From an uncultured Clostridia bacterium (lineage in GTDB: Bacteria > Bacillota > Clostridia > Oscillospirales > Acutalibacteraceae), in NCBI GenBank assembly GCA_944376655.1, contig CALWDJ010000005.1, positions 1-64,000 of the forward strand: a stretch of DNA of 64,000 bases. Reading direction: 5' to 3'. The position numbers and the translations under genes were made by a program. Of this stretch, positions 1-64,000 are shown piece after piece. The notes beneath the pieces are model-generated. The model had not been told where the DNA came from. It saw only the letters and a program-made list of their open reading frames with translations, and did no database searches. How positions within the stretch are numbered: the stretch's first letter is position 1; every line of letters begins with the position of its first letter.

Positions 1-117
1 TTGTATAATGAAATCTCGCTTGACGCCTGCGTTTCAAAGCGCATTTCAGCAGGCGGCACAGGTCCTGACTCGGTTGAGGCGCAGATTAAATATATTACGG
101 AGCTTTTAAATGACTAA
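1..117 (+). CDS. argH: argininosuccinate lyase, C-terminal end (partial)
   Basis: Frame 1 is open from the window edge to a TAA at 115-117, giving 38 residues. The tail contains SAGGTGPDSVEAQI, which resembles the small C-terminal helix of argininosuccinate lyase (xxGGTAPxxVxxQI type). ArgH performs the last step of arginine synthesis, splitting argininosuccinate into arginine and fumarate. Its stop overlaps the argC start by 8 nt, so it is the upstream member of the arginine operon. Identification rests on the short tail plus context. Confidence 0.75.
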   Translation: MYNEISLDACVSKRISAGGTGPDSVEAQIKYITELLND

Positions 118-1036
118 GGTATTTATTGACGGCAGCGCCGGTACTACGGGGCTGAGAATTGACGAAAGGCTAAAAGACAGAAAGGATATTACCCTTATCC
201 GGCTTGATGAGGAAAAGCGCAAGGATATTTCTGCCCGCAAAGAGGCAATTAACAGCGCCGATGTGGTTTTCCTCTGCCTGCCCGACGCGGCGGCGATAGA
301 AGCGGTGTCCCTCTGCGAGAGCAAAAGCACCGTTATTATTGACGCGTCCACCGCTCACAGAACAAATAAAGACTGGGTATACGGCTTTCCCGAGCTGTCA
401 GAGGAAAGGGAAAAGCGTATAGCTGAATCAAAAAGGATAGCGAATCCCGGCTGTCACGCGAGCGGCTTTATCTCGCTTGTGTATCCGCTGACAGAATCAG
501 GAATATTAAGCAAAAAAGCACTGCTTTCCTGCTTTTCGGTAACCGGTTACAGCGGCGGCGGCAAGAAAATGATAGCCGACTACGAGGCAAAGGACAGGGA
601 CATTCTGCTCTCCTCTCCGAGACAGTACGGAATTTCCCAGAGCCATAAGCATCTGCCGGAAATGACCGCGGTGTGCGGACTTGAAACCCCGCCGCTGTTT
701 TCTCCGATAGTAGCGGATTTTTACAGCGGAATGACGGTGACCGTGCCGCTTTTCGCAGAGCAGATAAACGGTACGGCGGAAGATATAAAGAGGATTTACA
801 AAGAAAAATACGCGGGACCGATTGTACGATATGCCGACGCCGCCGACGAGAACGGCTTTATTTCGTCAAACAGGCTTTCCGGTAAGGACTCTATGGAAAT
901 AAGCGTTTTCGGAAACGGTGAGAGGATACTGCTTGTATCACGGTACGATAATCTCGGCAAGGGCGCTTCGGGCGCGGCGGTCGAGTGTATGAATATAGTA
1001 ACAGGCGCGGACAGGACCGCCGGACTTGAGTTATAA
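110..1036 (+). CDS. argC: N-acetyl-gamma-glutamyl-phosphate reductase (short, type 2)
   Basis: This NADPH-dependent enzyme reduces N-acetylglutamyl phosphate to the semialdehyde, the third step of ornithine synthesis. The N-terminal nucleotide motif GSAGTTG lies at residues 8-14 and the catalytic cysteine is C115 in NPGCHASG. At 308 residues it matches the shorter type 2 ArgC rather than the roughly 345-residue type. The ATG at 110 has GGAG about 9 nt upstream and overlaps the argH stop by 8 nt, suggesting translational coupling. argJ follows after 15 nt. Confidence 0.93.
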   Translation: MTKVFIDGSAGTTGLRIDERLKDRKDITLIRLDEEKRKDISARKEAINSADVVFLCLPDAAAIEAVSLCESKSTVIIDASTAHRTNKDWVYGFPELSEEREKRIAESKRIANPGCHASGFISLVYPLTESGILSKKALLSCFSVTGYSGGGKKMIADYEAKDRDILLSSPRQYGISQSHKHLPEMTAVCGLETPPLFSPIVADFYSGMTVTVPLFAEQINGTAEDIKRIYKEKYAGPIVRYADAADENGFISSNRLSGKDSMEISVFGNGERILLVSRYDNLGKGASGAAVECMNIVTGADRTAGLEL

Positions 1037-1051
1037 AAAACGGGTGATAAT

Positions 1052-2266
1052 ATGGAAATAATTTCAGGCGGCGTATGCGCCGCAAAGGGCTTCACCGCGA
1101 GCGGAGTTCACTGCGGTATAAGGAAAAACCGCACAAAGCGTGATTTGTCGCTTATTTTCAGTGAGAAAAGGGCTGTGGCTGCCGCGGTATATACGACAAA
1201 CCTTGTAAAGGGAGCGCCGCTTACCGTTACAAAGCAGCATTTAAAGGACGGCTTTGCACAGGCGGTAATATGCAACAGCGGAAACGCCAACACCTGCAAC
1301 GCGAACGGTATAGAAATCGCGGAAAAAATGTCAGACTGTCTCGGCAGTGCGCTCGGAATACCGGCAGATGACGTGGTTGTGGCGTCGACCGGTGTAATAG
1401 GTCAGCCGCTTGATATTGAGCCTATAAAAAGCGGAATACCGGAGCTTGTGAAGTCTTTAAGCGCAGACGGCAGCGAGCAGGCGGCGGAGGGTATAATGAC
1501 CACCGACACCAAGGTAAAGGAAATTGCCGTCAGCTTTAATATAGGCGGTAAGGAATGTAAAATAGGCGGAATTGCCAAGGGCTCGGGTATGATTCACCCT
1601 AATATGGCGACAATGCTCGTCTTTATCACCACCGACTGCGCGATAAGCCGTAAAATGCTGTCAAGGGCGCTTTCAAGCGATATAAAGAATACCTTTAATA
1701 TGGTCAGCGTTGACGGGGATACCTCCACAAACGATATGGTGACGGTGCTTGCCAACGGAATGGCGGAAAATCCGGAAATAACAACTGACGGAGAGGATTT
1801 CAAGACCTTTATGCAGGCGCTTAATACTGTTACGGTGCATCTTTGCCGTATGATAGCGGGTGACGGCGAGGGCGCTACAAAGCTGATTGAATGCAGGGTT
1901 ACAGGAGCCAAGGACGAGGATACCGCCAAAACTGTGGCGAAGGCTGTAATATGCTCGTCGCTTACAAAGGCGGCTATGTTCGGGGCCGACGCCAACTGGG
2001 GCAGAGTGCTTTGCGCTATCGGCTATTCGGGCGCCGACGTCGATGTAAATAAAACCGCGGTTTCCTTTAAATCCGCGAAGGGTGAAATTGCCGTATGCGA
2101 AAACGGCGCCGGCATACCCTTCAGCGAGGAAAAGGCAAAGGAAATACTGCTTGAGAACGAGATAGAGATACTCGTTGATTTCGGTTCGGGCGACGGCTCA
2201 GCCACCGCGTGGGGCTGTGACCTTACCTATGATTATGTAAAGATAAACGGAGATTACAGAACTTAA
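1052..2266 (+). CDS. argJ: bifunctional glutamate N-acetyltransferase / amino-acid acetyltransferase
   Basis: ArgJ moves the acetyl group from N-acetylornithine to glutamate, closing the acetyl cycle of arginine synthesis; many forms also use acetyl-CoA. The protein (404 residues) contains HPNMATML, where the family self-cleaves before Thr (T187 here) to make alpha and beta chains and the Thr nucleophile. The upstream oxyanion region ASTGVIG lies at 111-117. It sits 15 nt after argC and 14 nt before argB. With argJ present, a separate argE or argA is not needed for the cycle, and neither is seen here. Confidence 0.94.
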   Translation: MEIISGGVCAAKGFTASGVHCGIRKNRTKRDLSLIFSEKRAVAAAVYTTNLVKGAPLTVTKQHLKDGFAQAVICNSGNANTCNANGIEIAEKMSDCLGSALGIPADDVVVASTGVIGQPLDIEPIKSGIPELVKSLSADGSEQAAEGIMTTDTKVKEIAVSFNIGGKECKIGGIAKGSGMIHPNMATMLVFITTDCAISRKMLSRALSSDIKNTFNMVSVDGDTSTNDMVTVLANGMAENPEITTDGEDFKTFMQALNTVTVHLCRMIAGDGEGATKLIECRVTGAKDEDTAKTVAKAVICSSLTKAAMFGADANWGRVLCAIGYSGADVDVNKTAVSFKSAKGEIAVCENGAGIPFSEEKAKEILLENEIEILVDFGSGDGSATAWGCDLTYDYVKINGDYRT

Positions 2267-2280
2267 AAGAGGGGACAGGA

Positions 2281-3159
2281 ATGGCGCTAAATATCACAAA
2301 CGCCCAGCGTGCCGAGGTGCTTACTCAGGCGCTGCCGTATATTCAGAAATATTATAAAAAGATAGTGGTTATAAAATACGGCGGAAACGCCATGATAAAC
2401 GAGGATTTAAAGCAGCAGGTAATGGAGGATATAGTTCTCCTGTCGCTTATAGGCGTAAAGGTCGTGCTGGTACACGGCGGCGGTCCTGAAATTACCGAAA
2501 TGCTCGGCAGGATAGGCAAGGAGTCGGTTTTTGTGGACGGGCTTCGGGTCACTGACAGGGAGACCGCAGAGGTAGTGCAGATGGTGCTTGCCGGAAAGAT
2601 AAACAAGAGCCTTGTAAATCTGCTTGAGATAAAGGGCGGCAAGGCAATGGGCATATCCGGAATGGACGGGCATATGATAGAGGCGGCGCCGAAAGATGAA
2701 AGGCTCGGCTTTGTCGGAAAGATAACAAAGGTAAATGTAGAACCGATATTCGACCTGCTTGACCACGATTACATACCGGTGGTATCAACCGTAGGCTGCG
2801 ATATGGAGGGAAATATCTACAATATCAACGCCGATACCGCCGCCGCTTACATAGCCGGAGCGATGAAGGCGGAAAGGCTGATATCAATGACCGATATCTC
2901 GGGTATTTTAAGGGACAGAAACGACCCCGATTCGCTTATTCCCTGCATAGATATAAAGGAAGCGGTGGAGCTTTTCAGGGACGGTACTATTTCCGGCGGT
3001 ATGATACCTAAGGTTGAATGCTGTATCGACGCTATCCACAGAGGCGTTAAAAAGGTAATAATAATGGACGGCAGAGTGCCGCATTCCCTGCTTATAGAAA
3101 CACTGACCGATGAGGGCGCCGGTACAATGGTAACAGAGGATAAGAATGATGAACGCTAA
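2281..3159 (+). CDS. argB: acetylglutamate kinase
   Basis: ArgB phosphorylates N-acetylglutamate, usually the feedback-regulated step when the pathway is cyclic. The amino-acid kinase fold is marked by IKYGGNAM near residues 31-38 and VHGGGPEI near 64-71, and the C-terminal half has ISMTDISGIL. Length (292) is normal. AGGGGACAGG precedes the ATG. The 3' end overlaps argD by 14 nt, so the two are probably translationally coupled. Confidence 0.95.
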   Translation: MALNITNAQRAEVLTQALPYIQKYYKKIVVIKYGGNAMINEDLKQQVMEDIVLLSLIGVKVVLVHGGGPEITEMLGRIGKESVFVDGLRVTDRETAEVVQMVLAGKINKSLVNLLEIKGGKAMGISGMDGHMIEAAPKDERLGFVGKITKVNVEPIFDLLDHDYIPVVSTVGCDMEGNIYNINADTAAAYIAGAMKAERLISMTDISGILRDRNDPDSLIPCIDIKEAVELFRDGTISGGMIPKVECCIDAIHRGVKKVIIMDGRVPHSLLIETLTDEGAGTMVTEDKNDER

Positions 3160-4315
3160 AGAGAGAGACGCGAAATACATAGCCGATACATACGCAAGGT
3201 TTCCGGTGGTAATAAAAAGCGGCAAGGGCTCGCTGCTTTACGGTGAGGACGGCAGGGAATATATCGACCTCGGTACGGGTATCGCCGTCAATACCTTCGG
3301 CGCGGCGGACAGCGAGTGGATAAACGCCGTGACTGCCCAGCTCGGAAAGCTCCAGCACAGCTCAAATCTTTACTTTACCGAGCCGGACACGCTGCTTGCC
3401 GAAATGCTCTGCGAGAGAACCGGAATGAAAAAGGTTTTCTTTTCAAATTCCGGAGCCGAAGCGAACGAGTGCGCCATCAAGGCGGCGAGAAAATACGCCG
3501 CGGAGAAAAAAGGCGCAGAATATAACACTATAATCACCCTTAAAAACAGCTTTCACGGCAGAACTATAACAACCCTTGCGGCAACCGGACAGGATGCGTT
3601 TCACAAGGACTTTCTGCCGCTGACGGCAGGGTTTGACTATGCCGGGGCAAACAATACAGAAGACCTTAGAGAAAAGGTTGCGGCTAATAAAACCGCCGCT
3701 ATAATGTTTGAATGTGTGCAGGGCGAGGGCGGCGTTCTTCCGCTTGAGCCGGATTTTGTAAAGGCTATTGCCGAAATCGCGGAGCGTGAGGATATACTGA
3801 TGATAGCCGACGAGGTCCAGACCGGCAACGGCAGGACGGGCGAGCTTTACGCGTATATGAACTACGGTATAACACCTGATATTGTAACTACCGCGAAAGG
3901 CCTCGGCGGAGGACTGCCGATAGGGGCTACAATGCTCGGTGAAAAGGTAAAGGACGTATTCACCCCGGGGACCCACGGCTCCACATTCGGCGGAAATCCG
4001 GTATGCTGCGCGGGAGCGGTAAATATCTTGAGCCGTATAACCGATGAGGTTTTGGAGGGCGTAAAGGAAAGGTCACGCTTTATTGTATCGGAGCTTGAGA
4101 ACGCGCCCGGAGTGAAATCGGTCACGGGTATGGGTCTGATGCTGGGCGTTGAGACCGAAAGGGACGCTTCGGAAATAATAAACGAATGTATGAATAACGG
4201 CGTGCTTGTAATAAAGGCTAAAAACAAGATTCGTCTGCTGCCGGCGCTCAATATACCGACAGAGCAGCTCAGCAAGGCGATCGCCGTACTCAAAAAAGCC
4301 TGCGGAGGAGAATGA
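3146..4315 (+). CDS. argD: acetylornithine aminotransferase
   Basis: This class III PLP aminotransferase makes N-acetylornithine from the semialdehyde with glutamate as donor. [10 protein letters not shown] (99-108), the cofactor Asp in ADEVQTG (D222) and the Schiff-base Lys in TTAKGLGGG (K251) are all present. Length is 389. Two adjacent ATGs (3146, 3149) are possible starts, and both lie inside the argB end. It overlaps argF by 4 nt if argF starts at 4312. In some bacteria the same enzyme also serves as succinyl-DAP aminotransferase; this cannot be read from the sequence. Confidence 0.94.
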
Positions 4316-5304
4316 AAATGGATTTCAGAGGAAAGAGCTTTTTAAAGCTGCTTGATTTTTCGGGCGAGGAGATAGCCTGTCTTTTGGACCTTGCGGCGGA
4401 GCTTAAATATAAAAAGAAAAACGGTATACCGCATAATATCTGTCATGGCAAAAATATTGCTTTGATTTTTGAAAAGACAAGCACAAGGACACGCTGCAGC
4501 TTTGAGGTGGCGGCGCACGACCTTGGTATGGGAGTTACATACCTTGACCCGACAGGCTCACAGATAGGCAAAAAGGAAAGCATAGCCGACACCGCGAGAG
4601 TGTTAGGCAGAATGTACGACGGTATAGAGTACCGCGGCTACGGTCAGGAAATAGTAGAGGAGCTTGCGAAGTATGCCGGAGTTCCTGTATGGAACGGACT
4701 TACTAACGAGTTTCACCCGACCCAGATATTAGCCGATTTTCTTACAGTCAAGGAGCATTTCGGCTATCTTAAAGGCATAAACTTTGTTTATATGGGGGAC
4801 GCCCGCTATAATATGGGCAATTCCCTTATGGTCGGCTGCGCTAAAATGGGGCTTAATTTTACCGCCTGCGCTCCGGCAAAATATTTTCCGGACAAGGCGC
4901 TTGTTGAGACTTGTAAGGAAATTGCAAAAGTCACGGGCGCGACTGTAAAGCTGTGCGAGGACCCGATGGAGGCTACCGAAAACGCCGACGTTATCTATAC
5001 CGACGTGTGGGTATCTATGGGCGAGCCGGTGGAGGTATGGGAGGAGAGAATTAAAGACCTTTCTCCATATCAGGTAAACAGTAAGATAATGAAAAACGCC
5101 GGAGAAAAGGCGGTATTTATGCACTGCCTGCCCGCCTTCCACGACCATAAAACAGCGATAGGTAAAGAAATGGGTGAAAAATTCGGCAGGGACAGCTTTG
5201 AGGTAACCGACGAGGTGTTTGAGTCGCCGCAGTCGATAGTGTTTGACGAAGCGGAAAACCGTATGCACACGATAAAGGCCGTAATGGCAGCAACATTGGG
5301 TTAA
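4312..5304 (+). CDS. argF: ornithine carbamoyltransferase
   Basis: ArgF condenses ornithine with carbamoyl phosphate to give citrulline. The phosphate-binding loop STRTR is at 57-61, [10 protein letters not shown] forms the carbamoyl-phosphate/zinc loop, and HCLPAFHD carries the catalytic Cys near residue 270. Length (330) is normal for the anabolic enzyme. The start may be 4312 or 4318 (both ATG); CGGAGG at 4303-4308 fits the second slightly better. carA follows after 4 nt, so carbamoyl phosphate synthesis and use are encoded side by side. Confidence 0.95.
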
Positions 5305-5308
5305 GGCT

Positions 5309-6367
5309 ATGGATAAAAAAGCATATTTGGTATTAGAGGACGGAACGGTTTTTGAGGGTTATGCCTTCGGCGCCGAAAAGGAATCGGTGGGGGAACTTGT
5401 TTTCACCACCGGAATGTGCGGATATATAGAGACGCTGACCGATGAAAGCTATTTCGGTCAGATTGTGCTGCAAACCTTTCCAATGATAGGAAATTACGGC
5501 ATCATTCCGGAGGATTTTGAGGGCGAATGCTCCGTAAAAGGGTATGCAGTCAGGGAAAAGTGCGACAATCCCTCAAACTTTCGCTGCGAGAAAACGCTTG
5601 ATGATTTTCTGAAAGAAAAGGGCGTTCCCGGAATTTACGGAATAGACACAAGGGCGGTCACCAAAATTATCCGCGAGCACGGCGTTATGAACGCGATTAT
5701 CTGCTATGAAGTTCCGGAAGACCTTTCGGATGTTAAAAATTACAGGATAGAAAACGCGGTAAAAGGCGTTACAACCGGTGAAAAGCAGGTCTATACCGCC
5801 GAAAACGGCAAATTCAATGTGGCGCTGCTTGATTACGGCGCAAAAAGAAACATAATAAGGGAGCTTGTAAAGCGCGGATGTACGGTCACGGTTTATCCGG
5901 CGGACACTTCGGCAGAGGATATTCTTGCTGCCTCGCCGGACGGCGTTATGCTTTCAAACGGACCGGGCGATCCGGCTGAAAACATCGAAGAAATAAACGA
6001 GCTTAAAAAGCTCGCAGGACGGCTGCCGATGTTCGGCATATGCCTCGGTCATCAGCTGCTTGCGCTGGCGCTTGGAGCTAAAACCGAGAAGCTCAAATAC
6101 GGCCACAGGGGAGCCAATCAGCCGGCGAGAGAGACCGGCGGCGACAGGACGTATATTACAAGCCAGAACCATGGCTACGCGGTAGTGTCGGACAGCGTAA
6201 GCAGGGGAACGGTAAGCTATGTAAACGCGAACGACGGCACCTGCGAGGGTATAGACTATCCGGATTTAAAGGCTTTTTCGGTGCAGTTTCACCCTGAAGC
6301 CTCGTCCGGTCCGCACGACACCGCCTTTTTGTTCGACCGCTTTATAAGACTTATGGAGGAAAAATAA
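5309..6367 (+). CDS. carA: carbamoyl-phosphate synthase small (glutaminase) subunit
   Basis: CarA hydrolyses glutamine and passes ammonia to CarB. The N-terminal CPSase domain is followed by a class I glutamine amidotransferase domain with nucleophile C245 in MFGICLGHQ and the His-Glu pair in QFHPEAS. Length is 352. The ribosome site is weak (AAGG directly before the ATG), consistent with coupling to argF 4 nt upstream. The stop TAA directly abuts the carB ATG at 6368. Confidence 0.95.
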   Translation: MDKKAYLVLEDGTVFEGYAFGAEKESVGELVFTTGMCGYIETLTDESYFGQIVLQTFPMIGNYGIIPEDFEGECSVKGYAVREKCDNPSNFRCEKTLDDFLKEKGVPGIYGIDTRAVTKIIREHGVMNAIICYEVPEDLSDVKNYRIENAVKGVTTGEKQVYTAENGKFNVALLDYGAKRNIIRELVKRGCTVTVYPADTSAEDILAASPDGVMLSNGPGDPAENIEEINELKKLAGRLPMFGICLGHQLLALALGAKTEKLKYGHRGANQPARETGGDRTYITSQNHGYAVVSDSVSRGTVSYVNANDGTCEGIDYPDLKAFSVQFHPEASSGPHDTAFLFDRFIRLMEEK

Positions 6368-9300
6368 ATGCCGTTTGATAAATCGATAAGAAAGGTAATG
6401 GTGATAGGCTCTGGTCCTATCGTTATAGGTCAGGCGGCGGAGTTTGACTATGCCGGCGCGCAGGCGTGCCGCGTGCTTAAAGAGGCAGGGGTCAATGTGG
6501 TGCTGGTAAATTCCAATCCGGCTACTATTATGACCGATAAGGCGCTTGCCGACGAGATATATCTTGAGCCGCTTACCGAGGAAACGGTAAAACGTATAAT
6601 TTTAAAGGAAAAGCCGGACAGTCTGCTTGCTGGCCTTGGCGGTCAGACCGGTCTTACCATAGCCATGCAGCTTGACAAGGACGGTTTCCTGCGTGAAAAC
6701 GGCGTGCGGCTTATAGGCACTAACGCCGAAGCGATAGACAAGGCGGAGGACAGGCAGCTTTTCAAGGATACAATGGCGGAAATAGGCGAGCCTACAATTC
6801 CGTCCGATATAGCGAATGATATCGACACCGCGCTTAAGGTTGCGGCGAAAATCGGGTATCCGGTAATAGTCCGTCCGGCGTTTACCTTGGGCGGCGCCGG
6901 CGGCGGCGTCGCTTACAGCGAGGACGAGCTTAAAATAATCGCCAAAACCGGACTTGACGCGTCTCCGATAACACAGATACTTGTAGAGAAATATATTTTC
7001 GGCTGGAAGGAAATAGAGTTTGAGACCATGCGCGACTACGCCGGCAATGTAATAGCCGTGTGCAGTATGGAAAATTTTGACCCGGTCGGCGTGCATACGG
7101 GGGACAGCATAGTTGTCGCTCCGGCGCTTACGCTTTCCGATAAGGAATATCAGATGTTAAGGAGCGCGGCACTCAATATTATATCGGCGCTTGGCATAGT
7201 GGGCGGCTGCAACTGCCAGTTTGCTCTTAATCCCGATAGTTTTGAATATGCTGTAATAGAGGTCAATCCGAGAGTCTCGCGTTCGTCGGCGCTCGCCTCA
7301 AAGGCTACCGGCTATCCTATCGCGAAAATAACTACCAAAATTGCTCTCGGTTACAGGCTTGACGAGATTACGAACGATATTACCGGCAAGACCTGCGCCT
7401 GCTTTGAGCCGGCGCTCGACTATGTGGTGGTAAAGCTGCCAAAATGGCCGTTTGATAAATTCGCGGGAGCCTCAAGAAAGCTCGGCACCCAGATGAAAGC
7501 CACCGGAGAGGTTATGGCGATAGGGGTCAGCTTTGAGGAAGCTATAATGAAGGCGGTAAGGGGAGCGGAAATATCGCTTGATACCCTTAACGCCGCCCCC
7601 GTTTCGGACGAGGATATAATAAAGCGGTTGAGGAATACAGATGACCGCCGCCTTTTCACGGTTTTTGAGGCGCTGAAAAAGGGCGTTACGGTTGACGAGA
7701 TTTTTGATATAACCCGTATTGACCGCTTTTTCCTTTATAAGCTATTAAATCTTGTGAATTACGAAAAGGAAATAGAAAACGGCATAACCGACGGATTGTA
7801 TTTAAAGGGCAAGAAGTTAGGATATACCGATACGGCGCTTAAAAGACTTTCGGGGGCGGATAACCTGCCGGGAATGGACGCGTCCTATAAAATGGTTGAT
7901 ACCTGCGGCGCCGAATTTGACGCGGTAACGCCCTACTTTTATTCTACCTACTGCGGCGAGTGCGAGGCGCGTTCCTTTAAGCACTCGGGCAAGCCGGTTA
8001 TAATAGTTTTAGGCTCTGGGCCTATAAGAATAGGTCAGGGAATAGAGTTTGACTATTCGTCGGTTCACTGCGTATGGACGCTGAAAGAAAGCGGCTATGA
8101 TGTTGTTATTATAAACAATAATCCCGAAACCGTATCGACCGATTACGATACCGCCGACAGGCTTTATTTTGAACCGCTTACGCCCGAAGACGTAATGAAT
8201 ATAATAAAGGTCGAAAATCCGGTGGGCGTTGTTGTGGCTTTCGGCGGCCAGACCGCTATAAAGCTCACTAAATTTCTTGACGACAACGGCATAAAAATAC
8301 TTGGCACCTCGGCGGAGGGAATCGATATAGCCGAGGACCGCGAAAGATTTGACGAGCTGCTTGAGAAATTCGGTATAAAGCGTCCTAAGGGCTTCGGCGT
8401 CAATACCCTCGAAGAAGCGCTTGAAGCGTCGCGGAAGCTCGGATTTCCGGTGCTGCTGCGCCCGTCCTATGTAATAGGCGGACAGAATATGAAGATTGTC
8501 CACAACGAGGACGAGGTGCGTGTATATATGGAGCGCATCTTGGCGCATGGAATAGACAATCCGGTGCTTGTCGATAAGTATATGGCGGGCAAGGAGCTTG
8601 AGGTGGACGTTATTTCCGACGGTACCGACGTGCTTATACCGGGCGTTATGCAGCATATCGAGCGCGCGGGCGTACATTCGGGCGACTCGATAGCGGTCTA
8701 TCCGCCGTACAGCATAAACGATAAAATGATGCAGCGTATTACCGACTGCTCCGAAAAGCTGGCGCTGGCGCTCGGCACAAAGGGACTTGTAAATATTCAG
8801 TACCTTATTTACAATAATGAGCTTTATGTAATAGAGGTAAATCCCCGCGCGTCAAGAACGGTTCCGTATATAAGCAAGGTCACCGATGTCCCGATGGTGG
8901 ATATAGCTTCAAAGGTAATGACAGGCAGCACCTTAAAGGAGCTCGGCTGCGGAACGGGACTTCACAAGATTCCGCCGTATTACGCGGTAAAGGTTCCGGT
9001 CTTTTCGTTTGAGAAGCTGACCGATGTCAATTCCTATCTGGGACCCGAAATGAAATCAACCGGAGAGGTGCTCGGCATAGGCAAAACGCTTGAGGAAGCG
9101 CTTTTCAAGGGTCTTACCTCGGCGGGAATGATGCTCAAATCATCGTTTGTTCAAAAAAATGTCGGCGTGCTTGTAAGCGTGGATACGCACGACCAGCTTG
9201 AGGTGGTATCGCTTGCCAAAAAGCTCGACGATTTGGGATTTAAGCTGTTTGCCACAAAGGAGACGGCGCAGTCGATAGCGGGACTGGGCATAAACGTTAC

Positions 9301-10399
9301 CGAAATAGCCGGAATAAAGGAAAGCGACAACGCGTTTAAGCTGCTTGAAAACGGCGATATAAGCTATATAATCTATACCGGCGCGCTTATGGACTCAACG
9401 GTTGACGATTATATAGCGCTGCACAGACGTGCGCTCCAGCTTTCGATTCCGTGTCTTACCTCGCTTGATACGGCGAACGCCCTTGCCGATATAATAGCAA
9501 GCCGATATAATCAGCAGAACACCGAGCTTGTCAATATAAACGATATGCGCAAAGAGCGCAGAAAGCTCGAGTTCTCAAAAATGCAGGCTACCGGAGACGA
9601 TTATATTTTCATCGAGAATTTCTCAAACAGCATAACCTGCCCCGAGTCGCTTTGTATAAGCCTCTGCGACCGTCACAAGGGAATAGGCGGCTTCGGAATT
9701 GTGCTTATTGAGAACTCATCGGTTGCCAACGCCAAAATGAGGATATACAACCGCGACGGCTCAGAGGGCAAAATGGCGGGCAACTGCATACGGTGTACCG
9801 CGAAATACCTTTACGACAACGGCTTTGTCGCCGGAGATACCGTAACGGTAGAGACGGCAAGCGGCGTAAAGGAGCTTAAAATCTATACGTCGGACAGCAG
9901 GGTGACGCTGGCGTCGGTCGATATGGGCAAGGCATCGCTTGACGCCAAAGCTCTGCCTACTACGATAGATGAAAAACAGCTTGTGAATTACCCTGCCGAA
10001 ATAGGCGGCAAGGAGTACAATATCACCTGCGTCAATGTGGGCAATCCGCACTGTGTGGTTTTCTGCGACAATGTCGATGCGGTGGATATTGAGAAAATCG
10101 GTCCGCAGTTTGAAAACGCGCCGATTTTCCCTGAAAGAATTAACACCGAGTTTATACGGGTGGTAAATCCGAATACAATAAAGATGAGGGTATACGAGCG
10201 CGGAAACGGCGAGACCTCCGCCTGCGGAACCGGAGCCTGCGCCGCGGTTGTCGCGGCCTGCGTGAACGGCAAATGCAATAAGGGTGAGGATATAACCGTA
10301 AAGGTAAGAGGCGGCGACCTTACCGTTAATTACACTGACGAACGTATAATCCTTACGGGTGACGCGGTGCTTGTCTTTGAGGGCAGAACCGAATACTGA
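6368..10399 (+). CDS. carB: carbamoyl-phosphate synthase large subunit fused to diaminopimelate epimerase
   Basis: One open frame of 1343 codons. Residues 1 to about 1062 are CarB: two ATP-grasp halves (each opening with a GSGPI.IGQ..EFDY motif, near 13 and 550) and an MGS-like allosteric domain ending around NTELVNINDMR. From about 1067 the protein continues as DapF, starting KMQATGDDYIFIEN. It has the catalytic Cys pair C1140 (MAGNCIRC) and C1286 (GETSACGTGACA), 146 residues apart as in stand-alone DapF. CarB makes carbamoyl phosphate; DapF converts LL-DAP to meso-DAP for lysine and peptidoglycan. GGAGG precedes the ATG. There is no stop or Shine-Dalgarno site at the junction, although an in-frame ATG sits at 9545. 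The murE in this window is of the meso-DAP type, so the activity is needed. A terminator follows at 10404. Confidence 0.95.
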   Translation: MPFDKSIRKVMVIGSGPIVIGQAAEFDYAGAQACRVLKEAGVNVVLVNSNPATIMTDKALADEIYLEPLTEETVKRIILKEKPDSLLAGLGGQTGLTIAMQLDKDGFLRENGVRLIGTNAEAIDKAEDRQLFKDTMAEIGEPTIPSDIANDIDTALKVAAKIGYPVIVRPAFTLGGAGGGVAYSEDELKIIAKTGLDASPITQILVEKYIFGWKEIEFETMRDYAGNVIAVCSMENFDPVGVHTGDSIVVAPALTLSDKEYQMLRSAALNIISALGIVGGCNCQFALNPDSFEYAVIEVNPRVSRSSALASKATGYPIAKITTKIALGYRLDEITNDITGKTCACFEPALDYVVVKLPKWPFDKFAGASRKLGTQMKATGEVMAIGVSFEEAIMKAVRGAEISLDTLNAAPVSDEDIIKRLRNTDDRRLFTVFEALKKGVTVDEIFDITRIDRFFLYKLLNLVNYEKEIENGITDGLYLKGKKLGYTDTALKRLSGADNLPGMDASYKMVDTCGAEFDAVTPYFYSTYCGECEARSFKHSGKPVIIVLGSGPIRIGQGIEFDYSSVHCVWTLKESGYDVVIINNNPETVSTDYDTADRLYFEPLTPEDVMNIIKVENPVGVVVAFGGQTAIKLTKFLDDNGIKILGTSAEGIDIAEDRERFDELLEKFGIKRPKGFGVNTLEEALEASRKLGFPVLLRPSYVIGGQNMKIVHNEDEVRVYMERILAHGIDNPVLVDKYMAGKELEVDVISDGTDVLIPGVMQHIERAGVHSGDSIAVYPPYSINDKMMQRITDCSEKLALALGTKGLVNIQYLIYNNELYVIEVNPRASRTVPYISKVTDVPMVDIASKVMTGSTLKELGCGTGLHKIPPYYAVKVPVFSFEKLTDVNSYLGPEMKSTGEVLGIGKTLEEALFKGLTSAGMMLKSSFVQKNVGVLVSVDTHDQLEVVSLAKKLDDLGFKLFATKETAQSIAGLGINVTEIAGIKESDNAFKLLENGDISYIIYTGALMDSTVDDYIALHRRALQLSIPCLTSLDTANALADIIASRYNQQNTELVNINDMRKERRKLEFSKMQATGDDYIFIENFSNSITCPESLCISLCDRHKGIGGFGIVLIENSSVANAKMRIYNRDGSEGKMAGNCIRCTAKYLYDNGFVAGDTVTVETASGVKELKIYTSDSRVTLASVDMGKASLDAKALPTTIDEKQLVNYPAEIGGKEYNITCVNVGNPHCVVFCDNVDAVDIEKIGPQFENAPIFPERINTEFIRVVNPNTIKMRVYERGNGETSACGTGACAAVVAACVNGKCNKGEDITVKVRGGDLTVNYTDERIILTGDAVLVFEGRTEY

Positions 10400-10403
10400 T
10401 TTA

Positions 10404-10445
10404 AAAAAGCTGTCTTACGAATTTTGTTTCGTAAGACAGCTTTTT
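10404..10445. terminator. bidirectional intrinsic terminator
   Basis: A perfect 18-bp stem (10404-10421 with 10428-10445) encloses a 6-nt loop. It has an A run on one side and a T run on the other, so it can work on both strands. It lies between the convergent carB-dapF gene and aroK and ends both operons. Confidence 0.92.
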
Positions 10446-10464
10446 AATAATGTTGGAAAGGCTT

Positions 10465-10968
10465 TTATAATTCCGGCTGAATGCTTTTAAGGATATTTTC
10501 AACCGTTTCCTCTGTCACGGAGCAGGATACGGTTATATCGGCGTATTTCCTGTAAAGGGGCAGCCGCTCGGCGTAAATGCTTTCAAGCGATTCACCGGGG
10601 TGCATTACAATGCCGCGGGTGGTTATATTGTCTATCCTGCGTTTAACCTCGCAAAGCGGCACATCAAGCCATACGGCAATGCCCGTGCGTTTTAGGTTTT
10701 CCATTGCGGCTTCCGAGTAAACCGCGCTGCCGCCGGTGGCTATAACGCTGTTTTCAACCGAGAGTTCTGACAGCACATCACTTTCGGTTTCGAGAAATTT
10801 CTCAATACCGTCGTTATTTATTATGTCCTGCAATTTTCTGCCGGTTTTCTGCTGAATGATAAGGTCTGTGTCGCAGAACTGAAGCCCGGCGGCTTTCGCG
10901 AGAATTACCCCGACAGTGCTTTTTCCGGCGCCCGGCATACCGATAAGTACAATATTGCTTTTTTTCAT
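10465..10968 (-). CDS. aroK: shikimate kinase
   Basis: The enzyme phosphorylates the 3-hydroxyl of shikimate in the chorismate pathway. The Walker A motif GMPGAGKST is at 9-17, the shikimate-binding Asp lies in FCDTDLI (near 32-34), and the Walker B-like ATGGSAVY is near 77-84. The lid region contains TTRGIVMHPGESL. Length is 167, normal. It is the last gene of a minus-strand group with UPF0210 and the ACT gene, 3 nt after UPF0210. No other aromatic pathway genes are in the window. Confidence 0.88.
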   Translation of the reverse strand: MKKSNIVLIGMPGAGKSTVGVILAKAAGLQFCDTDLIIQQKTGRKLQDIINNDGIEKFLETESDVLSELSVENSVIATGGSAVYSEAAMENLKRTGIAVWLDVPLCEVKRRIDNITTRGIVMHPGESLESIYAERLPLYRKYADITVSCSVTEETVENILKSIQPEL

Positions 10969-10971
10969 AAA

Positions 10972-12327
10972 TCAGTTTTTAAGACTCTGGAGCGGAGCGG
11001 GTATTCTGCCCGCGCGGTCGATAAATTTCTTGGGGCTTTTTGTAAGGTTGACCTTCATAATCGGGCCTGAGCCTAAAAGTCCGCCGAACTGAAGCTCTTC
11101 GCCCGCCTTTTTGCCTATCGCCGGTATGACACGTACGGCGGTTGTTTTTGAGTTTACCATGCCTATCGCGGCTTCGTCGGCAATAATTGCTGAAATTACT
11201 TCGGCGGGAGTTTCACCCGGAATGGCTATCATATCAAGACCGACAGAGCATACCGCCGTCATAGCCTCTAACTTTTCAAGCAGCAGGTCGCCCGAACGCG
11301 CCGCGTCTATCATTCCCGCGTCCTCGGTCACCGGTATAAACGCGCCGGAAAGACCGCCGACAGAGGAGGAAGCCATTACGCCGCCTTTTTTTACCGCGTC
11401 GTTAAGCAGCGCCAATGCCGCTGTTGTGCCGTGTATTCCGCAGGTTTCAAGACCCATTTCCTCAAGAATATGAGCCACCGAATCGCCTACGGCAGGCGTA
11501 GGGGCGAGGGAAAGGTCAACAATTCCGAACGGAACGCCGAGCCTCGCGGACGCTTCGGTGCCGACAAGCTGACCCATACGGGTAATCTTAAAGGCGGTGC
11601 GCTTTATTGTCTCGGCAACCTTGCCGAGGTCGCCGTCAGGACACTTTTTAAGCGCCGCCTGAACAACGCCCGGGCCTGATACGCCGACGTGTATCACACA
11701 GTCCGGCTCGCCTATGCCGTGAAAGGCTCCCGCCATAAAGGGATTGTCCTCCACCGCGTTGCAGAATACCACCAGCTTAGCGCAGCCTATGCAGTCGCGG
11801 TCGGCGGTTATTTCGGCGGTCTGCCTTACGATTTTGCCCATCAGCTTAACCGCGTCCATATTTATGCCCGACTTTGTCGAGCCGATATTTACGGATGAGC
11901 AGATATTTTCGGTAACGGACAGAGCCTCGGGAATAGAGCGAATCAGCGCTTCGTCACCGGCTGAAAAGCCCTTGTGAACAAGCGCGGAATATCCGCCGAT
12001 GAAGTTTACGCCGGTGGTGTCCGCCGCTTTCTGGAGCGCCTTTGCGTAAAGCACGGGGTCTCCGCCTGAAGCTGCGAGCAGCGCTATCGGGGTGACCGAA
12101 ATACGCTTGTTGATTATCGGTATACCGTATTCGCGCTCTATGTCCTCACCGGTTTTTACCAAATTTTCAGCTTTGCGCGTGATTTTGTCATAAACCTTTT
12201 CGCAGGAGCGCTTAATATCCGGATCGGCACAGTCGAGCAGGGAAATGCCCATTGTTATGGTGCGGATATCAAGGTTTTCCTCGGAGATCATATTTATGGT
12301 CTCCATGATGTCGTTCAAATTTATCAT
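10972..12327 (-). CDS. UPF0210 (DUF711) family protein
   Basis: A 451-residue protein of the UPF0210/DUF711 family, recognised from [13 protein letters not shown] near the N-terminus and the long Gly/Ala-rich central part. Function is not established; PFL-like folds have been reported for this family. It lies 11 nt after an ACT-domain gene, a pairing that is common in Firmicutes and suggests a shared, possibly amino-acid-responsive role. It precedes aroK by 3 nt, so the three genes form one transcript. Confidence 0.88.
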
Positions 12328-12338
12328 ATGTATCCCCT

Positions 12339-12608
12339 TTATATGCGGTGCATAGAATTGAATATATCCTCGTGCATTACACGGATATCAAGACCCTTAT
12401 CGGGGTCTATCGCTTTCATTTTGTCCGAAAACTCCGTGAACGAGCAGTTAAGCCCGCTTATTTCCGTAAGCATTACCATAACAAACATATCCTGAAGAAC
12501 CGACTGGGTTATGTCCACTATGTTCGCGTTGCACTCGGCGCAGACGGCGCTTACCTTGGCTATTATTCCTACGGCGTCCTTGCCGATAACCGATACTACT
12601 GTTTTCAT
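12339..12608 (-). CDS. ACT domain-containing protein, UPF0237 family
   Basis: The 89-residue protein is a single ACT domain beginning [20 protein letters not shown], the usual glycine-cleavage-regulator-like opening. ACT domains bind amino acids and dimerise, so a sensor or regulatory role for its UPF0210 neighbour is inferred. It is the first gene of the minus-strand operon. AGGGTGG lies 7-8 nt before the ATG, and a promoter is visible at 12639-12667. Confidence 0.88.
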
Positions 12609-12638
12609 TGTTTTACCACCCTCAGAAAATTTGTTTTA

Positions 12639-12667
12639 ATTTTAACACAGTTTAAAGGCAATATCAA
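12639..12667 (-). promoter_or_regulatory. promoter of the ACT-UPF0210-aroK operon
   Basis: On the minus strand TTGATA (12662-12667) and TAAAAT (12639-12644) are separated by 17 nt. The region is shared with a divergent promoter for the hydrolase gene. Confidence 0.65.
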
Positions 12668-12702
12668 TTATAAACTTTATTTTTTTATGCCTTAAGAGCG
12701 GC

Positions 12703-12731
12703 TTGACATAGTTTTTTTATGATGATATTAT
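12703..12731 (+). promoter_or_regulatory. promoter of the hydrolase gene
   Basis: A consensus TTGACA (12703-12708) and TATTAT (12726-12731) have a 17-nt spacer. Transcription would begin near 12738, leaving a leader of about 10 nt. Confidence 0.8.
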
Positions 12732-12748
12732 AGTTTCCGAAAGGAATG

Positions 12749-13402
12749 ATGCTTGTGATATACAGCGAAAACAGATTTGACTCCTCAAACCGCAGCGGCG
12801 AATATCTCAAATATGTAAAATATGAGCCGGAGAATAAGCCGGAGGGTAAGCTGCCGCTTTTTATCTATGTCCACGGTGCAGGCGGGAGGGGAGACGACCT
12901 CTCGGTTATCAGAACAGTTGCGCCTATGGGCGTTATCGCGGCGGGACGTGAGGTGAACGCCGTCTGCGTCGCTCCGCAGTGCCACGCCGATACATGGTTC
13001 GAGCTTTTCGATGTTTTGCTGGAATTTATAGATAATATGCGCTGCGGCGAAAATATAGACCAAAGCCGTGTTTACATATCGGGTTCTAGCATGGGCGGAT
13101 ATACTACTTGGCAGGTCATAATGTCAAGACCGGAATGGTTCGCTGCGGCGGTTCCTGTATGCGGCGGCGGAATGTACTGGAACGCGGGCAGGCTTAAAAA
13201 GCTCCCGATTTGGGCGTTCCACGGTGCGCTTGATATGACTGTGCTGCCGGAGGAGAGCATAAAAATGGTGGCGGCTGTCAACAGAAGCGGAGGAAACGCG
13301 AAACTTACAATCTTTCCGAAGTGCGACCACGGCTCATGGGTTCCGGCGTTTGAGAGCGAGGAGCTGTGGCAGTGGATTTTTGAGCAGCGCAGGGAAGACT
13401 GA
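12749..13402 (+). CDS. alpha/beta hydrolase (esterase / prolyl oligopeptidase-like)
   Basis: A protein of about 217 residues with the alpha/beta hydrolase order: oxyanion motif YVHGAGGRGDD, nucleophile elbow GSSMGGYT, acid in GALDMTVLPEES and His in CDHGSW. It resembles phospholipase/carboxylesterase and dienelactone hydrolase-like enzymes; the substrate cannot be inferred. There is no signal peptide, so it is cytoplasmic. Possible starts are ATG 12746, ATG 12749 and GTG 12755. AAAGG ends at 12744, so 12749 or 12755 is better spaced than 12746. It is monocistronic, with its own promoter and a terminator at 13503. Confidence 0.8.
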   Translation: MLVIYSENRFDSSNRSGEYLKYVKYEPENKPEGKLPLFIYVHGAGGRGDDLSVIRTVAPMGVIAAGREVNAVCVAPQCHADTWFELFDVLLEFIDNMRCGENIDQSRVYISGSSMGGYTTWQVIMSRPEWFAAAVPVCGGGMYWNAGRLKKLPIWAFHGALDMTVLPEESIKMVAAVNRSGGNAKLTIFPKCDHGSWVPAFESEELWQWIFEQRRED

Positions 13403-13411
13403 TATTTTTAT

Positions 13412-13500
13412 AAAAAGTTTTTCCGACGCACCTGTCGCCGGAAAAACAGAATGCGGCTTTCCGCCGCAAAAAATTATACTTTAGGTTTATCGACAGTCTG
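13412..13500 (+). repeat. interspersed hairpin repeat, copy A (3' fragment)
   Basis: This 89-nt piece matches the last third of the repeat seen in full at 34761, 44755 and 63041. It holds the TTTTTCCG/CGGAAAAA stem-loop, the TGCGGC/GCCGCA stem and the right end CGACAGTCTG. The left two-thirds are missing. It lies directly before the hydrolase terminator at 13503. Confidence 0.85.
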
Positions 13501-13502
13501 GG

Positions 13503-13530
13503 ACGGGCGGTTTTTACCGCCCGTTTATTT
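13503..13530 (+). terminator. intrinsic terminator after the hydrolase gene
   Basis: The 8-bp GC-rich stem ACGGGCGG/CCGCCCGT (13503-13510 with 13517-13524) has a 6-nt loop and is followed by TTTATTTT. It begins 2 nt after the right end of repeat copy A. The 319-nt gap 13403-13721 therefore holds copy A, this terminator, a palindrome at 13605 and the pfl promoter. Confidence 0.8.
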
Positions 13531-13604
13531 TGTAATATAGCTAATATACAATAATTTCTGTAAAAGCATTTAAAGCTTGTGCAATTTATCTATTAACGGT
13601 AAAA

Positions 13605-13620
13605 ACACAATATATTGTGT
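13605..13620. promoter_or_regulatory. 16-bp perfect palindrome upstream of pfl (candidate operator)
   Basis: ACACAATATATTGTGT is a perfect 16-bp palindrome ending 30 nt upstream of the pfl -35 box. It agrees at every position with the NrdR-box consensus as I recall it (acaCwAtATaTwGtgt). NrdR sites normally occur as pairs about 31 bp apart, and I find no second copy. A different regulator is equally possible. Confidence 0.55.
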
Positions 13621-13649
13621 AGATAATTCAAAAATATTCAAATATTTAG

Positions 13650-13678
13650 TTGACAAGCGGACGGTTATGGTGTAGAAT
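13650..13678 (+). promoter_or_regulatory. promoter of pflB-pflA
   Basis: Consensus TTGACA (13650-13655), a 17-nt spacer and TAGAAT (13673-13678). Transcription would begin near 13685. This rules out an upstream GTG-type extension of pflB that would start inside the -35 box. Confidence 0.88.
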
Positions 13679-13721
13679 AACATTACACTTCATTCAGAAA
13701 TACAGGGGAGAGCGAGCACAG

Positions 13722-15953
13722 ATGACGCACGAAAACTGGAAGGGATTTAACGGAGGAGAATGGCAGGACACGGTAAATGTCCGCGATTTCATACAGAAGA
13801 ACTACCGTGAATATAAGGGGGATGACAGCTTTTTAAGCGGCGCGTCAAAGCGTACCAAGGAGCTTATGTCGCGGATAAATTCTCTTTTTGAGCTGGAGCG
13901 CCAGTACGGCGGAGTGCTCGATATTGACACTGAGACTGTTTCCTCGCTTACAAGCTATGCTCCCGGGTATATAGATAAGGATAAGGAGCTTATTGTCGGA
14001 ATGCAGACCAACCGTCCGCTCAAAAGGGGCGTAAACCCGTTCGGCGGAATAAGAATGGCGCGTCAGGCATGCGAGGCTTACGGCTATAAGCTCAGCGATA
14101 AGATAGAAAGCGAGTTCAAGTACAGGACGACCCATAACGACGGCGTTTTCAGAGCGTATACCGACGAGATGCGCCTTGCCCGCCACTGCCATATCATTAC
14201 CGGACTGCCTGACGCTTACGGCAGGGGCAGAATAATCGGCGATTACAGAAGAGTGGCGCTTTACGGAATCGACCGTCTTGTAGAGGAAAAGAAAAAGGAC
14301 AAGGCGGCTTTGTCGCAGCAGAATTTTCTTTATGAGCAGATTCGTCTTGACGAGGAGCTTTATCAGCAGATAGCTTTTCTCGGTTATATGAAGGAAATGG
14401 CGGCAATGTACGGATACGATATAAGCGGTCCCGCCGCCAACGCGAGAGAGGCGATACAGTGGACGTATTTCGCGTATCTCGCCGCTATAAAGGAGCAGAA
14501 CGGAGCGGCGATGTCGCTCGGAAGGGTAAGCACCTTCTTTGATATTTACATTGAGCGCGATCTTAAGGACGGAACACTTACAGAGGCGGCGGCGCAGGAG
14601 CTTATTGATGATTTTGTAATGAAGCTCAGGATAGCAAGACATTTGAGAACACCCGACTACAACGAGCTTTTCGGCGGCGACCCGATGTGGATAACCGAAA
14701 GCGTAGGCGGTATGGGAGCGGACGGCAGAACGCTTGTTACAAAGAGCAGCTACCGCATTCTCAATACGCTTTATACATTGGGCTCATCGCCTGAGCCTAA
14801 CCTTACCATACTCTGGTCAAAGCAGCTGCCCGAGAGCTTCAAGCGCTACTGCGCCAAGGTCTCAAAGGATACGGATTCGATTCAGTATGAGAACGATGAC
14901 CTTATGCGCCCGATATACGGCGACGATTACGCGATAGCCTGCTGTGTTTCTGCAATGAAGATAGGTAAGCAGATGCAGTTCTTCGGCGCGCGCTGTAATC
15001 TCGCCAAGCTGCTGCTGCTGGCGTTGAACGGCGGTATCGATAATACCAGCGGCTTGCACATAGGGCCGCAGATGCCGGTAATTGAGGGCGATACTCTCGA
15101 TTACGGTGCGGTAAAGGAAAGACTGGACAAGTATATGGAATGGCTTGCCCGCCTTTATGTCAATACGATGAATGTCATTCACTATATGCATGACCGCTAC
15201 GCGTATGAAAAATCGCAGATGGCGCTGCACGATACAGATGTTCACCGCTTTATGGCTTTCGGCGTTGCTGGTCTTTCGGTCATAGCCGACTCTTTAAGCG
15301 CGATTAAATACGCCAAGGTTCACCCGATAAAGGACGAAAACGGCGTAATCGTCGATTTTAAAACCGAGGGCGAGTTTCCGAAGTTCGGAAATGACGATGA
15401 CCGTGTTGACCTTATTGCCAAAGAGCTTACGCACAGAATGATAACCGAGCTGAGAAAAACTCCGGCGTACAGGAACGCGGAGCATACCCTTTCGGTGCTT
15501 ACGATAACCTCGAATGTTATGTACGGCAAGCATACCGGCGCCACGCCTGACGGCAGAAAGGCGGGAGAGCCTTTCGCTCCCGGAGCCAATCCGATGCATA
15601 ACCGCGAGGAAAACGGCGCGCTGGCGTCGCTCAATTCTGTGGCTAAGCTGTCATACGACGACTGCCGTGACGGTATATCAAATACCTTCTCCATTACGCC
15701 GGACACGCTCGGCAGAACGAATGAGGAAAGGGTCGGAAATTTGGTAGCCGTACTTGACGGGTATTTTGCTAAAATGGCACACCATATAAATGTCAATGTG
15801 CTTAACCGCGAGACACTTATTGAGGCGTATAAAGACCCGTCCGCATATCCGAACCTTACCATACGTGTTTCAGGCTACGCGGTCAACTTCCATAAGCTCT
15901 CGCGCGAGCAGCAGCGCGAGGTTATAAGCCGCACCTTCCATGAGGCAATGTGA
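13722..15953 (+). CDS. pflB: formate C-acetyltransferase (pyruvate formate-lyase)
   Basis: PFL cleaves pyruvate with CoA to acetyl-CoA and formate by glycyl-radical chemistry, a central step of anaerobic fermentation. The adjacent active-site cysteines are C407-C408 (IACCVSAM) and the radical Gly is G718 in RVSGYAV near the C-terminus, matching the usual spacing. The frame is open to 13650, but the promoter covers that part. The ATG at 13722 has AGGGGAG 11 nt upstream and gives 743 residues, close to the family norm. The stop overlaps the pflA ATG by 1 nt. Confidence 0.96.
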
Positions 15954-16675
15954 TGGACGGAGCGATAAAGGGAAGAATAAGCTCTTTTCAGACGCTCGGC
16001 ACGCTTGACGGGCCGGGCGTCCGTTTTGTGGTATTCATGCAGGGCTGCCCGCTGCGCTGCGCCTGCTGCCACAATCCGGAAACATGGGATTTGTCGGGCG
16101 GAAAGGAATATACGGCGGCGGAGGTTGCTGCGAAAGCCGAGCGTTACAGGGAATATTTCGGAAAGGACGGCGGGATAACCCTGTCCGGCGGCGAGCCGCT
16201 TATGCAGCCGGAATTTGCCGCGGAGGTTTTTTGGCTCTGCAAAGAAAAGGGGATAGGCACCTGCCTTGACACAAGCGGCTGTTTTCTTGATGAAAAGACA
16301 AAAAGATTACTTGAGTATACCGATTACTGTATGCTTGATATAAAGTATTCGACTGATGAAAAGTACCGGAAATACGCCGGCTGCTCAATATCGCAGCCGC
16401 TCGGGTTCCTTGATTACCTTAATGCAAACGGAATCCCCACAAGAATACGTCAGGTAATTATTTCGGGGCTTAACGACGGAGATGACAATTTAAAGTCTCT
16501 CGCAGAAATAATAAAGGCGCACCCCTGTATAGAGAGAACAGAGCTTCTGGCGTTCAGAAAGCTCTGCGCATCAAAATATCAGAAGCTGGGAATAGCTTTT
16601 CCGCTCGCAGATGTTGATGAGACAAAGCAGAAAACAGTATCGGAGCTGCAGGAAAAATTAGAAAAAATTACATAA
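15953..16675 (+). CDS. pflA: pyruvate formate-lyase activating enzyme
   Basis: A radical SAM enzyme that installs the glycyl radical on PFL. The [4Fe-4S]/SAM ligands are C32, C36 and C39 in CPLRCACC (CX3CX2C, with an extra Cys at 38), followed by the GGEP motif (SGGEPLM). Length is 240 if it starts at ATG 15953; a GTG at 15950 is also in frame but less likely. The TGATG overlap with pflB indicates tight coupling. A terminator follows at 16737. Confidence 0.95.
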   Translation: MDGAIKGRISSFQTLGTLDGPGVRFVVFMQGCPLRCACCHNPETWDLSGGKEYTAAEVAAKAERYREYFGKDGGITLSGGEPLMQPEFAAEVFWLCKEKGIGTCLDTSGCFLDEKTKRLLEYTDYCMLDIKYSTDEKYRKYAGCSISQPLGFLDYLNANGIPTRIRQVIISGLNDGDDNLKSLAEIIKAHPCIERTELLAFRKLCASKYQKLGIAFPLADVDETKQKTVSELQEKLEKIT

Positions 16676-16736
16676 AGCAAATTTTGTTTTACTTTTGATA
16701 TGATACTGAAATATACACATAATACAGTAAAAGTTT

Positions 16737-16764
16737 AAAGTCCGGTCGTCCGGACTTTTTTATT
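16737..16764 (+). terminator. intrinsic terminator after pflA
   Basis: AAAGTCCGG (16737-16745) pairs with CCGGACTTT (16750-16758) around a TCGT loop and is followed by more T residues. The rest of the gap to 16925 is AT-rich and holds the next promoter. Confidence 0.88.
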
Positions 16765-16867
16765 TATTTGATTTAATTGCAGAAAAGCATTTGCCGGCAG
16801 AAGTTTTGTTTTTTTGTAACAAACAGTATGTTATGTGTATTTGCAATCGGATTTATTTGGAATATGA

Positions 16868-16896
16868 TTGACTTATATGTTCTATTATGTTAGAAT
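16868..16896 (+). promoter_or_regulatory. promoter of the regulator/ABC exporter operon
   Basis: TTGACT (16868-16873), a 17-nt spacer and TAGAAT (16891-16896). Transcription would begin near 16903, about 22 nt before the regulator ATG. Confidence 0.8.
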
Positions 16897-16924
16897 ATAA
16901 AAAACGCTGTACGGAGTGAATAAA

Positions 16925-17953
16925 ATGTCATATGAAATAAATTATACGCTCGGAATGTGCTATGATTATATAAATTCGGTGATATTCAGCTCGGATATAC
17001 CGTTCAAACTGTTTCCGGATATAACTTATCCTGCTAAAATAACGGCAGTGCACAAAAGGCTTAAGCGTGAGCTTTACAATATGAACGAGGCTTACTGCCT
17101 TCTTGTGAATGAGGATATGCGTGTCTCGTTTATGACTGCCGTGTATGACGTGTTTTTTACCGATAAAGAGAAAGCGACTTTAGGTCGCATTGATGATATG
17201 ATAGAAAAAATCTTCTGTGTTCCGGCAGAGGAGCTTGCGACGAGATTTATTTTCTGTTTTGACCGTAAAAAAGAGTTTGATTTTTACCGTACACTGACGG
17301 CAGATGTTGTAAAGGCTACCAAATATATAAATTCAATGAGTATCAGCGACGGCTCCAAAAACGCTCTGCTTTCCGCGCTTATCGATAATGAAGGGTATAA
17401 GAAAAAAGCGCTTGAGATAGCGTATAGGGCAAAGGAAGTAACGCTTGATATCTATAAAAGCAACGAGGATTATATAAACTCCGGTTTTAAAATTTTCAAT
17501 GACGAGAAAAAAATAAGAACCTGCCTTGAGAAGGCGGAAATAACCGAAAAAGGCTCTGATTTAGTTATTGCGCCCACGTTTATAAATTCAACAATCGTAA
17601 AGTGCTTCGGTTATGACAGCCGGCAGTATTTTATTTTGGGATTTGTATTTTACAATGATTTTACGGAATATCTGGCGCGGAATATCACGCTGACGCTTGA
17701 AGATGTCGGCAGGCTTTTTTCGGATAAAACAAGGTGTGACGCAGTAAGCCGGCTGAAAGAGAAGGAATGTTATCTTGCCGAGTTTGCGGGTGCTCTCGGC
17801 GTGCCTAATAACACGCTTCATTATCATATGGAGCTTCTGATGGACGCGGGAGCGGTGCTGTGCCGCGTTCAGGGCAGACGCATATATTACAGGCTTAACG
17901 GAAAATATTTTGAGGCTTTTAAAAAGCTCGGAGATGGGTTTATCGGAAAGTAG
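16925..17953 (+). CDS. transcriptional regulator with C-terminal ArsR-like winged helix
   Basis: The 342-residue protein has no assigned N-terminal domain over about 270 residues. The last 70 residues form a winged helix-turn-helix (YLAEFAGALGVPNNTLHYHMELLMDAGAV, then a GRRIYYRL wing) typical of ArsR-like proteins. ATG 16925 has ACGGAG 8 nt upstream; a GTG at 16916 overlaps that site and is rejected. It leads an operon with two ABC exporters and a DUF1854 gene. It probably controls that operon, with the N-terminal domain sensing an unknown signal (inference). Confidence 0.7.
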   Translation: MSYEINYTLGMCYDYINSVIFSSDIPFKLFPDITYPAKITAVHKRLKRELYNMNEAYCLLVNEDMRVSFMTAVYDVFFTDKEKATLGRIDDMIEKIFCVPAEELATRFIFCFDRKKEFDFYRTLTADVVKATKYINSMSISDGSKNALLSALIDNEGYKKKALEIAYRAKEVTLDIYKSNEDYINSGFKIFNDEKKIRTCLEKAEITEKGSDLVIAPTFINSTIVKCFGYDSRQYFILGFVFYNDFTEYLARNITLTLEDVGRLFSDKTRCDAVSRLKEKECYLAEFAGALGVPNNTLHYHMELLMDAGAVLCRVQGRRIYYRLNGKYFEAFKKLGDGFIGK

Positions 17954-17988
17954 AATTTTTATTTTGCATAAACAAAGGGGAGAAAGCA

Positions 17989-20331
17989 ATGAAAAACAAA
18001 GAGCTTCCTGCGGCGCTGTTAAAGGAGCTTGAAAGACATAAACTTCCCGCCGGTGAAATAGAGGCGTATGCCGAATGTGATTTCGACCTTGATTTTGATT
18101 ACAGGAAAACCTATCTGTTTTTAACGCGGAAAAATATTATATTCGCTGTTTGTCCTAAAAGCCCCGAGCGTACATATTCCGGATTCGCGGCGGGGAAACA
18201 CGCGCGCTTTGAGAATAAGGACATACAAATAGAGGAAATCTATTATTTTGACCTTAATGAAACAGAAGAAATTTTTACCGTAAGTTATATAGTGGGCGGA
18301 GCGGTGACACTCAAAACAAAAGAGGGTGAAAAAGCGCTCTGTATATGCTCAAATACCTGTATGAAAAAGCTCGGAGCGTTTATTTCGGCGTTTTCAAAGC
18401 TGAAAGCGGGAGAGAAACCCGACGGCACCGAAAGCGCGCCGGAGGAAGAGGAATTTTGTCCAAAGTGCGGTGCGCCTTATCCGGAAAAGGGCAGAAACGT
18501 CTGCCCGAGATGTATGGATAAGCGTTCGGTATTTTTCAGGATTTTCGCGTATTTTAAGCCGTACAGGCTGTATTTCGCGGTTGTGACGCTTTTTATTCTC
18601 GTAAATGCCGGCATATCGCTTATAGCGCCGTATTTAAGCGGAATAGTCTTTTTCAATCAGGCGCTCGGCGGTGATAAGGACGCGCTTGAGCTTTTGGGCT
18701 TTAAAACAGACAGCTTCGCGTTTTTTCTGCTCGTTACGGTAGCGCTGATACTTCTGACAAATATACTTCAGCTTCTCTTTTCCGTGATACAGGGCAGACT
18801 GGTGGCGCATTTTGTGCCGAGAGCGGTGGCAGATATAAAAAACGATGTGTTCCGGGCAATGCAGAATTTGTCGGTTTCGTTTTTTAAAAGCAGAAGAACC
18901 GGCGGACTGATGACACGGGTTAATGATGATGCCAATCAGGTTTTCAACTTTTTCGTGGACGGCGTGCCGTATCTTCTGGTAAACGTACTTAAAATAGTAT
19001 CAAGCCTCGCGGTTATGTTCTGGCTCAACTGGCAGCTTTCGGTATTTGCGGTCGTATTTATGCCGCTTGTGTTTATGGTTACTTATTTTATGCTGCCTAA
19101 GCTCTGGCATTTCTACGGAAAAAGACACAGGAGCATAAGGGCGATGAACAGTCACCTTAACGACAATATCACGGGAGCAAGGGTGGTAAAGGCGTTCGGG
19201 AGACAGGAAAACGAAATCGGGCGGTTCGATAAGGTCAACAGGAACTTAAGGGAAAGCGAAATTAAGCTGGTAAATTTCGATATAAAGTTCAATATGCTTT
19301 TCGCTATCGTGATTATGCTGAGCGGCTACGTGGTCTGGATAGTGGGCGGCTGGCTCATAATACAGCCGGAAAGCACCGTGACCTACGGAATGATAATAAC
19401 CTTTGTGGGTTATGTCAATATGCTTGCGGGCCCTATGGATTTTATATCCTATATTTTCCGGTGGGGGTCCAACAGCCTCAACAGCGGTCAGCGTATATTC
19501 GAGATACTTGACGCCCGCCCTGAAATCACCGAAAAGAAGGACTGTGTTCACCTTGACTCAGTGAAGGGCAGGGTGGAAATGAGAAACGTTGTCTTTGAGT
19601 ACGAAACCGGAAAGCCGGTGCTCAAGGGAGTGAGTTTTTCGGTTGACGCGGGTCAGATGCTCGGAATAGTGGGTAAAAGCGGCGCCGGAAAAACCACAAT
19701 AGCGAATTTGCTTACGAGAATGTACGATCCGCTTTCGGGCGAGGTGCTGCTTGACGGAGTAAATTTAAAGAATATAGCGATAGCCGATATAAGAAAAAGC
19801 ATAGGTATTGTAAGTCAGGAAATATACATTTTCAAGGGTACTGTCGCCGAGAATATTGCATATGCCAAGCCCGGCTGCACCAAGGCGGAAATAGTAAGGG
19901 CGGCGGTGTGCGCCAACGCGCATGATTTCATATGCCGGCTTACTGACGGCTACGATACGGTAATAGGCCTCGGCGGACACGCACTTTCAGGCGGAGAACG
20001 GCAGAGGATTTCAATAGCGAGGGCTACGCTCGCCGACCCGACCGTGCTTATACTTGACGAGGCGACCGCGAGCGTAGACACAAAAACCGAGCTTGCGATA
20101 AACGCGGCGATAGAAAAGCTCTCAAAGGGGAAGACGGTAATCTCAATAGCCCACCGGCTTTCAACGCTTAAGGGAGCGGATAAGCTGATAGTGATAGAAG
20201 ACGGCAAGGTGAGCGAGGAAGGCACTCATTCGGAGCTTGCGGCAAGGAAGGACGGCATTTATCAGAAGCTCCTGCAGATACAGAGCAAGGCGCTGGCGTT
20301 AAGGGGGATAGAATATGACGGAGCAAACTGA
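17989..20331 (+). CDS. ABC exporter (fused permease-ATPase) with N-terminal domain and zinc ribbon
   Basis: A 780-residue protein. Residues 1 to about 140 form a beta-rich domain I cannot assign. A zinc ribbon (CPKCG...CPRC, about 157-177) follows, then a six-helix exporter membrane domain (about 190-490) and an ATPase domain. The ATPase has Walker A GKSGAGKTT (about 563-571), signature LSGGERQR, and Walker B with catalytic Glu (LILDEATASVD). Both catalytic motifs are intact. The DUF1854 gene overlaps its end by 17 nt and a second similar exporter follows, so a heterodimeric transporter is likely. The soluble N-terminal extension with zinc ribbon is not standard for ABC exporters. Confidence 0.85.
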   Translation: MKNKELPAALLKELERHKLPAGEIEAYAECDFDLDFDYRKTYLFLTRKNIIFAVCPKSPERTYSGFAAGKHARFENKDIQIEEIYYFDLNETEEIFTVSYIVGGAVTLKTKEGEKALCICSNTCMKKLGAFISAFSKLKAGEKPDGTESAPEEEEFCPKCGAPYPEKGRNVCPRCMDKRSVFFRIFAYFKPYRLYFAVVTLFILVNAGISLIAPYLSGIVFFNQALGGDKDALELLGFKTDSFAFFLLVTVALILLTNILQLLFSVIQGRLVAHFVPRAVADIKNDVFRAMQNLSVSFFKSRRTGGLMTRVNDDANQVFNFFVDGVPYLLVNVLKIVSSLAVMFWLNWQLSVFAVVFMPLVFMVTYFMLPKLWHFYGKRHRSIRAMNSHLNDNITGARVVKAFGRQENEIGRFDKVNRNLRESEIKLVNFDIKFNMLFAIVIMLSGYVVWIVGGWLIIQPESTVTYGMIITFVGYVNMLAGPMDFISYIFRWGSNSLNSGQRIFEILDARPEITEKKDCVHLDSVKGRVEMRNVVFEYETGKPVLKGVSFSVDAGQMLGIVGKSGAGKTTIANLLTRMYDPLSGEVLLDGVNLKNIAIADIRKSIGIVSQEIYIFKGTVAENIAYAKPGCTKAEIVRAAVCANAHDFICRLTDGYDTVIGLGGHALSGGERQRISIARATLADPTVLILDEATASVDTKTELAINAAIEKLSKGKTVISIAHRLSTLKGADKLIVIEDGKVSEEGTHSELAARKDGIYQKLLQIQSKALALRGIEYDGAN

Positions 20332-20863
20332 AATTAAAGATATACTTAAGGAACAGGAAGAAACGGTTGAGGCAATGTTCGGAATAAATTACCTGACCGA
20401 TCAAAATGCGGTATTCAGGAGGACGGACGGAGGCTTTGTGTCGCTCGAGACAAACGGTGCGTTTTACGGAAGAATAGACTGTTACTGCGCTTTTCCGCAT
20501 ACCGCGCCGTATGAGCTTATTTCGGTAAGGGACAGTGACGGCAAGGAAATAGGAATGATAGAAAACGCCGAAAAGCTGAGCGGGGAGAACAGGGAGGCTG
20601 TAAAGGAGCAGATATCGAGAAGATATTTTATGCCCGTTATAAAGCGGATAGAAAGCGTTAAGGAGGAATACGGCTATTCATATTGGGAAACCGTTACCGA
20701 CAGGGGAAAATGCAGGTTTACGGTAGCCGCGGGAGCAGATTCGGTTACGAGGATAGGCGAAAACCGCATTTTCGTGAGCGACATTGACGGAAATAAGTTT
20801 GAAATTGAGGATATAAGGAGACTGAAGCCTAAAGAGCTTAAAATGATAGACGTATTTCTGTAA
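20315..20863 (+). CDS. DUF1854 family protein
   Basis: This 182-residue soluble protein lies between the two exporter genes. It has the DUF1854 pattern: a beta-rich N-terminal part, then SRRYFMPVIKRIESVKEEYGYSYWE, and a C-terminal IFVSDIDGNKFEIEDIRRL. The function is not known; DUF1854 genes next to ABC transporters have been annotated as cyanophycin-associated, but no cyanophycin gene is visible here. Its ATG lies inside the end of the first exporter gene, so production is likely coupled. A partner or regulator of the transporter is the simplest inference. Confidence 0.75.
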   Translation: MTEQTEIKDILKEQEETVEAMFGINYLTDQNAVFRRTDGGFVSLETNGAFYGRIDCYCAFPHTAPYELISVRDSDGKEIGMIENAEKLSGENREAVKEQISRRYFMPVIKRIESVKEEYGYSYWETVTDRGKCRFTVAAGADSVTRIGENRIFVSDIDGNKFEIEDIRRLKPKELKMIDVFL

Positions 20864-20887
20864 ATAAACCGGAAGGTTTGTGATATT

Positions 20888-23074
20888 ATGATATTAAAAT
20901 TTGAGCTTCCGAAAGAAGCGGAGTATAAAATATCGGTTTACATAAAACCGGAGGATATAGTTTACGCCCTGCCGTTTGATATAGACCGCAGCGGAAATAT
21001 AGTGGATAACTGTTTTGTCGCCGCCGGCAGGGAGCGGATAGCGGTTTACGAAAACGGAGAAGTGACAAAATGCGCCGAGCTTAATGAATGCTCGAAAATC
21101 TTCACGGTAAATCTTGTCGGCAGCGCGCAGCTTGCGGTATCTGTCGGCGGAGAGGATACGGTGCTCGCGCGGTACTCGATGAAATATGTTTCAAAATTTG
21201 CCTATCTGGCGCGCGGTGTGCAGATTTTTATTGACGGCGGAACCGCCGTGGTCGAAAGCACGGAGGAGGAAAAGGTCTGTCCGGTATGCGGCAGGGCGAT
21301 ACCAGGCACCGGTAAATGCCCGAAATGCTCGGGCGGCGGCAGAATGTCAAGAATAGCGGAGCTGTCAAAACCGTATGTGAAAAATCTTCTGCTGATTTCC
21401 GCCGTGATGCTTGCAGTCTCGTTCGCCAATATTTACGCGCGGTTTGTCGAAAGGGATTTTATCGACAATACCCTTATAACCAATAATGACGGCGTTTTCG
21501 GAATAGTTAAATATGCTCTGCTTATGATTCTCTGCTACGTACTTTGTGTGGCGGGCGAGGCGTTAAGGTCATGGCTGAGTATCCGGCTCGGCTCGGCGGT
21601 GAGTATGGATTTAAGGGAAAAAATGTACGTAAAAATCCAGAGACTCTCACTTTCCTTTGTCGGCAGCCGTCAGCCCGGTGAGCTTATGAATAAAATCCTG
21701 TGGGACACCGAGACGGTCCGCAGCTTTATCGAAGGCACGCTTTCCCGCATGCTTAATGTGTTTCTTACAATGGTTTTCGCCTGCGTCGCGGTATTCGCCA
21801 TAAACTGGAAGCTGGCGCTTATATGCTTCGCGGCGGCGCCGGTGGTGGGATTTGTGACGTTCACGCTGAGAAAAAAGTTCAGGCGTATGTACAGGAAGCA
21901 GTGGCGGCTGTCGGATAAGGTGAACAGCCGGCTTCAGGACGTTTTGGCGGGCATACTTGTGGTAAAAAGCTACGGCAGGGAAAAAAGCGAGTCGGAATAT
22001 TTCTGCCGGCTTACCGACGACCTTGCCCGTATGCAGAGCAGAAACGAAAAGTTCTGGAGCACCTTCAATCCGCTTATAGGCTTTTTCTTCAGCGTGGGCA
22101 CATATCTTATACTTTATGTCGGCGGTCTTGACGTGCTGACCGGCAGAATAAGCATAGGTGAGCTTACACAGGTGACAATGTACACTTCGATGATAATTCA
22201 GCCACTCGGCTGGATAATGCTGTTTCCGAAGCAGGTCGCTAATCTCAATATAAGTATGGACAGGATATACGATATACTTGACCGGCAGACCGAGCTATCA
22301 AATATAGACACCGGAATAAAGAAGGACATCGAGGGCGAAATCGAGTTCAGAAACACGGTTTTCGGTTACAGGTCTTACGAGCCGGTGCTTGACGGTATCG
22401 ATTTCAGGGTAAAGCCGGGCGAGATGATAGGAATAGTGGGCGCGTCGGGAAGCGGTAAATCAACTATGGTGAACCTTATTATGCGGCTTTACGACTGCGA
22501 CGACGGCAGTATTCTTGTAGACGGCAGGGATATAAGGGATTACAATCAGCAGGATTTTCACAGGCAGATAGGTGTTGTTCTGCAGGAAACCTTTCTGTTC
22601 GGCGGTACGGTTTACGAAAATATTAAATTCGGCAAGCCGTCAGCCACAAGGGAGGAGGTTATACGCGCCGCGAAAATCGCGAACGCCCATGACTTCATAT
22701 GCAGAATGCCGGGCGGCTACGATACGATGCTTGCCGAAAACGGGAACAATCTTTCGGGCGGCGAGCGGCAGCGCGTTGCGATAGCGAGAGCCATTCTCAA
22801 TGACCCGCGGATACTTATACTTGACGAGGCAACCTCGAGCCTTGACACCGAAACCGAATATCAGATACAGGAGGCGCTCAAAAGGCTTGTAAAGGGTAGA
22901 ACAACCTTTGCCATTGCCCACAGGCTTTCTACACTCGAGAACGCCGACAGGATAATAGTGATAGACGGTCATAAAATCGCGGAAGCCGGCACTCACAGCG
23001 AGCTTCTTCGCAAAAAAGGAATTTATTACGGACTGGTTACGGCTCAGCTTGATATGAGCAAAAAAGCAGTGTAA
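20888..23074 (+). CDS. second ABC exporter with N-terminal domain and zinc ribbon
   Basis: A 728-residue protein built like the exporter at 17989. An unassigned beta-rich domain (1 to about 125) is followed by a zinc ribbon CPVCG...CPKC (about 131-147), a six-helix exporter domain and an ATPase. Walker A is GASGSGKST (about 518-526), the signature LSGGERQR is intact and Walker B is LILDEATSSLD. GGAAGG lies about 11 nt before the ATG. Since both ATPases keep the catalytic Glu, the pair would not be an asymmetric type with one degenerate site. Substrate unknown. A terminator follows at 23119. Confidence 0.85.
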   Translation: MILKFELPKEAEYKISVYIKPEDIVYALPFDIDRSGNIVDNCFVAAGRERIAVYENGEVTKCAELNECSKIFTVNLVGSAQLAVSVGGEDTVLARYSMKYVSKFAYLARGVQIFIDGGTAVVESTEEEKVCPVCGRAIPGTGKCPKCSGGGRMSRIAELSKPYVKNLLLISAVMLAVSFANIYARFVERDFIDNTLITNNDGVFGIVKYALLMILCYVLCVAGEALRSWLSIRLGSAVSMDLREKMYVKIQRLSLSFVGSRQPGELMNKILWDTETVRSFIEGTLSRMLNVFLTMVFACVAVFAINWKLALICFAAAPVVGFVTFTLRKKFRRMYRKQWRLSDKVNSRLQDVLAGILVVKSYGREKSESEYFCRLTDDLARMQSRNEKFWSTFNPLIGFFFSVGTYLILYVGGLDVLTGRISIGELTQVTMYTSMIIQPLGWIMLFPKQVANLNISMDRIYDILDRQTELSNIDTGIKKDIEGEIEFRNTVFGYRSYEPVLDGIDFRVKPGEMIGIVGASGSGKSTMVNLIMRLYDCDDGSILVDGRDIRDYNQQDFHRQIGVVLQETFLFGGTVYENIKFGKPSATREEVIRAAKIANAHDFICRMPGGYDTMLAENGNNLSGGERQRVAIARAILNDPRILILDEATSSLDTETEYQIQEALKRLVKGRTTFAIAHRLSTLENADRIIVIDGHKIAEAGTHSELLRKKGIYYGLVTAQLDMSKKAV

Positions 23075-23118
23075 AGTATTTGATTGAAAAACAGGATATT
23101 TAGCGTTAACAAAATAAT

Positions 23119-23189
23119 GACACGGGCTGTCTGCTTTAAAACGCGTACGGATTATGCGTTTAATAAAGTCAGACAGCCCGTGTCTTTTT
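23119..23189. terminator. long convergent terminator hairpin
   Basis: A perfect 15-bp stem GACACGGGCTGTCTG/CAGACAGCCCGTGTC (23119-23133 with 23170-23184) is followed by TTTTT. The 36-nt loop can itself pair (CTTTAAAACGC with GCGTTTaataAAG), making an extended rod. It lies between the exporter operon (+) and the ferredoxin gene (-). Confidence 0.88.
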
Positions 23190-23269
23190 GTTCCAAAGGC
23201 GCGATTTTCACTCCGTAAGGACGGCAAGCGAAATTATTTAAAACCCGTTTTAATATTATGCGGCTTTAA

Positions 23270-23971
23270 TCAGTCAAGTATATTGCCGTCGGTCGATATG
23301 GTTTTTACCTGCCACGGAATAAATTTCCCGCTGTTTTGGAGTGCCTTTTTCGCGGCGATTTCAATTCCGCCGCAGCAGGGAACCTCCATTCGCACGACCG
23401 TGACGCTTTTAATATCGTTGTTTCTTATTATCTCGGTCAGCTTTTCAGAATAATCCGTACTGTCGAGCTTAGGACAGCCTACAAGGGTTATATGGCCCTT
23501 TATAAAATCCTCATGGAAAGCAGCATATGCATAGGCGGTGCAGTCGGCGGCGATAAGCAGCTTCGCGCCGGAAAAATACGGAGCGTTTACAGGAGCCAGC
23601 TTTATCTGTACCGGCCACTGTGAAAGACGGCTTTCAGGCTTTGCCGACGGAGCGGGGCGAATTTCAGTCTCTCTTTTTATCTCACGTGAATTGCTGCCGG
23701 GGCAGCCGCAGGGCAGCGGAGCCTCGGCCTTGCGCTTTTTCATATTTTCCTCAACCGCCGCGCGGTCGTAAGCCGCGGCCTCGCGCTCTGTAAAGGTTAT
23801 AGCGCCTGTTGGACAGGCGGGAAGACAGTCGCCGAGACCGTCGCAGTAATCGTCGCGCAGCAGCTTTGCCTTGCCGTTCACCATTCCAATAGCGCCCTCG
23901 TGGCAGGCTGAAGCGCAGGCGCCGCAGCCGTTGCATTTTTCTTCGTCTATCTGAATTATTTTTCTTATCAT
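23270..23971 (-). CDS. 4Fe-4S ferredoxin-type protein
   Basis: A 233-residue protein with an N-terminal two-cluster ferredoxin domain and a longer C-terminal domain. Cluster one has the full CX2CX2CX3C set (C13, C16, C19, C23). The second set reads C43, C49, C53-Pro, one ligand short of the classic pattern. The C-terminal part has further Cys motifs (PCGCPG, GCPKLD, PCCGG) that could bind metal. It is divergent from a Crp/Fnr regulator; such pairs are common in Clostridia and suggest redox-linked control. Partner enzyme unknown. Confidence 0.8.
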   Translation of the reverse strand: MIRKIIQIDEEKCNGCGACASACHEGAIGMVNGKAKLLRDDYCDGLGDCLPACPTGAITFTEREAAAYDRAAVEENMKKRKAEAPLPCGCPGSNSREIKRETEIRPAPSAKPESRLSQWPVQIKLAPVNAPYFSGAKLLIAADCTAYAYAAFHEDFIKGHITLVGCPKLDSTDYSEKLTEIIRNNDIKSVTVVRMEVPCCGGIEIAAKKALQNSGKFIPWQVKTISTDGNILD

Positions 23972-24039
23972 ATAAATACTCCTTTTTTATTGTATCTTGA
24001 CCTGACAACCTGATTATAATATAATTAAAACACAAAATA

Positions 24040-24055
24040 TGTTGTTAAAACAACA
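24040..24055. promoter_or_regulatory. palindrome between the ferredoxin and Crp/Fnr genes (candidate operator)
   Basis: TGTTGTT-AA-AACAACA is a perfect inverted repeat with 7-bp arms, 14 nt upstream of the Crp/Fnr ATG and just past TATAAT boxes (24013-24020) usable on both strands. It is a plausible site for the adjacent regulator, but differs from the FNR (TTGAT-N4-ATCAA) and CRP consensus half-sites. Confidence 0.5.
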
Positions 24056-24069
24056 AAACGGAGAGAAAT

Positions 24070-24729
24070 ATGAATACAGACTTTTTATGTGGCACTGCAT
24101 TGTTCAATGGTATTAAAAAGGAAGAAATAAACGGACTGTTAAAATGTCTTAACGCGTTTACAAAAAAATACGGAAAAGGAGAATATATCTGCCGCTGCGG
24201 CGATACGGCTGAAAATATAGGGCTTGTGCTGTCCGGAGCGGTTATAATAAAGAACGACGATTTCTGGGGCAATCAGAGCGTATTGGCTCATATTGCGGCG
24301 GGGCAGGTATTTGCAGAAAGCTATGCGCTGATAAAAAATCAGCCGCTGCTTGTGGACGCGGTCGCCGCGTCAAAGACCGAGGTGCTTTTTATAAACGGCG
24401 GAAAAATAAACTCACCGTGCGGCAATTTATGTCCCTGCCATAAAAAAATAACCGATAACCTGCTTAGGATATCGGCGCTTAAAAATGTCCGCCTGTCAAG
24501 ACGTATACTTTATACATCGTCAAAAACCATACGCGGAAGGCTGATGAGCTTTCTTTCAGATGAAGCAAGGGAGCAGGGAAGCAGAAAAATTACTATTCCC
24601 TTTGACCGCCAGCAGCTTGCCGATTATCTTAATGTTGAAAGAAGCGCACTCTGCGCCCAGCTTTCAAAAATGCAGAAGGACGGAATACTTGAATATCATA
24701 AAAACAGCTTTATGCTTAAAACACAGTAA
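24070..24729 (+). CDS. Crp/Fnr family transcriptional regulator
   Basis: The 219-residue protein has a cyclic-nucleotide-binding-like beta barrel (about 10-130), a long dimer helix and a C-terminal winged helix (RQQLADYLNVERSALCAQLSKMQKDGIL). A cysteine cluster CGNLCPCHKK near residue 117 falls where related regulators carry a C-xx-C-xxH element, so redox or metal sensing is possible. GGAGAG precedes the ATG. It is divergent from the ferredoxin gene and likely regulates it. A terminator overlaps its stop codon region. Confidence 0.85.
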   Translation: MNTDFLCGTALFNGIKKEEINGLLKCLNAFTKKYGKGEYICRCGDTAENIGLVLSGAVIIKNDDFWGNQSVLAHIAAGQVFAESYALIKNQPLLVDAVAASKTEVLFINGGKINSPCGNLCPCHKKITDNLLRISALKNVRLSRRILYTSSKTIRGRLMSFLSDEAREQGSRKITIPFDRQQLADYLNVERSALCAQLSKMQKDGILEYHKNSFMLKTQ

Positions 24730-24730
24730 A

Positions 24731-24755
24731 GCCTGCCGGTTTTCCGGCAGGCTTT
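24731..24755. terminator. convergent intrinsic terminator
   Basis: GCCTGCCGG (24731-24739) and CCGGCAGGC (24744-24752) pair around TTTT. The stem is flanked by AAA and TTT and separates the Crp/Fnr gene from the convergent anti-sigma gene. Confidence 0.85.
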
Positions 24756-24768
24756 GAACAGTATTAAA

Positions 24769-26196
24769 TCAGTCGTCGCGTTCCTTTTCGCTCTTTAAGA
24801 TTTCACCTGTCGCGGCGTTTATATCGTAGCTGTATTCATAACCGCCTGATTTGAACTCAACCTCATACTTGTTGTCGTCCCTGTCGTAGTCTATTTCAAA
24901 TTCGTACGGATCTGTCACACCGGCGTGTGAAAGCGCTTTCTGCCTTGCTTCGTCGGCAGAGACCGAATAAGCTGTTCCCGAAGATTTGACCGCTTCCTTT
25001 TCGGATTCGATTACACGTCCGTCGGCCGCGCTTATTTCATATTCGTATTTATAATTGCCCGCTATGAACTCGATTTCGTATTTGTTGTCATCACGGTCGT
25101 ATTCGGCTTTTATAACAGTTGCGCCCGAAACGCCGGCGTGAGAGAATGCCGCCTGCTGCGCCTCTGCCTCGGTTATTGAAGCCGCGTTTCCGGAGGAGCC
25201 GCCCTGACCTGACTGACTGTAATTGTCCGCGCGTTCGGTGCTGAATTTCAGAACGCTTTTATCGATAGCGTTTATATCGTATTCATATTCGGTATTTCCG
25301 GATATGAACTCAACCTCGTAAACCATTATTCCGTCGTCAAAATCAAGCTCACAGGTGATATAGCTTACATCTGATGAGCTTATTCCGGCGTGTGAAAGCG
25401 CCGCCTGCTCGGCTTCGTCAGCGGTTATATAGGAGGCGCTGCTCGGGGTGCCCTGGGTGACAGAGTTTTCGGTGGAAATACTCTTTGTCTCGGCTATCAG
25501 GTACAGGTCGTTTACCGAAAGACCGGCGAGGGATTCAAAGGTCTTTGTGGGGTCGGCATTGCAGATTTTCTGTATCAGCGTGGCTTTTCCCACCGAAATA
25601 CCGTACTGCTCGGCAAGGCTCTTGATTGACGCGTCGTCTGACACCGACTGCGCCATTACCGCCGGCTCGACCGATGAGCCTGAAAGTATGCTGTTGATTT
25701 CGTTTATAAGACGTTCTTCAAGCTCCGCGCTTTTCTGCGCATCGGGATTGTCAACCGATATGAGAATCGAGTTTTTGAGCTCGTCTATATATCCGTGCCT
25801 GAGCATTGAGCCGATGAGCGCGTTTACCGCCACGTCGCAGTCAACGCCTTTGAGCTTCATTTCATCGAGTATAATTTCAGCGTCGGAATTAAGGGCGAGC
25901 GCTTTTACGACCGTGTCGTTTTTGTTTACCCTGAGCTCAATGCTGGGGTTTACGTCTATGCCGATAACCGTAGCTACCGAAAAGTACTGATTTCCCGCGA
26001 AGCCTATACCCGCGGCAAGCGCTATTACGGCAGCCGCAGAAGCTCCTATTATCCATTTCTTTATTTTATTGCTTTTTGACATTTTGATTACCTCCGTTCT
26101 CTTTTCGTGGGGGCTCAGAGAAAGGCGGTCTGAAATGTCAGGCGTGGCGCTCCGGATTTCTTCGGAAAGGCGGGCAAGTATCTCTTTATTTTTCAT
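24769..26196 (-). CDS. RsgI-like membrane anti-sigma factor with three PepSY domains
   Basis: A 475-residue single-pass membrane protein. A short cytoplasmic part (1-46) is followed by a transmembrane helix (about 47-68) and the extracellular RsgI-type domain with IGIDVNPSIEL (N83-P84), the bond reported to self-cleave in RsgI proteins. Three tandem PepSY repeats (about 257-318, 341-398, 411-470) replace the carbohydrate-binding modules of cellulolytic RsgI proteins. GGAGG sits 9 nt before the ATG, and the start overlaps the sigma factor end by 11 nt. It presumably holds that sigma factor until an outside signal reaches the PepSY region. Confidence 0.82.
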   Translation of the reverse strand: MKNKEILARLSEEIRSATPDISDRLSLSPHEKRTEVIKMSKSNKIKKWIIGASAAAVIALAAGIGFAGNQYFSVATVIGIDVNPSIELRVNKNDTVVKALALNSDAEIILDEMKLKGVDCDVAVNALIGSMLRHGYIDELKNSILISVDNPDAQKSAELEERLINEINSILSGSSVEPAVMAQSVSDDASIKSLAEQYGISVGKATLIQKICNADPTKTFESLAGLSVNDLYLIAETKSISTENSVTQGTPSSASYITADEAEQAALSHAGISSSDVSYITCELDFDDGIMVYEVEFISGNTEYEYDINAIDKSVLKFSTERADNYSQSGQGGSSGNAASITEAEAQQAAFSHAGVSGATVIKAEYDRDDNKYEIEFIAGNYKYEYEISAADGRVIESEKEAVKSSGTAYSVSADEARQKALSHAGVTDPYEFEIDYDRDDNKYEVEFKSGGYEYSYDINAATGEILKSEKERDD

Positions 26197-26779
26197 TACG
26201 CTCTTCCTCCATATATTTTTTCAGTTTGGCAAGCGCGCGGCGGTATTTTGAAAGCACCGTCGGCAGAGGTATTCCCATAACGGACGAAATTTCTCTGTGC
26301 TTCAGTCCCGAAACGGCAAAAAGCGTAACTATCTGCCGTTCCTCATCGCTGAGCCTTGATAAAACACCCGATAAAACCATTCGGTCGGCTGATTCCGCCT
26401 GAAAGTCAGACGAGTCCGTAAGGTCAAAGGATTCATCAAGTGGCACCGAAAGCTCCCCCTTTGAGGTCCGGAGCTTCATAAACGCGAGATTTTTCACTAT
26501 CGTAAGTATCCAAGCCATAGGCTTGCCCATCGGGGTATAGCCGTGGGCGGAGTCGATTATCTTAAGATAGGTTTCCTGCATCACGTCTTCCGCGGCGTGG
26601 TGATCTTTCAGTATGGAAAGCGCGAAGCCGTAAACCGCAGAGTCTGTAAGACTGTACAGTTCCGCCAGCGCCTGACTGTCACCTGCCGCCAGACTGAGTA
26701 TCAGCTTTTCGTCCGGCGCGTTCTTTTTATCAGGCTTGAATGAGGTTTTAATGGTTGACGTCAATCCTGTTAAAAACAT
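26186..26779 (-). CDS. ECF-type RNA polymerase sigma factor
   Basis: A 197-residue sigma-70 family protein with region 2 (LAELYSLTDSAVYGFALSILKDHHAAEDVMQETYLKI) and region 4 (LSDEERQIVTLFAVSGLKHREISSVMGIPLPTVLSKYRRALAKL). The frame opens at 26809, but the ATG at 26779 has GAAGAGGT 7 nt upstream and is chosen. Translationally coupled to the RsgI-like gene, which is its likely anti-sigma factor. Target promoters cannot be identified from this window. Confidence 0.88.
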   Translation of the reverse strand: MFLTGLTSTIKTSFKPDKKNAPDEKLILSLAAGDSQALAELYSLTDSAVYGFALSILKDHHAAEDVMQETYLKIIDSAHGYTPMGKPMAWILTIVKNLAFMKLRTSKGELSVPLDESFDLTDSSDFQAESADRMVLSGVLSRLSDEERQIVTLFAVSGLKHREISSVMGIPLPTVLSKYRRALAKLKKYMEEERNEK

Positions 26780-26847
26780 TTGAATTACCTCTTCACTTGA
26801 ATAATGCAAAAGAGAACGTTTTTATTGCAATAAAATTTATTTTTTTT

Positions 26848-26877
26848 ATAATAACATAAAATCAACACTTTGAACAA
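26848..26877 (-). promoter_or_regulatory. possible promoter of the sigma/anti-sigma operon
   Basis: On the minus strand TTGTTC (26872-26877) and TATTAT (26848-26853) are 18 nt apart. Sequence here is very AT-rich, so the call is tentative; an ECF-type autoregulated promoter may also exist. Confidence 0.4.
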
Positions 26878-26909
26878 GAGAAAAAGAAAAAATAATTGCG
26901 CGAAAAATG

Positions 26910-26938
26910 TTGAAAAATGTCGAAAAAGGTTGTATTAT
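26910..26938 (+). promoter_or_regulatory. promoter of the comEC-holA-toprim-WYL operon
   Basis: TTGAAA (26910-26915), a 17-nt spacer and TATTAT (26933-26938). Transcription would begin near 26945, about 26 nt before the TTG start. Confidence 0.75.
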
Positions 26939-26970
26939 ATCGGTGATTTTTTTTGCTGGAGGGATCGGAT

Positions 26971-28479
26971 TTGCGCGACTATCTGAAAAAGCGGCCGCTG
27001 TTTTTGTGTTCGCTTATCGGAGCTTGTATATGTGTTATGGGTTATTATTCAAAAACAGCCGTGTTTTTCGCCGGAATCTGTTTCATAATAATCTGTTTTG
27101 TTCTTATCTATAATAGCGTACAGGTGCCCTATGTAGTTGTGATGATTTTGCTTGTGCTGTTTTCAGTAAGACTCCTTAAAACATACGAAAAAATAGAATC
27201 CGCTCAGAAGGTGTGCGGCACGGAGCTGAAAGGCAGGTTTATAGTTTGCGAAAGCCCCGAGGAAAATGACGGGTATTACACCTCGGTGCTTGAGTCGGCC
27301 GGATGCGACGGAATCGAAAACGGGACAAGAATTTTCGTGTTTTCAAATGAAAGCGGATTTGAGTGCGGAGATGCTTTATCCGCGGTTGTTTACGCAGACA
27401 GTATCGACGAAAGATATAAGCTGTCAAATTATTCGGAGAAAATATATCTGAACGGTAATATAGAGGAAATATCCGATGTGGAGAAAGACGCGGACCCGGT
27501 GCTTTCTGTCTTTGAGGATATAAGAGGCTATATAAGGAAAACTCTGTTTTCCGGTATGAAATACGATGAGGCGGCTACTCTTTCCGCCGTAGTGTTTGGT
27601 GACCGCTCATATATAGACGATGAGTTTTACGAGCTGATTAAGCGCGCGGGCGTCAGTCATGTTATGGTGGTTTCCGGTATGCATCTTGCCATAATAGTGT
27701 CGCTTGTCACCAGAATAAGCGGAAAGCTGTTTTACAGCTCCGGAGTAAAAGCGGTACTGATTTTTATTACGGTTTTGTTTATGACCGCGCTTTGCGGATT
27801 TACGAAATCGATTATAAGAGCCGGAGTGTGCTATATAATTTATGCCGTCAGTATTCTTACCCGCCGTGATAACGATTCGGTCAATACGCTAGGCGGGGCA
27901 GTGACAGTGATACTTATAGCTGAGCCGATGACGGTTTTCAGCATTTCCTTTCAGCTTTCCGCGCTGTCCACTTTAGGTATTGTGGCGGCGGCGATCCCGT
28001 CTGTCAGGTATATTACGGAGCGCCGGTTTCTTGGCGGACGGTGCGACGGTCTGTTAGGCGCCGTCGCGGTTACGTCATTCGCAATGCTTTTTACACTGCC
28101 GGTAACTTCCTATGTTTTCGGCTACGTTTCATCTGTTTCGGTTGTCACTAATATTCTGATATCCTTCGCGGTGACTCTGGCGCTCGGGCTCGCGGCCGCC
28201 GGTCTTGTAATTTATCCTTTTATTCCGGTAATAGGCAAATGTCTGCTTAACGCCGCGGGTATCGCCGCCGCATATATCAATCTCGTAATCAGAGAGTTCG
28301 GCTCTCTGCCGTTCGCGGTTATAAAGCTCGGTAAACTCGCTTTTGTTTGTTCTCTTGCGCTTTTATTTTCGGTTATCTGGGCGTTATTTGCTTGTAAAAA
28401 GAGAACCGATATGTTAAAATTAAAAGCAGTTAACCGGAAAATTGTAAAAGAAGGCGGCGGAAAGCTCAGATGGCGATAA
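26971..28479 (+). CDS. ComEC/Rec2-family membrane protein lacking the nuclease domain
   Basis: A 502-residue polytopic protein. After an N-terminal membrane and soluble (DUF4131-like) part comes the competence membrane core with the signature SHVMVVSGMHLAIIVSLV and multiple helices to the end. ComEC imports single-stranded DNA during transformation. The C-terminal metallo-beta-lactamase domain found in full-length ComEC (700-800 residues) is absent; the chain ends in a short basic tail. The TTG at 26971 has GGAGGG 7 nt upstream, better than the earlier TTG at 26953. It overlaps holA by 10 nt, as in many Firmicutes. Confidence 0.82.
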   Translation: MRDYLKKRPLFLCSLIGACICVMGYYSKTAVFFAGICFIIICFVLIYNSVQVPYVVVMILLVLFSVRLLKTYEKIESAQKVCGTELKGRFIVCESPEENDGYYTSVLESAGCDGIENGTRIFVFSNESGFECGDALSAVVYADSIDERYKLSNYSEKIYLNGNIEEISDVEKDADPVLSVFEDIRGYIRKTLFSGMKYDEAATLSAVVFGDRSYIDDEFYELIKRAGVSHVMVVSGMHLAIIVSLVTRISGKLFYSSGVKAVLIFITVLFMTALCGFTKSIIRAGVCYIIYAVSILTRRDNDSVNTLGGAVTVILIAEPMTVFSISFQLSALSTLGIVAAAIPSVRYITERRFLGGRCDGLLGAVAVTSFAMLFTLPVTSYVFGYVSSVSVVTNILISFAVTLALGLAAAGLVIYPFIPVIGKCLLNAAGIAAAYINLVIREFGSLPFAVIKLGKLAFVCSLALLFSVIWALFACKKRTDMLKLKAVNRKIVKEGGGKLRWR

Positions 28480-29528
28480 TAAATGAGGCGGCGTTTAAAA
28501 GCCGGATTAAAACCGGAAGTTTACCGAATGTTTGCGTAATGTTCGGGGAAGACGCTTACCTTAAGGATATGTATACTGAAAAATTGAGCAGGATGACCGC
28601 CGGAAAAGACGATGTATTCAATTATCAGAGCTTTGAGAACGGCTGTAATCTTCAGGCGGTGTATGACTCCGTGACTCAGATGCCGGTGATGTCGGATAAA
28701 AAATATGTTATTTTAAACGATTATAATTTTGAGAAATGCTCAAAATCGGATTTTGACCGGCTTTGCGAAATCATTGAAAATGTTGACCCGGACTGCGTTT
28801 TTGTACTGAGATTTGATATTGTCGAAATCGACGCCAAAAAAAGCGCGAGATTCAAAAAACTGATGTCTGTATCCGAAAAAAACGGCGGCGTAACGGTACA
28901 GCTTGATCACAGGAGCGCCTCAGAGCTTGTGAAAATGCTTACCGACGGGGCGAAAAAACGCGGCTGTGTTATGAGCCCGTCTGCCGCGCGGCTTTTGATT
29001 GAGACGTCGGGAGAGGATATAAATACTCTTGCGTCAGAACTTGAAAAGCTCTGCTTTTACGCTCACGGATCGGAAATAATCGAAAAGCATATAGAAAATG
29101 TGGCTGTTAAGACAGTTGAGGCGTCTGTATACGAGCTTTCCTCTTTTATATTCTCCCGCCGTACCGGAGAGGCGCTGCGGGTGCTGGACGATCTGTTTTT
29201 CATGCATATTAAGCCGGTCTTTATTTATAACGCTATATCGTCGCCTTATGTGGATATGTACAGGCTTTACGCCTTTAAAAAAAGCGGTCTCGGACGCGCC
29301 GATGTCGCGAAGACGTTTAACTACGGCAGGAAGGATTTTCTTGTTGACCGCGCGGCGAAGAATCTTCAGAGCTTTGATTTCAAAAAGCTCTCGTTGAGCT
29401 TCAGGGCTTTGCTGGAAGCGGACGGCGCGCTTAAAACCTCGGGGTCGGACGCCCGCACGGTGTTTGAACAGCTTATAGTAAAGCTCGTGTATATAATTGC
29501 GAAGGGTGAAGCAGTTGATAAGGCTTGA
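28470..29528 (+). CDS. holA: DNA polymerase III subunit delta
   Basis: HolA is the clamp-loader subunit that opens the beta sliding clamp. The 352-residue protein starts MAIINEAAFKSRIKTG and has the family features YVMFGEDAYLKDMYT-like near 22-37 and a central FVLRFD segment. The C-terminal region (LEKLCFYAHG...) matches the delta collar domain. It overlaps the comEC-like gene by 10 nt and the toprim gene by 14 nt. The comEC-holA order is conserved in many Firmicutes and supports the call. Confidence 0.85.
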   Translation: MAIINEAAFKSRIKTGSLPNVCVMFGEDAYLKDMYTEKLSRMTAGKDDVFNYQSFENGCNLQAVYDSVTQMPVMSDKKYVILNDYNFEKCSKSDFDRLCEIIENVDPDCVFVLRFDIVEIDAKKSARFKKLMSVSEKNGGVTVQLDHRSASELVKMLTDGAKKRGCVMSPSAARLLIETSGEDINTLASELEKLCFYAHGSEIIEKHIENVAVKTVEASVYELSSFIFSRRTGEALRVLDDLFFMHIKPVFIYNAISSPYVDMYRLYAFKKSGLGRADVAKTFNYGRKDFLVDRAAKNLQSFDFKKLSLSFRALLEADGALKTSGSDARTVFEQLIVKLVYIIAKGEAVDKA

Positions 29529-30117
29529 CAGACCGGTTATAGTGGAGGGAAAATACGATAAGATAACCCTTGAAAACGTAATCGACGCCCTTATAATTCC
29601 GACAAACGGATTTTCGGTTTTTAAGGACAGGGAAAAGCGCGAGATGATAAGGCTTCTCGCAAAAGAAAAGGGTATTATCGTTATGACCGATTCCGATTCC
29701 GCGGGAGCGGTGATACGCTCATATATCAAAAAAATAGCCGGAGACGCCGACATAATAAACGTCTATGTGCCTGAGCTTAAGGGAAAGGAAAAAAGAAAGG
29801 CAAAGCCCTCAAAGGAAGGAACTCTGGGCGTAGAGGGAATGAGCGCCGGTGTTATTGTGAGCGCGCTTGAGCGTTCGGGCGTTTTTTCGGAAAAAAGCGT
29901 CAGTACTACACGGAAAATAACTAAAACCGATATGTTTGTTTACGGTCTGTCGGGCGGCGATAACAGCGCCGGAGCGAGAAGGGATTTTCTTGAATTTCTC
30001 GGTCTGCCGCAAAAGCTCTCGCCGTCAGCAATGCTGGACGTTATGAACTGTATGTTCGGTTTTGAGGAATTCAGGAAGAAGGCGGAAGAGTGGCAAAAAA
30101 AGCGGGACAGAAAATAA
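29515..30117 (+). CDS. toprim-domain protein, RNase M5-like
   Basis: The 200-residue protein opens with a toprim domain: VIVEGKYDK (catalytic Glu) and IVMTDSDSAGAVIRS (DxD). RNase M5 (rnmV), which matures 5S rRNA, has this layout, so an M5-like role is likely; a primase-like fragment is the alternative. The frame begins at a TTG at 29497, but the TTG at 29515 with GAAGGG 8 nt upstream gives the usual start MIRLDRPVIVEGK. It overlaps holA by 14 nt and the next gene by 28 nt. Confidence 0.72.
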   Translation: MIRLDRPVIVEGKYDKITLENVIDALIIPTNGFSVFKDREKREMIRLLAKEKGIIVMTDSDSAGAVIRSYIKKIAGDADIINVYVPELKGKEKRKAKPSKEGTLGVEGMSAGVIVSALERSGVFSEKSVSTTRKITKTDMFVYGLSGGDNSAGARRDFLEFLGLPQKLSPSAMLDVMNCMFGFEEFRKKAEEWQKKRDRK

Positions 30118-31088
30118 GGATTCTTTTCGTGCTTGATATACTCAAAAGGCTGAGCGATGAGGCTCATCCCATAACAGCGGAGGATATCTGCGCCGAGCTT
30201 GAAAAGCTGGGGCTTGAAGCCGAGAGAAAAGCTATTTACGCAGATATTTCCGCGCTCGGAGAGTACGGCTTTGACATAATAAAGTCCGGCTACCCGCGCG
30301 GATTTTTTCTTGGAGCGCGTGAGTTTGAGGAGCCGGAAATATATATACTGGCGGACGCGGTGCGTACCGCGAAATTCATAAGTCCCGTGAAAACGCGCGA
30401 GCTTGTCGGAAAGCTGGATTCCTTTCTTTCGGTAAGCCGCCGGGCGCAGCGCGAGGCGAGGGTTTATTTTTCCGCTGATACGAAGTGCGAGAATGAGGAA
30501 ATTTTTTACAGCATAGATAAAATAAGCGGCGCTGTCGCTTCAGGGAAAAAAATAGAATTTGATTATGTCAGCCGCCGCCTTTCGGATGACCGCACGGCAG
30601 AAAAAGCGGTAAAGCACATGAAAATAAGTCCCTACGCGCTGGTATGGAGGGACGACCACTATTATGTGCTCGGAAATTATGAAAAATATGACAATATAAT
30701 TCATCTGCGGCTTGACCGGATACACTCAGTGGAAATAACAAAGGAAAAATCAAGGCATTTTTCCGAAGTGAGCGCATATAAAGACACCTTTGACGTTGCG
30801 GATTACACCGAAAAGCTCTTCAGTATGCACGGCGGCAGGGTTGAGGAAATAGAGCTGTTCTGCTCGGCCGATATAACAGAGCAGGTGTTTGACCGCTTCG
30901 GTGAAAGCATATTCATAAAAAATGTAAGCGAAAACGGCTTCGGCTTTTCGGTAAAGGCGGCGGTCTCTGAAGCGCTTGTTACGTGGGTGATGAATTACGG
31001 CAGCAAAATCAGGGTGATATCTCCGCAGGAGCTTGTGCAGATGGTGACGGACAGGGCAAAAGCGGTTCTCGATATGTACGGCGAATAA
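30090..31088 (+). CDS. WYL-domain transcriptional regulator
   Basis: The 332-residue protein has an N-terminal winged helix (ITAEDICAELEKLGLEAERKAIYADISALGEYGFDI) and a central WYL domain. The WYL core reads PYALVWRDDHYYVLGNYEKYDNIIHLRLDRI near 178-210, and a WCX-like C-terminal region follows. WYL domains sense nucleic acid fragments or small ligands in several known regulators. The start is GTG 30090, 28 nt inside the toprim gene end. Last gene of the operon; I see no clear terminator after it. Confidence 0.85.
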   Translation: MAKKAGQKIRILFVLDILKRLSDEAHPITAEDICAELEKLGLEAERKAIYADISALGEYGFDIIKSGYPRGFFLGAREFEEPEIYILADAVRTAKFISPVKTRELVGKLDSFLSVSRRAQREARVYFSADTKCENEEIFYSIDKISGAVASGKKIEFDYVSRRLSDDRTAEKAVKHMKISPYALVWRDDHYYVLGNYEKYDNIIHLRLDRIHSVEITKEKSRHFSEVSAYKDTFDVADYTEKLFSMHGGRVEEIELFCSADITEQVFDRFGESIFIKNVSENGFGFSVKAAVSEALVTWVMNYGSKIRVISPQELVQMVTDRAKAVLDMYGE

Positions 31089-31091
31089 AAG

Positions 31092-31133
31092 AATTAAAAA
31101 TCATAGGTCAAAAAAATTAAAAATCATAGGTCA
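31092..31133 (+). repeat. tandem 19-bp direct repeat upstream of the DUF1846 promoter
   Basis: AATTAAAAATCATAGGTCA occurs at 31092-31110 and again, identically, at 31115-31133. The repeats are 23 bp apart start to start (about two helical turns) and end 7 nt upstream of the -35 box at 31140. This placement suits an activator binding site. The regulator is unknown. Confidence 0.7.
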
Positions 31134-31139
31134 GGACGC

Positions 31140-31168
31140 TTGCGGAAAACTGTCGGATATTGTATAAT
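31140..31168 (+). promoter_or_regulatory. promoter of the DUF1846 gene
   Basis: TTGCGG (31140-31145), a 17-nt spacer and a consensus TATAAT (31163-31168). The imperfect -35 box and the direct repeats just upstream suggest an activated promoter. Confidence 0.65.
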
Positions 31169-31203
31169 AAAAAAATATTATAATATAATGCGGAGATGTA
31201 GGA

Positions 31204-32688
31204 ATGAGAAAAATCGGGTTTGATAACGCAAAATACATAAGGCTTCAGTCGCAGAACATACGCGACAGGATAGCCATGTTCGGGGGAAAGCTCTATCTTG
31301 AATTCGGGGGCAAGCTGTTTGACGATTACCACGCTTCGCGCGTGCTTCCCGGCTTTGAGCCTGACGCCAAGGTGAAAATGCTGCTTGAGCTTAAGGACGA
31401 TGCGGAAATAGTTATCGCCATAAATGCCGACGCTATCGAGAAAAACAAGCGCCGCGGCGACCTCGGAATAACCTATGACCTCGATACACTGAGGCTTATA
31501 GATGCTTTCAGAGGAATAGGTCTCTATGTCGGAAGCGTTGTAATAACACAGTATACCGGCCAGCCGTCGGCTCAGGCGTTCGAGAAACGTCTCACGCAGC
31601 TGGGCGTAAAGGTGTACCGTCATTACCCGATAGCCGATTATCCGTCAAACATCTCCTTTATAATAAGCGATGAGGGCTTCGGCAAAAACGATTATATTGA
31701 AACCGAACGCAAGCTGGTGGTAGTAACCGCCCCGGGACCGGGCAGCGGTAAAATGGCTACCTGTCTTTCACAGCTTTACCACGAGAACAAGCGCGGCATT
31801 AAGGCAGGATACGCGAAATTTGAAACCTTCCCGATATGGAACATTCCGCTCAAGCACCCCGTAAACGTCGCTTATGAGGCGGCTACCGCCGACCTTAACG
31901 ACGTTAATATGATTGACCCGTTCCATTTGGAGGCATACGGGAAAACCACTGTTAATTACAACAGGGATATTGAAATATTCCCCGTGTTAAACGCTATGTT
32001 TGAAGCGATTTCCGGAGAGTCGCCCTACAAGAGCCCGACCGATATGGGAGTCAATATGGCGGGCTTTGCGATATCGGATAACGACGCTGTATGCGAGGCG
32101 GCAAAGCAGGAGATAATCCGCAGATATTACGCCGCACTTGTAAGCGCCCGTCAGGGACTCGGTGAGCAGAACGACGCTCATAAAATAGAGCTTCTCATGA
32201 ATCAGGTCGGTATTTCCACGTCCGACCGTCCTGTTGCCGCAGCCGCCCTTAAAAAGGCGGAGGAGACAGGCGCGCCCGCTACCGCCATTGAGCTGGACAA
32301 CGGCACTGTCATAACCGGAAAAACCTCGAGCCTGCTCGGCGCATCTTCGGCAATGCTGCTCAACAGCCTTAAGGTTCTTGCCGGAATACCAGATGATATA
32401 AACCTTATTTCTCCCACTGTAATAGAGCCGATACAGAAGCTGAAAACGGGGATAATGGGCAACCATAACCCGAGGCTTCATACCGATGAGATACTGATAG
32501 CGCTTTCAATATGCGCCGTTACGAGCGATGTCGCCAAAATGGCGCTTGAGCAGGTCAAGAACCTCAGAGGGCTTGAGGCGCATTCGACTGTTATTCTGTC
32601 ACGCGTGGACGAGCAGGTGTTCAGAAAGCTCGGGGTAAATCTTACCTGCGAGCCGAAATATCAGACCAAAAAGCTGTATCATAACTGA
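31204..32688 (+). CDS. DUF1846 (UPF0371) family protein
   Basis: The 494-residue protein opens MRKIGFDNAKYIRLQSQNIR, characteristic of the widely conserved DUF1846 family of Firmicutes. Its function is not established. A P-loop-like stretch APGPGSGKMATC (about 175-186) is present but lacks the usual Ser/Thr after Lys. Short AGGA-type ribosome site before the ATG. The 3' end overlaps the convergent PocR/AraC gene by 10 nt, leaving no room for a terminator between them. Confidence 0.85.
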   Translation: MRKIGFDNAKYIRLQSQNIRDRIAMFGGKLYLEFGGKLFDDYHASRVLPGFEPDAKVKMLLELKDDAEIVIAINADAIEKNKRRGDLGITYDLDTLRLIDAFRGIGLYVGSVVITQYTGQPSAQAFEKRLTQLGVKVYRHYPIADYPSNISFIISDEGFGKNDYIETERKLVVVTAPGPGSGKMATCLSQLYHENKRGIKAGYAKFETFPIWNIPLKHPVNVAYEAATADLNDVNMIDPFHLEAYGKTTVNYNRDIEIFPVLNAMFEAISGESPYKSPTDMGVNMAGFAISDNDAVCEAAKQEIIRRYYAALVSARQGLGEQNDAHKIELLMNQVGISTSDRPVAAAALKKAEETGAPATAIELDNGTVITGKTSSLLGASSAMLLNSLKVLAGIPDDINLISPTVIEPIQKLKTGIMGNHNPRLHTDEILIALSICAVTSDVAKMALEQVKNLRGLEAHSTVILSRVDEQVFRKLGVNLTCEPKYQTKKLYHN

Positions 32689-33527
32689 TTCCGGCTTTTC
32701 GGGCTTGCCGATACAATATTCCGGTATTCTGTCGGTGATGTTCCGTATTTGCGGGAAAACTGCCTTGAAAAGTAGTTCTGGTCCGAAAATCCGCAGTCTG
32801 CGGCTATCTGCTTTACCGGAATGCGGCTGTCCGAAAGCATTTTTTCGGCGCTTTTCAGCCGTACATCATTGATATAATCGGCTATTGTGACACCGTATTC
32901 GGCTTTGAAATGCTTCATCGCGGTGGAGCTGCTGCACCCGAATTTTTCCGAAAGCACCGAAAGGGAAATTTTCGAGGAAAAGTTGCGGTTTATATACTTT
33001 TTAATAAGCTCGGCGAGATCCTCGCCGCAGTAATTTATTTTACCGGTTGCCGTGATATGCTCGGCAACCATTTTCATTATATCCACATACGCTGGAATCA
33101 GTCTGCTTTCAATGGCTTTGACCGATTCCGCGCATTTTTGCGCCGTCCCGCTGTCCGGCACGGCTTCCTCAAGCCTTTTTCTTATGTATTCAAGCGTACC
33201 CGGCTCGGTATCCCTTATCTGTCCCATCATCAGAAATCCGGAAAGAATACCGAAATGATAAATCGGCGCTACTGCTTCGTACAGCCCGCAGTGACACTTG
33301 TACATATATACGTCCTCGCTTTTCCGGACTCTTTCAAATGCCTTGCGGTCGGTTTGCAGGCATTTGTTTTTTATTCCGTCGGATAGCTGCATTTTCCTGC
33401 AGAAATCGGAAAGTACCGGAGGGTATGCGTATATCTCGTTGCATTCAAGGTCGTGAATTGACACTCTGAAGCCTGAAATGTTGTAAAATTCTTTAAGTAT
33501 CGATATTATTTCCGCCGTGTCTCTCAC
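32679..33527 (-). CDS. AraC-family regulator with PocR sensory domain
   Basis: A 282-residue regulator. The N-terminal PocR domain (about 1-150) has the typical Cys/His-bearing segments FCRKMQ, KCLQTDRKAFE and YKCHCGLYEAVAPI. The C-terminal AraC double helix-turn-helix (about 180-280) includes LSEKFGCSSSTAMKHFKAEYG and IKQIAADCGFSDQNYFSRQFSRKYGTSPTEYR. The GTG at 33527 has AAGGTG 7 nt upstream; the open frame to 33605 runs through the promoter and is not used. It is divergent from a NahK-like sugar kinase, so it may respond to a sugar or its metabolite. Confidence 0.83.
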   Translation of the reverse strand: MRDTAEIISILKEFYNISGFRVSIHDLECNEIYAYPPVLSDFCRKMQLSDGIKNKCLQTDRKAFERVRKSEDVYMYKCHCGLYEAVAPIYHFGILSGFLMMGQIRDTEPGTLEYIRKRLEEAVPDSGTAQKCAESVKAIESRLIPAYVDIMKMVAEHITATGKINYCGEDLAELIKKYINRNFSSKISLSVLSEKFGCSSSTAMKHFKAEYGVTIADYINDVRLKSAEKMLSDSRIPVKQIAADCGFSDQNYFSRQFSRKYGTSPTEYRNIVSASPKSRNQL

Positions 33528-33576
33528 AGTACAGCACCTTCTTGAATTTATGATATAAAATGATATTATGCTAATA

Positions 33577-33605
33577 ATAATACTATTTTTTATAGACAGC
33601 GTCAA
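33577..33605 (-). promoter_or_regulatory. promoter of the PocR/AraC regulator gene
   Basis: On the minus strand TTGACG (33600-33605), a 17-nt spacer and TATTAT (33577-33582). It overlaps the divergent kinase promoter, so binding at one can affect the other. Confidence 0.72.
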
Positions 33606-33621
33606 GAAAAAAATCTATAAT
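33593..33621 (+). promoter_or_regulatory. promoter of the NahK-like kinase gene
   Basis: TAGACA (33593-33598), a 17-nt spacer and consensus TATAAT (33616-33621). It shares bases with the divergent regulator promoter. Confidence 0.7.
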
Positions 33622-33644
33622 AATTACGAAAGTGAGTGATTGTT

Positions 33645-34748
33645 ATGGGAAAAAGAACAGCTAAGGAGCTTTCTTCGGCAGCGGAACGGTTCTGCACCGA
33701 CGGTAAAATGTACGAATGCGAGCCTTACGGCAACGGTCATATAAACGATACGTTTCTTATGAAATGCAGGAACGAAAACGGGGAAACGGTAAGCTATATA
33801 ATGCAGGCTGTCAACACAAATGTTTTCAGAGAGCCTGAAAAGCTGATGGATAATATTTACGCGGTGACCGAGTTTCTTAAAAAAAGCGAAACGGATCCGA
33901 GAAAGGTTCTGACTCTTGTAAAAACCTTATCCGGTGACAAGTGCTATTTTGATAAAAACGGAACGTGTTTCAGAGTTTACCCGTTTATTACGGATTCAAT
34001 ATGCCTTGAGCGCCCTGAGTCGGCTGATGATTTTTATGAGTGCGCCTATGCTTTCGGAAAATTTCAGCGTGACCTCGGAGGCTTCAAAGCCGATACGCTT
34101 TATGAGGTTATACCCGATTTTCACAATACGCCGAAAAGATACGAAAATTTCCTTTCTGCCGTAAAGGCGGATAAGCTCGGCAGGGCAAAGGAAGTATCTG
34201 AGGAAATAGAATTTTTAAAGGCAAGGGCGGATTTTTACGGTGTTTTGACCGAAAGCTGCAAAAAGGGACTATTGCCGCTCAGGGTTACACATAACGACAC
34301 AAAATCAAATAACGTCCTGCTTGACGCGAAGACCCGCAAGGCGCTTTGCGTAATCGACCTTGACACTATAATGCCCGGATTTTCGGTCACGGACTTCGGA
34401 GACTCAATACGCTTCGGCGCTTCAACCGCCGCCGAGGACGAAAAGGATTTAAGCAAGGTGAGCCTTGATCTTGACCTGTTCGCCGCGTATGCCGATGGAT
34501 ATCTCGCCGGTTGCGGCGGAGCGCTTGAGGACAGTGAGATAATGCTGCTGCCGGAGGGCGCTATGATGATGACGGTCGAATGCGGTATGCGTTTTCTGAC
34601 GGATTATCTTGATGGAGATACATATTTCAAAATCGCTTACAGCGACCATAATCTTGTCCGCTGCCGTACTCAGCTCAAGCTGGTAAAGGATATGGAGGAT
34701 CACCTTGAGGATATGAAAAATATCGTTAAAAAGTATTGCAGGAAGTAA
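33645..34748 (+). CDS. phosphotransferase of the APH family, similar to N-acetylhexosamine 1-kinase
   Basis: A 367-residue kinase with the catalytic loop HNDTKSNNVLLD (from about residue 216) and the metal-binding VIDLDTIMPG (D238) followed by DFGDSIRFGA. These motifs match the N-acetylhexosamine 1-kinase NahK/LnpB, which phosphorylates GlcNAc or GalNAc at C1 in the lacto-N-biose pathway. No lacto-N-biose phosphorylase, UDP-sugar enzymes or transporter are adjacent, so the substrate remains an inference. ATG 33645 is preferred over GTG 33636. A hairpin at 34993 ends its transcript beyond repeat copy B. Confidence 0.75.
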   Translation: MGKRTAKELSSAAERFCTDGKMYECEPYGNGHINDTFLMKCRNENGETVSYIMQAVNTNVFREPEKLMDNIYAVTEFLKKSETDPRKVLTLVKTLSGDKCYFDKNGTCFRVYPFITDSICLERPESADDFYECAYAFGKFQRDLGGFKADTLYEVIPDFHNTPKRYENFLSAVKADKLGRAKEVSEEIEFLKARADFYGVLTESCKKGLLPLRVTHNDTKSNNVLLDAKTRKALCVIDLDTIMPGFSVTDFGDSIRFGASTAAEDEKDLSKVSLDLDLFAAYADGYLAGCGGALEDSEIMLLPEGAMMMTVECGMRFLTDYLDGDTYFKIAYSDHNLVRCRTQLKLVKDMEDHLEDMKNIVKKYCRK

Positions 34749-34760
34749 AACAGCAATAAA

Positions 34761-34993
34761 CAGCCTGTCGATAAACCTCAAACTTGAATTTTCAGCGGCG
34801 ATCAGCCGCATTTTGTTTTTTCGGCGACAGGTGCGTCGAAAAAAACTCCTTGTAAGCGAAAACCCGCTTAATAAGCGGGTTTTCAAGGGCACAGGGGTGG
34901 TATTGGCGGGGATAGAGTGCAGTCCGAAAATCTTTGATTTTCGAGCGAACGGCATTCCCGTCCAAGAGAGTGTCGACTTTTTCGACACTCTCA
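34761..34993 (-). repeat. interspersed hairpin repeat, copy B (full length, minus strand)
   Basis: A 233-nt element. Read on the minus strand it begins TGAGAGTGTCGAAAAAG and ends TATCGACAGGCTG. It contains in order the GAGTGTCGA/TCGACACTC hairpin, the AAAATC...GATTTT palindrome, an invariant ACCACCCCTGTGCC block, the AAAACCCGCTT/AAGCGGGTTTT hairpin, the CCGACGCACCTGTCGCCG stem-loop and a GCGGC hairpin. Its left end abuts the hairpin at 34993-35021. No plausible gene lies inside. Confidence 0.88.
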
Positions 34994-35026
34994 AATCCCT
35001 GAACATCTTGTTCAGGGATTTTTGAC
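34993..35026 (+). terminator. terminator hairpin abutting repeat copy B
   Basis: AAATCCCTGAAC (34993-35004) pairs perfectly with GTTCAGGGATTT (35010-35021) and is followed by TTTGAC on the plus strand. It would stop transcription from the kinase gene. The ruvX stop codon (35012-35014, minus strand) lies inside it. Confidence 0.75.
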
Positions 35027-35437
35027 ATTTTTGCGGTATTTAAGATAATCCTCAAGTATTATTACGGCGGCTACCGCGTCGATAACGCTTTTGCGTTTTT
35101 TTCCTCTGGTATCGGTAAAATTAAGGGCAGTATGAGCAGAAACGGTTGTGCAGCGTTCGTCCCAAAGTATTATATCGGTGCCGGACGCCGCTTTTATCTG
35201 TTCTGCTATTGCGGCGCATTCTTCGGCTCTGCTGCCCGAAGAGCCGTCCATATTCTTCGGATAGCCCACTACTATAAGCTCCGCGCCGTATTCTTTTGCG
35301 TATGCGGAGATTTTCCCGACAAGGCGTCCGGTATTGTATTCGGTTATTACGGTTTTCGGAAAGGCAAAGCTCTCCAAACTGTCGGAAACGGCTATTCCTG
35401 TACGCGCCTTTCCTAAATCAACAGACATTATTATCAT
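35012..35437 (-). CDS. ruvX: Holliday junction resolvase-like protein RuvX (YqgF)
   Basis: A 141-residue YqgF-fold protein with MSVDLGKARTGIAVSD (catalytic Asp) near the start, VVGYPKNMDGSSGSRAE in the middle and WDERCTTVSAH plus DAVAAVIILEDYL near the end. YqgF proteins act as RNase H-like nucleases in rRNA 5' maturation and/or Holliday junction resolution. Its ATG overlaps the upstream phosphatase stop by 4 nt. Its last codons lie inside a hairpin next to repeat copy B. Confidence 0.9.
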   Translation of the reverse strand: MIIMSVDLGKARTGIAVSDSLESFAFPKTVITEYNTGRLVGKISAYAKEYGAELIVVGYPKNMDGSSGSRAEECAAIAEQIKAASGTDIILWDERCTTVSAHTALNFTDTRGKKRKSVIDAVAAVIILEDYLKYRKNVKNP

Positions 35438-36102
35438 TTTGCCTCACCGCTCATAAACGAGGAAAGACGGTTCCTTACCGGACGCATATTTTCCGGAAGA
35501 TGAGTGACGTCATTGTAAAAAATAAGAGTCGGCTTAAGCTCGTCGCTGAATTCAATAAGCGATACCGCCGTGTTTTCGCTCCACGGAGTAGATGAAAGCT
35601 GCGAAATATCGCCGTTTAGAAGTCTGCAAACAAGACAGCGGGTAACTCCGCCGTGAGTGGCGCAGGCTACGGTTTTTCCTTTATTTTCCTCTGCTATTTT
35701 TTTTACCGTGTTCCAGATGCGCTCGTATGCATCGCGCATTCTTTCGCCGTTCTCCGGCGCGAAATCCTCGGGGTGGTTGTCCCATGTTTCGGCAAGTCCG
35801 GGAATTGAGCTGAAGGTTTCCTTAAACGGCTTTCCTTCAACAATTCCGCCGTCAAGCTCTATAAGCCCTTTTTCGGGGATAGGCTTCATATTTCTGTCGC
35901 CGATTACCGCTTCAGCCGTTTTACGCGCCCTTATTAGCGGACTTGTGTATACCCTGTCAAGCGGAATGTCCGCGAAACGCTTTTTAAGGTATTCAAGCTG
36001 CTTCGCGCCCGTTTCGCTTATATCAAGGTCGGTAGAACCCTGAAATATTCGTTTTACATTTCCTATTGCCTCGCAGTGCCTTACAATATATATTTTTGTC
36101 AT
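35434..36102 (-). CDS. histidine phosphatase family protein (phosphoglycerate mutase-like)
   Basis: A 222-residue enzyme of the branch-1 histidine phosphatase fold. The catalytic motif is RHCEAIGN (residues 8-15; Cys replaces the usual Gly after RH), with a second Arg in SPLIRARKTA, Glu in GLIELDGGIVEGK and the second His in CATHGGVTR. Members include CobC-type phosphatases and broad-specificity phosphatases; the substrate is unknown. It is coupled to ruvX by a 4-nt overlap and has its own promoter at 36120. Confidence 0.88.
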   Translation of the reverse strand: MTKIYIVRHCEAIGNVKRIFQGSTDLDISETGAKQLEYLKKRFADIPLDRVYTSPLIRARKTAEAVIGDRNMKPIPEKGLIELDGGIVEGKPFKETFSSIPGLAETWDNHPEDFAPENGERMRDAYERIWNTVKKIAEENKGKTVACATHGGVTRCLVCRLLNGDISQLSSTPWSENTAVSLIEFSDELKPTLIFYNDVTHLPENMRPVRNRLSSFMSGEAK

Positions 36103-36119
36103 TCATATCACCGCAGATG

Positions 36120-36148
36120 ATTATACCATAAGGCTGCTTAAAAAACAA
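36120..36148 (-). promoter_or_regulatory. promoter of the phosphatase-ruvX operon
   Basis: On the minus strand TTGTTT (36143-36148), a 17-nt spacer and consensus TATAAT (36120-36125). It lies between the dehydrogenase stop and the phosphatase ATG. Confidence 0.72.
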
Positions 36149-36150
36149 CC

Positions 36151-37131
36151 TTAAAGGGTTATCTCGTTTTTAAGCTCGTCTCCGGCAAAATAGGCACGCA
36201 GATTTTCCATTGTCGTGCCGGCAATACCGTCAAGCGCCTCTCTTGTCAGAAAAGCCTGATGCGACGTTACTATAACATTTGGCATTGATATTATCGTGGA
36301 AAGGGTATCGTCGGGGATTATCTCGTCGGAATAGTCCTCGAAAAACAGTGCGGTTTCCTCCTCGTAAACATCAAGTCCGGCGGCTCCGATTTTTCCCGAT
36401 TTCAGTCCCTCTGTAAGAGCGGCGGTATCAATCAGCAGACCGCGTGAGGTGTTTATAATATAGGCGCCGTCCTTCATTTTTGAAATGGTCTCCCTGTTTA
36501 TCAGATGATGATTTTCCTTTGTGAGAGGGCAGTGGAGCGATATGATGTCGCTTTTTTCGAGAAGCCCGTCAAGCGAAACGTATTTGCCGCAAAATTCGCT
36601 GCTTTTGTACGGGTCAAAGCCTATAATTTCCATACCGAAGCCTTTGCAGACGTCGGCAAAACAGCGTCCTATTTTTCCGGTACCGATTATTCCCACGGCT
36701 TTTCCCCTAAGGTCAAAGCCGGTAAGCCCCTCGAGCGAGAAGTTATGGTCACGGGTCCTGATATACGCGCGGTGCAGCTTGCGGTTCAGTGTAAGGATAA
36801 GACCCATAGCATGCTCGGCTACCGCGTAAGGCGAATAGGCTGGGACCCTCAGCACTTTTATTCTGCCGGCGGCGGCTTTCAGGTCCACGTTGTTGTAGCC
36901 GGCGCAGCGCATTGCTATTACCCCGACGCCGTAGGAGGACAGCTTTTCTATAACCTCTCCGTTAATGGTGTCGTTTACGAAGGCGCATACGGCGTCGCAG
37001 CAGGCGGCCATGCTTACGGTGTCTTCATTCAGCTTGTTCTCAAAAAAGCGGATACTTATATTTTCATCTGAAAAGCGGGAGAAACTGTCGCGGTCATATG
37101 CTTTCGCGTCAAAAAAGGCTACGGTTTTCAG
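36151..37131 (-). CDS. D-isomer 2-hydroxyacid dehydrogenase (D-lactate dehydrogenase-like)
   Basis: NAD-dependent reduction of a 2-oxoacid such as pyruvate to the D-hydroxyacid. Rossmann motif GIIGTGKIG, substrate Arg in NTSRG, catalytic Glu in AAGLDVYEEE and catalytic His in SHQAFLT are all present. The N-terminus should read M-K-T-V-A-F-F-D-A-K; the aligned codon is CTG at 37131, with GGAG 8 nt upstream. The only standard start is a GTG at 37140 that lies on that GGAG. If GTG is used the protein gains three residues. It would yield D-lactate beside formate from PFL. Confidence 0.88.
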   Translation of the reverse strand: MKTVAFFDAKAYDRDSFSRFSDENISIRFFENKLNEDTVSMAACCDAVCAFVNDTINGEVIEKLSSYGVGVIAMRCAGYNNVDLKAAAGRIKVLRVPAYSPYAVAEHAMGLILTLNRKLHRAYIRTRDHNFSLEGLTGFDLRGKAVGIIGTGKIGRCFADVCKGFGMEIIGFDPYKSSEFCGKYVSLDGLLEKSDIISLHCPLTKENHHLINRETISKMKDGAYIINTSRGLLIDTAALTEGLKSGKIGAAGLDVYEEETALFFEDYSDEIIPDDTLSTIISMPNVIVTSHQAFLTREALDGIAGTTMENLRAYFAGDELKNEITL

Positions 37132-37195
37132 TATAATCACTCCAAATAACTAAAATTGATATTATTATTTTCATAAAAAATGGTTATATGCGCTC

Positions 37196-37224
37196 TTGTT
37201 AAAATAAGATTTTTTTTGTATAAT
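37196..37224 (+). promoter_or_regulatory. promoter of the PTS IIC-nth operon
   Basis: TTGTTA (37196-37201), a 17-nt spacer and consensus TATAAT (37219-37224). Confidence 0.75.
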
Positions 37225-37276
37225 AGCATACAAGTATAAATAAAGCCCGTATAAGGGCGGATTTAAGGAGGAAAAA

Positions 37277-38326
37277 ATGAAAAAATTTCTGAACAGGCTT
37301 TTTATTGACGGACTGTCGGGCATGGCGTACGGACTTTTTTCCACGCTTATAATCGGCACGATAATCTGTCAGGTCGGAAAGCTCGCCGGAGACAATATTG
37401 TCGGCGAGTATCTGAACGCCATGGGCAACGTCGCAAAAACGCTGACCGGCGCCGGCATAGGCGTCGGAGTGGCCTGCAAGCTCAAATCAACGCCGCTTAC
37501 AACCGTCGCGGCGGCGGTCGCCGGAATGATAGGCGCGTTTCCGAGCGTATCGCTCGCGGAATATACCGTAAGCTCTCCCGGTGAGCCTCTCGGCGCTTTT
37601 ATAGCGGCGTATGTCGCTATTGAGATCGGCGCTCTCGTTTCGGGCAAAACAAAGGTCGATATAATCGTGACACCGATTTGCTGCATACTTACGGGCGCCG
37701 CAGCGGGATACTTTGTAGGCCCTTACATATCAACCGCTATGAAATGGATCGGCGCGCTTGTAAATATCAACGTTGAGAACAGCCCGATAATCGGCGGAAT
37801 GATAGTTTCGGTGCTTATGGGAATAATACTTACGCTTCCGATTTCCTCGGCGGCGATAGGCATTTCAATGGGACTTACCGGACTTGCGGCGGGCGTCGCC
37901 ACAATAGGCTGCTGCTGCAATATGGTAGGCTTCGCGGTTATAAGCTACCGTGAAAACAAAATAGGCGGTCTTATCGCACAGGGACTCGGCACCTCAATGC
38001 TCCAGATACCGAATATCGTCCGCAATCCGCTTATCTGGCTGCCGTCGATAATATCGAGCGCGATTTTAGGCCCGATTTCCTCGGCGGTGCTTAAAATGGT
38101 CAGCAATCCGGTAGGCTCCGGAATGGGTTCTGCGGGTCTTGTCGGTCAGTTTATGACGTATGACAGTATGACGGCGGCAGGATTTTCACCCGCGGTCACG
38201 ATCATAGAAATAATAGTTATGCAGTTTATACTTCCGGCTGCTGTCTGCCTCGGTATTTCAGAGGGCATGAGAAAGCTGAAGCTCATAAAGCCGGGCGATC
38301 TTAAGCTGGAGTCGGCAAATGCGTAA
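37277..38326 (+). CDS. PTS transporter subunit IIC-like membrane protein
   Basis: A 349-residue very hydrophobic protein with about ten membrane segments, resembling the PTS_EIIC_2 family (GMAYGLFSTLIIGTI near the start, then repeated Gly/Ala-rich helices). No IIA, IIB, HPr or sugar enzyme genes lie nearby, so it may work as a stand-alone transporter or with distant partners. AAGGAGG sits 4-8 nt before the ATG, predicting strong translation. The last 8 nt overlap nth. Confidence 0.78.
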   Translation: MKKFLNRLFIDGLSGMAYGLFSTLIIGTIICQVGKLAGDNIVGEYLNAMGNVAKTLTGAGIGVGVACKLKSTPLTTVAAAVAGMIGAFPSVSLAEYTVSSPGEPLGAFIAAYVAIEIGALVSGKTKVDIIVTPICCILTGAAAGYFVGPYISTAMKWIGALVNINVENSPIIGGMIVSVLMGIILTLPISSAAIGISMGLTGLAAGVATIGCCCNMVGFAVISYRENKIGGLIAQGLGTSMLQIPNIVRNPLIWLPSIISSAILGPISSAVLKMVSNPVGSGMGSAGLVGQFMTYDSMTAAGFSPAVTIIEIIVMQFILPAAVCLGISEGMRKLKLIKPGDLKLESANA

Positions 38327-38945
38327 GAAGGAAAGGGCGGAAGCGGCGGTAAAACTGCTTGAGCAGCTTTATCCGGACGCTGTATGCTCGCTCCAATATA
38401 CCGACGCGTTTCAGCTGCTTATAGCGACACGGCTTTCGGCGCAGTGCACTGACAAACGCGTAAATATGGTTACTCCGGCGCTTTTTGACGAGTTTCCGGA
38501 CGCGCGCAGTATGGCTTCCGCCGATCTTTCAAGGGTGGAGGAGCTTATAAAGACCTGCGGACTTTACAAAACAAAGGCAAAAGACCTTATAGGTATAGGC
38601 AAAATGATAACCGAGGAATACGGCGGCGTCGTGCCTGATACCGTTGAGGAGCTGACACGTCTGCCGGGCGTCGGCAGGAAGACAGCGAACCTTGTATGCG
38701 GTGATATTTACGGCAAGCCCGCCGTGGTTACCGATACGCATTTTATAAGGCTCTGCAACCGTTTGGGACTTGTTGACACCACAGACCCCTTAAAGGTGGA
38801 AACGGAAATGCGCAGGCTGCTCCCGCCCGACAAATCAAATGATTTCTGCCACAGGACGGTGCTTTTCGGACGTGACGTCTGCACGGCGCGCAAGGCGAAC
38901 TGCGATGAGTGCGTATTGAATGGGATTTGTCCCAAAAAGCTGTAA
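38319..38945 (+). CDS. nth: endonuclease III
   Basis: A base-excision repair glycosylase/AP lyase for oxidised pyrimidines. The 208-residue protein has the helix-hairpin-helix LPGVGRKTANLV with catalytic Lys, the catalytic Asp in VVTDTHF, and the C-terminal [4Fe-4S] ligands CX6CX2CX5C (CTARKANCDECVLNGIC). It overlaps the PTS IIC gene by 8 nt and precedes the pyridoxal kinase by 11 nt. Confidence 0.94.
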   Translation: MRKKERAEAAVKLLEQLYPDAVCSLQYTDAFQLLIATRLSAQCTDKRVNMVTPALFDEFPDARSMASADLSRVEELIKTCGLYKTKAKDLIGIGKMITEEYGGVVPDTVEELTRLPGVGRKTANLVCGDIYGKPAVVTDTHFIRLCNRLGLVDTTDPLKVETEMRRLLPPDKSNDFCHRTVLFGRDVCTARKANCDECVLNGICPKKL

Positions 38946-38956
38946 AGGAGAAATAA

Positions 38957-39796
38957 ATGGCACAGAAAAGAGTTGCTGCTATACAGGATATTTCCTGCTT
39001 CGGGAAATGCTCGCTCACGGTGGCGCTGCCGCTGCTCTCTGCCGCCGGCATTGAAACCGCCGTTATTCCGACTGCCGTGCTGTCTACCCATACCGGCGGT
39101 TTTACCGGAAATACGTTCCGTGACCTTTCCGCCGATATTGTGCCGATAGCGAGACACTGGAAAAAGGAAAACATCACGGCCGACGCCGTGTATACAGGCT
39201 ACCTCTGCTCAAAGGAGCAGATTTATCTGGCGCTTGAGGCGGCAAAGCTTATAAGCCGTAAGGATACTCTGCTGATTACAGACCCCGCAATGGCGGATAA
39301 CGGAAGGCTGTACAGGGGAATCGACAAGGAATTTCCCGAGTATATGCTGAAGCTCTGCGCGGCGGCCGATATAATAACGCCAAATGTGACCGAGGCGGCG
39401 CTTATGCTCGGCCTCGGATATAAGGAGCCGCCTTATACCGAGGAATATATAAACACTCTGCTTGAGGGGCTCTACACGAAAACTCATTCAAAAATCGTGC
39501 TTACCGGCGTGAGCTTTGAAAACCGCAAAATAGGCGCCTCTGTTTTTGACGGCGGGAATAAAGCGTATGTCTTCGCGGAAAAGCTGGACGCTTTGTATCA
39601 CGGCACCGGAGACGTTTTCACAAGCTCGTTTATAGCGGCGCTGCTTAATGACCGCAGCTTAAAGGCAGCGGCGCAGATCGCCGCGAATTTCACGGCAGGC
39701 TGCATAAGGAGTACTATGGAAAACTGCACCGAGGAGCGCTGCGGAGTGAGCTTTGAAAGTCAGATACCTAATCTTATTAAATATCTGGAGCTTTAA
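38957..39796 (+). CDS. pyridoxamine/pyridoxal kinase
   Basis: The 279-residue ribokinase-fold enzyme phosphorylates vitamin B6 aldehyde or amine to recycle PLP. IQDISCFGKCSLTVALPLLSA and DPAMADNGRLYRG match the pyridoxamine kinase group common in Clostridia, and the anion hole with catalytic Asp is HGTGDVF near residue 217. AAAGGAG precedes the ATG. The stop directly abuts the tcdA ATG. Confidence 0.88.
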   Translation: MAQKRVAAIQDISCFGKCSLTVALPLLSAAGIETAVIPTAVLSTHTGGFTGNTFRDLSADIVPIARHWKKENITADAVYTGYLCSKEQIYLALEAAKLISRKDTLLITDPAMADNGRLYRGIDKEFPEYMLKLCAAADIITPNVTEAALMLGLGYKEPPYTEEYINTLLEGLYTKTHSKIVLTGVSFENRKIGASVFDGGNKAYVFAEKLDALYHGTGDVFTSSFIAALLNDRSLKAAAQIAANFTAGCIRSTMENCTEERCGVSFESQIPNLIKYLEL

Positions 39797-40501
39797 ATGA
39801 GAGAAGAGGATTTAAGAACAGCCGCTCTGATAGGCGGCGATAATCTTGCGCGTCTTAAAAATTCGACCGTTGCCGTTTTCGGAATAGGCGGAGTCGGCTC
39901 ATACGCGGCGGAGGCGCTTGTCCGGTCGGGCGTCGGCAGACTGTATATCTATGATAACGACCGTGTTTCAAAAAGCAATATAAACCGTCAGCTTACAGCG
40001 CTCGGCCCGTCGGTCGGCAGATATAAAACCGAGGTCGCGGCGGAGCGGTACCGTGATATAAACCCCGAATGTGAAATAATCGAAAACAGGGATTTTGTAA
40101 CGCCCGAAAGCGATATTCCCTTTGAAAAATTCGATTTTTTAATTGACGCTGTCGATAATGTTACCGCCAAAATCTTTTTGGCGGCTGAGGCTGAAAAAAG
40201 GGGAATACCGGCGGTGAGCGTTATGGGAACGGGCAATAAGCTCGACCCCGCAAGGCTTAGGTGTACGGATATTTACAAAACGAGCGTCTGTCCGCTCGCG
40301 AGGGTTATGCGGTACGAGCTTAAAAAACGCGGAGTAAAAAAGCTCTTAGCTGTATGGAGCGATGAAATCCCCGTAAAGCCTTCGGACTGCGGCGAATACC
40401 GCCGGACCGGCAGGATACCGCCGGCGAGTATGGCCTTTGTTCCGGGAGCGGCGGGACTTATCGCGGCGTCGGTCGCCGTAAAGAAACTGACAGGTGAATA
40501 G
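39797..40501 (+). CDS. tcdA: tRNA threonylcarbamoyladenosine dehydratase
   Basis: An E1-like (ThiF/MoeB fold) enzyme that cyclises t6A37 in tRNA to ct6A. The 234-residue protein has the ATP motif GIGGVGSYAAEAL near 30-42, YDNDRVSKSNINRQ and DAVDNVTAK, and the family-typical KLDPARLRCTDIYKTSVCPLARVMR. It begins right after the pyridoxal kinase stop, with GGAG a few nt upstream. A terminator follows directly at 40507. Confidence 0.9.
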   Translation: MREEDLRTAALIGGDNLARLKNSTVAVFGIGGVGSYAAEALVRSGVGRLYIYDNDRVSKSNINRQLTALGPSVGRYKTEVAAERYRDINPECEIIENRDFVTPESDIPFEKFDFLIDAVDNVTAKIFLAAEAEKRGIPAVSVMGTGNKLDPARLRCTDIYKTSVCPLARVMRYELKKRGVKKLLAVWSDEIPVKPSDCGEYRRTGRIPPASMAFVPGAAGLIAASVAVKKLTGE

Positions 40502-40506
40502 ATAAG

Positions 40507-40542
40507 AAAAGAGAAAAGTCTTATGGCTTTTCTCTTTTTTTG
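40507..40542 (+). terminator. intrinsic terminator after tcdA
   Basis: AAAAGAGAAAAG (40507-40518) pairs with CTTTTCTCTTTT (40527-40538) around an 8-nt loop and is followed by T residues. It starts 6 nt after the tcdA stop codon. Confidence 0.88.
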
Positions 40543-40551
40543 TTTCCGCAC

Positions 40552-40580
40552 TTGACAAATTAGGTCTACAAGTGTAGAAT
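40552..40580 (+). promoter_or_regulatory. promoter of the BlaI/M56 operon
   Basis: Consensus TTGACA (40552-40557), a 17-nt spacer and TAGAAT (40575-40580). The -10 box is covered by the first BlaI-type operator. Confidence 0.88.
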
Positions 40581-40602
40581 AATAGTGGACTACAAATGTA
40601 GA
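40565..40602. promoter_or_regulatory. two BlaI/MecI-type operators
   Basis: TCTACA-AG-TGTAGA (40565-40578) and ACTACA-AA-TGTAGA (40589-40602) are dyads centred 24 bp apart. They match the BlaI/MecI/CopY operator core TACAnnTGTA. The first overlaps the spacer and -10 box; the second lies just after the expected transcription start. Dimers at both would shut the promoter, so the operon is autorepressed. Confidence 0.88.
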
Positions 40603-40622
40603 ATGAAACGGAGACGGTACAG

Positions 40623-40988
40623 ATGAGCGACGGGAAAATGGGAGCGGCTGAGCTGCGCTTTGCCGATATCATATGGGAAAACGAGCCGGTTTCCTCGACG
40701 CGGCTCGCGGAAATAAGCGGGCAGAAGCTCGGCTGGAAAAAGTCCACGGTTTATACCGTGCTTAAAAGGCTGTGCGAAAAAGGCTTTTTTAAGAATGAGG
40801 ACGGAACGGTATCATCCCTTGTCTCAAGAAATGATTATTACGCCCGTAAAAGCGAAAAATTTGTCGAGGAAAATTTTGAAGGCTCGCTTCCGGCTTTTTT
40901 CGCGGCTTTCACGTCAAGAAAAAAACTGACTTGTGAGGAATATGAAAGCCTTAAAAAAATGATAGACGGTTTCGGGGAGGGGAAGTAA
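40623..40988 (+). CDS. BlaI/MecI/CopY family repressor
   Basis: The 121-residue protein is a winged-helix repressor: ELRFADIIWENEPVSSTRLAEISGQKLGWKKSTVYTVLKRLCEKGFF matches the family, followed by a dimerisation helix region. BlaI proteins repress until cleaved through a membrane M56 sensor-protease. Its own operon has two matching operators. The stop TAA shares its last base with the ATG of the M56 gene (TAATG). Confidence 0.92.
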   Translation: MSDGKMGAAELRFADIIWENEPVSSTRLAEISGQKLGWKKSTVYTVLKRLCEKGFFKNEDGTVSSLVSRNDYYARKSEKFVEENFEGSLPAFFAAFTSRKKLTCEEYESLKKMIDGFGEGK

Positions 40989-42538
40989 TGCAGGAGATTT
41001 TTATTAAGATAATCAATATGAGCATAAGCGCCGGCTGGATAGTAATCGCGGTAATGCTTTTGCGTTTGGCTTTGAAAAAAGCGCCCAAACGCGCCGTGAT
41101 TTTTCTGTGGGCGATAGTGGCGGTAAGACTTGTGTGTCCGTTTTCGCCCGAAAGCGTTTTAAGCCTTATTCCGAGCGCCGAAACCGTGCCGGCAGATATA
41201 GTTTATTCGGAAGCTCCGGAGATTCAAAGCGGCGTGCCGGCGCTTGATTCGGCGGTTAATTCCGTAATTTACAATAACTTGAAACCCGATGCTTCCGAAA
41301 GCGCAAATCCTGCGCAGACGGCTGTGTCGGCTGCCGCTGTCCTTTGGATCGCGGGAATCGCGGCAATGCTTGTCTACGCTCTTGTAAGTGTTCTTAAAAT
41401 ACGCGGCAGGGTGAGGGAAGCGGTAAAATATCGGGACAATATATGGCTTTGCGACCGTATTTCTACACCTTTTATTTTCGGCGTTTTCCGTCCGTCGGTC
41501 TATCTTCCGTTTTCTCTGCCGGAAAATGAGACGGAATATGTAATAGCCCACGAAAAAGCGCATTTAAAGCGGCATGACTATATTTTAAAGCCGTTCGCTT
41601 TTCTGCTGCTTTGCGTTTACTGGTTCAATCCGCTTTTGTGGGCGGCGTATGTCCTTTTTTGCAGGGATATTGAGCTTGCTTGTGACGAAACGGTTATTGA
41701 AACAATGAAGCCGGAGGAAATAAAAGAATACACATCGGCTTTGCTTGAATGCAGCGCCCCCGCAAAACGTATATCTCCCTGTCCGCTGGCGTTCGGCGAA
41801 ACCGGCGTAAAGAGCAGGATAAAGGCGGCGCTTAAATACAGAAAGCCCGCGGTATGGGTAGCCGGCGCGGCAGGAATTGTTATTATAGCGGCGGCTGTGG
41901 TTTTTCTTACCTCGCCGGTTAAAAAGGAATTTTCACCGGACGGTCACGACTGGACTTTCCGGTGCGTTCAAGACGGTGAAAACGGAGCGATTTTATACTG
42001 CTCAGAATCAGAGAGCGATGTATATCCTGATGCTGAAATACGGGAATACTCTCTGAATATGAAAAAAGAAAGTTTTTCGCTGCTGTCTTCCTTAGAGCCT
42101 GAAGGGGAGGGAAGCTCATACTCCTTTGAGCGTATAAGCAAAAAGCCGGACGGGAATATTTACGAAATAAGCGGAAACGGCGAAACAGGCTATATGTCGG
42201 TCGGCAAAACGGAATATTACGGCGGAACGGCTGAATATACGCTTATAATAACGGTCGGCGAACAGTCTTATTACTTTTACGAGCTTGACAGAGGAAATAC
42301 GCCGATGTTTGACGCTGTTGTTACAGAGACACACGAAAACTATATCCTGATAGAGCCGCTTGATAACGAAGCCGAGGCAGGCTCGGTTATTTTAATAAGT
42401 CAGCCGGAAAATTACGGACTCCCGGCGTCATACAGGCAGACAGGCTCAAAAATAAGAGTTTTTTACAGCGGCGAGATATTAACCATTTCCCCTTCGACGC
42501 TTCATAAAACATACGCGATTTACCCGCTGAGTGATTAA
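40988..42538 (+). CDS. M56 family (BlaR1-like) membrane metallopeptidase
   Basis: The 516-residue protein has four N-terminal membrane helices and the zinc protease motif HEKAH (in YVIAHEKAHLKRHD), with the third ligand region ELACDETVIE. A transmembrane helix (about 294-312) precedes an extracellular domain of about 200 residues. That domain lacks the penicillin-binding motifs (SxxK, KTG) of true BlaR1, so the signal is probably not a beta-lactam acylation event. It should cleave or trigger cleavage of the BlaI-type repressor. A terminator follows at 42586. Confidence 0.88.
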   Translation: MQEIFIKIINMSISAGWIVIAVMLLRLALKKAPKRAVIFLWAIVAVRLVCPFSPESVLSLIPSAETVPADIVYSEAPEIQSGVPALDSAVNSVIYNNLKPDASESANPAQTAVSAAAVLWIAGIAAMLVYALVSVLKIRGRVREAVKYRDNIWLCDRISTPFIFGVFRPSVYLPFSLPENETEYVIAHEKAHLKRHDYILKPFAFLLLCVYWFNPLLWAAYVLFCRDIELACDETVIETMKPEEIKEYTSALLECSAPAKRISPCPLAFGETGVKSRIKAALKYRKPAVWVAGAAGIVIIAAAVVFLTSPVKKEFSPDGHDWTFRCVQDGENGAILYCSESESDVYPDAEIREYSLNMKKESFSLLSSLEPEGEGSSYSFERISKKPDGNIYEISGNGETGYMSVGKTEYYGGTAEYTLIITVGEQSYYFYELDRGNTPMFDAVVTETHENYILIEPLDNEAEAGSVILISQPENYGLPASYRQTGSKIRVFYSGEILTISPSTLHKTYAIYPLSD

Positions 42539-42585
42539 ACATACAATTATCCGTCCTGAAACGGCAAAAGATAATTTTTTATCCG

Positions 42586-42614
42586 AATCCCCCGATTTTT
42601 CGGGGGATTTTTTA
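42586..42614 (+). terminator. intrinsic terminator after the M56 gene
   Basis: AATCCCCCGA (42586-42595) pairs with TCGGGGGATT (42600-42609) around TTTT and is followed by TTTTT. Confidence 0.9.
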
Positions 42615-42717
42615 TGTCCGAATTGTGGTTTCAAATGAGGCGTACCACTATATATGCAAAAAAATAAAATATGCAAAAAATTCCTGCTAAAAATTTATGT
42701 AAACTTGAAAAAATAGC

Positions 42718-42746
42718 TTGATTTTTGAGGTTTAAAGCCTTATAAT
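42718..42746 (+). promoter_or_regulatory. promoter of the dcw (mraZ) cluster
   Basis: TTGATT (42718-42723), a 17-nt spacer and consensus TATAAT (42741-42746). It lies directly upstream of the MraZ-box repeats. Confidence 0.82.
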
Positions 42747-42755
42747 ACAATCATA

Positions 42756-42800
42756 GTGGTGCAAAGTGGAGTGAAAAACCATTAAAGTGTATCAAAGTGG
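42756..42800 (+). promoter_or_regulatory. MraZ-box direct repeats
   Basis: GTGGTG (42756) and GTGGAG (42766) are 10 bp apart, and GTGTAT (42787) and GTGGAG (42797) are again 10 bp apart, each pair with CAAA between. MraZ is known to bind tandem GTGG-type repeats of 10-bp period in front of its own operon. Here they form two pairs 31 bp apart between the promoter and mraZ, suggesting autorepression. Confidence 0.75.
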
Positions 42801-42820
42801 AGCAGAAAGGAGTGAAAATA

Positions 42821-43246
42821 ATGCTTTTTGGCGGTTATCAGCACAACATTGATAAAAAAGGCAGAGTTTTCATTCCGGCAAAGCTGCGCGAGGAGCTCGG
42901 GACAAGCTTTATGATATGCCGCGGAATATACGGCAAGCGCTGTCTCTGCGTTTATTCGTCAGAGCAGTGGGAAAAGCTGGTCGAAAAAATCGGAACCCTT
43001 CCGAGCACGAAATCAAGCGCAGTCAAGCGTTTTCTGTATGACGGCGCTTTCAGCATAGACTTTGATTCACAGGGAAGAATACTTATTCCGCCGGCACTGC
43101 GTGAGTACGCTCAGCTTGATGGCGAGGCGCACATCATAGGAATGGACACCAATCTCGAAATATGGAATACCGAGCTCTGGAACGAGGAGAACGCTAAATA
43201 CACTCCCGAATCCATTGCCGATATTATGGAAGAGCTTAATTTCTGA
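42821..43246 (+). CDS. mraZ: transcriptional regulator / division protein MraZ
   Basis: The 141-residue protein has two SpoVT/AbrB-like DNA-binding repeats (HNIDKKGRVFIPAKLREELG near 7-26 and FDSQGRILIPPALREYA near 80-96). MraZ represses the dcw operon. The frame is open from 42797, but ATG 42821 with AAAGGAG 8 nt upstream gives the standard MLFGGYQHNIDKKGR start. The stop TGA overlaps the rsmH ATG by 1 nt. Confidence 0.95.
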   Translation: MLFGGYQHNIDKKGRVFIPAKLREELGTSFMICRGIYGKRCLCVYSSEQWEKLVEKIGTLPSTKSSAVKRFLYDGAFSIDFDSQGRILIPPALREYAQLDGEAHIIGMDTNLEIWNTELWNEENAKYTPESIADIMEELNF

Positions 43247-44166
43247 TGGAATTTTCGCACAGACCTGTGCTGCTTGAAGAGACGATAGCGGCGCTTGATA
43301 TAAAGCCGGACGGCATTTATGTCGACGGTACCGCCGGCGGTGCGGGACACTCGTCGGAAATAGCAAAAAGACTGAAAAACGGATTTCTGTATGCGCTTGA
43401 CCGTGACCCGGACGCAGTAAAAACCGCTTCGGAAAGACTCAAAGGGCTTCCGGCAAAGGTTATACAGAGCAATTTCCGCGATATGGATACGGTGCTGGCG
43501 GCCGAGGGTGTTGATAAGGTAAACGGAATACTGCTTGATTTAGGCGTATCGTCTTATCAGCTTGACAGCGCCGAACGCGGCTTTTCCTACCGGAAGGACG
43601 CTCCGCTCGATATGCGAATGAGCAAAACCGGTTTATCCGCCGCGGATATTGTCAATACTTATTCCGCGGAGCAGCTTGCCGATATTTTCAAGAAATACGG
43701 AGAGGAAAAATTCGCTTACAGAATAGCGAACAGGATAGCGGCAGAACGCGCTGAAAAGCCGATATTATCGACGGTGCAGCTCGCCGATATAATAGCTTCC
43801 TCTGTACCTGCCGCGGCAAGACGTGACGGGCACCCGGCGAGAAAATGCTTTCAGGCGATAAGGATAGCCGTAAACGGCGAGCTTGAAAGCCTTGAGGAAG
43901 CGCTTGACAAAGCGTTCGGACTGCTCTGTAAGGACGGCGTTCTGGCTATTATAACTTTCCATTCGCTTGAGGACAGAATGGTAAAGCAGAAATTCAAAGA
44001 GTACTGTACAGGCTGTATATGCCCGCCGGATTTTCCGGTTTGTGTATGCGGCAGAACCCCTGCGGGACGTCCGGCGGCAAGAAAGCCGGTCGAGCCCGAC
44101 ATAAAAGAACTTGAGGAAAACCCGCGCAGCAGAAGTGCAAAGCTAAGGGCTGTAATAAAAAACTGA
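43246..44166 (+). CDS. rsmH: 16S rRNA (cytosine-1402-N4)-methyltransferase
   Basis: RsmH methylates C1402 in the ribosomal decoding centre using SAM. The 306-residue protein starts with HRPVLLEETIAAL and has the SAM motif VDGTAGGAGHSSEI, with LLDLGVSSYQLD and FHSLEDRMVK further on. It is translationally coupled to mraZ (TGATG). ftsL follows after 23 nt, the usual dcw order. Confidence 0.95.
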   Translation: MEFSHRPVLLEETIAALDIKPDGIYVDGTAGGAGHSSEIAKRLKNGFLYALDRDPDAVKTASERLKGLPAKVIQSNFRDMDTVLAAEGVDKVNGILLDLGVSSYQLDSAERGFSYRKDAPLDMRMSKTGLSAADIVNTYSAEQLADIFKKYGEEKFAYRIANRIAAERAEKPILSTVQLADIIASSVPAAARRDGHPARKCFQAIRIAVNGELESLEEALDKAFGLLCKDGVLAIITFHSLEDRMVKQKFKEYCTGCICPPDFPVCVCGRTPAGRPAARKPVEPDIKELEENPRSRSAKLRAVIKN

Positions 44167-44189
44167 CAGAATAAATAAGGAGAAGAAAA

Positions 44190-44660
44190 ATGAACAATAT
44201 GAAGTATTACAACGACAGTCTGGCATATGATTTTGAAATGTTCATGCCAAAGACAGCCGAAGAGAAAAACAGCCGCGACAATATCGTTGTAATGCCCAAG
44301 ACCGCCGAGCGTTCAAAAACACGCAAGAGAGCGGCGGCAAGGAGCCTTGCTTCTCCTGCGGCGCTTATAATGACGGCAGTATTCATTCTTGCCGGACTTT
44401 GCGGAAACATAGCGTTAAGGCTTCAGATAAACGAGGTAAACTCCGAGATAAACGATGTCAAAGCCGCCATAACGGAGCTTGACAGCGAAAAGACAGTGCT
44501 TGAGGTCGAGATGCAGCGCAGAATATCCTACGCTAATCTTGAGCTTGAGGCAATGCAGCTCGGAATGAGGAAAATGGAAAAAAGCGACGTGACTTATATA
44601 AAGGTAAACGACAAGGATAAGGCGGTAAACGGCAGCGGAGAAGTTCTCGACGCCGAGTAA
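44190..44660 (+). CDS. ftsL: FtsL-like septum protein
   Basis: A small bitopic protein of 156 residues. An N-terminal basic cytoplasmic part with two VMPKTAE-like segments is followed by a transmembrane helix (about 53-74) and a coiled coil (about 75-115, INEVNSEINDVKAAITELDSEKTVLEVEMQRR). Sequence identity is low, as is usual for FtsL; size, topology and location between rsmH and ftsI support the call. GGAG precedes the ATG. The 403-nt gap after it holds repeat copy C. Confidence 0.8.
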   Translation: MNNMKYYNDSLAYDFEMFMPKTAEEKNSRDNIVVMPKTAERSKTRKRAAARSLASPAALIMTAVFILAGLCGNIALRLQINEVNSEINDVKAAITELDSEKTVLEVEMQRRISYANLELEAMQLGMRKMEKSDVTYIKVNDKDKAVNGSGEVLDAE

Positions 44661-44725
44661 TAAGATACGGGTTCAGGTAATATAATTATGATTGTAGCGG
44701 GTATGTGCCCGGGAATGTTTGAGAG

Positions 44726-44755
44726 ATACGAGAGTTGAATATTCAACTCTCGTAT
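44726..44755. repeat. 30-bp perfect palindrome, left flank of repeat copy C
   Basis: ATACGAGAGTTGAAT followed by its exact reverse complement forms a perfect 30-bp palindrome immediately left of repeat copy C. The same sequence, with one central base changed, recurs at 44987-45016 on the other side. No T run follows. Confidence 0.9.
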
Positions 44756-44986
44756 GAGAGTGTCGAAAAAGCCGACACTCTCTTGGTCGGAGATGCCGTT
44801 CGCTCGAAAATCAAAGATTTTCGGACTGCACTCTATCCCCGCCAATACCACCCCTGTGCACTTAAAAAACCGCTTATTAAGCGGTTTTTTGCTCACAAGG
44901 AGTTTTTCCGACGCACCTGTCGCCGGAAAAACAAAATGCGGCTCTTTGCCGCGGAAAAATCAAATTTTAAGTTTATAGACAGATTG
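44755..44986 (+). repeat. interspersed hairpin repeat, copy C (full length) within the dcw cluster
   Basis: A 232-nt copy starting TGAGAGTGTCGAAAAAG and ending AGACAGATTG, between ftsL and ftsI. It keeps all modules of copy B, including the invariant ACCACCCCTGTGC block. Its central hairpin is perfect, with arms AAAAAACCGCTTA (44864-44876) and TAAGCGGTTTTTT (44878-44890), and looks like a bidirectional terminator. Open frames inside it are not considered genes, because equivalent frames occur in the other copies. Confidence 0.9.
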
Positions 44987-45016
44987 ATACGAGAGTTGAA
45001 TAATCAACTCTCGTAT
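44987..45016. repeat. 30-bp palindrome, right flank of repeat copy C
   Basis: ATACGAGAGTTGAAT then AATCAACTCTCGTAT: 29 of 30 bases identical to the left-flank palindrome at 44726. The two are separated by exactly the repeat element, as if the target hairpin had been duplicated. Confidence 0.9.
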
Positions 45017-45063
45017 TCGGATAATATGGTAAAATATTTTCCTGCCGGAAAGGAACAGATGAA

Positions 45064-47304
45064 ATGCTTGTAAAACCGGGAAAAATGATGGTTACAAGGT
45101 CCATAGTGGTCATGACGGCTCTTATACTTGCGCTTTCGATAATATCCGGCGCGAGTCTTGTAAATATAATGATAATAAAGGGAGAGGAATATCAGAGCGA
45201 CGCTTCTGAGCAGCAGCTTTACGACAGTCTTATTACGGCGCCGAGGGGAGATATTTACGACTGCAATATGCAGCTTTTGGCGACAAGCTCGGCGGCGTGG
45301 ACGGTTTATATAACTCCTAACGGCATAAAAAAGCTGGAATCCGAGGAAGCCGAAGAGGTGAAAAAGACGATTGCCGAGGGGCTTTCGGAAATACTCGACC
45401 TTGATTATGAGACGGTTTACGGCTATACCGAGAAAAATTCCTATTATGTTATAGTAAAGAAGAAAATAGAAAAATCAGCGGCCGATGAGGTAAGACAGTT
45501 CATACTCGATAACGAGGAGCTCGAGCTTACAAAATATATCGGAATTGACGAGACCACAAAAAGATACTACCCGAACGACAGCCTCGCGTCGGTTGTGCTC
45601 GGCTTTGTGGGCTCTGACGATCAGGGACTTTCCGGAATAGAGAGCTATTACGATAACGACCTTACCGGAATAGCCGGACGTGTAGTCGCGGCTAAAAACG
45701 CCGCCGGAACAAATATGCCGTTTTCCTACGAAAAGGTGGAAGAGGGAACAAAGGGAAAATCGCTTGTTCTGACGCTTGATTCCTATGTGCAGTATACCGC
45801 CGAGAAATATCTTGAGGCGGCGATTGAGGAAAACCAGATAGCCGAGCGCGGTGCCGCGGTGGTTATGAACGTAAACACCGGAGCGATTATAGCGATGGCG
45901 GTTAAGGGCGATTTCGACCCCAACGAGCCGTTTGAGCTTTCCGCGGAGGATCAGGCAAAGGTTGACGCCGCCGAGACCGAGGAGGAAAAAAGCAAGCTGG
46001 AAAATGAGCTTCTGAACCGCCAGTGGCGAAATAAAGCGGTGTCGGACACATACGAGCCCGGCTCGGTATTCAAGATTGTAACCGCGGCGATAGCGCTTGA
46101 GGAAAATCTTATCAACAAAAACAGCAGCTTTTACTGCAGCGGCGTGACAACGGTGGCCGGCAGAACCTACCACTGCCATAAGGCGGGAGGCCATGGCTCA
46201 CAGAATCTTTTACAGGCAATTTCAAACTCCTGCAACCCCGCTTTTATTACAATAGGTCAGCTTGTGGGAGTCTCTACATTTTCAAAGTATTTCAAGGCGT
46301 TCGGTCTTACCGAGAAAACCGGAATAGACCTGCCCGGCGAAGCGAACTCGACCTATCACAAGGAGGAGGATATGGGACCGGTTGAGCTTTCGTCATCTTC
46401 TTTCGGTCAGACCTTTAACGTGACGCCCATGCAGCTTATCAGCGCGGTGGCAGCTTCCGTAAACGGCGGATATCTCGTTCAGCCGCATGTGGTAGAGAAA
46501 AAGCTCGATGAGAACGGTAAGGTCGTGGAGACTGCGTCAACCTCATACAAGCGTCAGGTAATATCCGAGACTACCTCGGCGACAATGCGTGAGCTGCTGC
46601 AGTTTGTGGCGGAAAACGGCGCGAAAAACGCGCTTGTGCCCGGCTATGACATAGGCGCAAAAACCGGAACATCACAGAAAGTATCAAAAATACTCGCCAC
46701 CGGCGACGATTATCTTTATATAGGCTCCTGCGTTACGGTCGCGCCGGCGGATAATCCGGAAATAGCGGTTTTCGTAATGCTTGACGAGCCTAAGGGAGAC
46801 AAATATTACGGCGGTACAATAGCGGCGCCCGTAAATTCCCAGATAATGAAAGATATTCTGCCTTATCTCGGCTACGAGCCGAGCTACACCGAGGAGGAGC
46901 TTAAGGCGCTTTCGCTCACTGTTCCGGATACTGTCGGAAGCAGCGTGGAGGACGCGAAAAATAAAGTAACTTCCTCGAAACTCGAATATAAGATAGTAGG
47001 AAGCGGAGAAAAAGTGCTGCGCCAGCTTCCCGAAGCCGGCACAAAGGTTATTTCCGGCGGCACGGTGATTCTGTATACGGAAGATGTCGGAAATGAGAAG
47101 GTTACGGTCCCGAATCTGCTTAATCTGAGCGTGACGGACGTAAATACGGCGGCATCAGCGGCGGGACTTAATGTTGAGTTTTCCGGCAACACTACTATGG
47201 GCGGACTTAAATCTTACAGTCAGAGTATAGACCCCGGAGAAACAGTTGACGCCGGAACCGTAATAACTGTTTACTTCAGAGAAGACAGCGCTGCGGACGG
47301 CTGA
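45064..47304 (+). CDS. ftsI: penicillin-binding protein 2B/FtsI-SpoVD type, with two PASTA domains
   Basis: A septal peptidoglycan transpeptidase of 746 residues. It has an N-terminal membrane anchor (about 12-35), a PBP dimerisation domain, and a transpeptidase domain with S334-x-x-K337 (PGSVFK), S389-C-N391 and K533-T-G-T. Two C-terminal PASTA domains (about 616-680 and 681-742) are typical of Firmicute division PBPs and SpoVD. AAAGGA lies about 10 nt before the ATG at 45064. Vegetative or sporulation role cannot be told apart from sequence. Separated from ftsL by repeat copy C. Confidence 0.92.
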   Translation: MLVKPGKMMVTRSIVVMTALILALSIISGASLVNIMIIKGEEYQSDASEQQLYDSLITAPRGDIYDCNMQLLATSSAAWTVYITPNGIKKLESEEAEEVKKTIAEGLSEILDLDYETVYGYTEKNSYYVIVKKKIEKSAADEVRQFILDNEELELTKYIGIDETTKRYYPNDSLASVVLGFVGSDDQGLSGIESYYDNDLTGIAGRVVAAKNAAGTNMPFSYEKVEEGTKGKSLVLTLDSYVQYTAEKYLEAAIEENQIAERGAAVVMNVNTGAIIAMAVKGDFDPNEPFELSAEDQAKVDAAETEEEKSKLENELLNRQWRNKAVSDTYEPGSVFKIVTAAIALEENLINKNSSFYCSGVTTVAGRTYHCHKAGGHGSQNLLQAISNSCNPAFITIGQLVGVSTFSKYFKAFGLTEKTGIDLPGEANSTYHKEEDMGPVELSSSSFGQTFNVTPMQLISAVAASVNGGYLVQPHVVEKKLDENGKVVETASTSYKRQVISETTSATMRELLQFVAENGAKNALVPGYDIGAKTGTSQKVSKILATGDDYLYIGSCVTVAPADNPEIAVFVMLDEPKGDKYYGGTIAAPVNSQIMKDILPYLGYEPSYTEEELKALSLTVPDTVGSSVEDAKNKVTSSKLEYKIVGSGEKVLRQLPEAGTKVISGGTVILYTEDVGNEKVTVPNLLNLSVTDVNTAASAAGLNVEFSGNTTMGGLKSYSQSIDPGETVDAGTVITVYFREDSAADG

Positions 47305-47328
47305 GCCGAAGAAAGCAAGGGAGAAAAA

Positions 47329-48753
47329 ATGAAGCTTAAGAATCTTATAGAATGCGGCGGAAACATAGGCGAAACCGAAATAACGGGAATAACCTGCGAT
47401 TCAAGACAGATAAAGCCGGGATACGCCTTTGTCTGCATTAAAGGAACAAAGTCGGACGGTCACGATTACGCCGAAGCCGCTGTGAAGTCCGGAGCGGCGG
47501 CGATAATCTGCGAGCGTGACCTTAAGCTTGATTGTCAGGTAATAACCGATAATACTCACGCGGCATACGCGGATATGTGCGCGGCGTGGTTCGGAAATCC
47601 CGCCGACAGCTTAAGGCTGTTCGGAGTTACCGGCACAAACGGAAAAACTTCAGTTACCTATATGCTGAAGAAAATATTTGAAAAGGCCGGATATAAGGTC
47701 GGCCTTATAGGTACTATCCAGAATATGATAGGCGACGAGGTAATAGCGGCGCACAATACCACACCGAACGCTTATGAGCTTAATTCGCTTTTCGCGCTGA
47801 TGAAGGCCAAGGGCTGCGCCGTTGTTATAATGGAGGTATCCTCACACGCGCTTGACCAGCTTCGCGTATACCGGCTTGATTTTGAGGTGGCGATGTTTAC
47901 TAATCTTACGCAGGATCATCTTGATTACCATATTACAATGGAGAATTATCTTGCGGCTAAGAAAAAGCTGTTCAGAATGTGCAGGACCGCCGTTATAAAC
48001 AGCGATGACAGCTATGCGAAAGAGCTTATGGAAGGGCTTGACTGTAAAATAGTCACATATTCTACCGGTAATGATTCCACATACAGCGCAAAGGCGATAA
48101 ATTATCGTCCCGCGAGCGTGGAATACGAATTTGTAAGCGATACGGATATATGCCATATCAAAGTTGCTACCGGAGGAAAATTCACGGTCTACAATTCCCT
48201 GTGCGCGGCGGTGTGCGCAGTTGAGGCGGGAATATCCATAACGACCGCCGCTGAAGCTCTCGCGGAGCTCAATGGAGTAAAGGGAAGGGCGGAATCGGTC
48301 CCGACCGGCAGGGATTTTACAATTATAATAGACTACGCGCATACGCCGGACGGTCTTAAAAATATACTTTCCACCTTCCGTGAGTGCAAAAAGAACCGAC
48401 TTATCGTCGTGTTCGGCTGCGGCGGCGACAGGGATAAAACAAAACGCCCTATAATGGGAAGCATAGCGGAGCATTTCGCCGATTACGTCATTGTAACAAG
48501 CGATAATCCGCGTACAGAGGACCCCGGGGAAATAATAAAGGATATACTCGCCGGAATGAAAAATTCCGCGGTTCCCGTAAAGGTTATAGAAAACAGAACG
48601 GAAGCTATAAAATTTGCTGTTTCAATTGCCGAAAAAGATGATATAATAGTACTTGCCGGAAAAGGACACGAGACATATCAGATACTCGGTACGGGAACGA
48701 TTCACCTTGATGAGCGTGAAATTGTTGCGGAGGCTCTTGAAGAGCTCAAATAA
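47329..48753 (+). CDS. murE: UDP-MurNAc-L-Ala-D-Glu:meso-diaminopimelate ligase
   Basis: MurE adds meso-DAP to the peptidoglycan stem peptide. The 474-residue protein has the ATP motif GVTGTNGKTS (about 101-110) and the meso-DAP selective motif DNPR (TSDNPRTEDP). This predicts a DAP-type wall and ties to the DapF domain fused to CarB in this window. AGGGAG sits before the ATG. murF and murD, often next in Clostridial dcw clusters, are absent here. Confidence 0.95.
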   Translation: MKLKNLIECGGNIGETEITGITCDSRQIKPGYAFVCIKGTKSDGHDYAEAAVKSGAAAIICERDLKLDCQVITDNTHAAYADMCAAWFGNPADSLRLFGVTGTNGKTSVTYMLKKIFEKAGYKVGLIGTIQNMIGDEVIAAHNTTPNAYELNSLFALMKAKGCAVVIMEVSSHALDQLRVYRLDFEVAMFTNLTQDHLDYHITMENYLAAKKKLFRMCRTAVINSDDSYAKELMEGLDCKIVTYSTGNDSTYSAKAINYRPASVEYEFVSDTDICHIKVATGGKFTVYNSLCAAVCAVEAGISITTAAEALAELNGVKGRAESVPTGRDFTIIIDYAHTPDGLKNILSTFRECKKNRLIVVFGCGGDRDKTKRPIMGSIAEHFADYVIVTSDNPRTEDPGEIIKDILAGMKNSAVPVKVIENRTEAIKFAVSIAEKDDIIVLAGKGHETYQILGTGTIHLDEREIVAEALEELK

Positions 48754-48790
48754 TCGGTAGTGCGCTCCCGCCGGAAAAGGAGAGAAAAAA

Positions 48791-49813
48791 ATGAAAGACC
48801 TGACACCTGTAATAGCAGCGGCGGTCGCATTCGCCGTGACCGCCGCACTCGGATATATTGTTATTCCGTATTTAAAACGGCTGAAATTCGGGCAGACTAT
48901 ACTTGATATAGGTCCGAAATGGCATAAAGATAAGCAGGGTACCCCCACTATGGGCGGAATAATGATGATTGTGGGACTTCTGCTTTCGGTCGGAATAGCG
49001 TTTGCGTATTCTGCCGCGAGTGACGGCCGTTTCGCGTCCGAAATGACCGATTCATATCGGCTCGCCGTTTTTCTTTCGGGAATAGCTATGGCGCTTTGCA
49101 TGGCTGCAATAGGCTTTATGGACGATTATATCAAGGTTGTTAAAAAACGTAATCTCGGTCTGACCGCGAGACAGAAAACCTTTCTGCAGCTGCTTGTTTC
49201 GGCGGCGTATCTCGCCACGCTCTGCATTTCGGGCATGAAGACCACAACTATACCGTTTATAGGCGATATCGATATTACAGGCGGCTGGGGACTGCTCTTC
49301 TGGCCGGTGGCGCTTATGTTTATTTACGGCTTTACCAATGCCGTGAACCTTACCGACGGTATTGACGGTCTTGCAAGCACGGTCACGCTTGTGGTTGCCT
49401 GCTCGTTTATGCTGGCGTCCGGATTTCTGAATAATATGGGCATAAACGTACTGTCCGCGGCGTTGGCAGGTGCCTGCGTCGGATTCATAGTATGGAACGC
49501 GAAGCCCGCCAAGGTCTTTATGGGTGATACAGGCTCAATGTTCCTCGGGGGTATGGTTGTTGCCGTTTCCTTCGGAACAGGCAGACCGGTGCTTCTCATT
49601 TTCGCGGGAATAACATATTTTCTTGAGGCGCTGTCCGATATCATACAGGTAGCATACTACAAACGCACCAAAAAGCGTATATTTAAAATGGCGCCGCTGC
49701 ATCATCACTTTGAGATGTGCGGCTGGTCGGAGGAGAAAATCGTTCTTGTTTTTTCTCTCGTGACGGCGGCCGGCTGTTTCATATCGCTGCTGCCGCTGAT
49801 TTTTAACTGGTAA
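48791..49813 (+). CDS. mraY: phospho-N-acetylmuramoyl-pentapeptide transferase
   Basis: An integral membrane enzyme making lipid I from UDP-MurNAc-pentapeptide and undecaprenyl phosphate. The 340-residue protein has about ten helices, the Asp-rich motif FMDDYIKV, NLTDGIDGLA and the His motif PLHHHFE. AAAGGAGAG precedes the ATG. Confidence 0.95.
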   Translation: MKDLTPVIAAAVAFAVTAALGYIVIPYLKRLKFGQTILDIGPKWHKDKQGTPTMGGIMMIVGLLLSVGIAFAYSAASDGRFASEMTDSYRLAVFLSGIAMALCMAAIGFMDDYIKVVKKRNLGLTARQKTFLQLLVSAAYLATLCISGMKTTTIPFIGDIDITGGWGLLFWPVALMFIYGFTNAVNLTDGIDGLASTVTLVVACSFMLASGFLNNMGINVLSAALAGACVGFIVWNAKPAKVFMGDTGSMFLGGMVVAVSFGTGRPVLLIFAGITYFLEALSDIIQVAYYKRTKKRIFKMAPLHHHFEMCGWSEEKIVLVFSLVTAAGCFISLLPLIFNW

Positions 49814-49830
49814 TTCTGGAGGAAAAAAGT

Positions 49831-50967
49831 ATGGCGAAACCTAAAAGGAGAAAAAGTGAATATGTTTCAGGAAAGCTCGACATAACCTTTTTATCCTTTG
49901 TGCTGATACTTTTCACAATAGGTCTCGTTATGCTTTTTTCTGCTAGCTATGCCTATTCGTACGAATATTACGGCAACAGCTATAAATTCATAACCAGACA
50001 GGCGCTGTTCGGCGCCGTCGGTATAGTCATTATGCTCGGCGTATCGAAAATTGATTATCATTTCTGGCGCAGATTCGCATGGATAGCGTATGCGGTGACA
50101 ATCATAATGCTCGGCGTGCTGCTCGTGCTTCCGCCTATGGTAGACGGAATGGACGTAAAGCGCTGGATTGTTATAGGACCCGTGAATTTTCAGCCTTCCG
50201 AAGTGGCTAAATTTGCGGTTATACTTTTGTTTTCGTCTCTTATTGCGGCGAATCAGAAGCAGATGAAGAGCTTTAGATTTATAGTTTTTCTTGTGCTTCT
50301 GTTAGGTCTCACCTGCGGACTCGTGGTGCTTGAGCCGCATCTGTCGGCGACAGTGCTTATATTCGCCATCGGCGTTGCGCTGCTTGTTGTGGGAGGGATT
50401 CCGAAACGCTATATTTTCGCCGGCGCCGGGGCCGCCGCGGGACTCGGAGTGCTTGCCGTCGCGACCGGCTTTATAGGCTACGGCTCTGACCGTATAAAAT
50501 ACTGGCTCGACCCGTGGGCAGATCCTACCGGTCTCGGTTTCCAGACTATACAGTCGCTTCTCGCGATAGGCTCAGGCGGTATTCTCGGCAGGGGAATAGG
50601 CCAGTCGAGACAGAAATATCTCTGGGTGCCGGAGCCTCACAACGATTTTATCTTTTCGATAGTCTGCGAGGAGCTGGGGCTTATCGGAGCCATGGTCATA
50701 ATAATTCTGTTCTGCCTGCTTGTCTGGCGCGGCTTTACGATAGCCATGCGCTCGCAGGATAAGTTCGGTTCATTGCTTGCCATAGGTCTTACTTTTCAGG
50801 TGGGTCTTCAGGCAATGCTTAATATCTGGGTTGTTACAAACACAATTCCTAATACCGGAATAAGCCTTCCGTTTTTCAGCTACGGCGGAACCTCGCTTGT
50901 CATATTGCTGGCGGAAATGGGTATCGTGCTGTCGGTATCGAGAGGGGCAAGCATAGAAAAAACTTAG
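49831..50967 (+). CDS. ftsW: SEDS family peptidoglycan glycosyltransferase FtsW/SpoVE
   Basis: A 378-residue polytopic protein with SEDS hallmarks: KRWIVIGPVNFQPSEVAKFA, WADPTGLGFQTIQSLLAIGSGG and the C-terminal GISLPFFSYGGTSLV. FtsW polymerises lipid II together with the septal PBP encoded upstream. GGAGG lies before the ATG. SpoVE, the sporulation paralogue, is an alternative that cannot be excluded. Confidence 0.92.
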   Translation: MAKPKRRKSEYVSGKLDITFLSFVLILFTIGLVMLFSASYAYSYEYYGNSYKFITRQALFGAVGIVIMLGVSKIDYHFWRRFAWIAYAVTIIMLGVLLVLPPMVDGMDVKRWIVIGPVNFQPSEVAKFAVILLFSSLIAANQKQMKSFRFIVFLVLLLGLTCGLVVLEPHLSATVLIFAIGVALLVVGGIPKRYIFAGAGAAAGLGVLAVATGFIGYGSDRIKYWLDPWADPTGLGFQTIQSLLAIGSGGILGRGIGQSRQKYLWVPEPHNDFIFSIVCEELGLIGAMVIIILFCLLVWRGFTIAMRSQDKFGSLLAIGLTFQVGLQAMLNIWVVTNTIPNTGISLPFFSYGGTSLVILLAEMGIVLSVSRGASIEKT

Positions 50968-50994
50968 CGCGTATTTCTGAAGGGGCGTGAAAAT

Positions 50995-52107
50995 ATGAAA
51001 ATACTTTTTGCGGGCGGAGGAACGGCAGGCCATATAAATCCGGCGCTTGCCGTTGCCGACTATATAAAGGAAAACCACCCGGACGCCGAAATATCGTATA
51101 TCGGAACGGCGGATAAGCTGGAAGCGAGACTTGTGCCGGAGAAAGGGTACGCTTTTTATACGATAGACGTGGCGGGCTTTCAGCGAAAGCTGTCGCTTAA
51201 AAACATAGAGAGGAATATCTCCGCGGCGGTTAAGGCGGTCACCTCCTCGGCGGCTTCAAAAAAGCTGCTTAAGGAGATACAGCCCGATATTGTCGTCGGA
51301 ACAGGCGGATATGTCAGCGGTCCGGTGCTCAGAGAGGCTAAAAAGCTCGGTATAAAAACAGCCATACATGAGCAGAACGCTTTTCCGGGTGTCACCACCA
51401 AAATGCTCGCCTCAAAGGCGGACAGGGTAATGCTCGCTATGCCGGAGGCGGAAAAGTACCTGAAGCTCAAAAAAGAGCCTGTAATAACCGGAAATCCCGT
51501 AAGGGGAGAGCTGCTTAATATTTCCCGCGACGAGGCAAGGGCGAAGCTCGGACTGGACAGCCGGCCGCTTATTCTTTCGTTCGGCGGCTCGCTTGGAGCT
51601 AGACATATCAACGAAGCCGTGACGGAGCTGATAAAATGGCATAACGGCACAGGCAGGTTCTATCATATACACGGCACGGGAAAGGCAGGCTATGAGTCTG
51701 TGACTCAGGCGCTTTCCGGTATCGATTTGGCGCCACAGATTGATGTGCGCGAATATATAAACGATATGGACGTATGTATGGCGGCGGCCGACCTTGTTAT
51801 ATGCCGCGCCGGCGCTATCACATTAAGCGAGCTTTGCTGCTGCGGCAAGCCTTCGGTGCTGATACCCTCGCCTTACGTGGCGGAAAATCATCAGTACCAC
51901 AACGCTATGACGCTTAAAAAGGCGGGTGCGGCAGAGGTGCTTGAGGAAAAGGACCTTACAGGTCAGAGCCTTATCGATACCGTTTCAAAAATAATTGATA
52001 ACAAGCCGCTGCTTGAGTGTATGGGAAGCGCAGCACGCAAACACGCCATTACCGACGCAAATAAACGAATTTACGATGTTTTAATGCAATTATATACCGG
52101 AGCGTGA
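50995..52107 (+). CDS. murG: UDP-GlcNAc:lipid I N-acetylglucosaminyltransferase
   Basis: MurG converts lipid I to lipid II on the inner membrane face. The 370-residue GT-B enzyme starts with the G loop FAGGGTAGHINPALAVA and has a second G loop LSFGGSLGA, plus the UDP-GlcNAc-binding ICRAGAITLSEL and PYVAENHQ(Y) near the end. Normal length. Confidence 0.95.
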   Translation: MKILFAGGGTAGHINPALAVADYIKENHPDAEISYIGTADKLEARLVPEKGYAFYTIDVAGFQRKLSLKNIERNISAAVKAVTSSAASKKLLKEIQPDIVVGTGGYVSGPVLREAKKLGIKTAIHEQNAFPGVTTKMLASKADRVMLAMPEAEKYLKLKKEPVITGNPVRGELLNISRDEARAKLGLDSRPLILSFGGSLGARHINEAVTELIKWHNGTGRFYHIHGTGKAGYESVTQALSGIDLAPQIDVREYINDMDVCMAAADLVICRAGAITLSELCCCGKPSVLIPSPYVAENHQYHNAMTLKKAGAAEVLEEKDLTGQSLIDTVSKIIDNKPLLECMGSAARKHAITDANKRIYDVLMQLYTGA

Positions 52108-52169
52108 CATTTTCCGCATTTTCGCATAGTATGAACTGTGAAAAGTTTTTACTGTGAGAGGGTGCGGCT

Positions 52170-53429
52170 ATGACCGAAATTTCAGTGAACGGCGGAAAAC
52201 GGCTTTCGGGAGAAATAAGCGTTCAGGGAGCCAAAAACAGCGTTTTGCCGGTGCTTGCGGCTACATTGCTTTGCGGGGGAGAAAGCGTAATACATAACTG
52301 CCCCGAGCTTTCGGACGTCGAAACATCGCTTAAAATATTAAGGCATCTCGGCTGTAAATGCTCAAAGGAGGGCAGTACTGTCACTGTTGACAGCGGCAGT
52401 ATAACGGCATACGATATTCCGGACAGCCTGATGCGTGAAATGCGTTCGTCGGTTGTCTTTCTCGGCGCGGTGATAGGCAGAACCGGAAAGGCGGTAATAA
52501 GCAGTCCCGGTGGCTGTGAGCTGGGACCCCGCCCCATTGACCTTCACCTTTCCTCACTTGAGCAGATGGGTGTCACGATACAGGAGGAACACGGCTTTCT
52601 GAACTGTACCGCGGAAAAAGGTCTGCACGGAGCGGAAATACATCTGAGCTTTCCGAGCGTCGGAGCGACCGAGAATATTATTCTCGCCGCCGCTACGGCA
52701 GAGGGCAGCACCGTTATCCATAACGCGGCAAAAGAGCCTGAAATCAGCGACCTTGCCGATTTTCTCAATCGTGCGGGCGCGCGTATATACGGCAGCGGCT
52801 CAGATACAATAAACATATACGGAGTAAAAAAGCTCGGCGGAACGGAGCATACGATTATTCCCGACCGTATAGCCGCTGCGACATATATGGCCTGTGCCGC
52901 GGTAACCGGCGGCTCGGTTACGCTCAACAGCATTATGCCGCCGCATATGATGTCGGTGCTTTGGTGCTTTAAGGAGTGCGGCTGCGCGGTTGTTTCCTCG
53001 GGCGGCAGCGTCAGACTTACTGCGCCGTCAAAACTTCGCCGCGTACCGACAGTGCGGAGCCTTGTGTATCCCGGCTTTCCGACCGACGCTGGACCGGTTG
53101 CCGTGGCAATGCTTTCTGCGGCAGAGGGAACGTCGGTATTTGTCGAAAACATATTCGAGAACCGTTTCAGATATATTGATGAGCTTAAGCGCTTCGGCGC
53201 AAAAATAAAAACAGAGGGAAAAATAGCCGTAATAGAGGGCACGGACCGCCTTTCGGGGGTCCACTGCAAGGCTACGGACCTGCGCGGAGGCGCCGCGCTT
53301 GTAATAGCGGCGCTGCGTGCGGACGGCGAATCGAGAATAGGGGAGATACATCATATTGAGCGCGGTTATGACGATATTGTAGGTAATCTGAGCGCGCTCG
53401 GTGCGGATATAAAATACAGCGGGGACTGA
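52170..53429 (+). CDS. murA: UDP-N-acetylglucosamine 1-carboxyvinyltransferase
   Basis: MurA performs the first committed step of peptidoglycan synthesis, transferring enolpyruvate to UDP-GlcNAc. The 419-residue protein has K22-N23 (QGAKNSVLP) and the fosfomycin-target Cys C116 in PGGCELGPRPIDLH, so fosfomycin would be expected to bind. GAGAGGGTG precedes the ATG. ftsQ follows 4 nt later. Confidence 0.95.
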   Translation: MTEISVNGGKRLSGEISVQGAKNSVLPVLAATLLCGGESVIHNCPELSDVETSLKILRHLGCKCSKEGSTVTVDSGSITAYDIPDSLMREMRSSVVFLGAVIGRTGKAVISSPGGCELGPRPIDLHLSSLEQMGVTIQEEHGFLNCTAEKGLHGAEIHLSFPSVGATENIILAAATAEGSTVIHNAAKEPEISDLADFLNRAGARIYGSGSDTINIYGVKKLGGTEHTIIPDRIAAATYMACAAVTGGSVTLNSIMPPHMMSVLWCFKECGCAVVSSGGSVRLTAPSKLRRVPTVRSLVYPGFPTDAGPVAVAMLSAAEGTSVFVENIFENRFRYIDELKRFGAKIKTEGKIAVIEGTDRLSGVHCKATDLRGGAALVIAALRADGESRIGEIHHIERGYDDIVGNLSALGADIKYSGD

Positions 53430-53433
53430 TTTT

Positions 53434-54222
53434 TTGAACAGACCAGAGGTTAATGACGAGTTTTTGAGAAAAAGAAAGCTGCGCCAGCGTAAAATACGCC
53501 GGCGCAGAATAATTACCGCATTGGTTTTTTTCGGAATACTTTTAATCACTGTCGGAGTAATACTGTCGCTTACGGTGCTGTTTCCGATAGAACAGATAAA
53601 GGTTTCCGGAAGCGAAAAATACACATCTGATGAAGTTATCGCCGCCTGCGGCATAAAAACGGGCGACAATCTTTTCACTTCTTCCGCCGATGTGGAGGAG
53701 TTAAAAGAAAAGCTGCCATATATCGAAAGCGTAAGCGTAAGCCGCAGTCTGCCCTCAACGCTTGTAATAAAGGTAAAGGAGGCGTCGGAATACGCTTGCT
53801 TTTATACCGGCGGCAAATATTACGCCGTAAGCGAAAAATGGCAGGTGCTTAACGCATACGACCAAAAGCCGGACGGCATTTTTGAGATAAAAGCAGGGAA
53901 CGTTGAGTGCGTTCCGGGGAAAACCGCTGTCTTTTCCGAGGAAAAGTCCGGAACACTGATAAATGATATTATATCGCTCGCCGGAGAGTATTCTCTTAAA
54001 ATAGATGGAATCGATATAACAGAGGAGTTATCGCTTACCGTCGGTGTTGACGGTAGGTTTACAGTGAACTTCGGAACATCAAACAACCTTTCCGAAAAAT
54101 TCGCGCATCTTTCGGGTATGATTAAAAACATAGATGAGGGAAAATCCGGCAAAATTGATCTGAGCATGTGGACAAGCAGCAACACTCATGGAACTTTTGT
54201 GGAAAATAAAGACACGGAATAG
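53434..54222 (+). CDS. ftsQ: cell division protein FtsQ/DivIB
   Basis: A 262-residue bitopic protein. A basic cytoplasmic segment (10-26) and transmembrane helix (about 27-48) are followed by a POTRA domain (FPIEQIKVSGSEKYTSDEVIAACGIKTGDNLF...LPYIESVSVSRSLPSTLVIKV) and a beta domain. FtsQ/DivIB links FtsL and the septal PBP. The start is TTG 53434 with a GCGGGG site about 10 nt upstream, 4 nt after murA. Confidence 0.87.
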   Translation: MNRPEVNDEFLRKRKLRQRKIRRRRIITALVFFGILLITVGVILSLTVLFPIEQIKVSGSEKYTSDEVIAACGIKTGDNLFTSSADVEELKEKLPYIESVSVSRSLPSTLVIKVKEASEYACFYTGGKYYAVSEKWQVLNAYDQKPDGIFEIKAGNVECVPGKTAVFSEEKSGTLINDIISLAGEYSLKIDGIDITEELSLTVGVDGRFTVNFGTSNNLSEKFAHLSGMIKNIDEGKSGKIDLSMWTSSNTHGTFVENKDTE

Positions 54223-54303
54223 TCATTTTTCATATGCCGGAGCCAGTGCCGGCGTCGGTTTTCGGCATACCAGAAAAAAATTACAGGAATGTAATAAAAA
54301 GTG

Positions 54304-54332
54304 TTGAAATTTAAAAACAGATATGTTAATAT
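54304..54332 (+). promoter_or_regulatory. promoter of ftsZ
   Basis: TTGAAA (54304-54309), a 17-nt spacer and TAATAT (54327-54332). It implies ftsZ has its own promoter inside the dcw cluster, with a leader of about 57 nt. Confidence 0.6.
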
Positions 54333-54395
54333 CTATATATAATTGTATTTTTGAGAAGTATAATATATTTTTACATAAGCACGGAGGAATTCAAA

Positions 54396-55457
54396 ATGCC
54401 ATTTGAAGTTGCAGAAGAACAAGAGAATGTTGTACAAATCAAGGTCGTCGGAGTCGGCGGCGGCGGCGGAAACGCCGTAAACCGCATGGTGGACGCAGGC
54501 GTCCGCGGCGTTGAGTTCATAGCGATCAATACTGATAAGGCAGCCCTTATCCAGTCAAAAGCCAACCAGAAGGTTCAGATAGGGGACAAGACCACCTCCG
54601 GAATGGGCGCAGGCGGAAATCCGGATAACGGAAAAGCGGCGGCCGAGGAGTCAAGAGACGAAATTACCGCTGCTATTCGCAGCGCCGATATGATATTCAT
54701 TACCGCCGGAATGGGCGGCGGCACAGGAACCGGTGCCGCTCCGGTAGTTGCCGCAATCGCGAAGGAACTCGGTATACTTACCGTAGGTATTGTCACAAAG
54801 CCTTTCAGCTTTGAGGGCAAAAAGCGTATGACACAGGCGGAGTCCGGTATCGCGGCTCTCCGTGAGCAGGTGGACAGCCTTGTTGTTATTCCGAACGAGC
54901 GTCTTAAGTTCGTTTCCGAGCAGAAAATAACCTTCAAGAACGCGTTTATCATTGCTGACGATGTTCTCCGTCAGGGCGTTCAGAGCATTTCTGAGCTAAT
55001 CAATGTCACCGCTCTTGTCAACCTTGACTTTGCCGATGTCAAGTCTATCATGGCTGACGCGGGCTACGCCCATATGGGCGTCGGTGTCGCTACGGGACGC
55101 GACAAGGCGGAGCAGGCGGCGCGCGCTGCTATCAGCAGTCCGCTTATCGAGACTTCTATGGACAATGCGCGCGGCGTTATTATCAGCATTACCGGTTCTG
55201 ACGATATCGGACTTGAAGAGGTCGAGCTTGCTTCCTCGATTATTTCCGATATGGCTCATCCGGACGCGACCATTATCTGGGGCGCCCAGCTTGACGATAC
55301 GCTTGAGGATACTATCCGCGTTACCGTTGTCGCTACCGGTCTCGGTGAGGACAAGAAGGACGATAAGTCGAGCGACCTCGCTTCACTCCTCGGAAACACA
55401 AGTGACGATGACGAGAGCTATACTGATGTTATCAGCTTTTTCAACAATAAGGACTGA
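54396..55457 (+). CDS. ftsZ: cell division protein FtsZ
   Basis: The tubulin-like GTPase that forms the division ring. The 353-residue protein has [13 protein letters not shown] (19-31), the tubulin signature GGGTGTG (108-114) and the T7 synergy loop [14 protein letters not shown] 54396 has ACGGAGGAA 7 nt upstream; the longer frame from 54351 starts in the leader and is rejected. The C-terminus ends [15 protein letters not shown], with a short linker, and lacks the usual basic D-IPxFLRxR type peptide that binds FtsA/SepF. Confidence 0.96.
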
Positions 55458-55470
55458 TAAAAAAATTACT

Positions 55471-55503
55471 AAGGCAGCCGTCCTGTGACGGCTGCCTTTT
55501 TCA
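55471..55503 (+). terminator. intrinsic terminator after ftsZ
   Basis: AAGGCAGCCGTC (55471-55482) pairs with GACGGCTGCCTT (55487-55498) around CTGT, followed by TTTTT. It closes the dcw cluster. Confidence 0.93.
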
Positions 55504-55514
55504 TATTTTGTCAG

Positions 55515-55543
55515 TTGTAATTTCTGATATTTTGTTGTATAAT
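55515..55543 (+). promoter_or_regulatory. promoter of the activase/dehydratase operon
   Basis: TTGTAA (55515-55520), a 17-nt spacer and consensus TATAAT (55538-55543). Confidence 0.7.
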
Positions 55544-55589
55544 AAATTGTTATTGAATAAAGAACACATTATATGGGAGAACAAAAAAT

Positions 55590-58550
55590 ATGGTGAATAA
55601 AGGTACCGCAGCCGCTTTTTCGCTCGGAATAGACATAGGCTCCACAACGGCGAAAATCGTGCTGCGCAAAGGGGAAGAGGTACTTTTTGAGCGCTATGAG
55701 CGTCATTTTTCACAGGTGAGGGAAAAAACGGCGGAGCTTTTACGGCTTGTCTCAGATATAACAGATGATGAGCAGATATCGGCGGCAATTTCCGGCTCGG
55801 CAGGTCTCGGACTTGCGGAGGCGGCGAATATACCGTTTGTTCAGGAGGTTTTTGCCACGGGTGAGGTGGTAAAGCTAAAGGAGCCTGACACATCCTGTGT
55901 TATAGAACTCGGCGGTGAGGACGCTAAAATAATATTTTTTGACGGCGGACTTGACGAGCGCATGAATGGCAGCTGCGCGGGCGGTACCGGCGCGTTTATC
56001 GACCAGATGGCGACGCTTCTCAATATCACGGTAGACGAGCTTGATAAGTTGAGTCTCGATGCAGGCAGACTTTATCCGATTGCCTCACGCTGTGGCGTGT
56101 TTGCAAAAACCGATATACAGCCGCTGCTTAATCAGGGCGCACGCAAGGAAGATGTGGCGGCGAGCATTTATCAGGCGGTCGTGAATCAGACGATAGCCGG
56201 ACTGGCACAGGGAAAGCGTATAACCGGTAAGGTACTTTTCCTCGGCGGGCCTCTTTATTACTGTAAGGGACTCGGTATACGTTTCAAGGAAACTCTCAAG
56301 CTTGACGATGAGCATGCGGTATTTCCGGAATACGCACGTTATGCCGTTGCGCTCGGAGCCTCTTTTTATGCCGAAAAGCAGAATAGCAGCTATACCATTG
56401 AGGAGCTTATAAAGGCTGTTGAGAACGCCTCTTCGGTCTCCGGCGGTAAGGGCAGGTTAAAGCCGCTTTTTGCCGATGAAAGCCAATACCGTGAGTTTAA
56501 GGAGCGTCACGCGAAATCGACTGTAAAGGAGCTTGATATTTCCGAATACAGCGGTAAGGCGTATCTCGGCATAGACTGCGGCTCCACGACCACAAAGCTC
56601 TGCCTGCTTACTGAAAATAATGAAATTATATATTCATATTACGCTTCAAATCAGGGAAACCCTGCGGAAATTGTAAGAGAACAGCTTACAAAAATATATG
56701 AACTTTCGGGTGACCGGATAGAAATAGCCGGCTCCGCAGTTACCGGGTACGGCGAGGAGCTTATAAAAAACGCTTTTTCGGTGGATTACGGTATAGTTGA
56801 GACAATAGCGCACTATACAGCGGCAAAATATTTTGAGCCCGATGTTGAATTTATACTGGATATAGGCGGTCAGGACATTAAGTGCTTTAAAATCAAGAAC
56901 GGCGCTATTGACAGTATAATGCTTAACGAGGCTTGTTCGTCGGGCTGCGGTTCGTTTCTTGAGACCTTTGCGAAAGCAATGGGATATTCAATAGAGGACT
57001 TTGCCAATAAGGGACTTGACGGCAAGGCACCGGTAGATTTAGGAAGCCGCTGCACGGTATTTATGAATTCCTCGGTAAAGCAGTCGCAAAAGGACGGAGC
57101 AACGGTTGAGGATATTTCAGCCGGACTTTCTATAAGTGTTGTCAAAAACGCGCTTTACAAGGTCATACGCGCCGCGTCTGCCGCTGAGCTCGGTGAAAAG
57201 ATTGTAGTTCAGGGCGGCACATTTTATAATGACGCGGTGCTAAGAGCGTTTGAACGCGAAATAGGGCATAATGTTATACGTCCGTCTATTGCGGGACTTA
57301 TGGGCGCCTACGGAGCGGCGCTTTATTCAAAAAAATGCCGCGGTTCAACTATTATCAGCAGGGAAAACCTTAAGAATTTTGTTCACACTTCAAAGTCAGC
57401 CGTGTGTCAGGGCTGCACCAACCATTGCCGGCTCACGGTAAACACCTTCGGGGACGGCAAAAGGTTTATTTCGGGCAACCAGTGCGAAAAGGGACTCGGA
57501 AAGGATACACCGACACAGTCTCTGCCTAATCTTTATGAGTTTAAGCGCAATTACCTGACATCAATAAAATCCGAAGAGGGAACACGAGGAATAATGGGGC
57601 TGCCGCTGGCTCTCGGTATGTATGAGCTTCTGCCGCTCTGGCACGGAATTTTCACAAAGCTCGGCTTTACGGTAAAGGTATCCCCGATGTCCACAAGGCG
57701 GACATATGAAAAGGGACAGTTTTCCATACCGTCCGATACCGCCTGCTATCCCGCGAAAATAATGCACGGGCATATAGCCACACTTATAAAGGACGGCGTT
57801 GACGCGATATTCTATCCCTGCCTTACATACAATATGGACGAGAAAATGACCGACAATCATTATAACTGTCCGGTTGTGGCGTACTATTCAGAGCTGCTTA
57901 AAGGAAATATGGACGATCTCTCCAAGGTCAAATTCCTTTATCCTTATCTTAATATAAATAACAGAAAAGAGCTTGTAAAGGAGCTGCACAGCTATCTTTC
58001 GGGCTTCTTTGATGGCATTGAAAAGAACGAGGTAAAAACAGCGGTAGATTACGGTATGCAAAAATACGCCGAATATATGGAAGCTGTGCGCACAGAGGGA
58101 GCGAAGGCGCTTGATTTTGCCCGCAAAAACGGTATGCGGATTATGATACTTGCCGGAAGACCGTATCATATAGATGCCGAAATAGGCCACGGCATAGACA
58201 AGCTGGCTAATTCGCTCGGTTTTGTAGTGGTAAGTGAGGACAGCGTGTTCCGTCTCGCGGAGCCGTTTACGGTAAAGGTGCTCAACCAGTGGACCTACCA
58301 CGCAAGACTTTACCGTGCCGCGCGCTATGCCGCCGAGCATGACGATACCGAGCTTGTTCAGCTTGTTTCTTTCGGCTGCGGCGTTGACGCTATCACGACC
58401 GATGAGGTGCGTTCTATACTGGAAAACGCCGGCAAATACTATACACAGATAAAAATTGATGAAATAACCAATCTGGGCGCGGTTACCATAAGACTGCGTT
58501 CGCTTATCGGAGCGCTTGATGAAAGGAGTGAAGCTGTTGGAAGAGCGTAA
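55590..58550 (+). CDS. acyl-CoA dehydratase activase-related protein (two ASKHA domains)
   Basis: A 986-residue protein with two BcrAD/BadFG/HgdC-type ATPase domains. The first starts LGIDIGSTTAKIVL with GGTGAF and NGSCAGG (about 10-270); the second starts LGIDCGSTTTKLCL with EACSSGCGSF (about 325-580). These activators use ATP to drive an electron through a Cys-ligated [4Fe-4S] cluster. A further region (CQGCTNHCRLTVNTF, then a DUF2229-like part to 986) follows. In many Firmicutes this is joined to a dehydratase-like domain in one chain of about 1400 residues. Here that part is a separate gene overlapping by 14 nt. Substrate unknown. Confidence 0.85.
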   Translation: MVNKGTAAAFSLGIDIGSTTAKIVLRKGEEVLFERYERHFSQVREKTAELLRLVSDITDDEQISAAISGSAGLGLAEAANIPFVQEVFATGEVVKLKEPDTSCVIELGGEDAKIIFFDGGLDERMNGSCAGGTGAFIDQMATLLNITVDELDKLSLDAGRLYPIASRCGVFAKTDIQPLLNQGARKEDVAASIYQAVVNQTIAGLAQGKRITGKVLFLGGPLYYCKGLGIRFKETLKLDDEHAVFPEYARYAVALGASFYAEKQNSSYTIEELIKAVENASSVSGGKGRLKPLFADESQYREFKERHAKSTVKELDISEYSGKAYLGIDCGSTTTKLCLLTENNEIIYSYYASNQGNPAEIVREQLTKIYELSGDRIEIAGSAVTGYGEELIKNAFSVDYGIVETIAHYTAAKYFEPDVEFILDIGGQDIKCFKIKNGAIDSIMLNEACSSGCGSFLETFAKAMGYSIEDFANKGLDGKAPVDLGSRCTVFMNSSVKQSQKDGATVEDISAGLSISVVKNALYKVIRAASAAELGEKIVVQGGTFYNDAVLRAFEREIGHNVIRPSIAGLMGAYGAALYSKKCRGSTIISRENLKNFVHTSKSAVCQGCTNHCRLTVNTFGDGKRFISGNQCEKGLGKDTPTQSLPNLYEFKRNYLTSIKSEEGTRGIMGLPLALGMYELLPLWHGIFTKLGFTVKVSPMSTRRTYEKGQFSIPSDTACYPAKIMHGHIATLIKDGVDAIFYPCLTYNMDEKMTDNHYNCPVVAYYSELLKGNMDDLSKVKFLYPYLNINNRKELVKELHSYLSGFFDGIEKNEVKTAVDYGMQKYAEYMEAVRTEGAKALDFARKNGMRIMILAGRPYHIDAEIGHGIDKLANSLGFVVVSEDSVFRLAEPFTVKVLNQWTYHARLYRAARYAAEHDDTELVQLVSFGCGVDAITTDEVRSILENAGKYYTQIKIDEITNLGAVTIRLRSLIGALDERSEAVGRA

Positions 58551-59847
58551 ATACATACCTTTTACCGAAGAAATGCGCAAGGATTATACTATTCTTGTTC
58601 CTAACATGCTGCCACGTCATTTCAAGCTGTTTTTGCAGGTGTTCAAAAACTACGGATATAAGCTCGAGCTGCTTGAAACGTCGGGACACCGTATAATTGA
58701 AAGCGGACTCAAATATGTCCATAACGATACCTGCTATCCGGCGATACTTGTTATAGGCCAGTTTATAGACGCGCTGAACAGCGGGAAATACGACGTTCAT
58801 AAAACCGCGCTTATACTTTTCCAGACGGGCGGAGGCTGCCGCGCCTCAAACTATATTTTTCTTTTGAGAAAGGCGCTTGAAAAAGCGGGCTACGGCTTTG
58901 TACCGGTTATATCCTTCAACCTCGGCGGCCTTGAAAACCACCCGGGCTTCAGGCTGACTGTGCCGATTCTTCACCGCCTTTTTTACGCAATCATATACGG
59001 TGATATGCTGCTTAGCCTTGTAAATCAGTGCAAGCCTTATGAGGTAAACAAGGGCGAAACGGAGCGCCTTGCAGACGAGCTTACTGTCGAGCTGGCTGAC
59101 AAAATGCAGAAAGAGGGAGTATCCTTTAAAAAGGTAAAGGAAAACTGTAAAATGATACTTTCCCGCTTTGCGGAAATCGAGCGCGTAAAGGAAAAGAAAG
59201 TCAAGGTCGGAGTAGTCGGTGAGATATATGTCAAGTATTCTCCGCTCGGCAACAACAATCTTGAACAGTTCCTTATCGATGAGGGCGCGGAGGTTGTAGT
59301 TCCGGGGCTTCTTGACTTCTTTATGTACTGTATAGTCTCAAATCTTACCGACATATGGCTCTACGGGCTCAATAAGCTGCGCTATCCGGTGCTTAAATTT
59401 GTTTTCAATTACCTTGTAAAGCAGCAGAAGGAGATAATCGCGCTTATGAAGGAGGACGGGAATTTTGCACCGCCTACTCCGATTGAGCATACAATGGAAC
59501 TGATAAAGGATTTTATGGGTCTCGGCACCAAAATGGGCGAGGGCTGGCTGCTTCCGGCAGAAATGCTTGAGCTTAATGATGAGGGCGTACATAATATCGT
59601 CTGCACACAGCCTTTCGGCTGCCTGCCGAACCATATATGCGGCAAGGGAATGATGAAACCGCTCAAAGAGAAAAATCCCGATATGAATATCGTGGCTATC
59701 GATTACGATTCGGGCGCTTCAAAAGTCAATCAGGAGAACCGTATCAAGCTGATGCTGGCAAACGCTAGGGCAAATATGGCGGAAAAAGAGCGTGAAAACG
59801 GTATAAAAGCAGAGCCGGAAAACGAAAAAACCGAAATTTTGGCGTAA
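58537..59847 (+). CDS. 2-hydroxyacyl-CoA dehydratase-like protein, partner of the activase
   Basis: The 436-residue protein matches the C-terminal part of the long activase-related proteins (2-hydroxyglutaryl-CoA dehydratase D-component-like fold). It has NDTCYPAILVIGQ near the N-terminus, VGVVGEIYVKYSPLGNNNLEQFL in the middle and QPFGCLPNHICGKG near the end, with conserved Cys residues that may bind Fe-S. The TTG at 58537 has AAAGGAG 8 nt upstream; in-frame codons at 58516/58519 precede that site. The good ribosome site indicates a real, coupled gene rather than sequencing damage. Confidence 0.8.
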   Translation: MEERKYIPFTEEMRKDYTILVPNMLPRHFKLFLQVFKNYGYKLELLETSGHRIIESGLKYVHNDTCYPAILVIGQFIDALNSGKYDVHKTALILFQTGGGCRASNYIFLLRKALEKAGYGFVPVISFNLGGLENHPGFRLTVPILHRLFYAIIYGDMLLSLVNQCKPYEVNKGETERLADELTVELADKMQKEGVSFKKVKENCKMILSRFAEIERVKEKKVKVGVVGEIYVKYSPLGNNNLEQFLIDEGAEVVVPGLLDFFMYCIVSNLTDIWLYGLNKLRYPVLKFVFNYLVKQQKEIIALMKEDGNFAPPTPIEHTMELIKDFMGLGTKMGEGWLLPAEMLELNDEGVHNIVCTQPFGCLPNHICGKGMMKPLKEKNPDMNIVAIDYDSGASKVNQENRIKLMLANARANMAEKERENGIKAEPENEKTEILA

Positions 59848-59853
59848 AAATAC

Positions 59854-59882
59854 TTGACAAAATCTTTTTGCGGTGATATTAT
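59854..59882 (+). promoter_or_regulatory. promoter of the T-box/trpXYZ operon
   Basis: Consensus TTGACA (59854-59859), a 17-nt spacer and TATTAT (59877-59882). Transcription would begin near 59889. Confidence 0.88.
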
Positions 59883-59888
59883 ATCATC

Positions 59889-60158
59889 ATTAAGTTTAAA
59901 CCTGCGATTAAGAATAGTAGCTTTGCTTAAAACCTTTAGAGAGCGGCTGACGGTGGAAATGCTGCGGCAGAGGGCAATGTGAATGGACTTATGAGGGCGG
60001 CCGAAAGCCTTTTGGCAAGTAGCAGCTGACGGGGACCGTGCCCGTTATCAGGACGGACTGCATTTTATGTGCAGAAAACGAGCGGCCGTTTTACGGCAAC
60101 TTGGGTGGTACCGCAGGATTACAAGTCTTGTCCCATATTTTGGGATAAGACTTTTTTT
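59889..60158 (+). promoter_or_regulatory. T-box riboswitch with UGG (tryptophan) specifier
   Basis: Stem I carries the AG-bulge sequence AGAGAG (59938-59943), an apical-type GGTGGAA, and the specifier context GAA-TGG-ACTTATGAG with the specifier TGG at 59984-59986. The antiterminator T-box reads TTGGGTGGTACCGC (60101-60114) with bulge TGGT at 60106-60109. A terminator (60123-60135 with 60141-60153) then a T run follows. Uncharged tRNA-Trp should bind the specifier and the bulge and block termination, turning on trpXYZ when tryptophan is short. Downstream gene identity agrees. Confidence 0.93.
60123..60158 (+). terminator. T-box terminator hairpin
   Basis: AAGTCTTGTCCCA (60123-60135) pairs with TGGGATAAGACTT (60141-60153), with one G-U pair, around TATTT and is followed by TTTTT. 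It competes with the antiterminator at 60101-60114. Confidence 0.9.
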
Positions 60159-60160
60159 AT

Positions 60161-60228
60161 TTTTTAAAAGGATTGATTTTATGATACTTTTAACCAAACG
60201 ATGGCGCGGGTGAATTTCCTTTTAAAAA
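60161..60228 (+). promoter_or_regulatory. inverted repeat enclosing a leader reading frame; possible translational switch
   Basis: TTTTTAAAAGGA (60161-60172) and TCCTTTTAAAAA (60217-60228) are perfect 12-bp inverted arms with a 44-nt loop. The 5' arm contains the ribosome site of the 10-codon frame at 60181. The UCCUU of the 3' arm is also complementary to AAGGA of the trpX ribosome site (60244-60248). Two exclusive pairings are therefore possible. Seen in sequence; the regulatory effect is inferred. Confidence 0.55.
60181..60213 (+). CDS. putative 10-residue leader peptide with a Trp codon
   Basis: ATG at 60181 opens MILLTKRWRG then TGA at 60211-60213. AAAAGGA (60166-60172) lies 8 nt upstream, a good ribosome site. 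The Trp codon is at 60202-60204. The frame lies between the Trp T-box terminator and trpX, inside the loop of a 12-bp inverted repeat. It resembles in position the Trp-codon leader peptide that follows the T-box in the Bacillus subtilis anti-TRAP (rtpA) operon. With one Trp codon only, chance occurrence is possible. An overlapping 14-codon frame from ATG 60201 has no ribosome site. Confidence 0.45.
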   Translation: MILLTKRWRG

Positions 60229-60258
60229 CAAAAAAACATTATTAAGGAGAAATCACCT

Positions 60259-61224
60259 ATGAAAAACTTTAAAAAATTACTTGCTTTTGTTCTTACTCTT
60301 ACAATGATTGCGGCGTTTGCCGGCTGCGGCTCGGGAGACTCCGGTAAAAAGACGATAGGAATTATACAATTTGGTTCGCACGCCTCCCTTAACAACTGTT
60401 ATGACGGCATTATGAAAGGACTTGAGGAAAACGGCATAACCGAAGAAGAATACAATATCGAGTATGTAAACAGCAATTTTGACGCAAGCGTTTCCCAGAC
60501 GCAGGCGAACAATTTTGTGAACAAAAACGCGGCAGTAATAATCGCGATATCCACTCCATCAGCGGTTGCGGCGGCAAACGCGGCTGAGGAAAACGGCGTG
60601 CCGGTAGTTTACTGCGCGGTTACGGACGCTACGGTTATGGAAAATTACGGCAATGTTACAGGCTCGTCGGATATTCCGAATTTTGAAAAGCAGCTTGAGG
60701 TCGTTACCGCATTTATGAACAAAACCGACCTTAAAATAGGCGTGCTTTACTCGACTGAAGAATCAAGCTCGCCCGTACAGGTCGAAAGTCTTAAAAAGGC
60801 TGCTGAAAAGTATGACGGAATGGAAATATACGATTCCGCCGTTGCCGATATAAACACTATCGACGCGAAGACCAACGAGCTGATTGAAAGAGGCGTCGAC
60901 TGCTTTGTCAATCTGCTTGACAACACGGTTGTAGGAAAGCTCGAAACCAATATTCTCCCGATAACAAACGAAAAGAAAATTCCGGTTTTCGGATCTGAAA
61001 TAGAGCAGGTAAAGGTAGGCTGCGCGGCGAGCGCGTCTATTGATTATATTGATGTCGGTTCTGCCGCGGGAAAGGCGGCGGCGGAAATAATCGGCGGAAA
61101 GAGCGCTTCGGATATTGAGGTCGCCTATATAACCGACCCGACCAACTATTATAACAGTGAGGTCTGCGCGGCGCTGGATCTCACGGTGCCGGACAGTGTC
61201 ACCGCGGAAGATGTTGCGGAATAA
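60259..61224 (+). CDS. trpX: tryptophan ABC transporter substrate-binding lipoprotein
   Basis: A 321-residue lipoprotein. The signal peptide ends in the lipobox AFAGCG with lipidated Cys at about 23. The mature part has the ABC_sub_bind fold (PF04392-like): IGIIQFGSHASLNNCYDGIMKGLEENG and later IAISTPSAVAAANAAEENGVPVVYCAVTD. Members under Trp T-box control have been named TrpX. AAGGAG lies 9 nt before the ATG. The upstream T-box with a UGG specifier supports tryptophan as ligand. Confidence 0.88.
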   Translation: MKNFKKLLAFVLTLTMIAAFAGCGSGDSGKKTIGIIQFGSHASLNNCYDGIMKGLEENGITEEEYNIEYVNSNFDASVSQTQANNFVNKNAAVIIAISTPSAVAAANAAEENGVPVVYCAVTDATVMENYGNVTGSSDIPNFEKQLEVVTAFMNKTDLKIGVLYSTEESSSPVQVESLKKAAEKYDGMEIYDSAVADINTIDAKTNELIERGVDCFVNLLDNTVVGKLETNILPITNEKKIPVFGSEIEQVKVGCAASASIDYIDVGSAAGKAAAEIIGGKSASDIEVAYITDPTNYYNSEVCAALDLTVPDSVTAEDVAE

Positions 61225-61285
61225 ATAATATCTATCCGGCGCACTTAAATGCGCCGGAAATCTTTGTCTGAAAAGGGTAGTAAAA

Positions 61286-62236
61286 ATGCTTTTCTTTGCC
61301 ACTACTATTGACGGTCTTCAGATGGGACTTTGCTTTGCGGTTCTCGCGCTCGGAGTGTATATTTCATATTCGATACTTGATTTTCCGGATCTTTCGGTGG
61401 ACGGTACGTTTCCGCTCGGCGGCGTTGTCTGCACCATTTTAATGTTAAGGCTCGGAATACCGGCGCTTCCCGCTATTCTTCTGAGCTTTTTCGCGGGTCT
61501 TGCGGCGGGCGCTGTTACGGGCGTACTGCACGTTAAGTTCGGCATATCAAAGCTGCTTTCAGGAATAATCGTTATGACGGCGCTTTTATCCGTAACACTT
61601 GCGCTTACAAAGCTGCTTACCAAAACGGGGCTGACCACAACTATTTTTTCTTTCAGAAGCGAAAATCTTGAGGGCCTTTTCAGCGGAGGCGCTTCACGTC
61701 TTCTTGGAGACTCCAACCGAGACTATATGATACTTATAATTGAGCTTATATTTGTTATAGCGGTAAAGCTGATAATAGACCTGTTTTTAAAAACCAAACT
61801 CGGTTATATGGTCAGGGCGACAGGCAATAACGAAATGCTTGTTGTGTCTTTAGGCCGTGACAGCGGAACATATAAAATACTCGGCATAGCGCTTGCGAAC
61901 GGCTTTGTGGCAATGTCGGGCGCGCTTTATTCAAATCTTTATTCACAGTACGACAATTCGTCGGGAAGCGGCAAGGTGGTAATGGCGCTGGCATCGGTTA
62001 TAATAGGTATCGCCGTTTTCTCAAAAATAAAGTTTATGGGCAACACCACAGCCGTAATACTCGGAGCGGTTATTTATTCGCTATGCCTTAACTACCTTGT
62101 ACTTGTTGATACAAACGGCATTTATCTCAAACTGCTTAACGCCGTTCTCTTCGCGATTATCCTTATATTCAACGAGAAGACTTCCGGATTTATAACCGGC
62201 CGTCAGAAAGCGAGAAGGGGGCAGGCGAAATGTTAG
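61286..62236 (+). CDS. trpY: tryptophan ABC transporter permease
   Basis: A 316-residue membrane protein with eight or more helices, of the branched-chain-type permease family (LQMGLCFAVLALGVYISYSILDFPDLSVDGTFPLGG near the start). It follows trpX by 61 nt and overlaps the ATPase gene by 7 nt, giving the standard binding protein-permease-ATPase order of TrpXYZ. Confidence 0.86.
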   Translation: MLFFATTIDGLQMGLCFAVLALGVYISYSILDFPDLSVDGTFPLGGVVCTILMLRLGIPALPAILLSFFAGLAAGAVTGVLHVKFGISKLLSGIIVMTALLSVTLALTKLLTKTGLTTTIFSFRSENLEGLFSGGASRLLGDSNRDYMILIIELIFVIAVKLIIDLFLKTKLGYMVRATGNNEMLVVSLGRDSGTYKILGIALANGFVAMSGALYSNLYSQYDNSSGSGKVVMALASVIIGIAVFSKIKFMGNTTAVILGAVIYSLCLNYLVLVDTNGIYLKLLNAVLFAIILIFNEKTSGFITGRQKARRGQAKC

Positions 62237-63003
62237 AGCTGCGCGGAATTTCCAAAATATACAATCCGGGCACGGTCACTGAGCTTTGCCTGTTTGATGA
62301 TTTCAGCTTTAAGGTCGCGGACGGTGAGTGCGTTTCGGTTGTCGGGAGCAACGGAAGCGGAAAGACATCGATGCTCAATATTATATGCGGCAGCATACCG
62401 GTAAGCGGCGGAGAAGTACTGATAGACGGGAAGAATATAAACTCCCTGCGAGAATATAAGCGCTACCGAATGATAGGCAGGGTTTATCAGAATCCGGCGG
62501 CTGGTACCTGTCCTGATATGACGATACTTGAAAATATGTCGCTCGCGGATAATAAGGGCAAGCGCTACGGACTTTCGTTCGGGGTGAACAATTCTAGAAA
62601 AAATTATTATAAGGAACAGCTTTCAAGCTTAGGTTTAGGCCTTGAGGATAAGCTGGATGCAAAGCTCGGCGCGCTTTCGGGCGGTCAGCGGCAGGCGGTG
62701 TCGCTGCTTATGGCGACCCTTACGCCTATTGATTTCCTGATATTAGATGAGCATACCGCGGCGCTTGACCCCCGCACCGCCGAGATAATAATGGAGCTTA
62801 CGGATAAAATCGTAAAGGAAAAGAAGCTTACAGCGATAATGGTGACGCACAATCTCCGCTACGCTGTGGAGTACGGCACACGCCTTGTTATGATGGACAA
62901 AGGAAATATAATTCTCGATAAATCTGGAAAAGAGAAACAGGACGTAAAGGTTGAGGATATTCTTGATATCTTTAATAAAATAAGCATCGAATGCGGTAAC
63001 TGA
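62230..63003 (+). CDS. trpZ: tryptophan ABC transporter ATP-binding protein
   Basis: The 257-residue ATPase has Walker A GSNGSGKTS (about 38-46), signature LSGGQRQAVSLLMATL, Walker B LILDEHTAALD and the switch His in VTHNLRYAVEYG. The Walker B Glu is followed by His rather than the usual Pro/Ala. It overlaps trpY by 7 nt. The transcript ends at the terminator 63381, after reading through repeat copy D. Confidence 0.88.
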   Translation: MLELRGISKIYNPGTVTELCLFDDFSFKVADGECVSVVGSNGSGKTSMLNIICGSIPVSGGEVLIDGKNINSLREYKRYRMIGRVYQNPAAGTCPDMTILENMSLADNKGKRYGLSFGVNNSRKNYYKEQLSSLGLGLEDKLDAKLGALSGGQRQAVSLLMATLTPIDFLILDEHTAALDPRTAEIIMELTDKIVKEKKLTAIMVTHNLRYAVEYGTRLVMMDKGNIILDKSGKEKQDVKVEDILDIFNKISIECGN

Positions 63004-63008
63004 GGAAA

Positions 63009-63040
63009 GGACGGCTCTGCCTTATTCAGCGGAGCTGTCT
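63009..63040 (+). repeat. left flanking hairpin of repeat copy D
   Basis: GGACGGCTCTGC/GCGGAGCTGTCT stem-loop starting 6 nt after the trpZ stop. It agrees at 29 of 32 bases with the hairpin at 63381-63412 but has no T run, since repeat copy D begins at its 3' side. Confidence 0.85.
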
Positions 63041-63379
63041 TGAGAGTGTCGGAAAAATCGACACTCTCCCCCGTGGGAATGCCGTTCGCTCGAAAATCTT
63101 TGATTTTCGGACTGCACTCCCTACTCTTGCGGTACCCGAAAAAAATTTATGCCCTAAGCGCGTATTTTTTTCGACCGCGGCGCCATAACAAGCTCTTTTA
63201 TTCCGCCACTGGCGGCAATCGCTTGTTAAGCTCCGCCAATACCACCCCTGTGCCCTTGAAAAACCGCTTGCCAAGCGGTTTTTCGCTTACAAGGTGTTTT
63301 TCTGCCGCGCCTGTCGCCGGAAAAACAAAATGCGGCTATTCGCCGCAAAAAATCAAATTTTAGGTTTATCGACAGACTG
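63041..63379 (+). repeat. interspersed hairpin repeat, copy D (with extra internal segment)
   Basis: A 339-nt copy with the common left end TGAGAGTGTCGG and right end ATCGACAGACTG. Between the GACTGCACTC block and CCGCCAATACCACCCC it carries about 110 extra nt (roughly 63120-63232). That segment has two further stem-loops: CGAAAAAAAT with ATTTTTTTCG, and AACAAGC with GCTTGTT around CCGCC/GGCGG. With its flanks it accounts for most of the 507-nt gap between trpZ and rnfC. Confidence 0.9.
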
Positions 63380-63380
63380 A

Positions 63381-63425
63381 GGACGGCTCTGCCTTATGCG
63401 GCGGAGCTGTCCTGCTGCTTTTTTT
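63381..63425 (+). terminator. terminator of trpXYZ, right flanking hairpin of repeat copy D
   Basis: GGACGGCTCTGC pairs with GCGGAGCTGTCC (63381-63412), followed by CTGCTGCTTTTTTT. It is the intact twin of the hairpin at 63009 and carries the T run that makes a working terminator. Confidence 0.8.
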
Positions 63426-63448
63426 ATAAAGCGGGCGCATTTTATTTC

Positions 63449-63477
63449 TTGAAAAAACGGCTTATTTATTGTATTAT
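63449..63477 (+). promoter_or_regulatory. promoter of rnfC
   Basis: TTGAAA (63449-63454), a 17-nt spacer and TATTAT (63472-63477), about 34 nt before the rnfC start. Confidence 0.78.
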
Positions 63478-63510
63478 TAAAAGGTATAAATTTTTTCTCA
63501 AAGGAGAAGA

Positions 63511-64000
63511 ATGATGGACGGCAAGGAAAATATATTAAGCCCCGCAGGGCGTATCAGAGGCGGCGTCACATTGCCTCACCTTAAAGGCACGGCGGACAGT
63601 GAAAGCGTCATAATGCCGCCTCCGGCAACGGTCAGAATACCTATGCGGCAGCATATCGGCGCTCCGGCGGAGCCGGTAGTTAACGCGGGCGATAAGGTTT
63701 TTGTCGGCACGCTGATAGGCAAGGCCGGAGGCTATGTCAGCGCTCCGGTGCATTCGAGCGTGTCAGGAATGGTAAAAGGAATAGAGGAATATTCGGTAGG
63801 CGGTCAGAGCTGCAAGTGCGTTGTGATAGAGTCTGACGGTCTAATGGAGCCTGATCCGTCTCTTTCATCTTTCAATGCGGAAACAAGAGCGGATATAGCA
63901 GAAGCCTGTGACAAGTGCGGTCTTGTAGGACTCGGCGGCGCCGGATTTCCTACAAAGGTTAAGCTTTCGTATTCCGATGATACGAAGATTGACACGCTTA
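63511..64000 (+). CDS. rnfC: Rnf electron transport complex subunit C, N-terminal part (partial)
   Basis: The frame is open from ATG 63511 (or ATG 63514) to the window end, 163 codons. It starts MMDGKENILSPAGRIRGGVTLPHLKG and has the barrel-sandwich segment APVHSSVSGMVKGIE and the nucleotide/flavin motif GLVGLGGAGFPT, all typical of RnfC. Rnf couples ferredoxin oxidation with NAD reduction to ion pumping across the membrane. AAAGGAG lies just upstream with its own promoter. The Fe-S motifs would be beyond the window. Confidence 0.9.
   Translation, partial: MMDGKENILSPAGRIRGGVTLPHLKGTADSESVIMPPPATVRIPMRQHIGAPAEPVVNAGDKVFVGTLIGKAGGYVSAPVHSSVSGMVKGIEEYSVGGQSCKCVVIESDGLMEPDPSLSSFNAETRADIAEACDKCGLVGLGGAGFPTKVKLSYSDDTKIDTL

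What the first reader, a model, noticed from the sequence alone, without database searches (positions are those of the whole stretch)
60161..60258. A second, translational layer of tryptophan control between the T-box and trpX
Seen: after the T-box terminator there is a 10-codon frame (60181-60213) with a good ribosome site and a Trp codon at position 8. It lies inside the loop of a perfect 12-bp inverted repeat (60161-60172 with 60217-60228). The 5' arm contains the leader ribosome site. The 3' arm has UCCUU, which can also pair with the trpX ribosome site AAGGA (60244-60248). Known: in Bacillus subtilis the rtpA (anti-TRAP) operon combines a Trp T-box with a Trp-codon leader peptide. Inferred: ribosome position on the leader selects between sequestering its own ribosome site and sequestering that of trpX, so both charged tRNA level and translation are read. 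I do not know this for trpXYZ leaders.
Basis: partly seen in the sequence, partly recalled or inferred. Interest (0 to 1): 0.8.

Follow-up and report, generated by a model that had tools for sequence, protein, structure and literature searches.

The report
Trp leader peptide behind Trp T-boxes
Directly behind tryptophan-sensing RNA switches, many Clostridia carry a tiny reading frame with a lone tryptophan codon in a nearly invariant sequence setting, just before genes for tryptophan synthesis or, as predicted, tryptophan uptake; it likely gives these genes a second tryptophan check, made during translation.

Summary
The window has a Trp T-box (UGG specifier), its terminator, then a 10-codon frame (MILLTKRWRG, 60181-60213) before trpX. 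The same frame, core R-W-R, recurs behind Trp T-boxes in about 21 family labels of Clostridia, mostly before trpB or trpX-like genes. It also shows in samples not chosen by the motif: 16 of 21 close trpX relatives, 7 of 7 T-box trpX loci of a second sample, 15 of 30 trpB loci. The codon before UGG is CGA in 98 of 99 collected leaders (14 of 15 to 16 of 16 in unselected samples), although CGA is 2.6% of Arg codons in the genes behind; after UGG come a pyrimidine and a purine in 99 of 99. A different hairpin (60208-60221 with 60244-60258) is predicted to hide the trpX ribosome site; it is strong only in part of the near clade and absent from trpB leaders as a group. Best reading: a second, translational sensor of Trp-tRNA, like the B. 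subtilis anti-TRAP leader in logic, not in architecture. Stalling and its effect are untested.

The parts
59854..59882 (+). promoter-like site TTGACA-17-TATTAT
   Evidence: consensus scan only, 11 of 12 matches
59895..60138 (+). Trp T-box riboswitch; specifier UGG at 59984-59986
   Evidence: RF00230, 97.5 bits over the 93-bit cut-off; specifier read by eye from the sequence
60123..60157 (+). intrinsic terminator of the T-box with T-run
   Evidence: 13-bp stem and T tail
60168..60172 (+). ribosome site of the leader frame (AAGGA)
   Evidence: sequence; most relatives have an SD-like site at the same place
60181..60213 (+). leader frame MILLTKRWRG
   Evidence: conserved in frame behind Trp T-boxes
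60199..60206 (+). CGA-UGG-CG box: CGA 60199-60201, Trp codon 60202-60204, then C-G
   Evidence: CGA 98 of 99 and pyrimidine-purine after UGG 99 of 99 collected leaders (most found with a CGATGG pattern); CGA is 19 of 728 Arg codons in the genes behind
60161..60172 (+).
   Evidence: perfect here, 19 of 3000 shuffles reach 12 bp; broken in L041
60217..60228 (+).
   Evidence: as above
60208..60221 (+). 5' arm of the predicted hairpin that hides the trpX ribosome site; contains the leader stop codon
   Evidence: minimum-energy and centroid fold; shuffles of this arm that pair as well: 0 of 400, 1 of 400
60244..60258 (+). 3' arm of that hairpin; contains the trpX ribosome site AAGGAG 60244-60249
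   Evidence: predicted accessibility 0.04 against a mean of 0.50 in 40 shuffles, none as low
60259..61224 (+). trpX, ABC transporter substrate-binding protein
   Evidence: PF04392, E 7.4e-47; NCBIfam TrpX model NF041285 is its only hit, E 8e-51, but 173 bits against a cut-off of 390
61286..62236 (+). trpY, permease
   Evidence: PF02653, E 6.6e-23
62230..63003 (+). trpZ, ATPase
   Evidence: PF00005, E 2e-25

Best explanation
The window carries a 10-codon leader frame with a lone Trp codon in a conserved CGA-UGG-(pyrimidine-purine) setting between a Trp T-box terminator and trpX, and it is predicted to work as a second, translational sensor of charged tRNA-Trp. Shown: the frame, its Trp codon, the CGA before it and the YR after it are conserved across Clostridia behind Trp T-boxes, before trpB and trpX-like genes alike. 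Inferred: when tRNA-Trp is uncharged the T-box lets transcription through, and a ribosome on the leader then waits at UGG with CGA in the P site. The rare CGA before it and the pyrimidine after it would make this single Trp codon slow to read and so a sharp sensor. Inferred for this clade only: the waiting ribosome covers the outer part of the 60208-60221 arm, so the trpX ribosome site is partly freed; when Trp-tRNA is plentiful the ribosome leaves and the hairpin closes. For the trpB leaders, which lack such a hairpin as a group, the downstream step is open; protection of the mRNA by the parked ribosome is my guess.
For: Conservation not selected by the motif: 16 of 21 evaluable close trpX relatives (L041-L063 less L046 and L062); 7 of 7 T-box-bearing trpX loci among 11 looked at of the 30 loci (L018's T-box is by eye); 15 of 30 trpB loci. 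Motif searches: 66 of 86 fetched order loci pass (L161 then dropped as lying inside a gene), and 10 further leaders in nine other family labels of the class, 10 of 10 before TrpB or TrpB-like genes. A UGG in specifier-like context lies upstream in 76 of 76 leaders (73 by pattern within 260 nt, 3 by eye). Where CGATGG lies between a T-box terminator and the gene it is in frame with an ATG in 69 of 70 Trp T-box loci by my reading (exception L126). Upstream codons change while the peptide type stays: M-(F/I/K)-(L/I)-L-(T/S/A)-(K/R)-R-W-R. Arg after UGG is CGN in 65 of 65 and AGR in 0, while Arg in the codon before CGA is AGA or AGG in 14 of 18. CGA is the rarest Arg codon, 19 of 728, in the genes behind. 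UGG-to-gene distance is tighter than stop-to-gene distance: best 33-nt window holds 63 against 49 of 73. The window's trpX site accessibility rises from 0.04 to 0.43 with a ribosome placed at UGG. The window's genome has a second Trp T-box (89.3 bits, below the cut-off) with the same leader type.
Against: No experiment. Leaders as a group are no more structured than shuffles (mean z -0.04 over 70 leaders; gene site accessibility 0.50 against 0.49). The hairpin's arm covariation is borderline in the near clade (266 of 5000) and in the listed trpX leaders (311 of 5000), and missing in trpB leaders (1700 of 2000). A ribosome at the stop codon would free the window's trpX site as well (0.61), so the direction of control is uncertain; in L041 it would not (0.10). 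About 10 of 24 T-box-like trpB loci in the unselected sample lack the frame, as do 5 of 21 close trpX relatives and the Lachnospiraceae and Peptoniphilus trpX loci printed, so it is dispensable. A single Trp codon is a weak sensor by the standards of known leaders (recalled). Related leaders were not down-weighted in any count.
Confidence: 0.68

Rival explanations
1. Ribosome-arresting nascent peptide: the (K/R)RWR chain itself stalls the ribosome, perhaps with free tryptophan as ligand, as TnaC does, and codon identity is secondary.
For: Hydrophobic-then-basic peptide pattern with changing codons; Arg on both sides of Trp in 65 of 76; TnaC shows that a leader peptide can sense free Trp (PMC8429421, search listing and start of abstract only).
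Against: Leaders as short as MKRWQNI (L017), MVLRWRVRL (L125) and MGLIRWRLD... (L163) put little chain before Trp; CGA and CGN are fixed where other Arg codons would give the same peptide.
Confidence: 0.15
2. One reading: the 12-bp repeat hides the leader's own ribosome site or, alternatively, its 3' arm hides the trpX site, set by ribosome position.
For: Repeat rarer than chance (19 of 3000); the two pairings share bases and exclude each other (sequence).
Against: Arms broken in L041 and no other scanned leader reaches 12 bp; leader-site pairing is the weaker one (-12.1 against -14.7); no family-wide signal for leader-site pairing (1551 of 2000).
Confidence: 0.1
3. RNA-level element: UGG-YR pairs with the 3' end UGCCA of tRNA-Trp, as the T-box bulge does, and the frame is secondary.
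For: Pyrimidine-purine after UGG in 99 of 99; the window genome's tRNA-Trp ends ...CCCCTGCCA, so UGCCA would pair with UGGYR with wobble allowed.
Against: The box is in frame with an ATG in 69 of 70 Trp T-box loci by my reading; the idea does not explain CGA; CGN and CAR codons give YR anyway.
Confidence: 0.06

Closest known systems
B. subtilis rtpA (anti-TRAP) leader: Trp T-box plus translated Trp-codon leader (Chen and Yanofsky 2003, 2004, not held; known here from recall and from passages of PMC11255114)
   Same: Trp T-box followed by a short translated leader with Trp coding, so that uncharged tRNA-Trp is read in transcription and again in translation
   Different: One Trp codon in a fixed CGA-UGG-YR box instead of several Trp codons (recalled); stop codon median 41 nt from the gene start, so a terminating ribosome would usually not cover the gene's ribosome site as recalled for rtpA; genes are trpX and trpB
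Streptococcus suis trpXYZ T-box (PMC9382623, passages)
   Same: Trp T-box with UGG specifier before trpXYZ
   Different: The terms 'leader peptide', 'open reading frame' and 'Trp codon' do not occur in its main text
Classical trp attenuator leader (E. coli trpL, recalled)
   Same: Short leader with Trp codon followed by Arg
   Different: In the window no terminator-like site lies between leader and gene; the transcription decision lies upstream in the T-box
TnaC free-Trp arrest peptide (search listing and start of abstract only)
   Same: Leader peptide with Trp acting in Trp metabolism
   Different: No resemblance beyond K/R-W seen by eye; peptides here can be 7 residues long

Membership tests
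rtpA-type tandem T-box and Trp leader peptide | Trp-specific T-box upstream | tested here: met
   RF00230 with UGG specifier; UGG in specifier-like context upstream of 76 of 76 leaders, 73 by pattern and 3 by eye
rtpA-type tandem T-box and Trp leader peptide | Ribosome-site-led short frame with Trp coding between terminator and gene | tested here: met
rtpA-type tandem T-box and Trp leader peptide | Leader stop codon next to the gene's ribosome site, so that a terminating ribosome blocks it (recalled) | tested here: not met
   45 nt between stop and gene start here; median 41, IQR 30-52 over 73 leaders
rtpA-type tandem T-box and Trp leader peptide | Ribosome stalls at Trp codons on Trp shortage and downstream translation rises | not testable with these tools
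   needs toeprinting or reporters
T-box riboswitch (RF00230) | Covariance-model match over the curated cut-off | tested here: met
   97.5 bits against 93 for the window; most relatives were called by core motif, and of four leader-bearing relatives scanned L192 and L222 pass, L018 and L286 do not
Any Rfam family in the leader region itself | Match over the gathering score in 60130-60320 | tested here: not met
   best is pemK, 21.9 bits against 34.8
TnaC-type arrest peptide | Long nascent chain in the exit tunnel needed for arrest (recalled) | tested here: not met
   leaders of 7-10 residues with Trp at codon 4-6 exist
TrpX tryptophan-binding protein (NF041285) | NCBIfam model over its cut-off | tested here: not met
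   only hit, E 8e-51, but 173 bits against 390; so trpX here is a name by likeness and T-box, and its substrate is a prediction

The most novel reading that the evidence does not exclude
CGA-UGG-YR is a tuned control codon: evolution has placed a lone Trp codon in a fixed slow setting (rarest Arg codon before, pyrimidine after) so that one codon alone senses Trp-tRNA, and this box forms a general second, translational layer behind Trp T-boxes across Clostridia, independent of any fixed RNA hairpin. Doubling the Trp codon may relax the need for CGA (L286: CGT UGG UGG CGC).
Probability: 0.4. Interest if true: 0.78.

Novelty: new variant of a known kind. Interest (0 to 1): 0.66.

Why it matters
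Tandem reading of one tRNA, in transcription and then in translation, was known to me from a single leader, rtpA of B. subtilis. Here the same layout recurs in about 21 family labels of Clostridia, before trpB and before trpX-like transporters, with a codon-level signature that can be scanned for in genomes. If the box is a tuned stall site, it gives a direct test of how codon neighbours (CGA in the P site, a pyrimidine 3' of the A-site codon) set the sensitivity of a ribosome to one aminoacyl-tRNA.

Tried and rejected
12-bp repeat as a conserved switch: rejected, broken in L041. Family-wide hairpin over the gene's ribosome site: rejected as a general feature (in one search the arm pairs better than shuffles at p 0.05 or less in 9 of 66 leaders, 3 of 35 trpB and 6 of 31 others). 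Pairing of the CGAUGGCG box with a complement in cis: leaders that hold a 6-mer complement number 0, 0 and 0 upstream (about 2.7 expected each) and 0, 0 and 2 downstream (about 1 expected each). Internal AUG of CG-AUG-G as a coupled second start: its frame stops within 15 nt of the gene start in 21 of 74, scattered otherwise. Known Rfam family in the leader: none over the cut-off. Other Arg codons at the CGA place: the pattern NGNTGGCG over the same 394 genomes gave no other Arg-Trp leader among the 14 extra loci that I read, only Gly-Trp types (L192, L193, L222); the trpB sample later gave one CGT (L286).

Rows left out and limits of counts. The reversed-pattern control also rings in many genomes, so 109 of 394 is no evidence by itself; only loci that passed one search are. 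In one search the place rows that did not look like a T-box to me were not fetched; of 86 fetched loci 20 failed, four of them leaders by eye with a weak or absent ribosome site (L115, L138, L142, L178). In the in-frame count, loci where CGATGG is inside or at the start of the gene behind were left out (L106, L127, L161, L166, L179), as were non-T-box hits and three T-boxes without a UGG specifier by eye (L155, L156, L190), which carry CGATGG in no such frame. L018 and L296 are leaders that the tally script failed to parse and are not in the 99; L101 (MKKAWCWR), L192, L193 and L222 are not in it either. The CGA count in the 99 is inflated because most were found with a CGATGG pattern and 10 with CGATGGCG; samples not chosen by the motif give CGA 16 of 16, 7 of 7 and 14 of 15. 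The group trpX-and-other includes a few TrpB-like and unclear genes. In the trpB sample, one T-box locus has another Trp-containing frame without R-W (L295). One search read minus-strand loci the wrong way round; one search replaces it, except for L294, which is taken. The T-boxes of L298 and L304 are by eye and below the Rfam cut-off. Part of the printed output was cut.

Literature: 10 searches listed no paper on this leader in the open-licence library; most subscription papers, the rtpA originals among them, are not held. Passages only were seen of PMC11255114, PMC9382623, PMC11805395 and PMC2494555 (a T-box survey in which 'reading frame' and 'peptide' do not occur); all others were listings.

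Full report
What is there. The window (contig C5 of a 1.99 Mb genome bin; its nearest relatives are titled Clostridia) holds a T-box of 97.5 bits at 59895-60138 with a UGG specifier, its terminator at 60123-60153, a ribosome site AAGGA, a 10-codon frame MILLTKRWRG at 60181-60213, and then trpX, trpY and trpZ, an ABC transporter by Pfam. The NCBIfam TrpX model is the only hit of trpX but stays below its cut-off (173 against 390 bits), so tryptophan as substrate is a prediction.

Is the frame real? Close trpX relatives found by protein alone carry the same frame in the same place. In one search, 16 of 21 evaluable loci (L041-L063 without L046 and L062, which are cut) have it: MILLTKRWRISL, MKLMTKRWRRLIFL, MFLMTKRWR..., MFVLVQRW, MYTKRWQGLN, MYLLTKRWRLFNIR and so on. 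L052, L055, L059, L060 and L061 lack it, as do the Lachnospiraceae and Peptoniphilus trpX loci whose leaders were printed. A second sample gave 7 of 7 T-box-bearing trpX loci with it (L012-L018; 11 of 30 loci looked at; the other four show neither T-box nor frame in the 230 nt printed; the T-box of L018 is by eye). The smallest is MKRWQNI (L017).

How wide is it? A pattern search (T-box core, 51-111 nt, CGATGG) matched 109 of 394 genomes of the order; its reversed-pattern control also rings often, so hits were checked one by one. Of 86 loci fetched, 66 have a ribosome-site-led ATG frame with CGA-TGG (L161 then dropped). The genes behind form a cluster of 41 TrpB and TrpB-like proteins and a cluster of 19 trpX-like binding proteins; the rest are single or unclear. 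One of the first cluster's 405-residue type passes the NCBIfam trpB model (L131, 525 against 392 bits) and one of its 457-residue type the TrpB-like model (L109, 688 against 366 bits); L181 has an M20 peptidase or amidohydrolase behind. Outside the order, CGATGGCG behind a T-box core matched 17 of 291 genomes of the class (a few of them in the order itself); 15 loci outside the order were read and 10 are leaders, 10 of 10 before TrpB or TrpB-like genes. By my reading of the tables this makes about 21 family labels. An unselected trpB sample (30 best loci) has it in 15; 10 have a T-box-like leader without it; 5 lack a T-box or could not be judged.

What is conserved? In 76 leaders Trp is at codon 8 in 45. 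Upstream codons vary while the residue types stay (hydrophobic, Leu, Thr/Ser/Ala, Lys/Arg, Arg, Trp, Arg). CGATGG between terminator and gene is in frame with an ATG in 69 of 70 Trp T-box loci by my reading. The box CGA-UGG is constrained beyond amino-acid choice: CGA is 16 of 16, 7 of 7 and 14 of 15 in the three samples not chosen by the motif, against 19 of 728 Arg codons in the genes behind. After UGG, Arg is CGN in 65 of 65 and never AGR, while Arg in the codon before CGA is AGA or AGG in 14 of 18. Over 99 collected leaders the two bases after UGG are pyrimidine-purine in each (many were found with patterns that fix part of the box, and relatives were not down-weighted). The UGG-to-gene distance is tight (median 65, IQR 60-74, 62 of 73 within 50-82) and tighter than the stop-to-gene distance, as if the place of a ribosome at UGG, not at the stop, matters.

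What about the hairpins? Among the leaders scanned, the 12-bp repeat is in the window only; 19 of 3000 shuffles reach it and L041 breaks it. The minimum-energy fold instead pairs 60208-60221 with 60244-60258 and buries the trpX ribosome site (z -2.01, 4 of 200 shuffles fold as well). Such pairing is strong in L041, L043, L045 and L015, with different sequences in both arms except in L041, and weak in L042, L044, L014, L016 and L017. Swapping arms among leaders gives 51 of 2000 (trpX and others), 1700 of 2000 (trpB) and 361 of 2000 (all), and 266 of 5000 for the near clade and 311 of 5000 for 26 listed trpX leaders. So the hairpin is probably real in part of this clade but not a family trait. 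With a ribosome placed at UGG the window's trpX site opens from 0.04 to 0.43, at the stop codon to 0.61; the footprints were set by me.

How it likely works. Shown: conserved frame, Trp codon, box and spacing behind Trp T-boxes before Trp genes. Inferred: uncharged tRNA-Trp first opens the T-box; then the ribosome on the leader waits at UGG. The genome has a tRNA-Arg with anticodon ACG, which by general knowledge reads CGA through inosine, a poor pairing. A CGA-CGA pair in the Salmonella his leader gives a slow-translation reading (PMC11805395, passages). That a pyrimidine 3' of a codon lowers its reading is recalled, not looked up. The parked ribosome would free the trpX site in this clade; for trpB leaders the last step is unknown.

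Known or new. The rtpA leader of B. [quoted passage not shown] The geometry differs, so I do not file this as a member. Ten paper searches listed no report of this leader, but the library lacks most subscription papers.

Noticed in passing
L008 (G000:C21:226-477, minus strand) and L278 (G000:C37 start): The window's own genome has a second Trp T-box (89.3 bits, below the cut-off) followed by a leader of the same type (MTKRWRISELLIF from the inner ATG, CGA-TGG-CGT), but the contig ends soon after; trpB sits at the start of another contig. Both ends share GCATTAAAATA and then differ, and the trpB end shows an inverted repeat by eye, as if a mobile element lay between leader and trpB.
   Followed up: partly
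L045, L015 and L144: Trp-Arg is repeated, giving RWRWR; in L045 and L015 the box itself is doubled as CGATGGCGATGGCG.
   Followed up: no
L192, L193, L222: A second leader type behind Trp T-boxes, MADGWR or MADGWWR, with Gly in place of the first Arg; L192 and L193 start with TTG.
   Followed up: no
L181: A leader of this type (MIPAKQFYRRWRIHRNSV) stands before an M20 peptidase or amidohydrolase instead of trpB or trpX, which may point to Trp salvage.
   Followed up: partly
L285: MLLTKRWRS leader before trpB on a short contig end with no T-box visible upstream.
   Followed up: no
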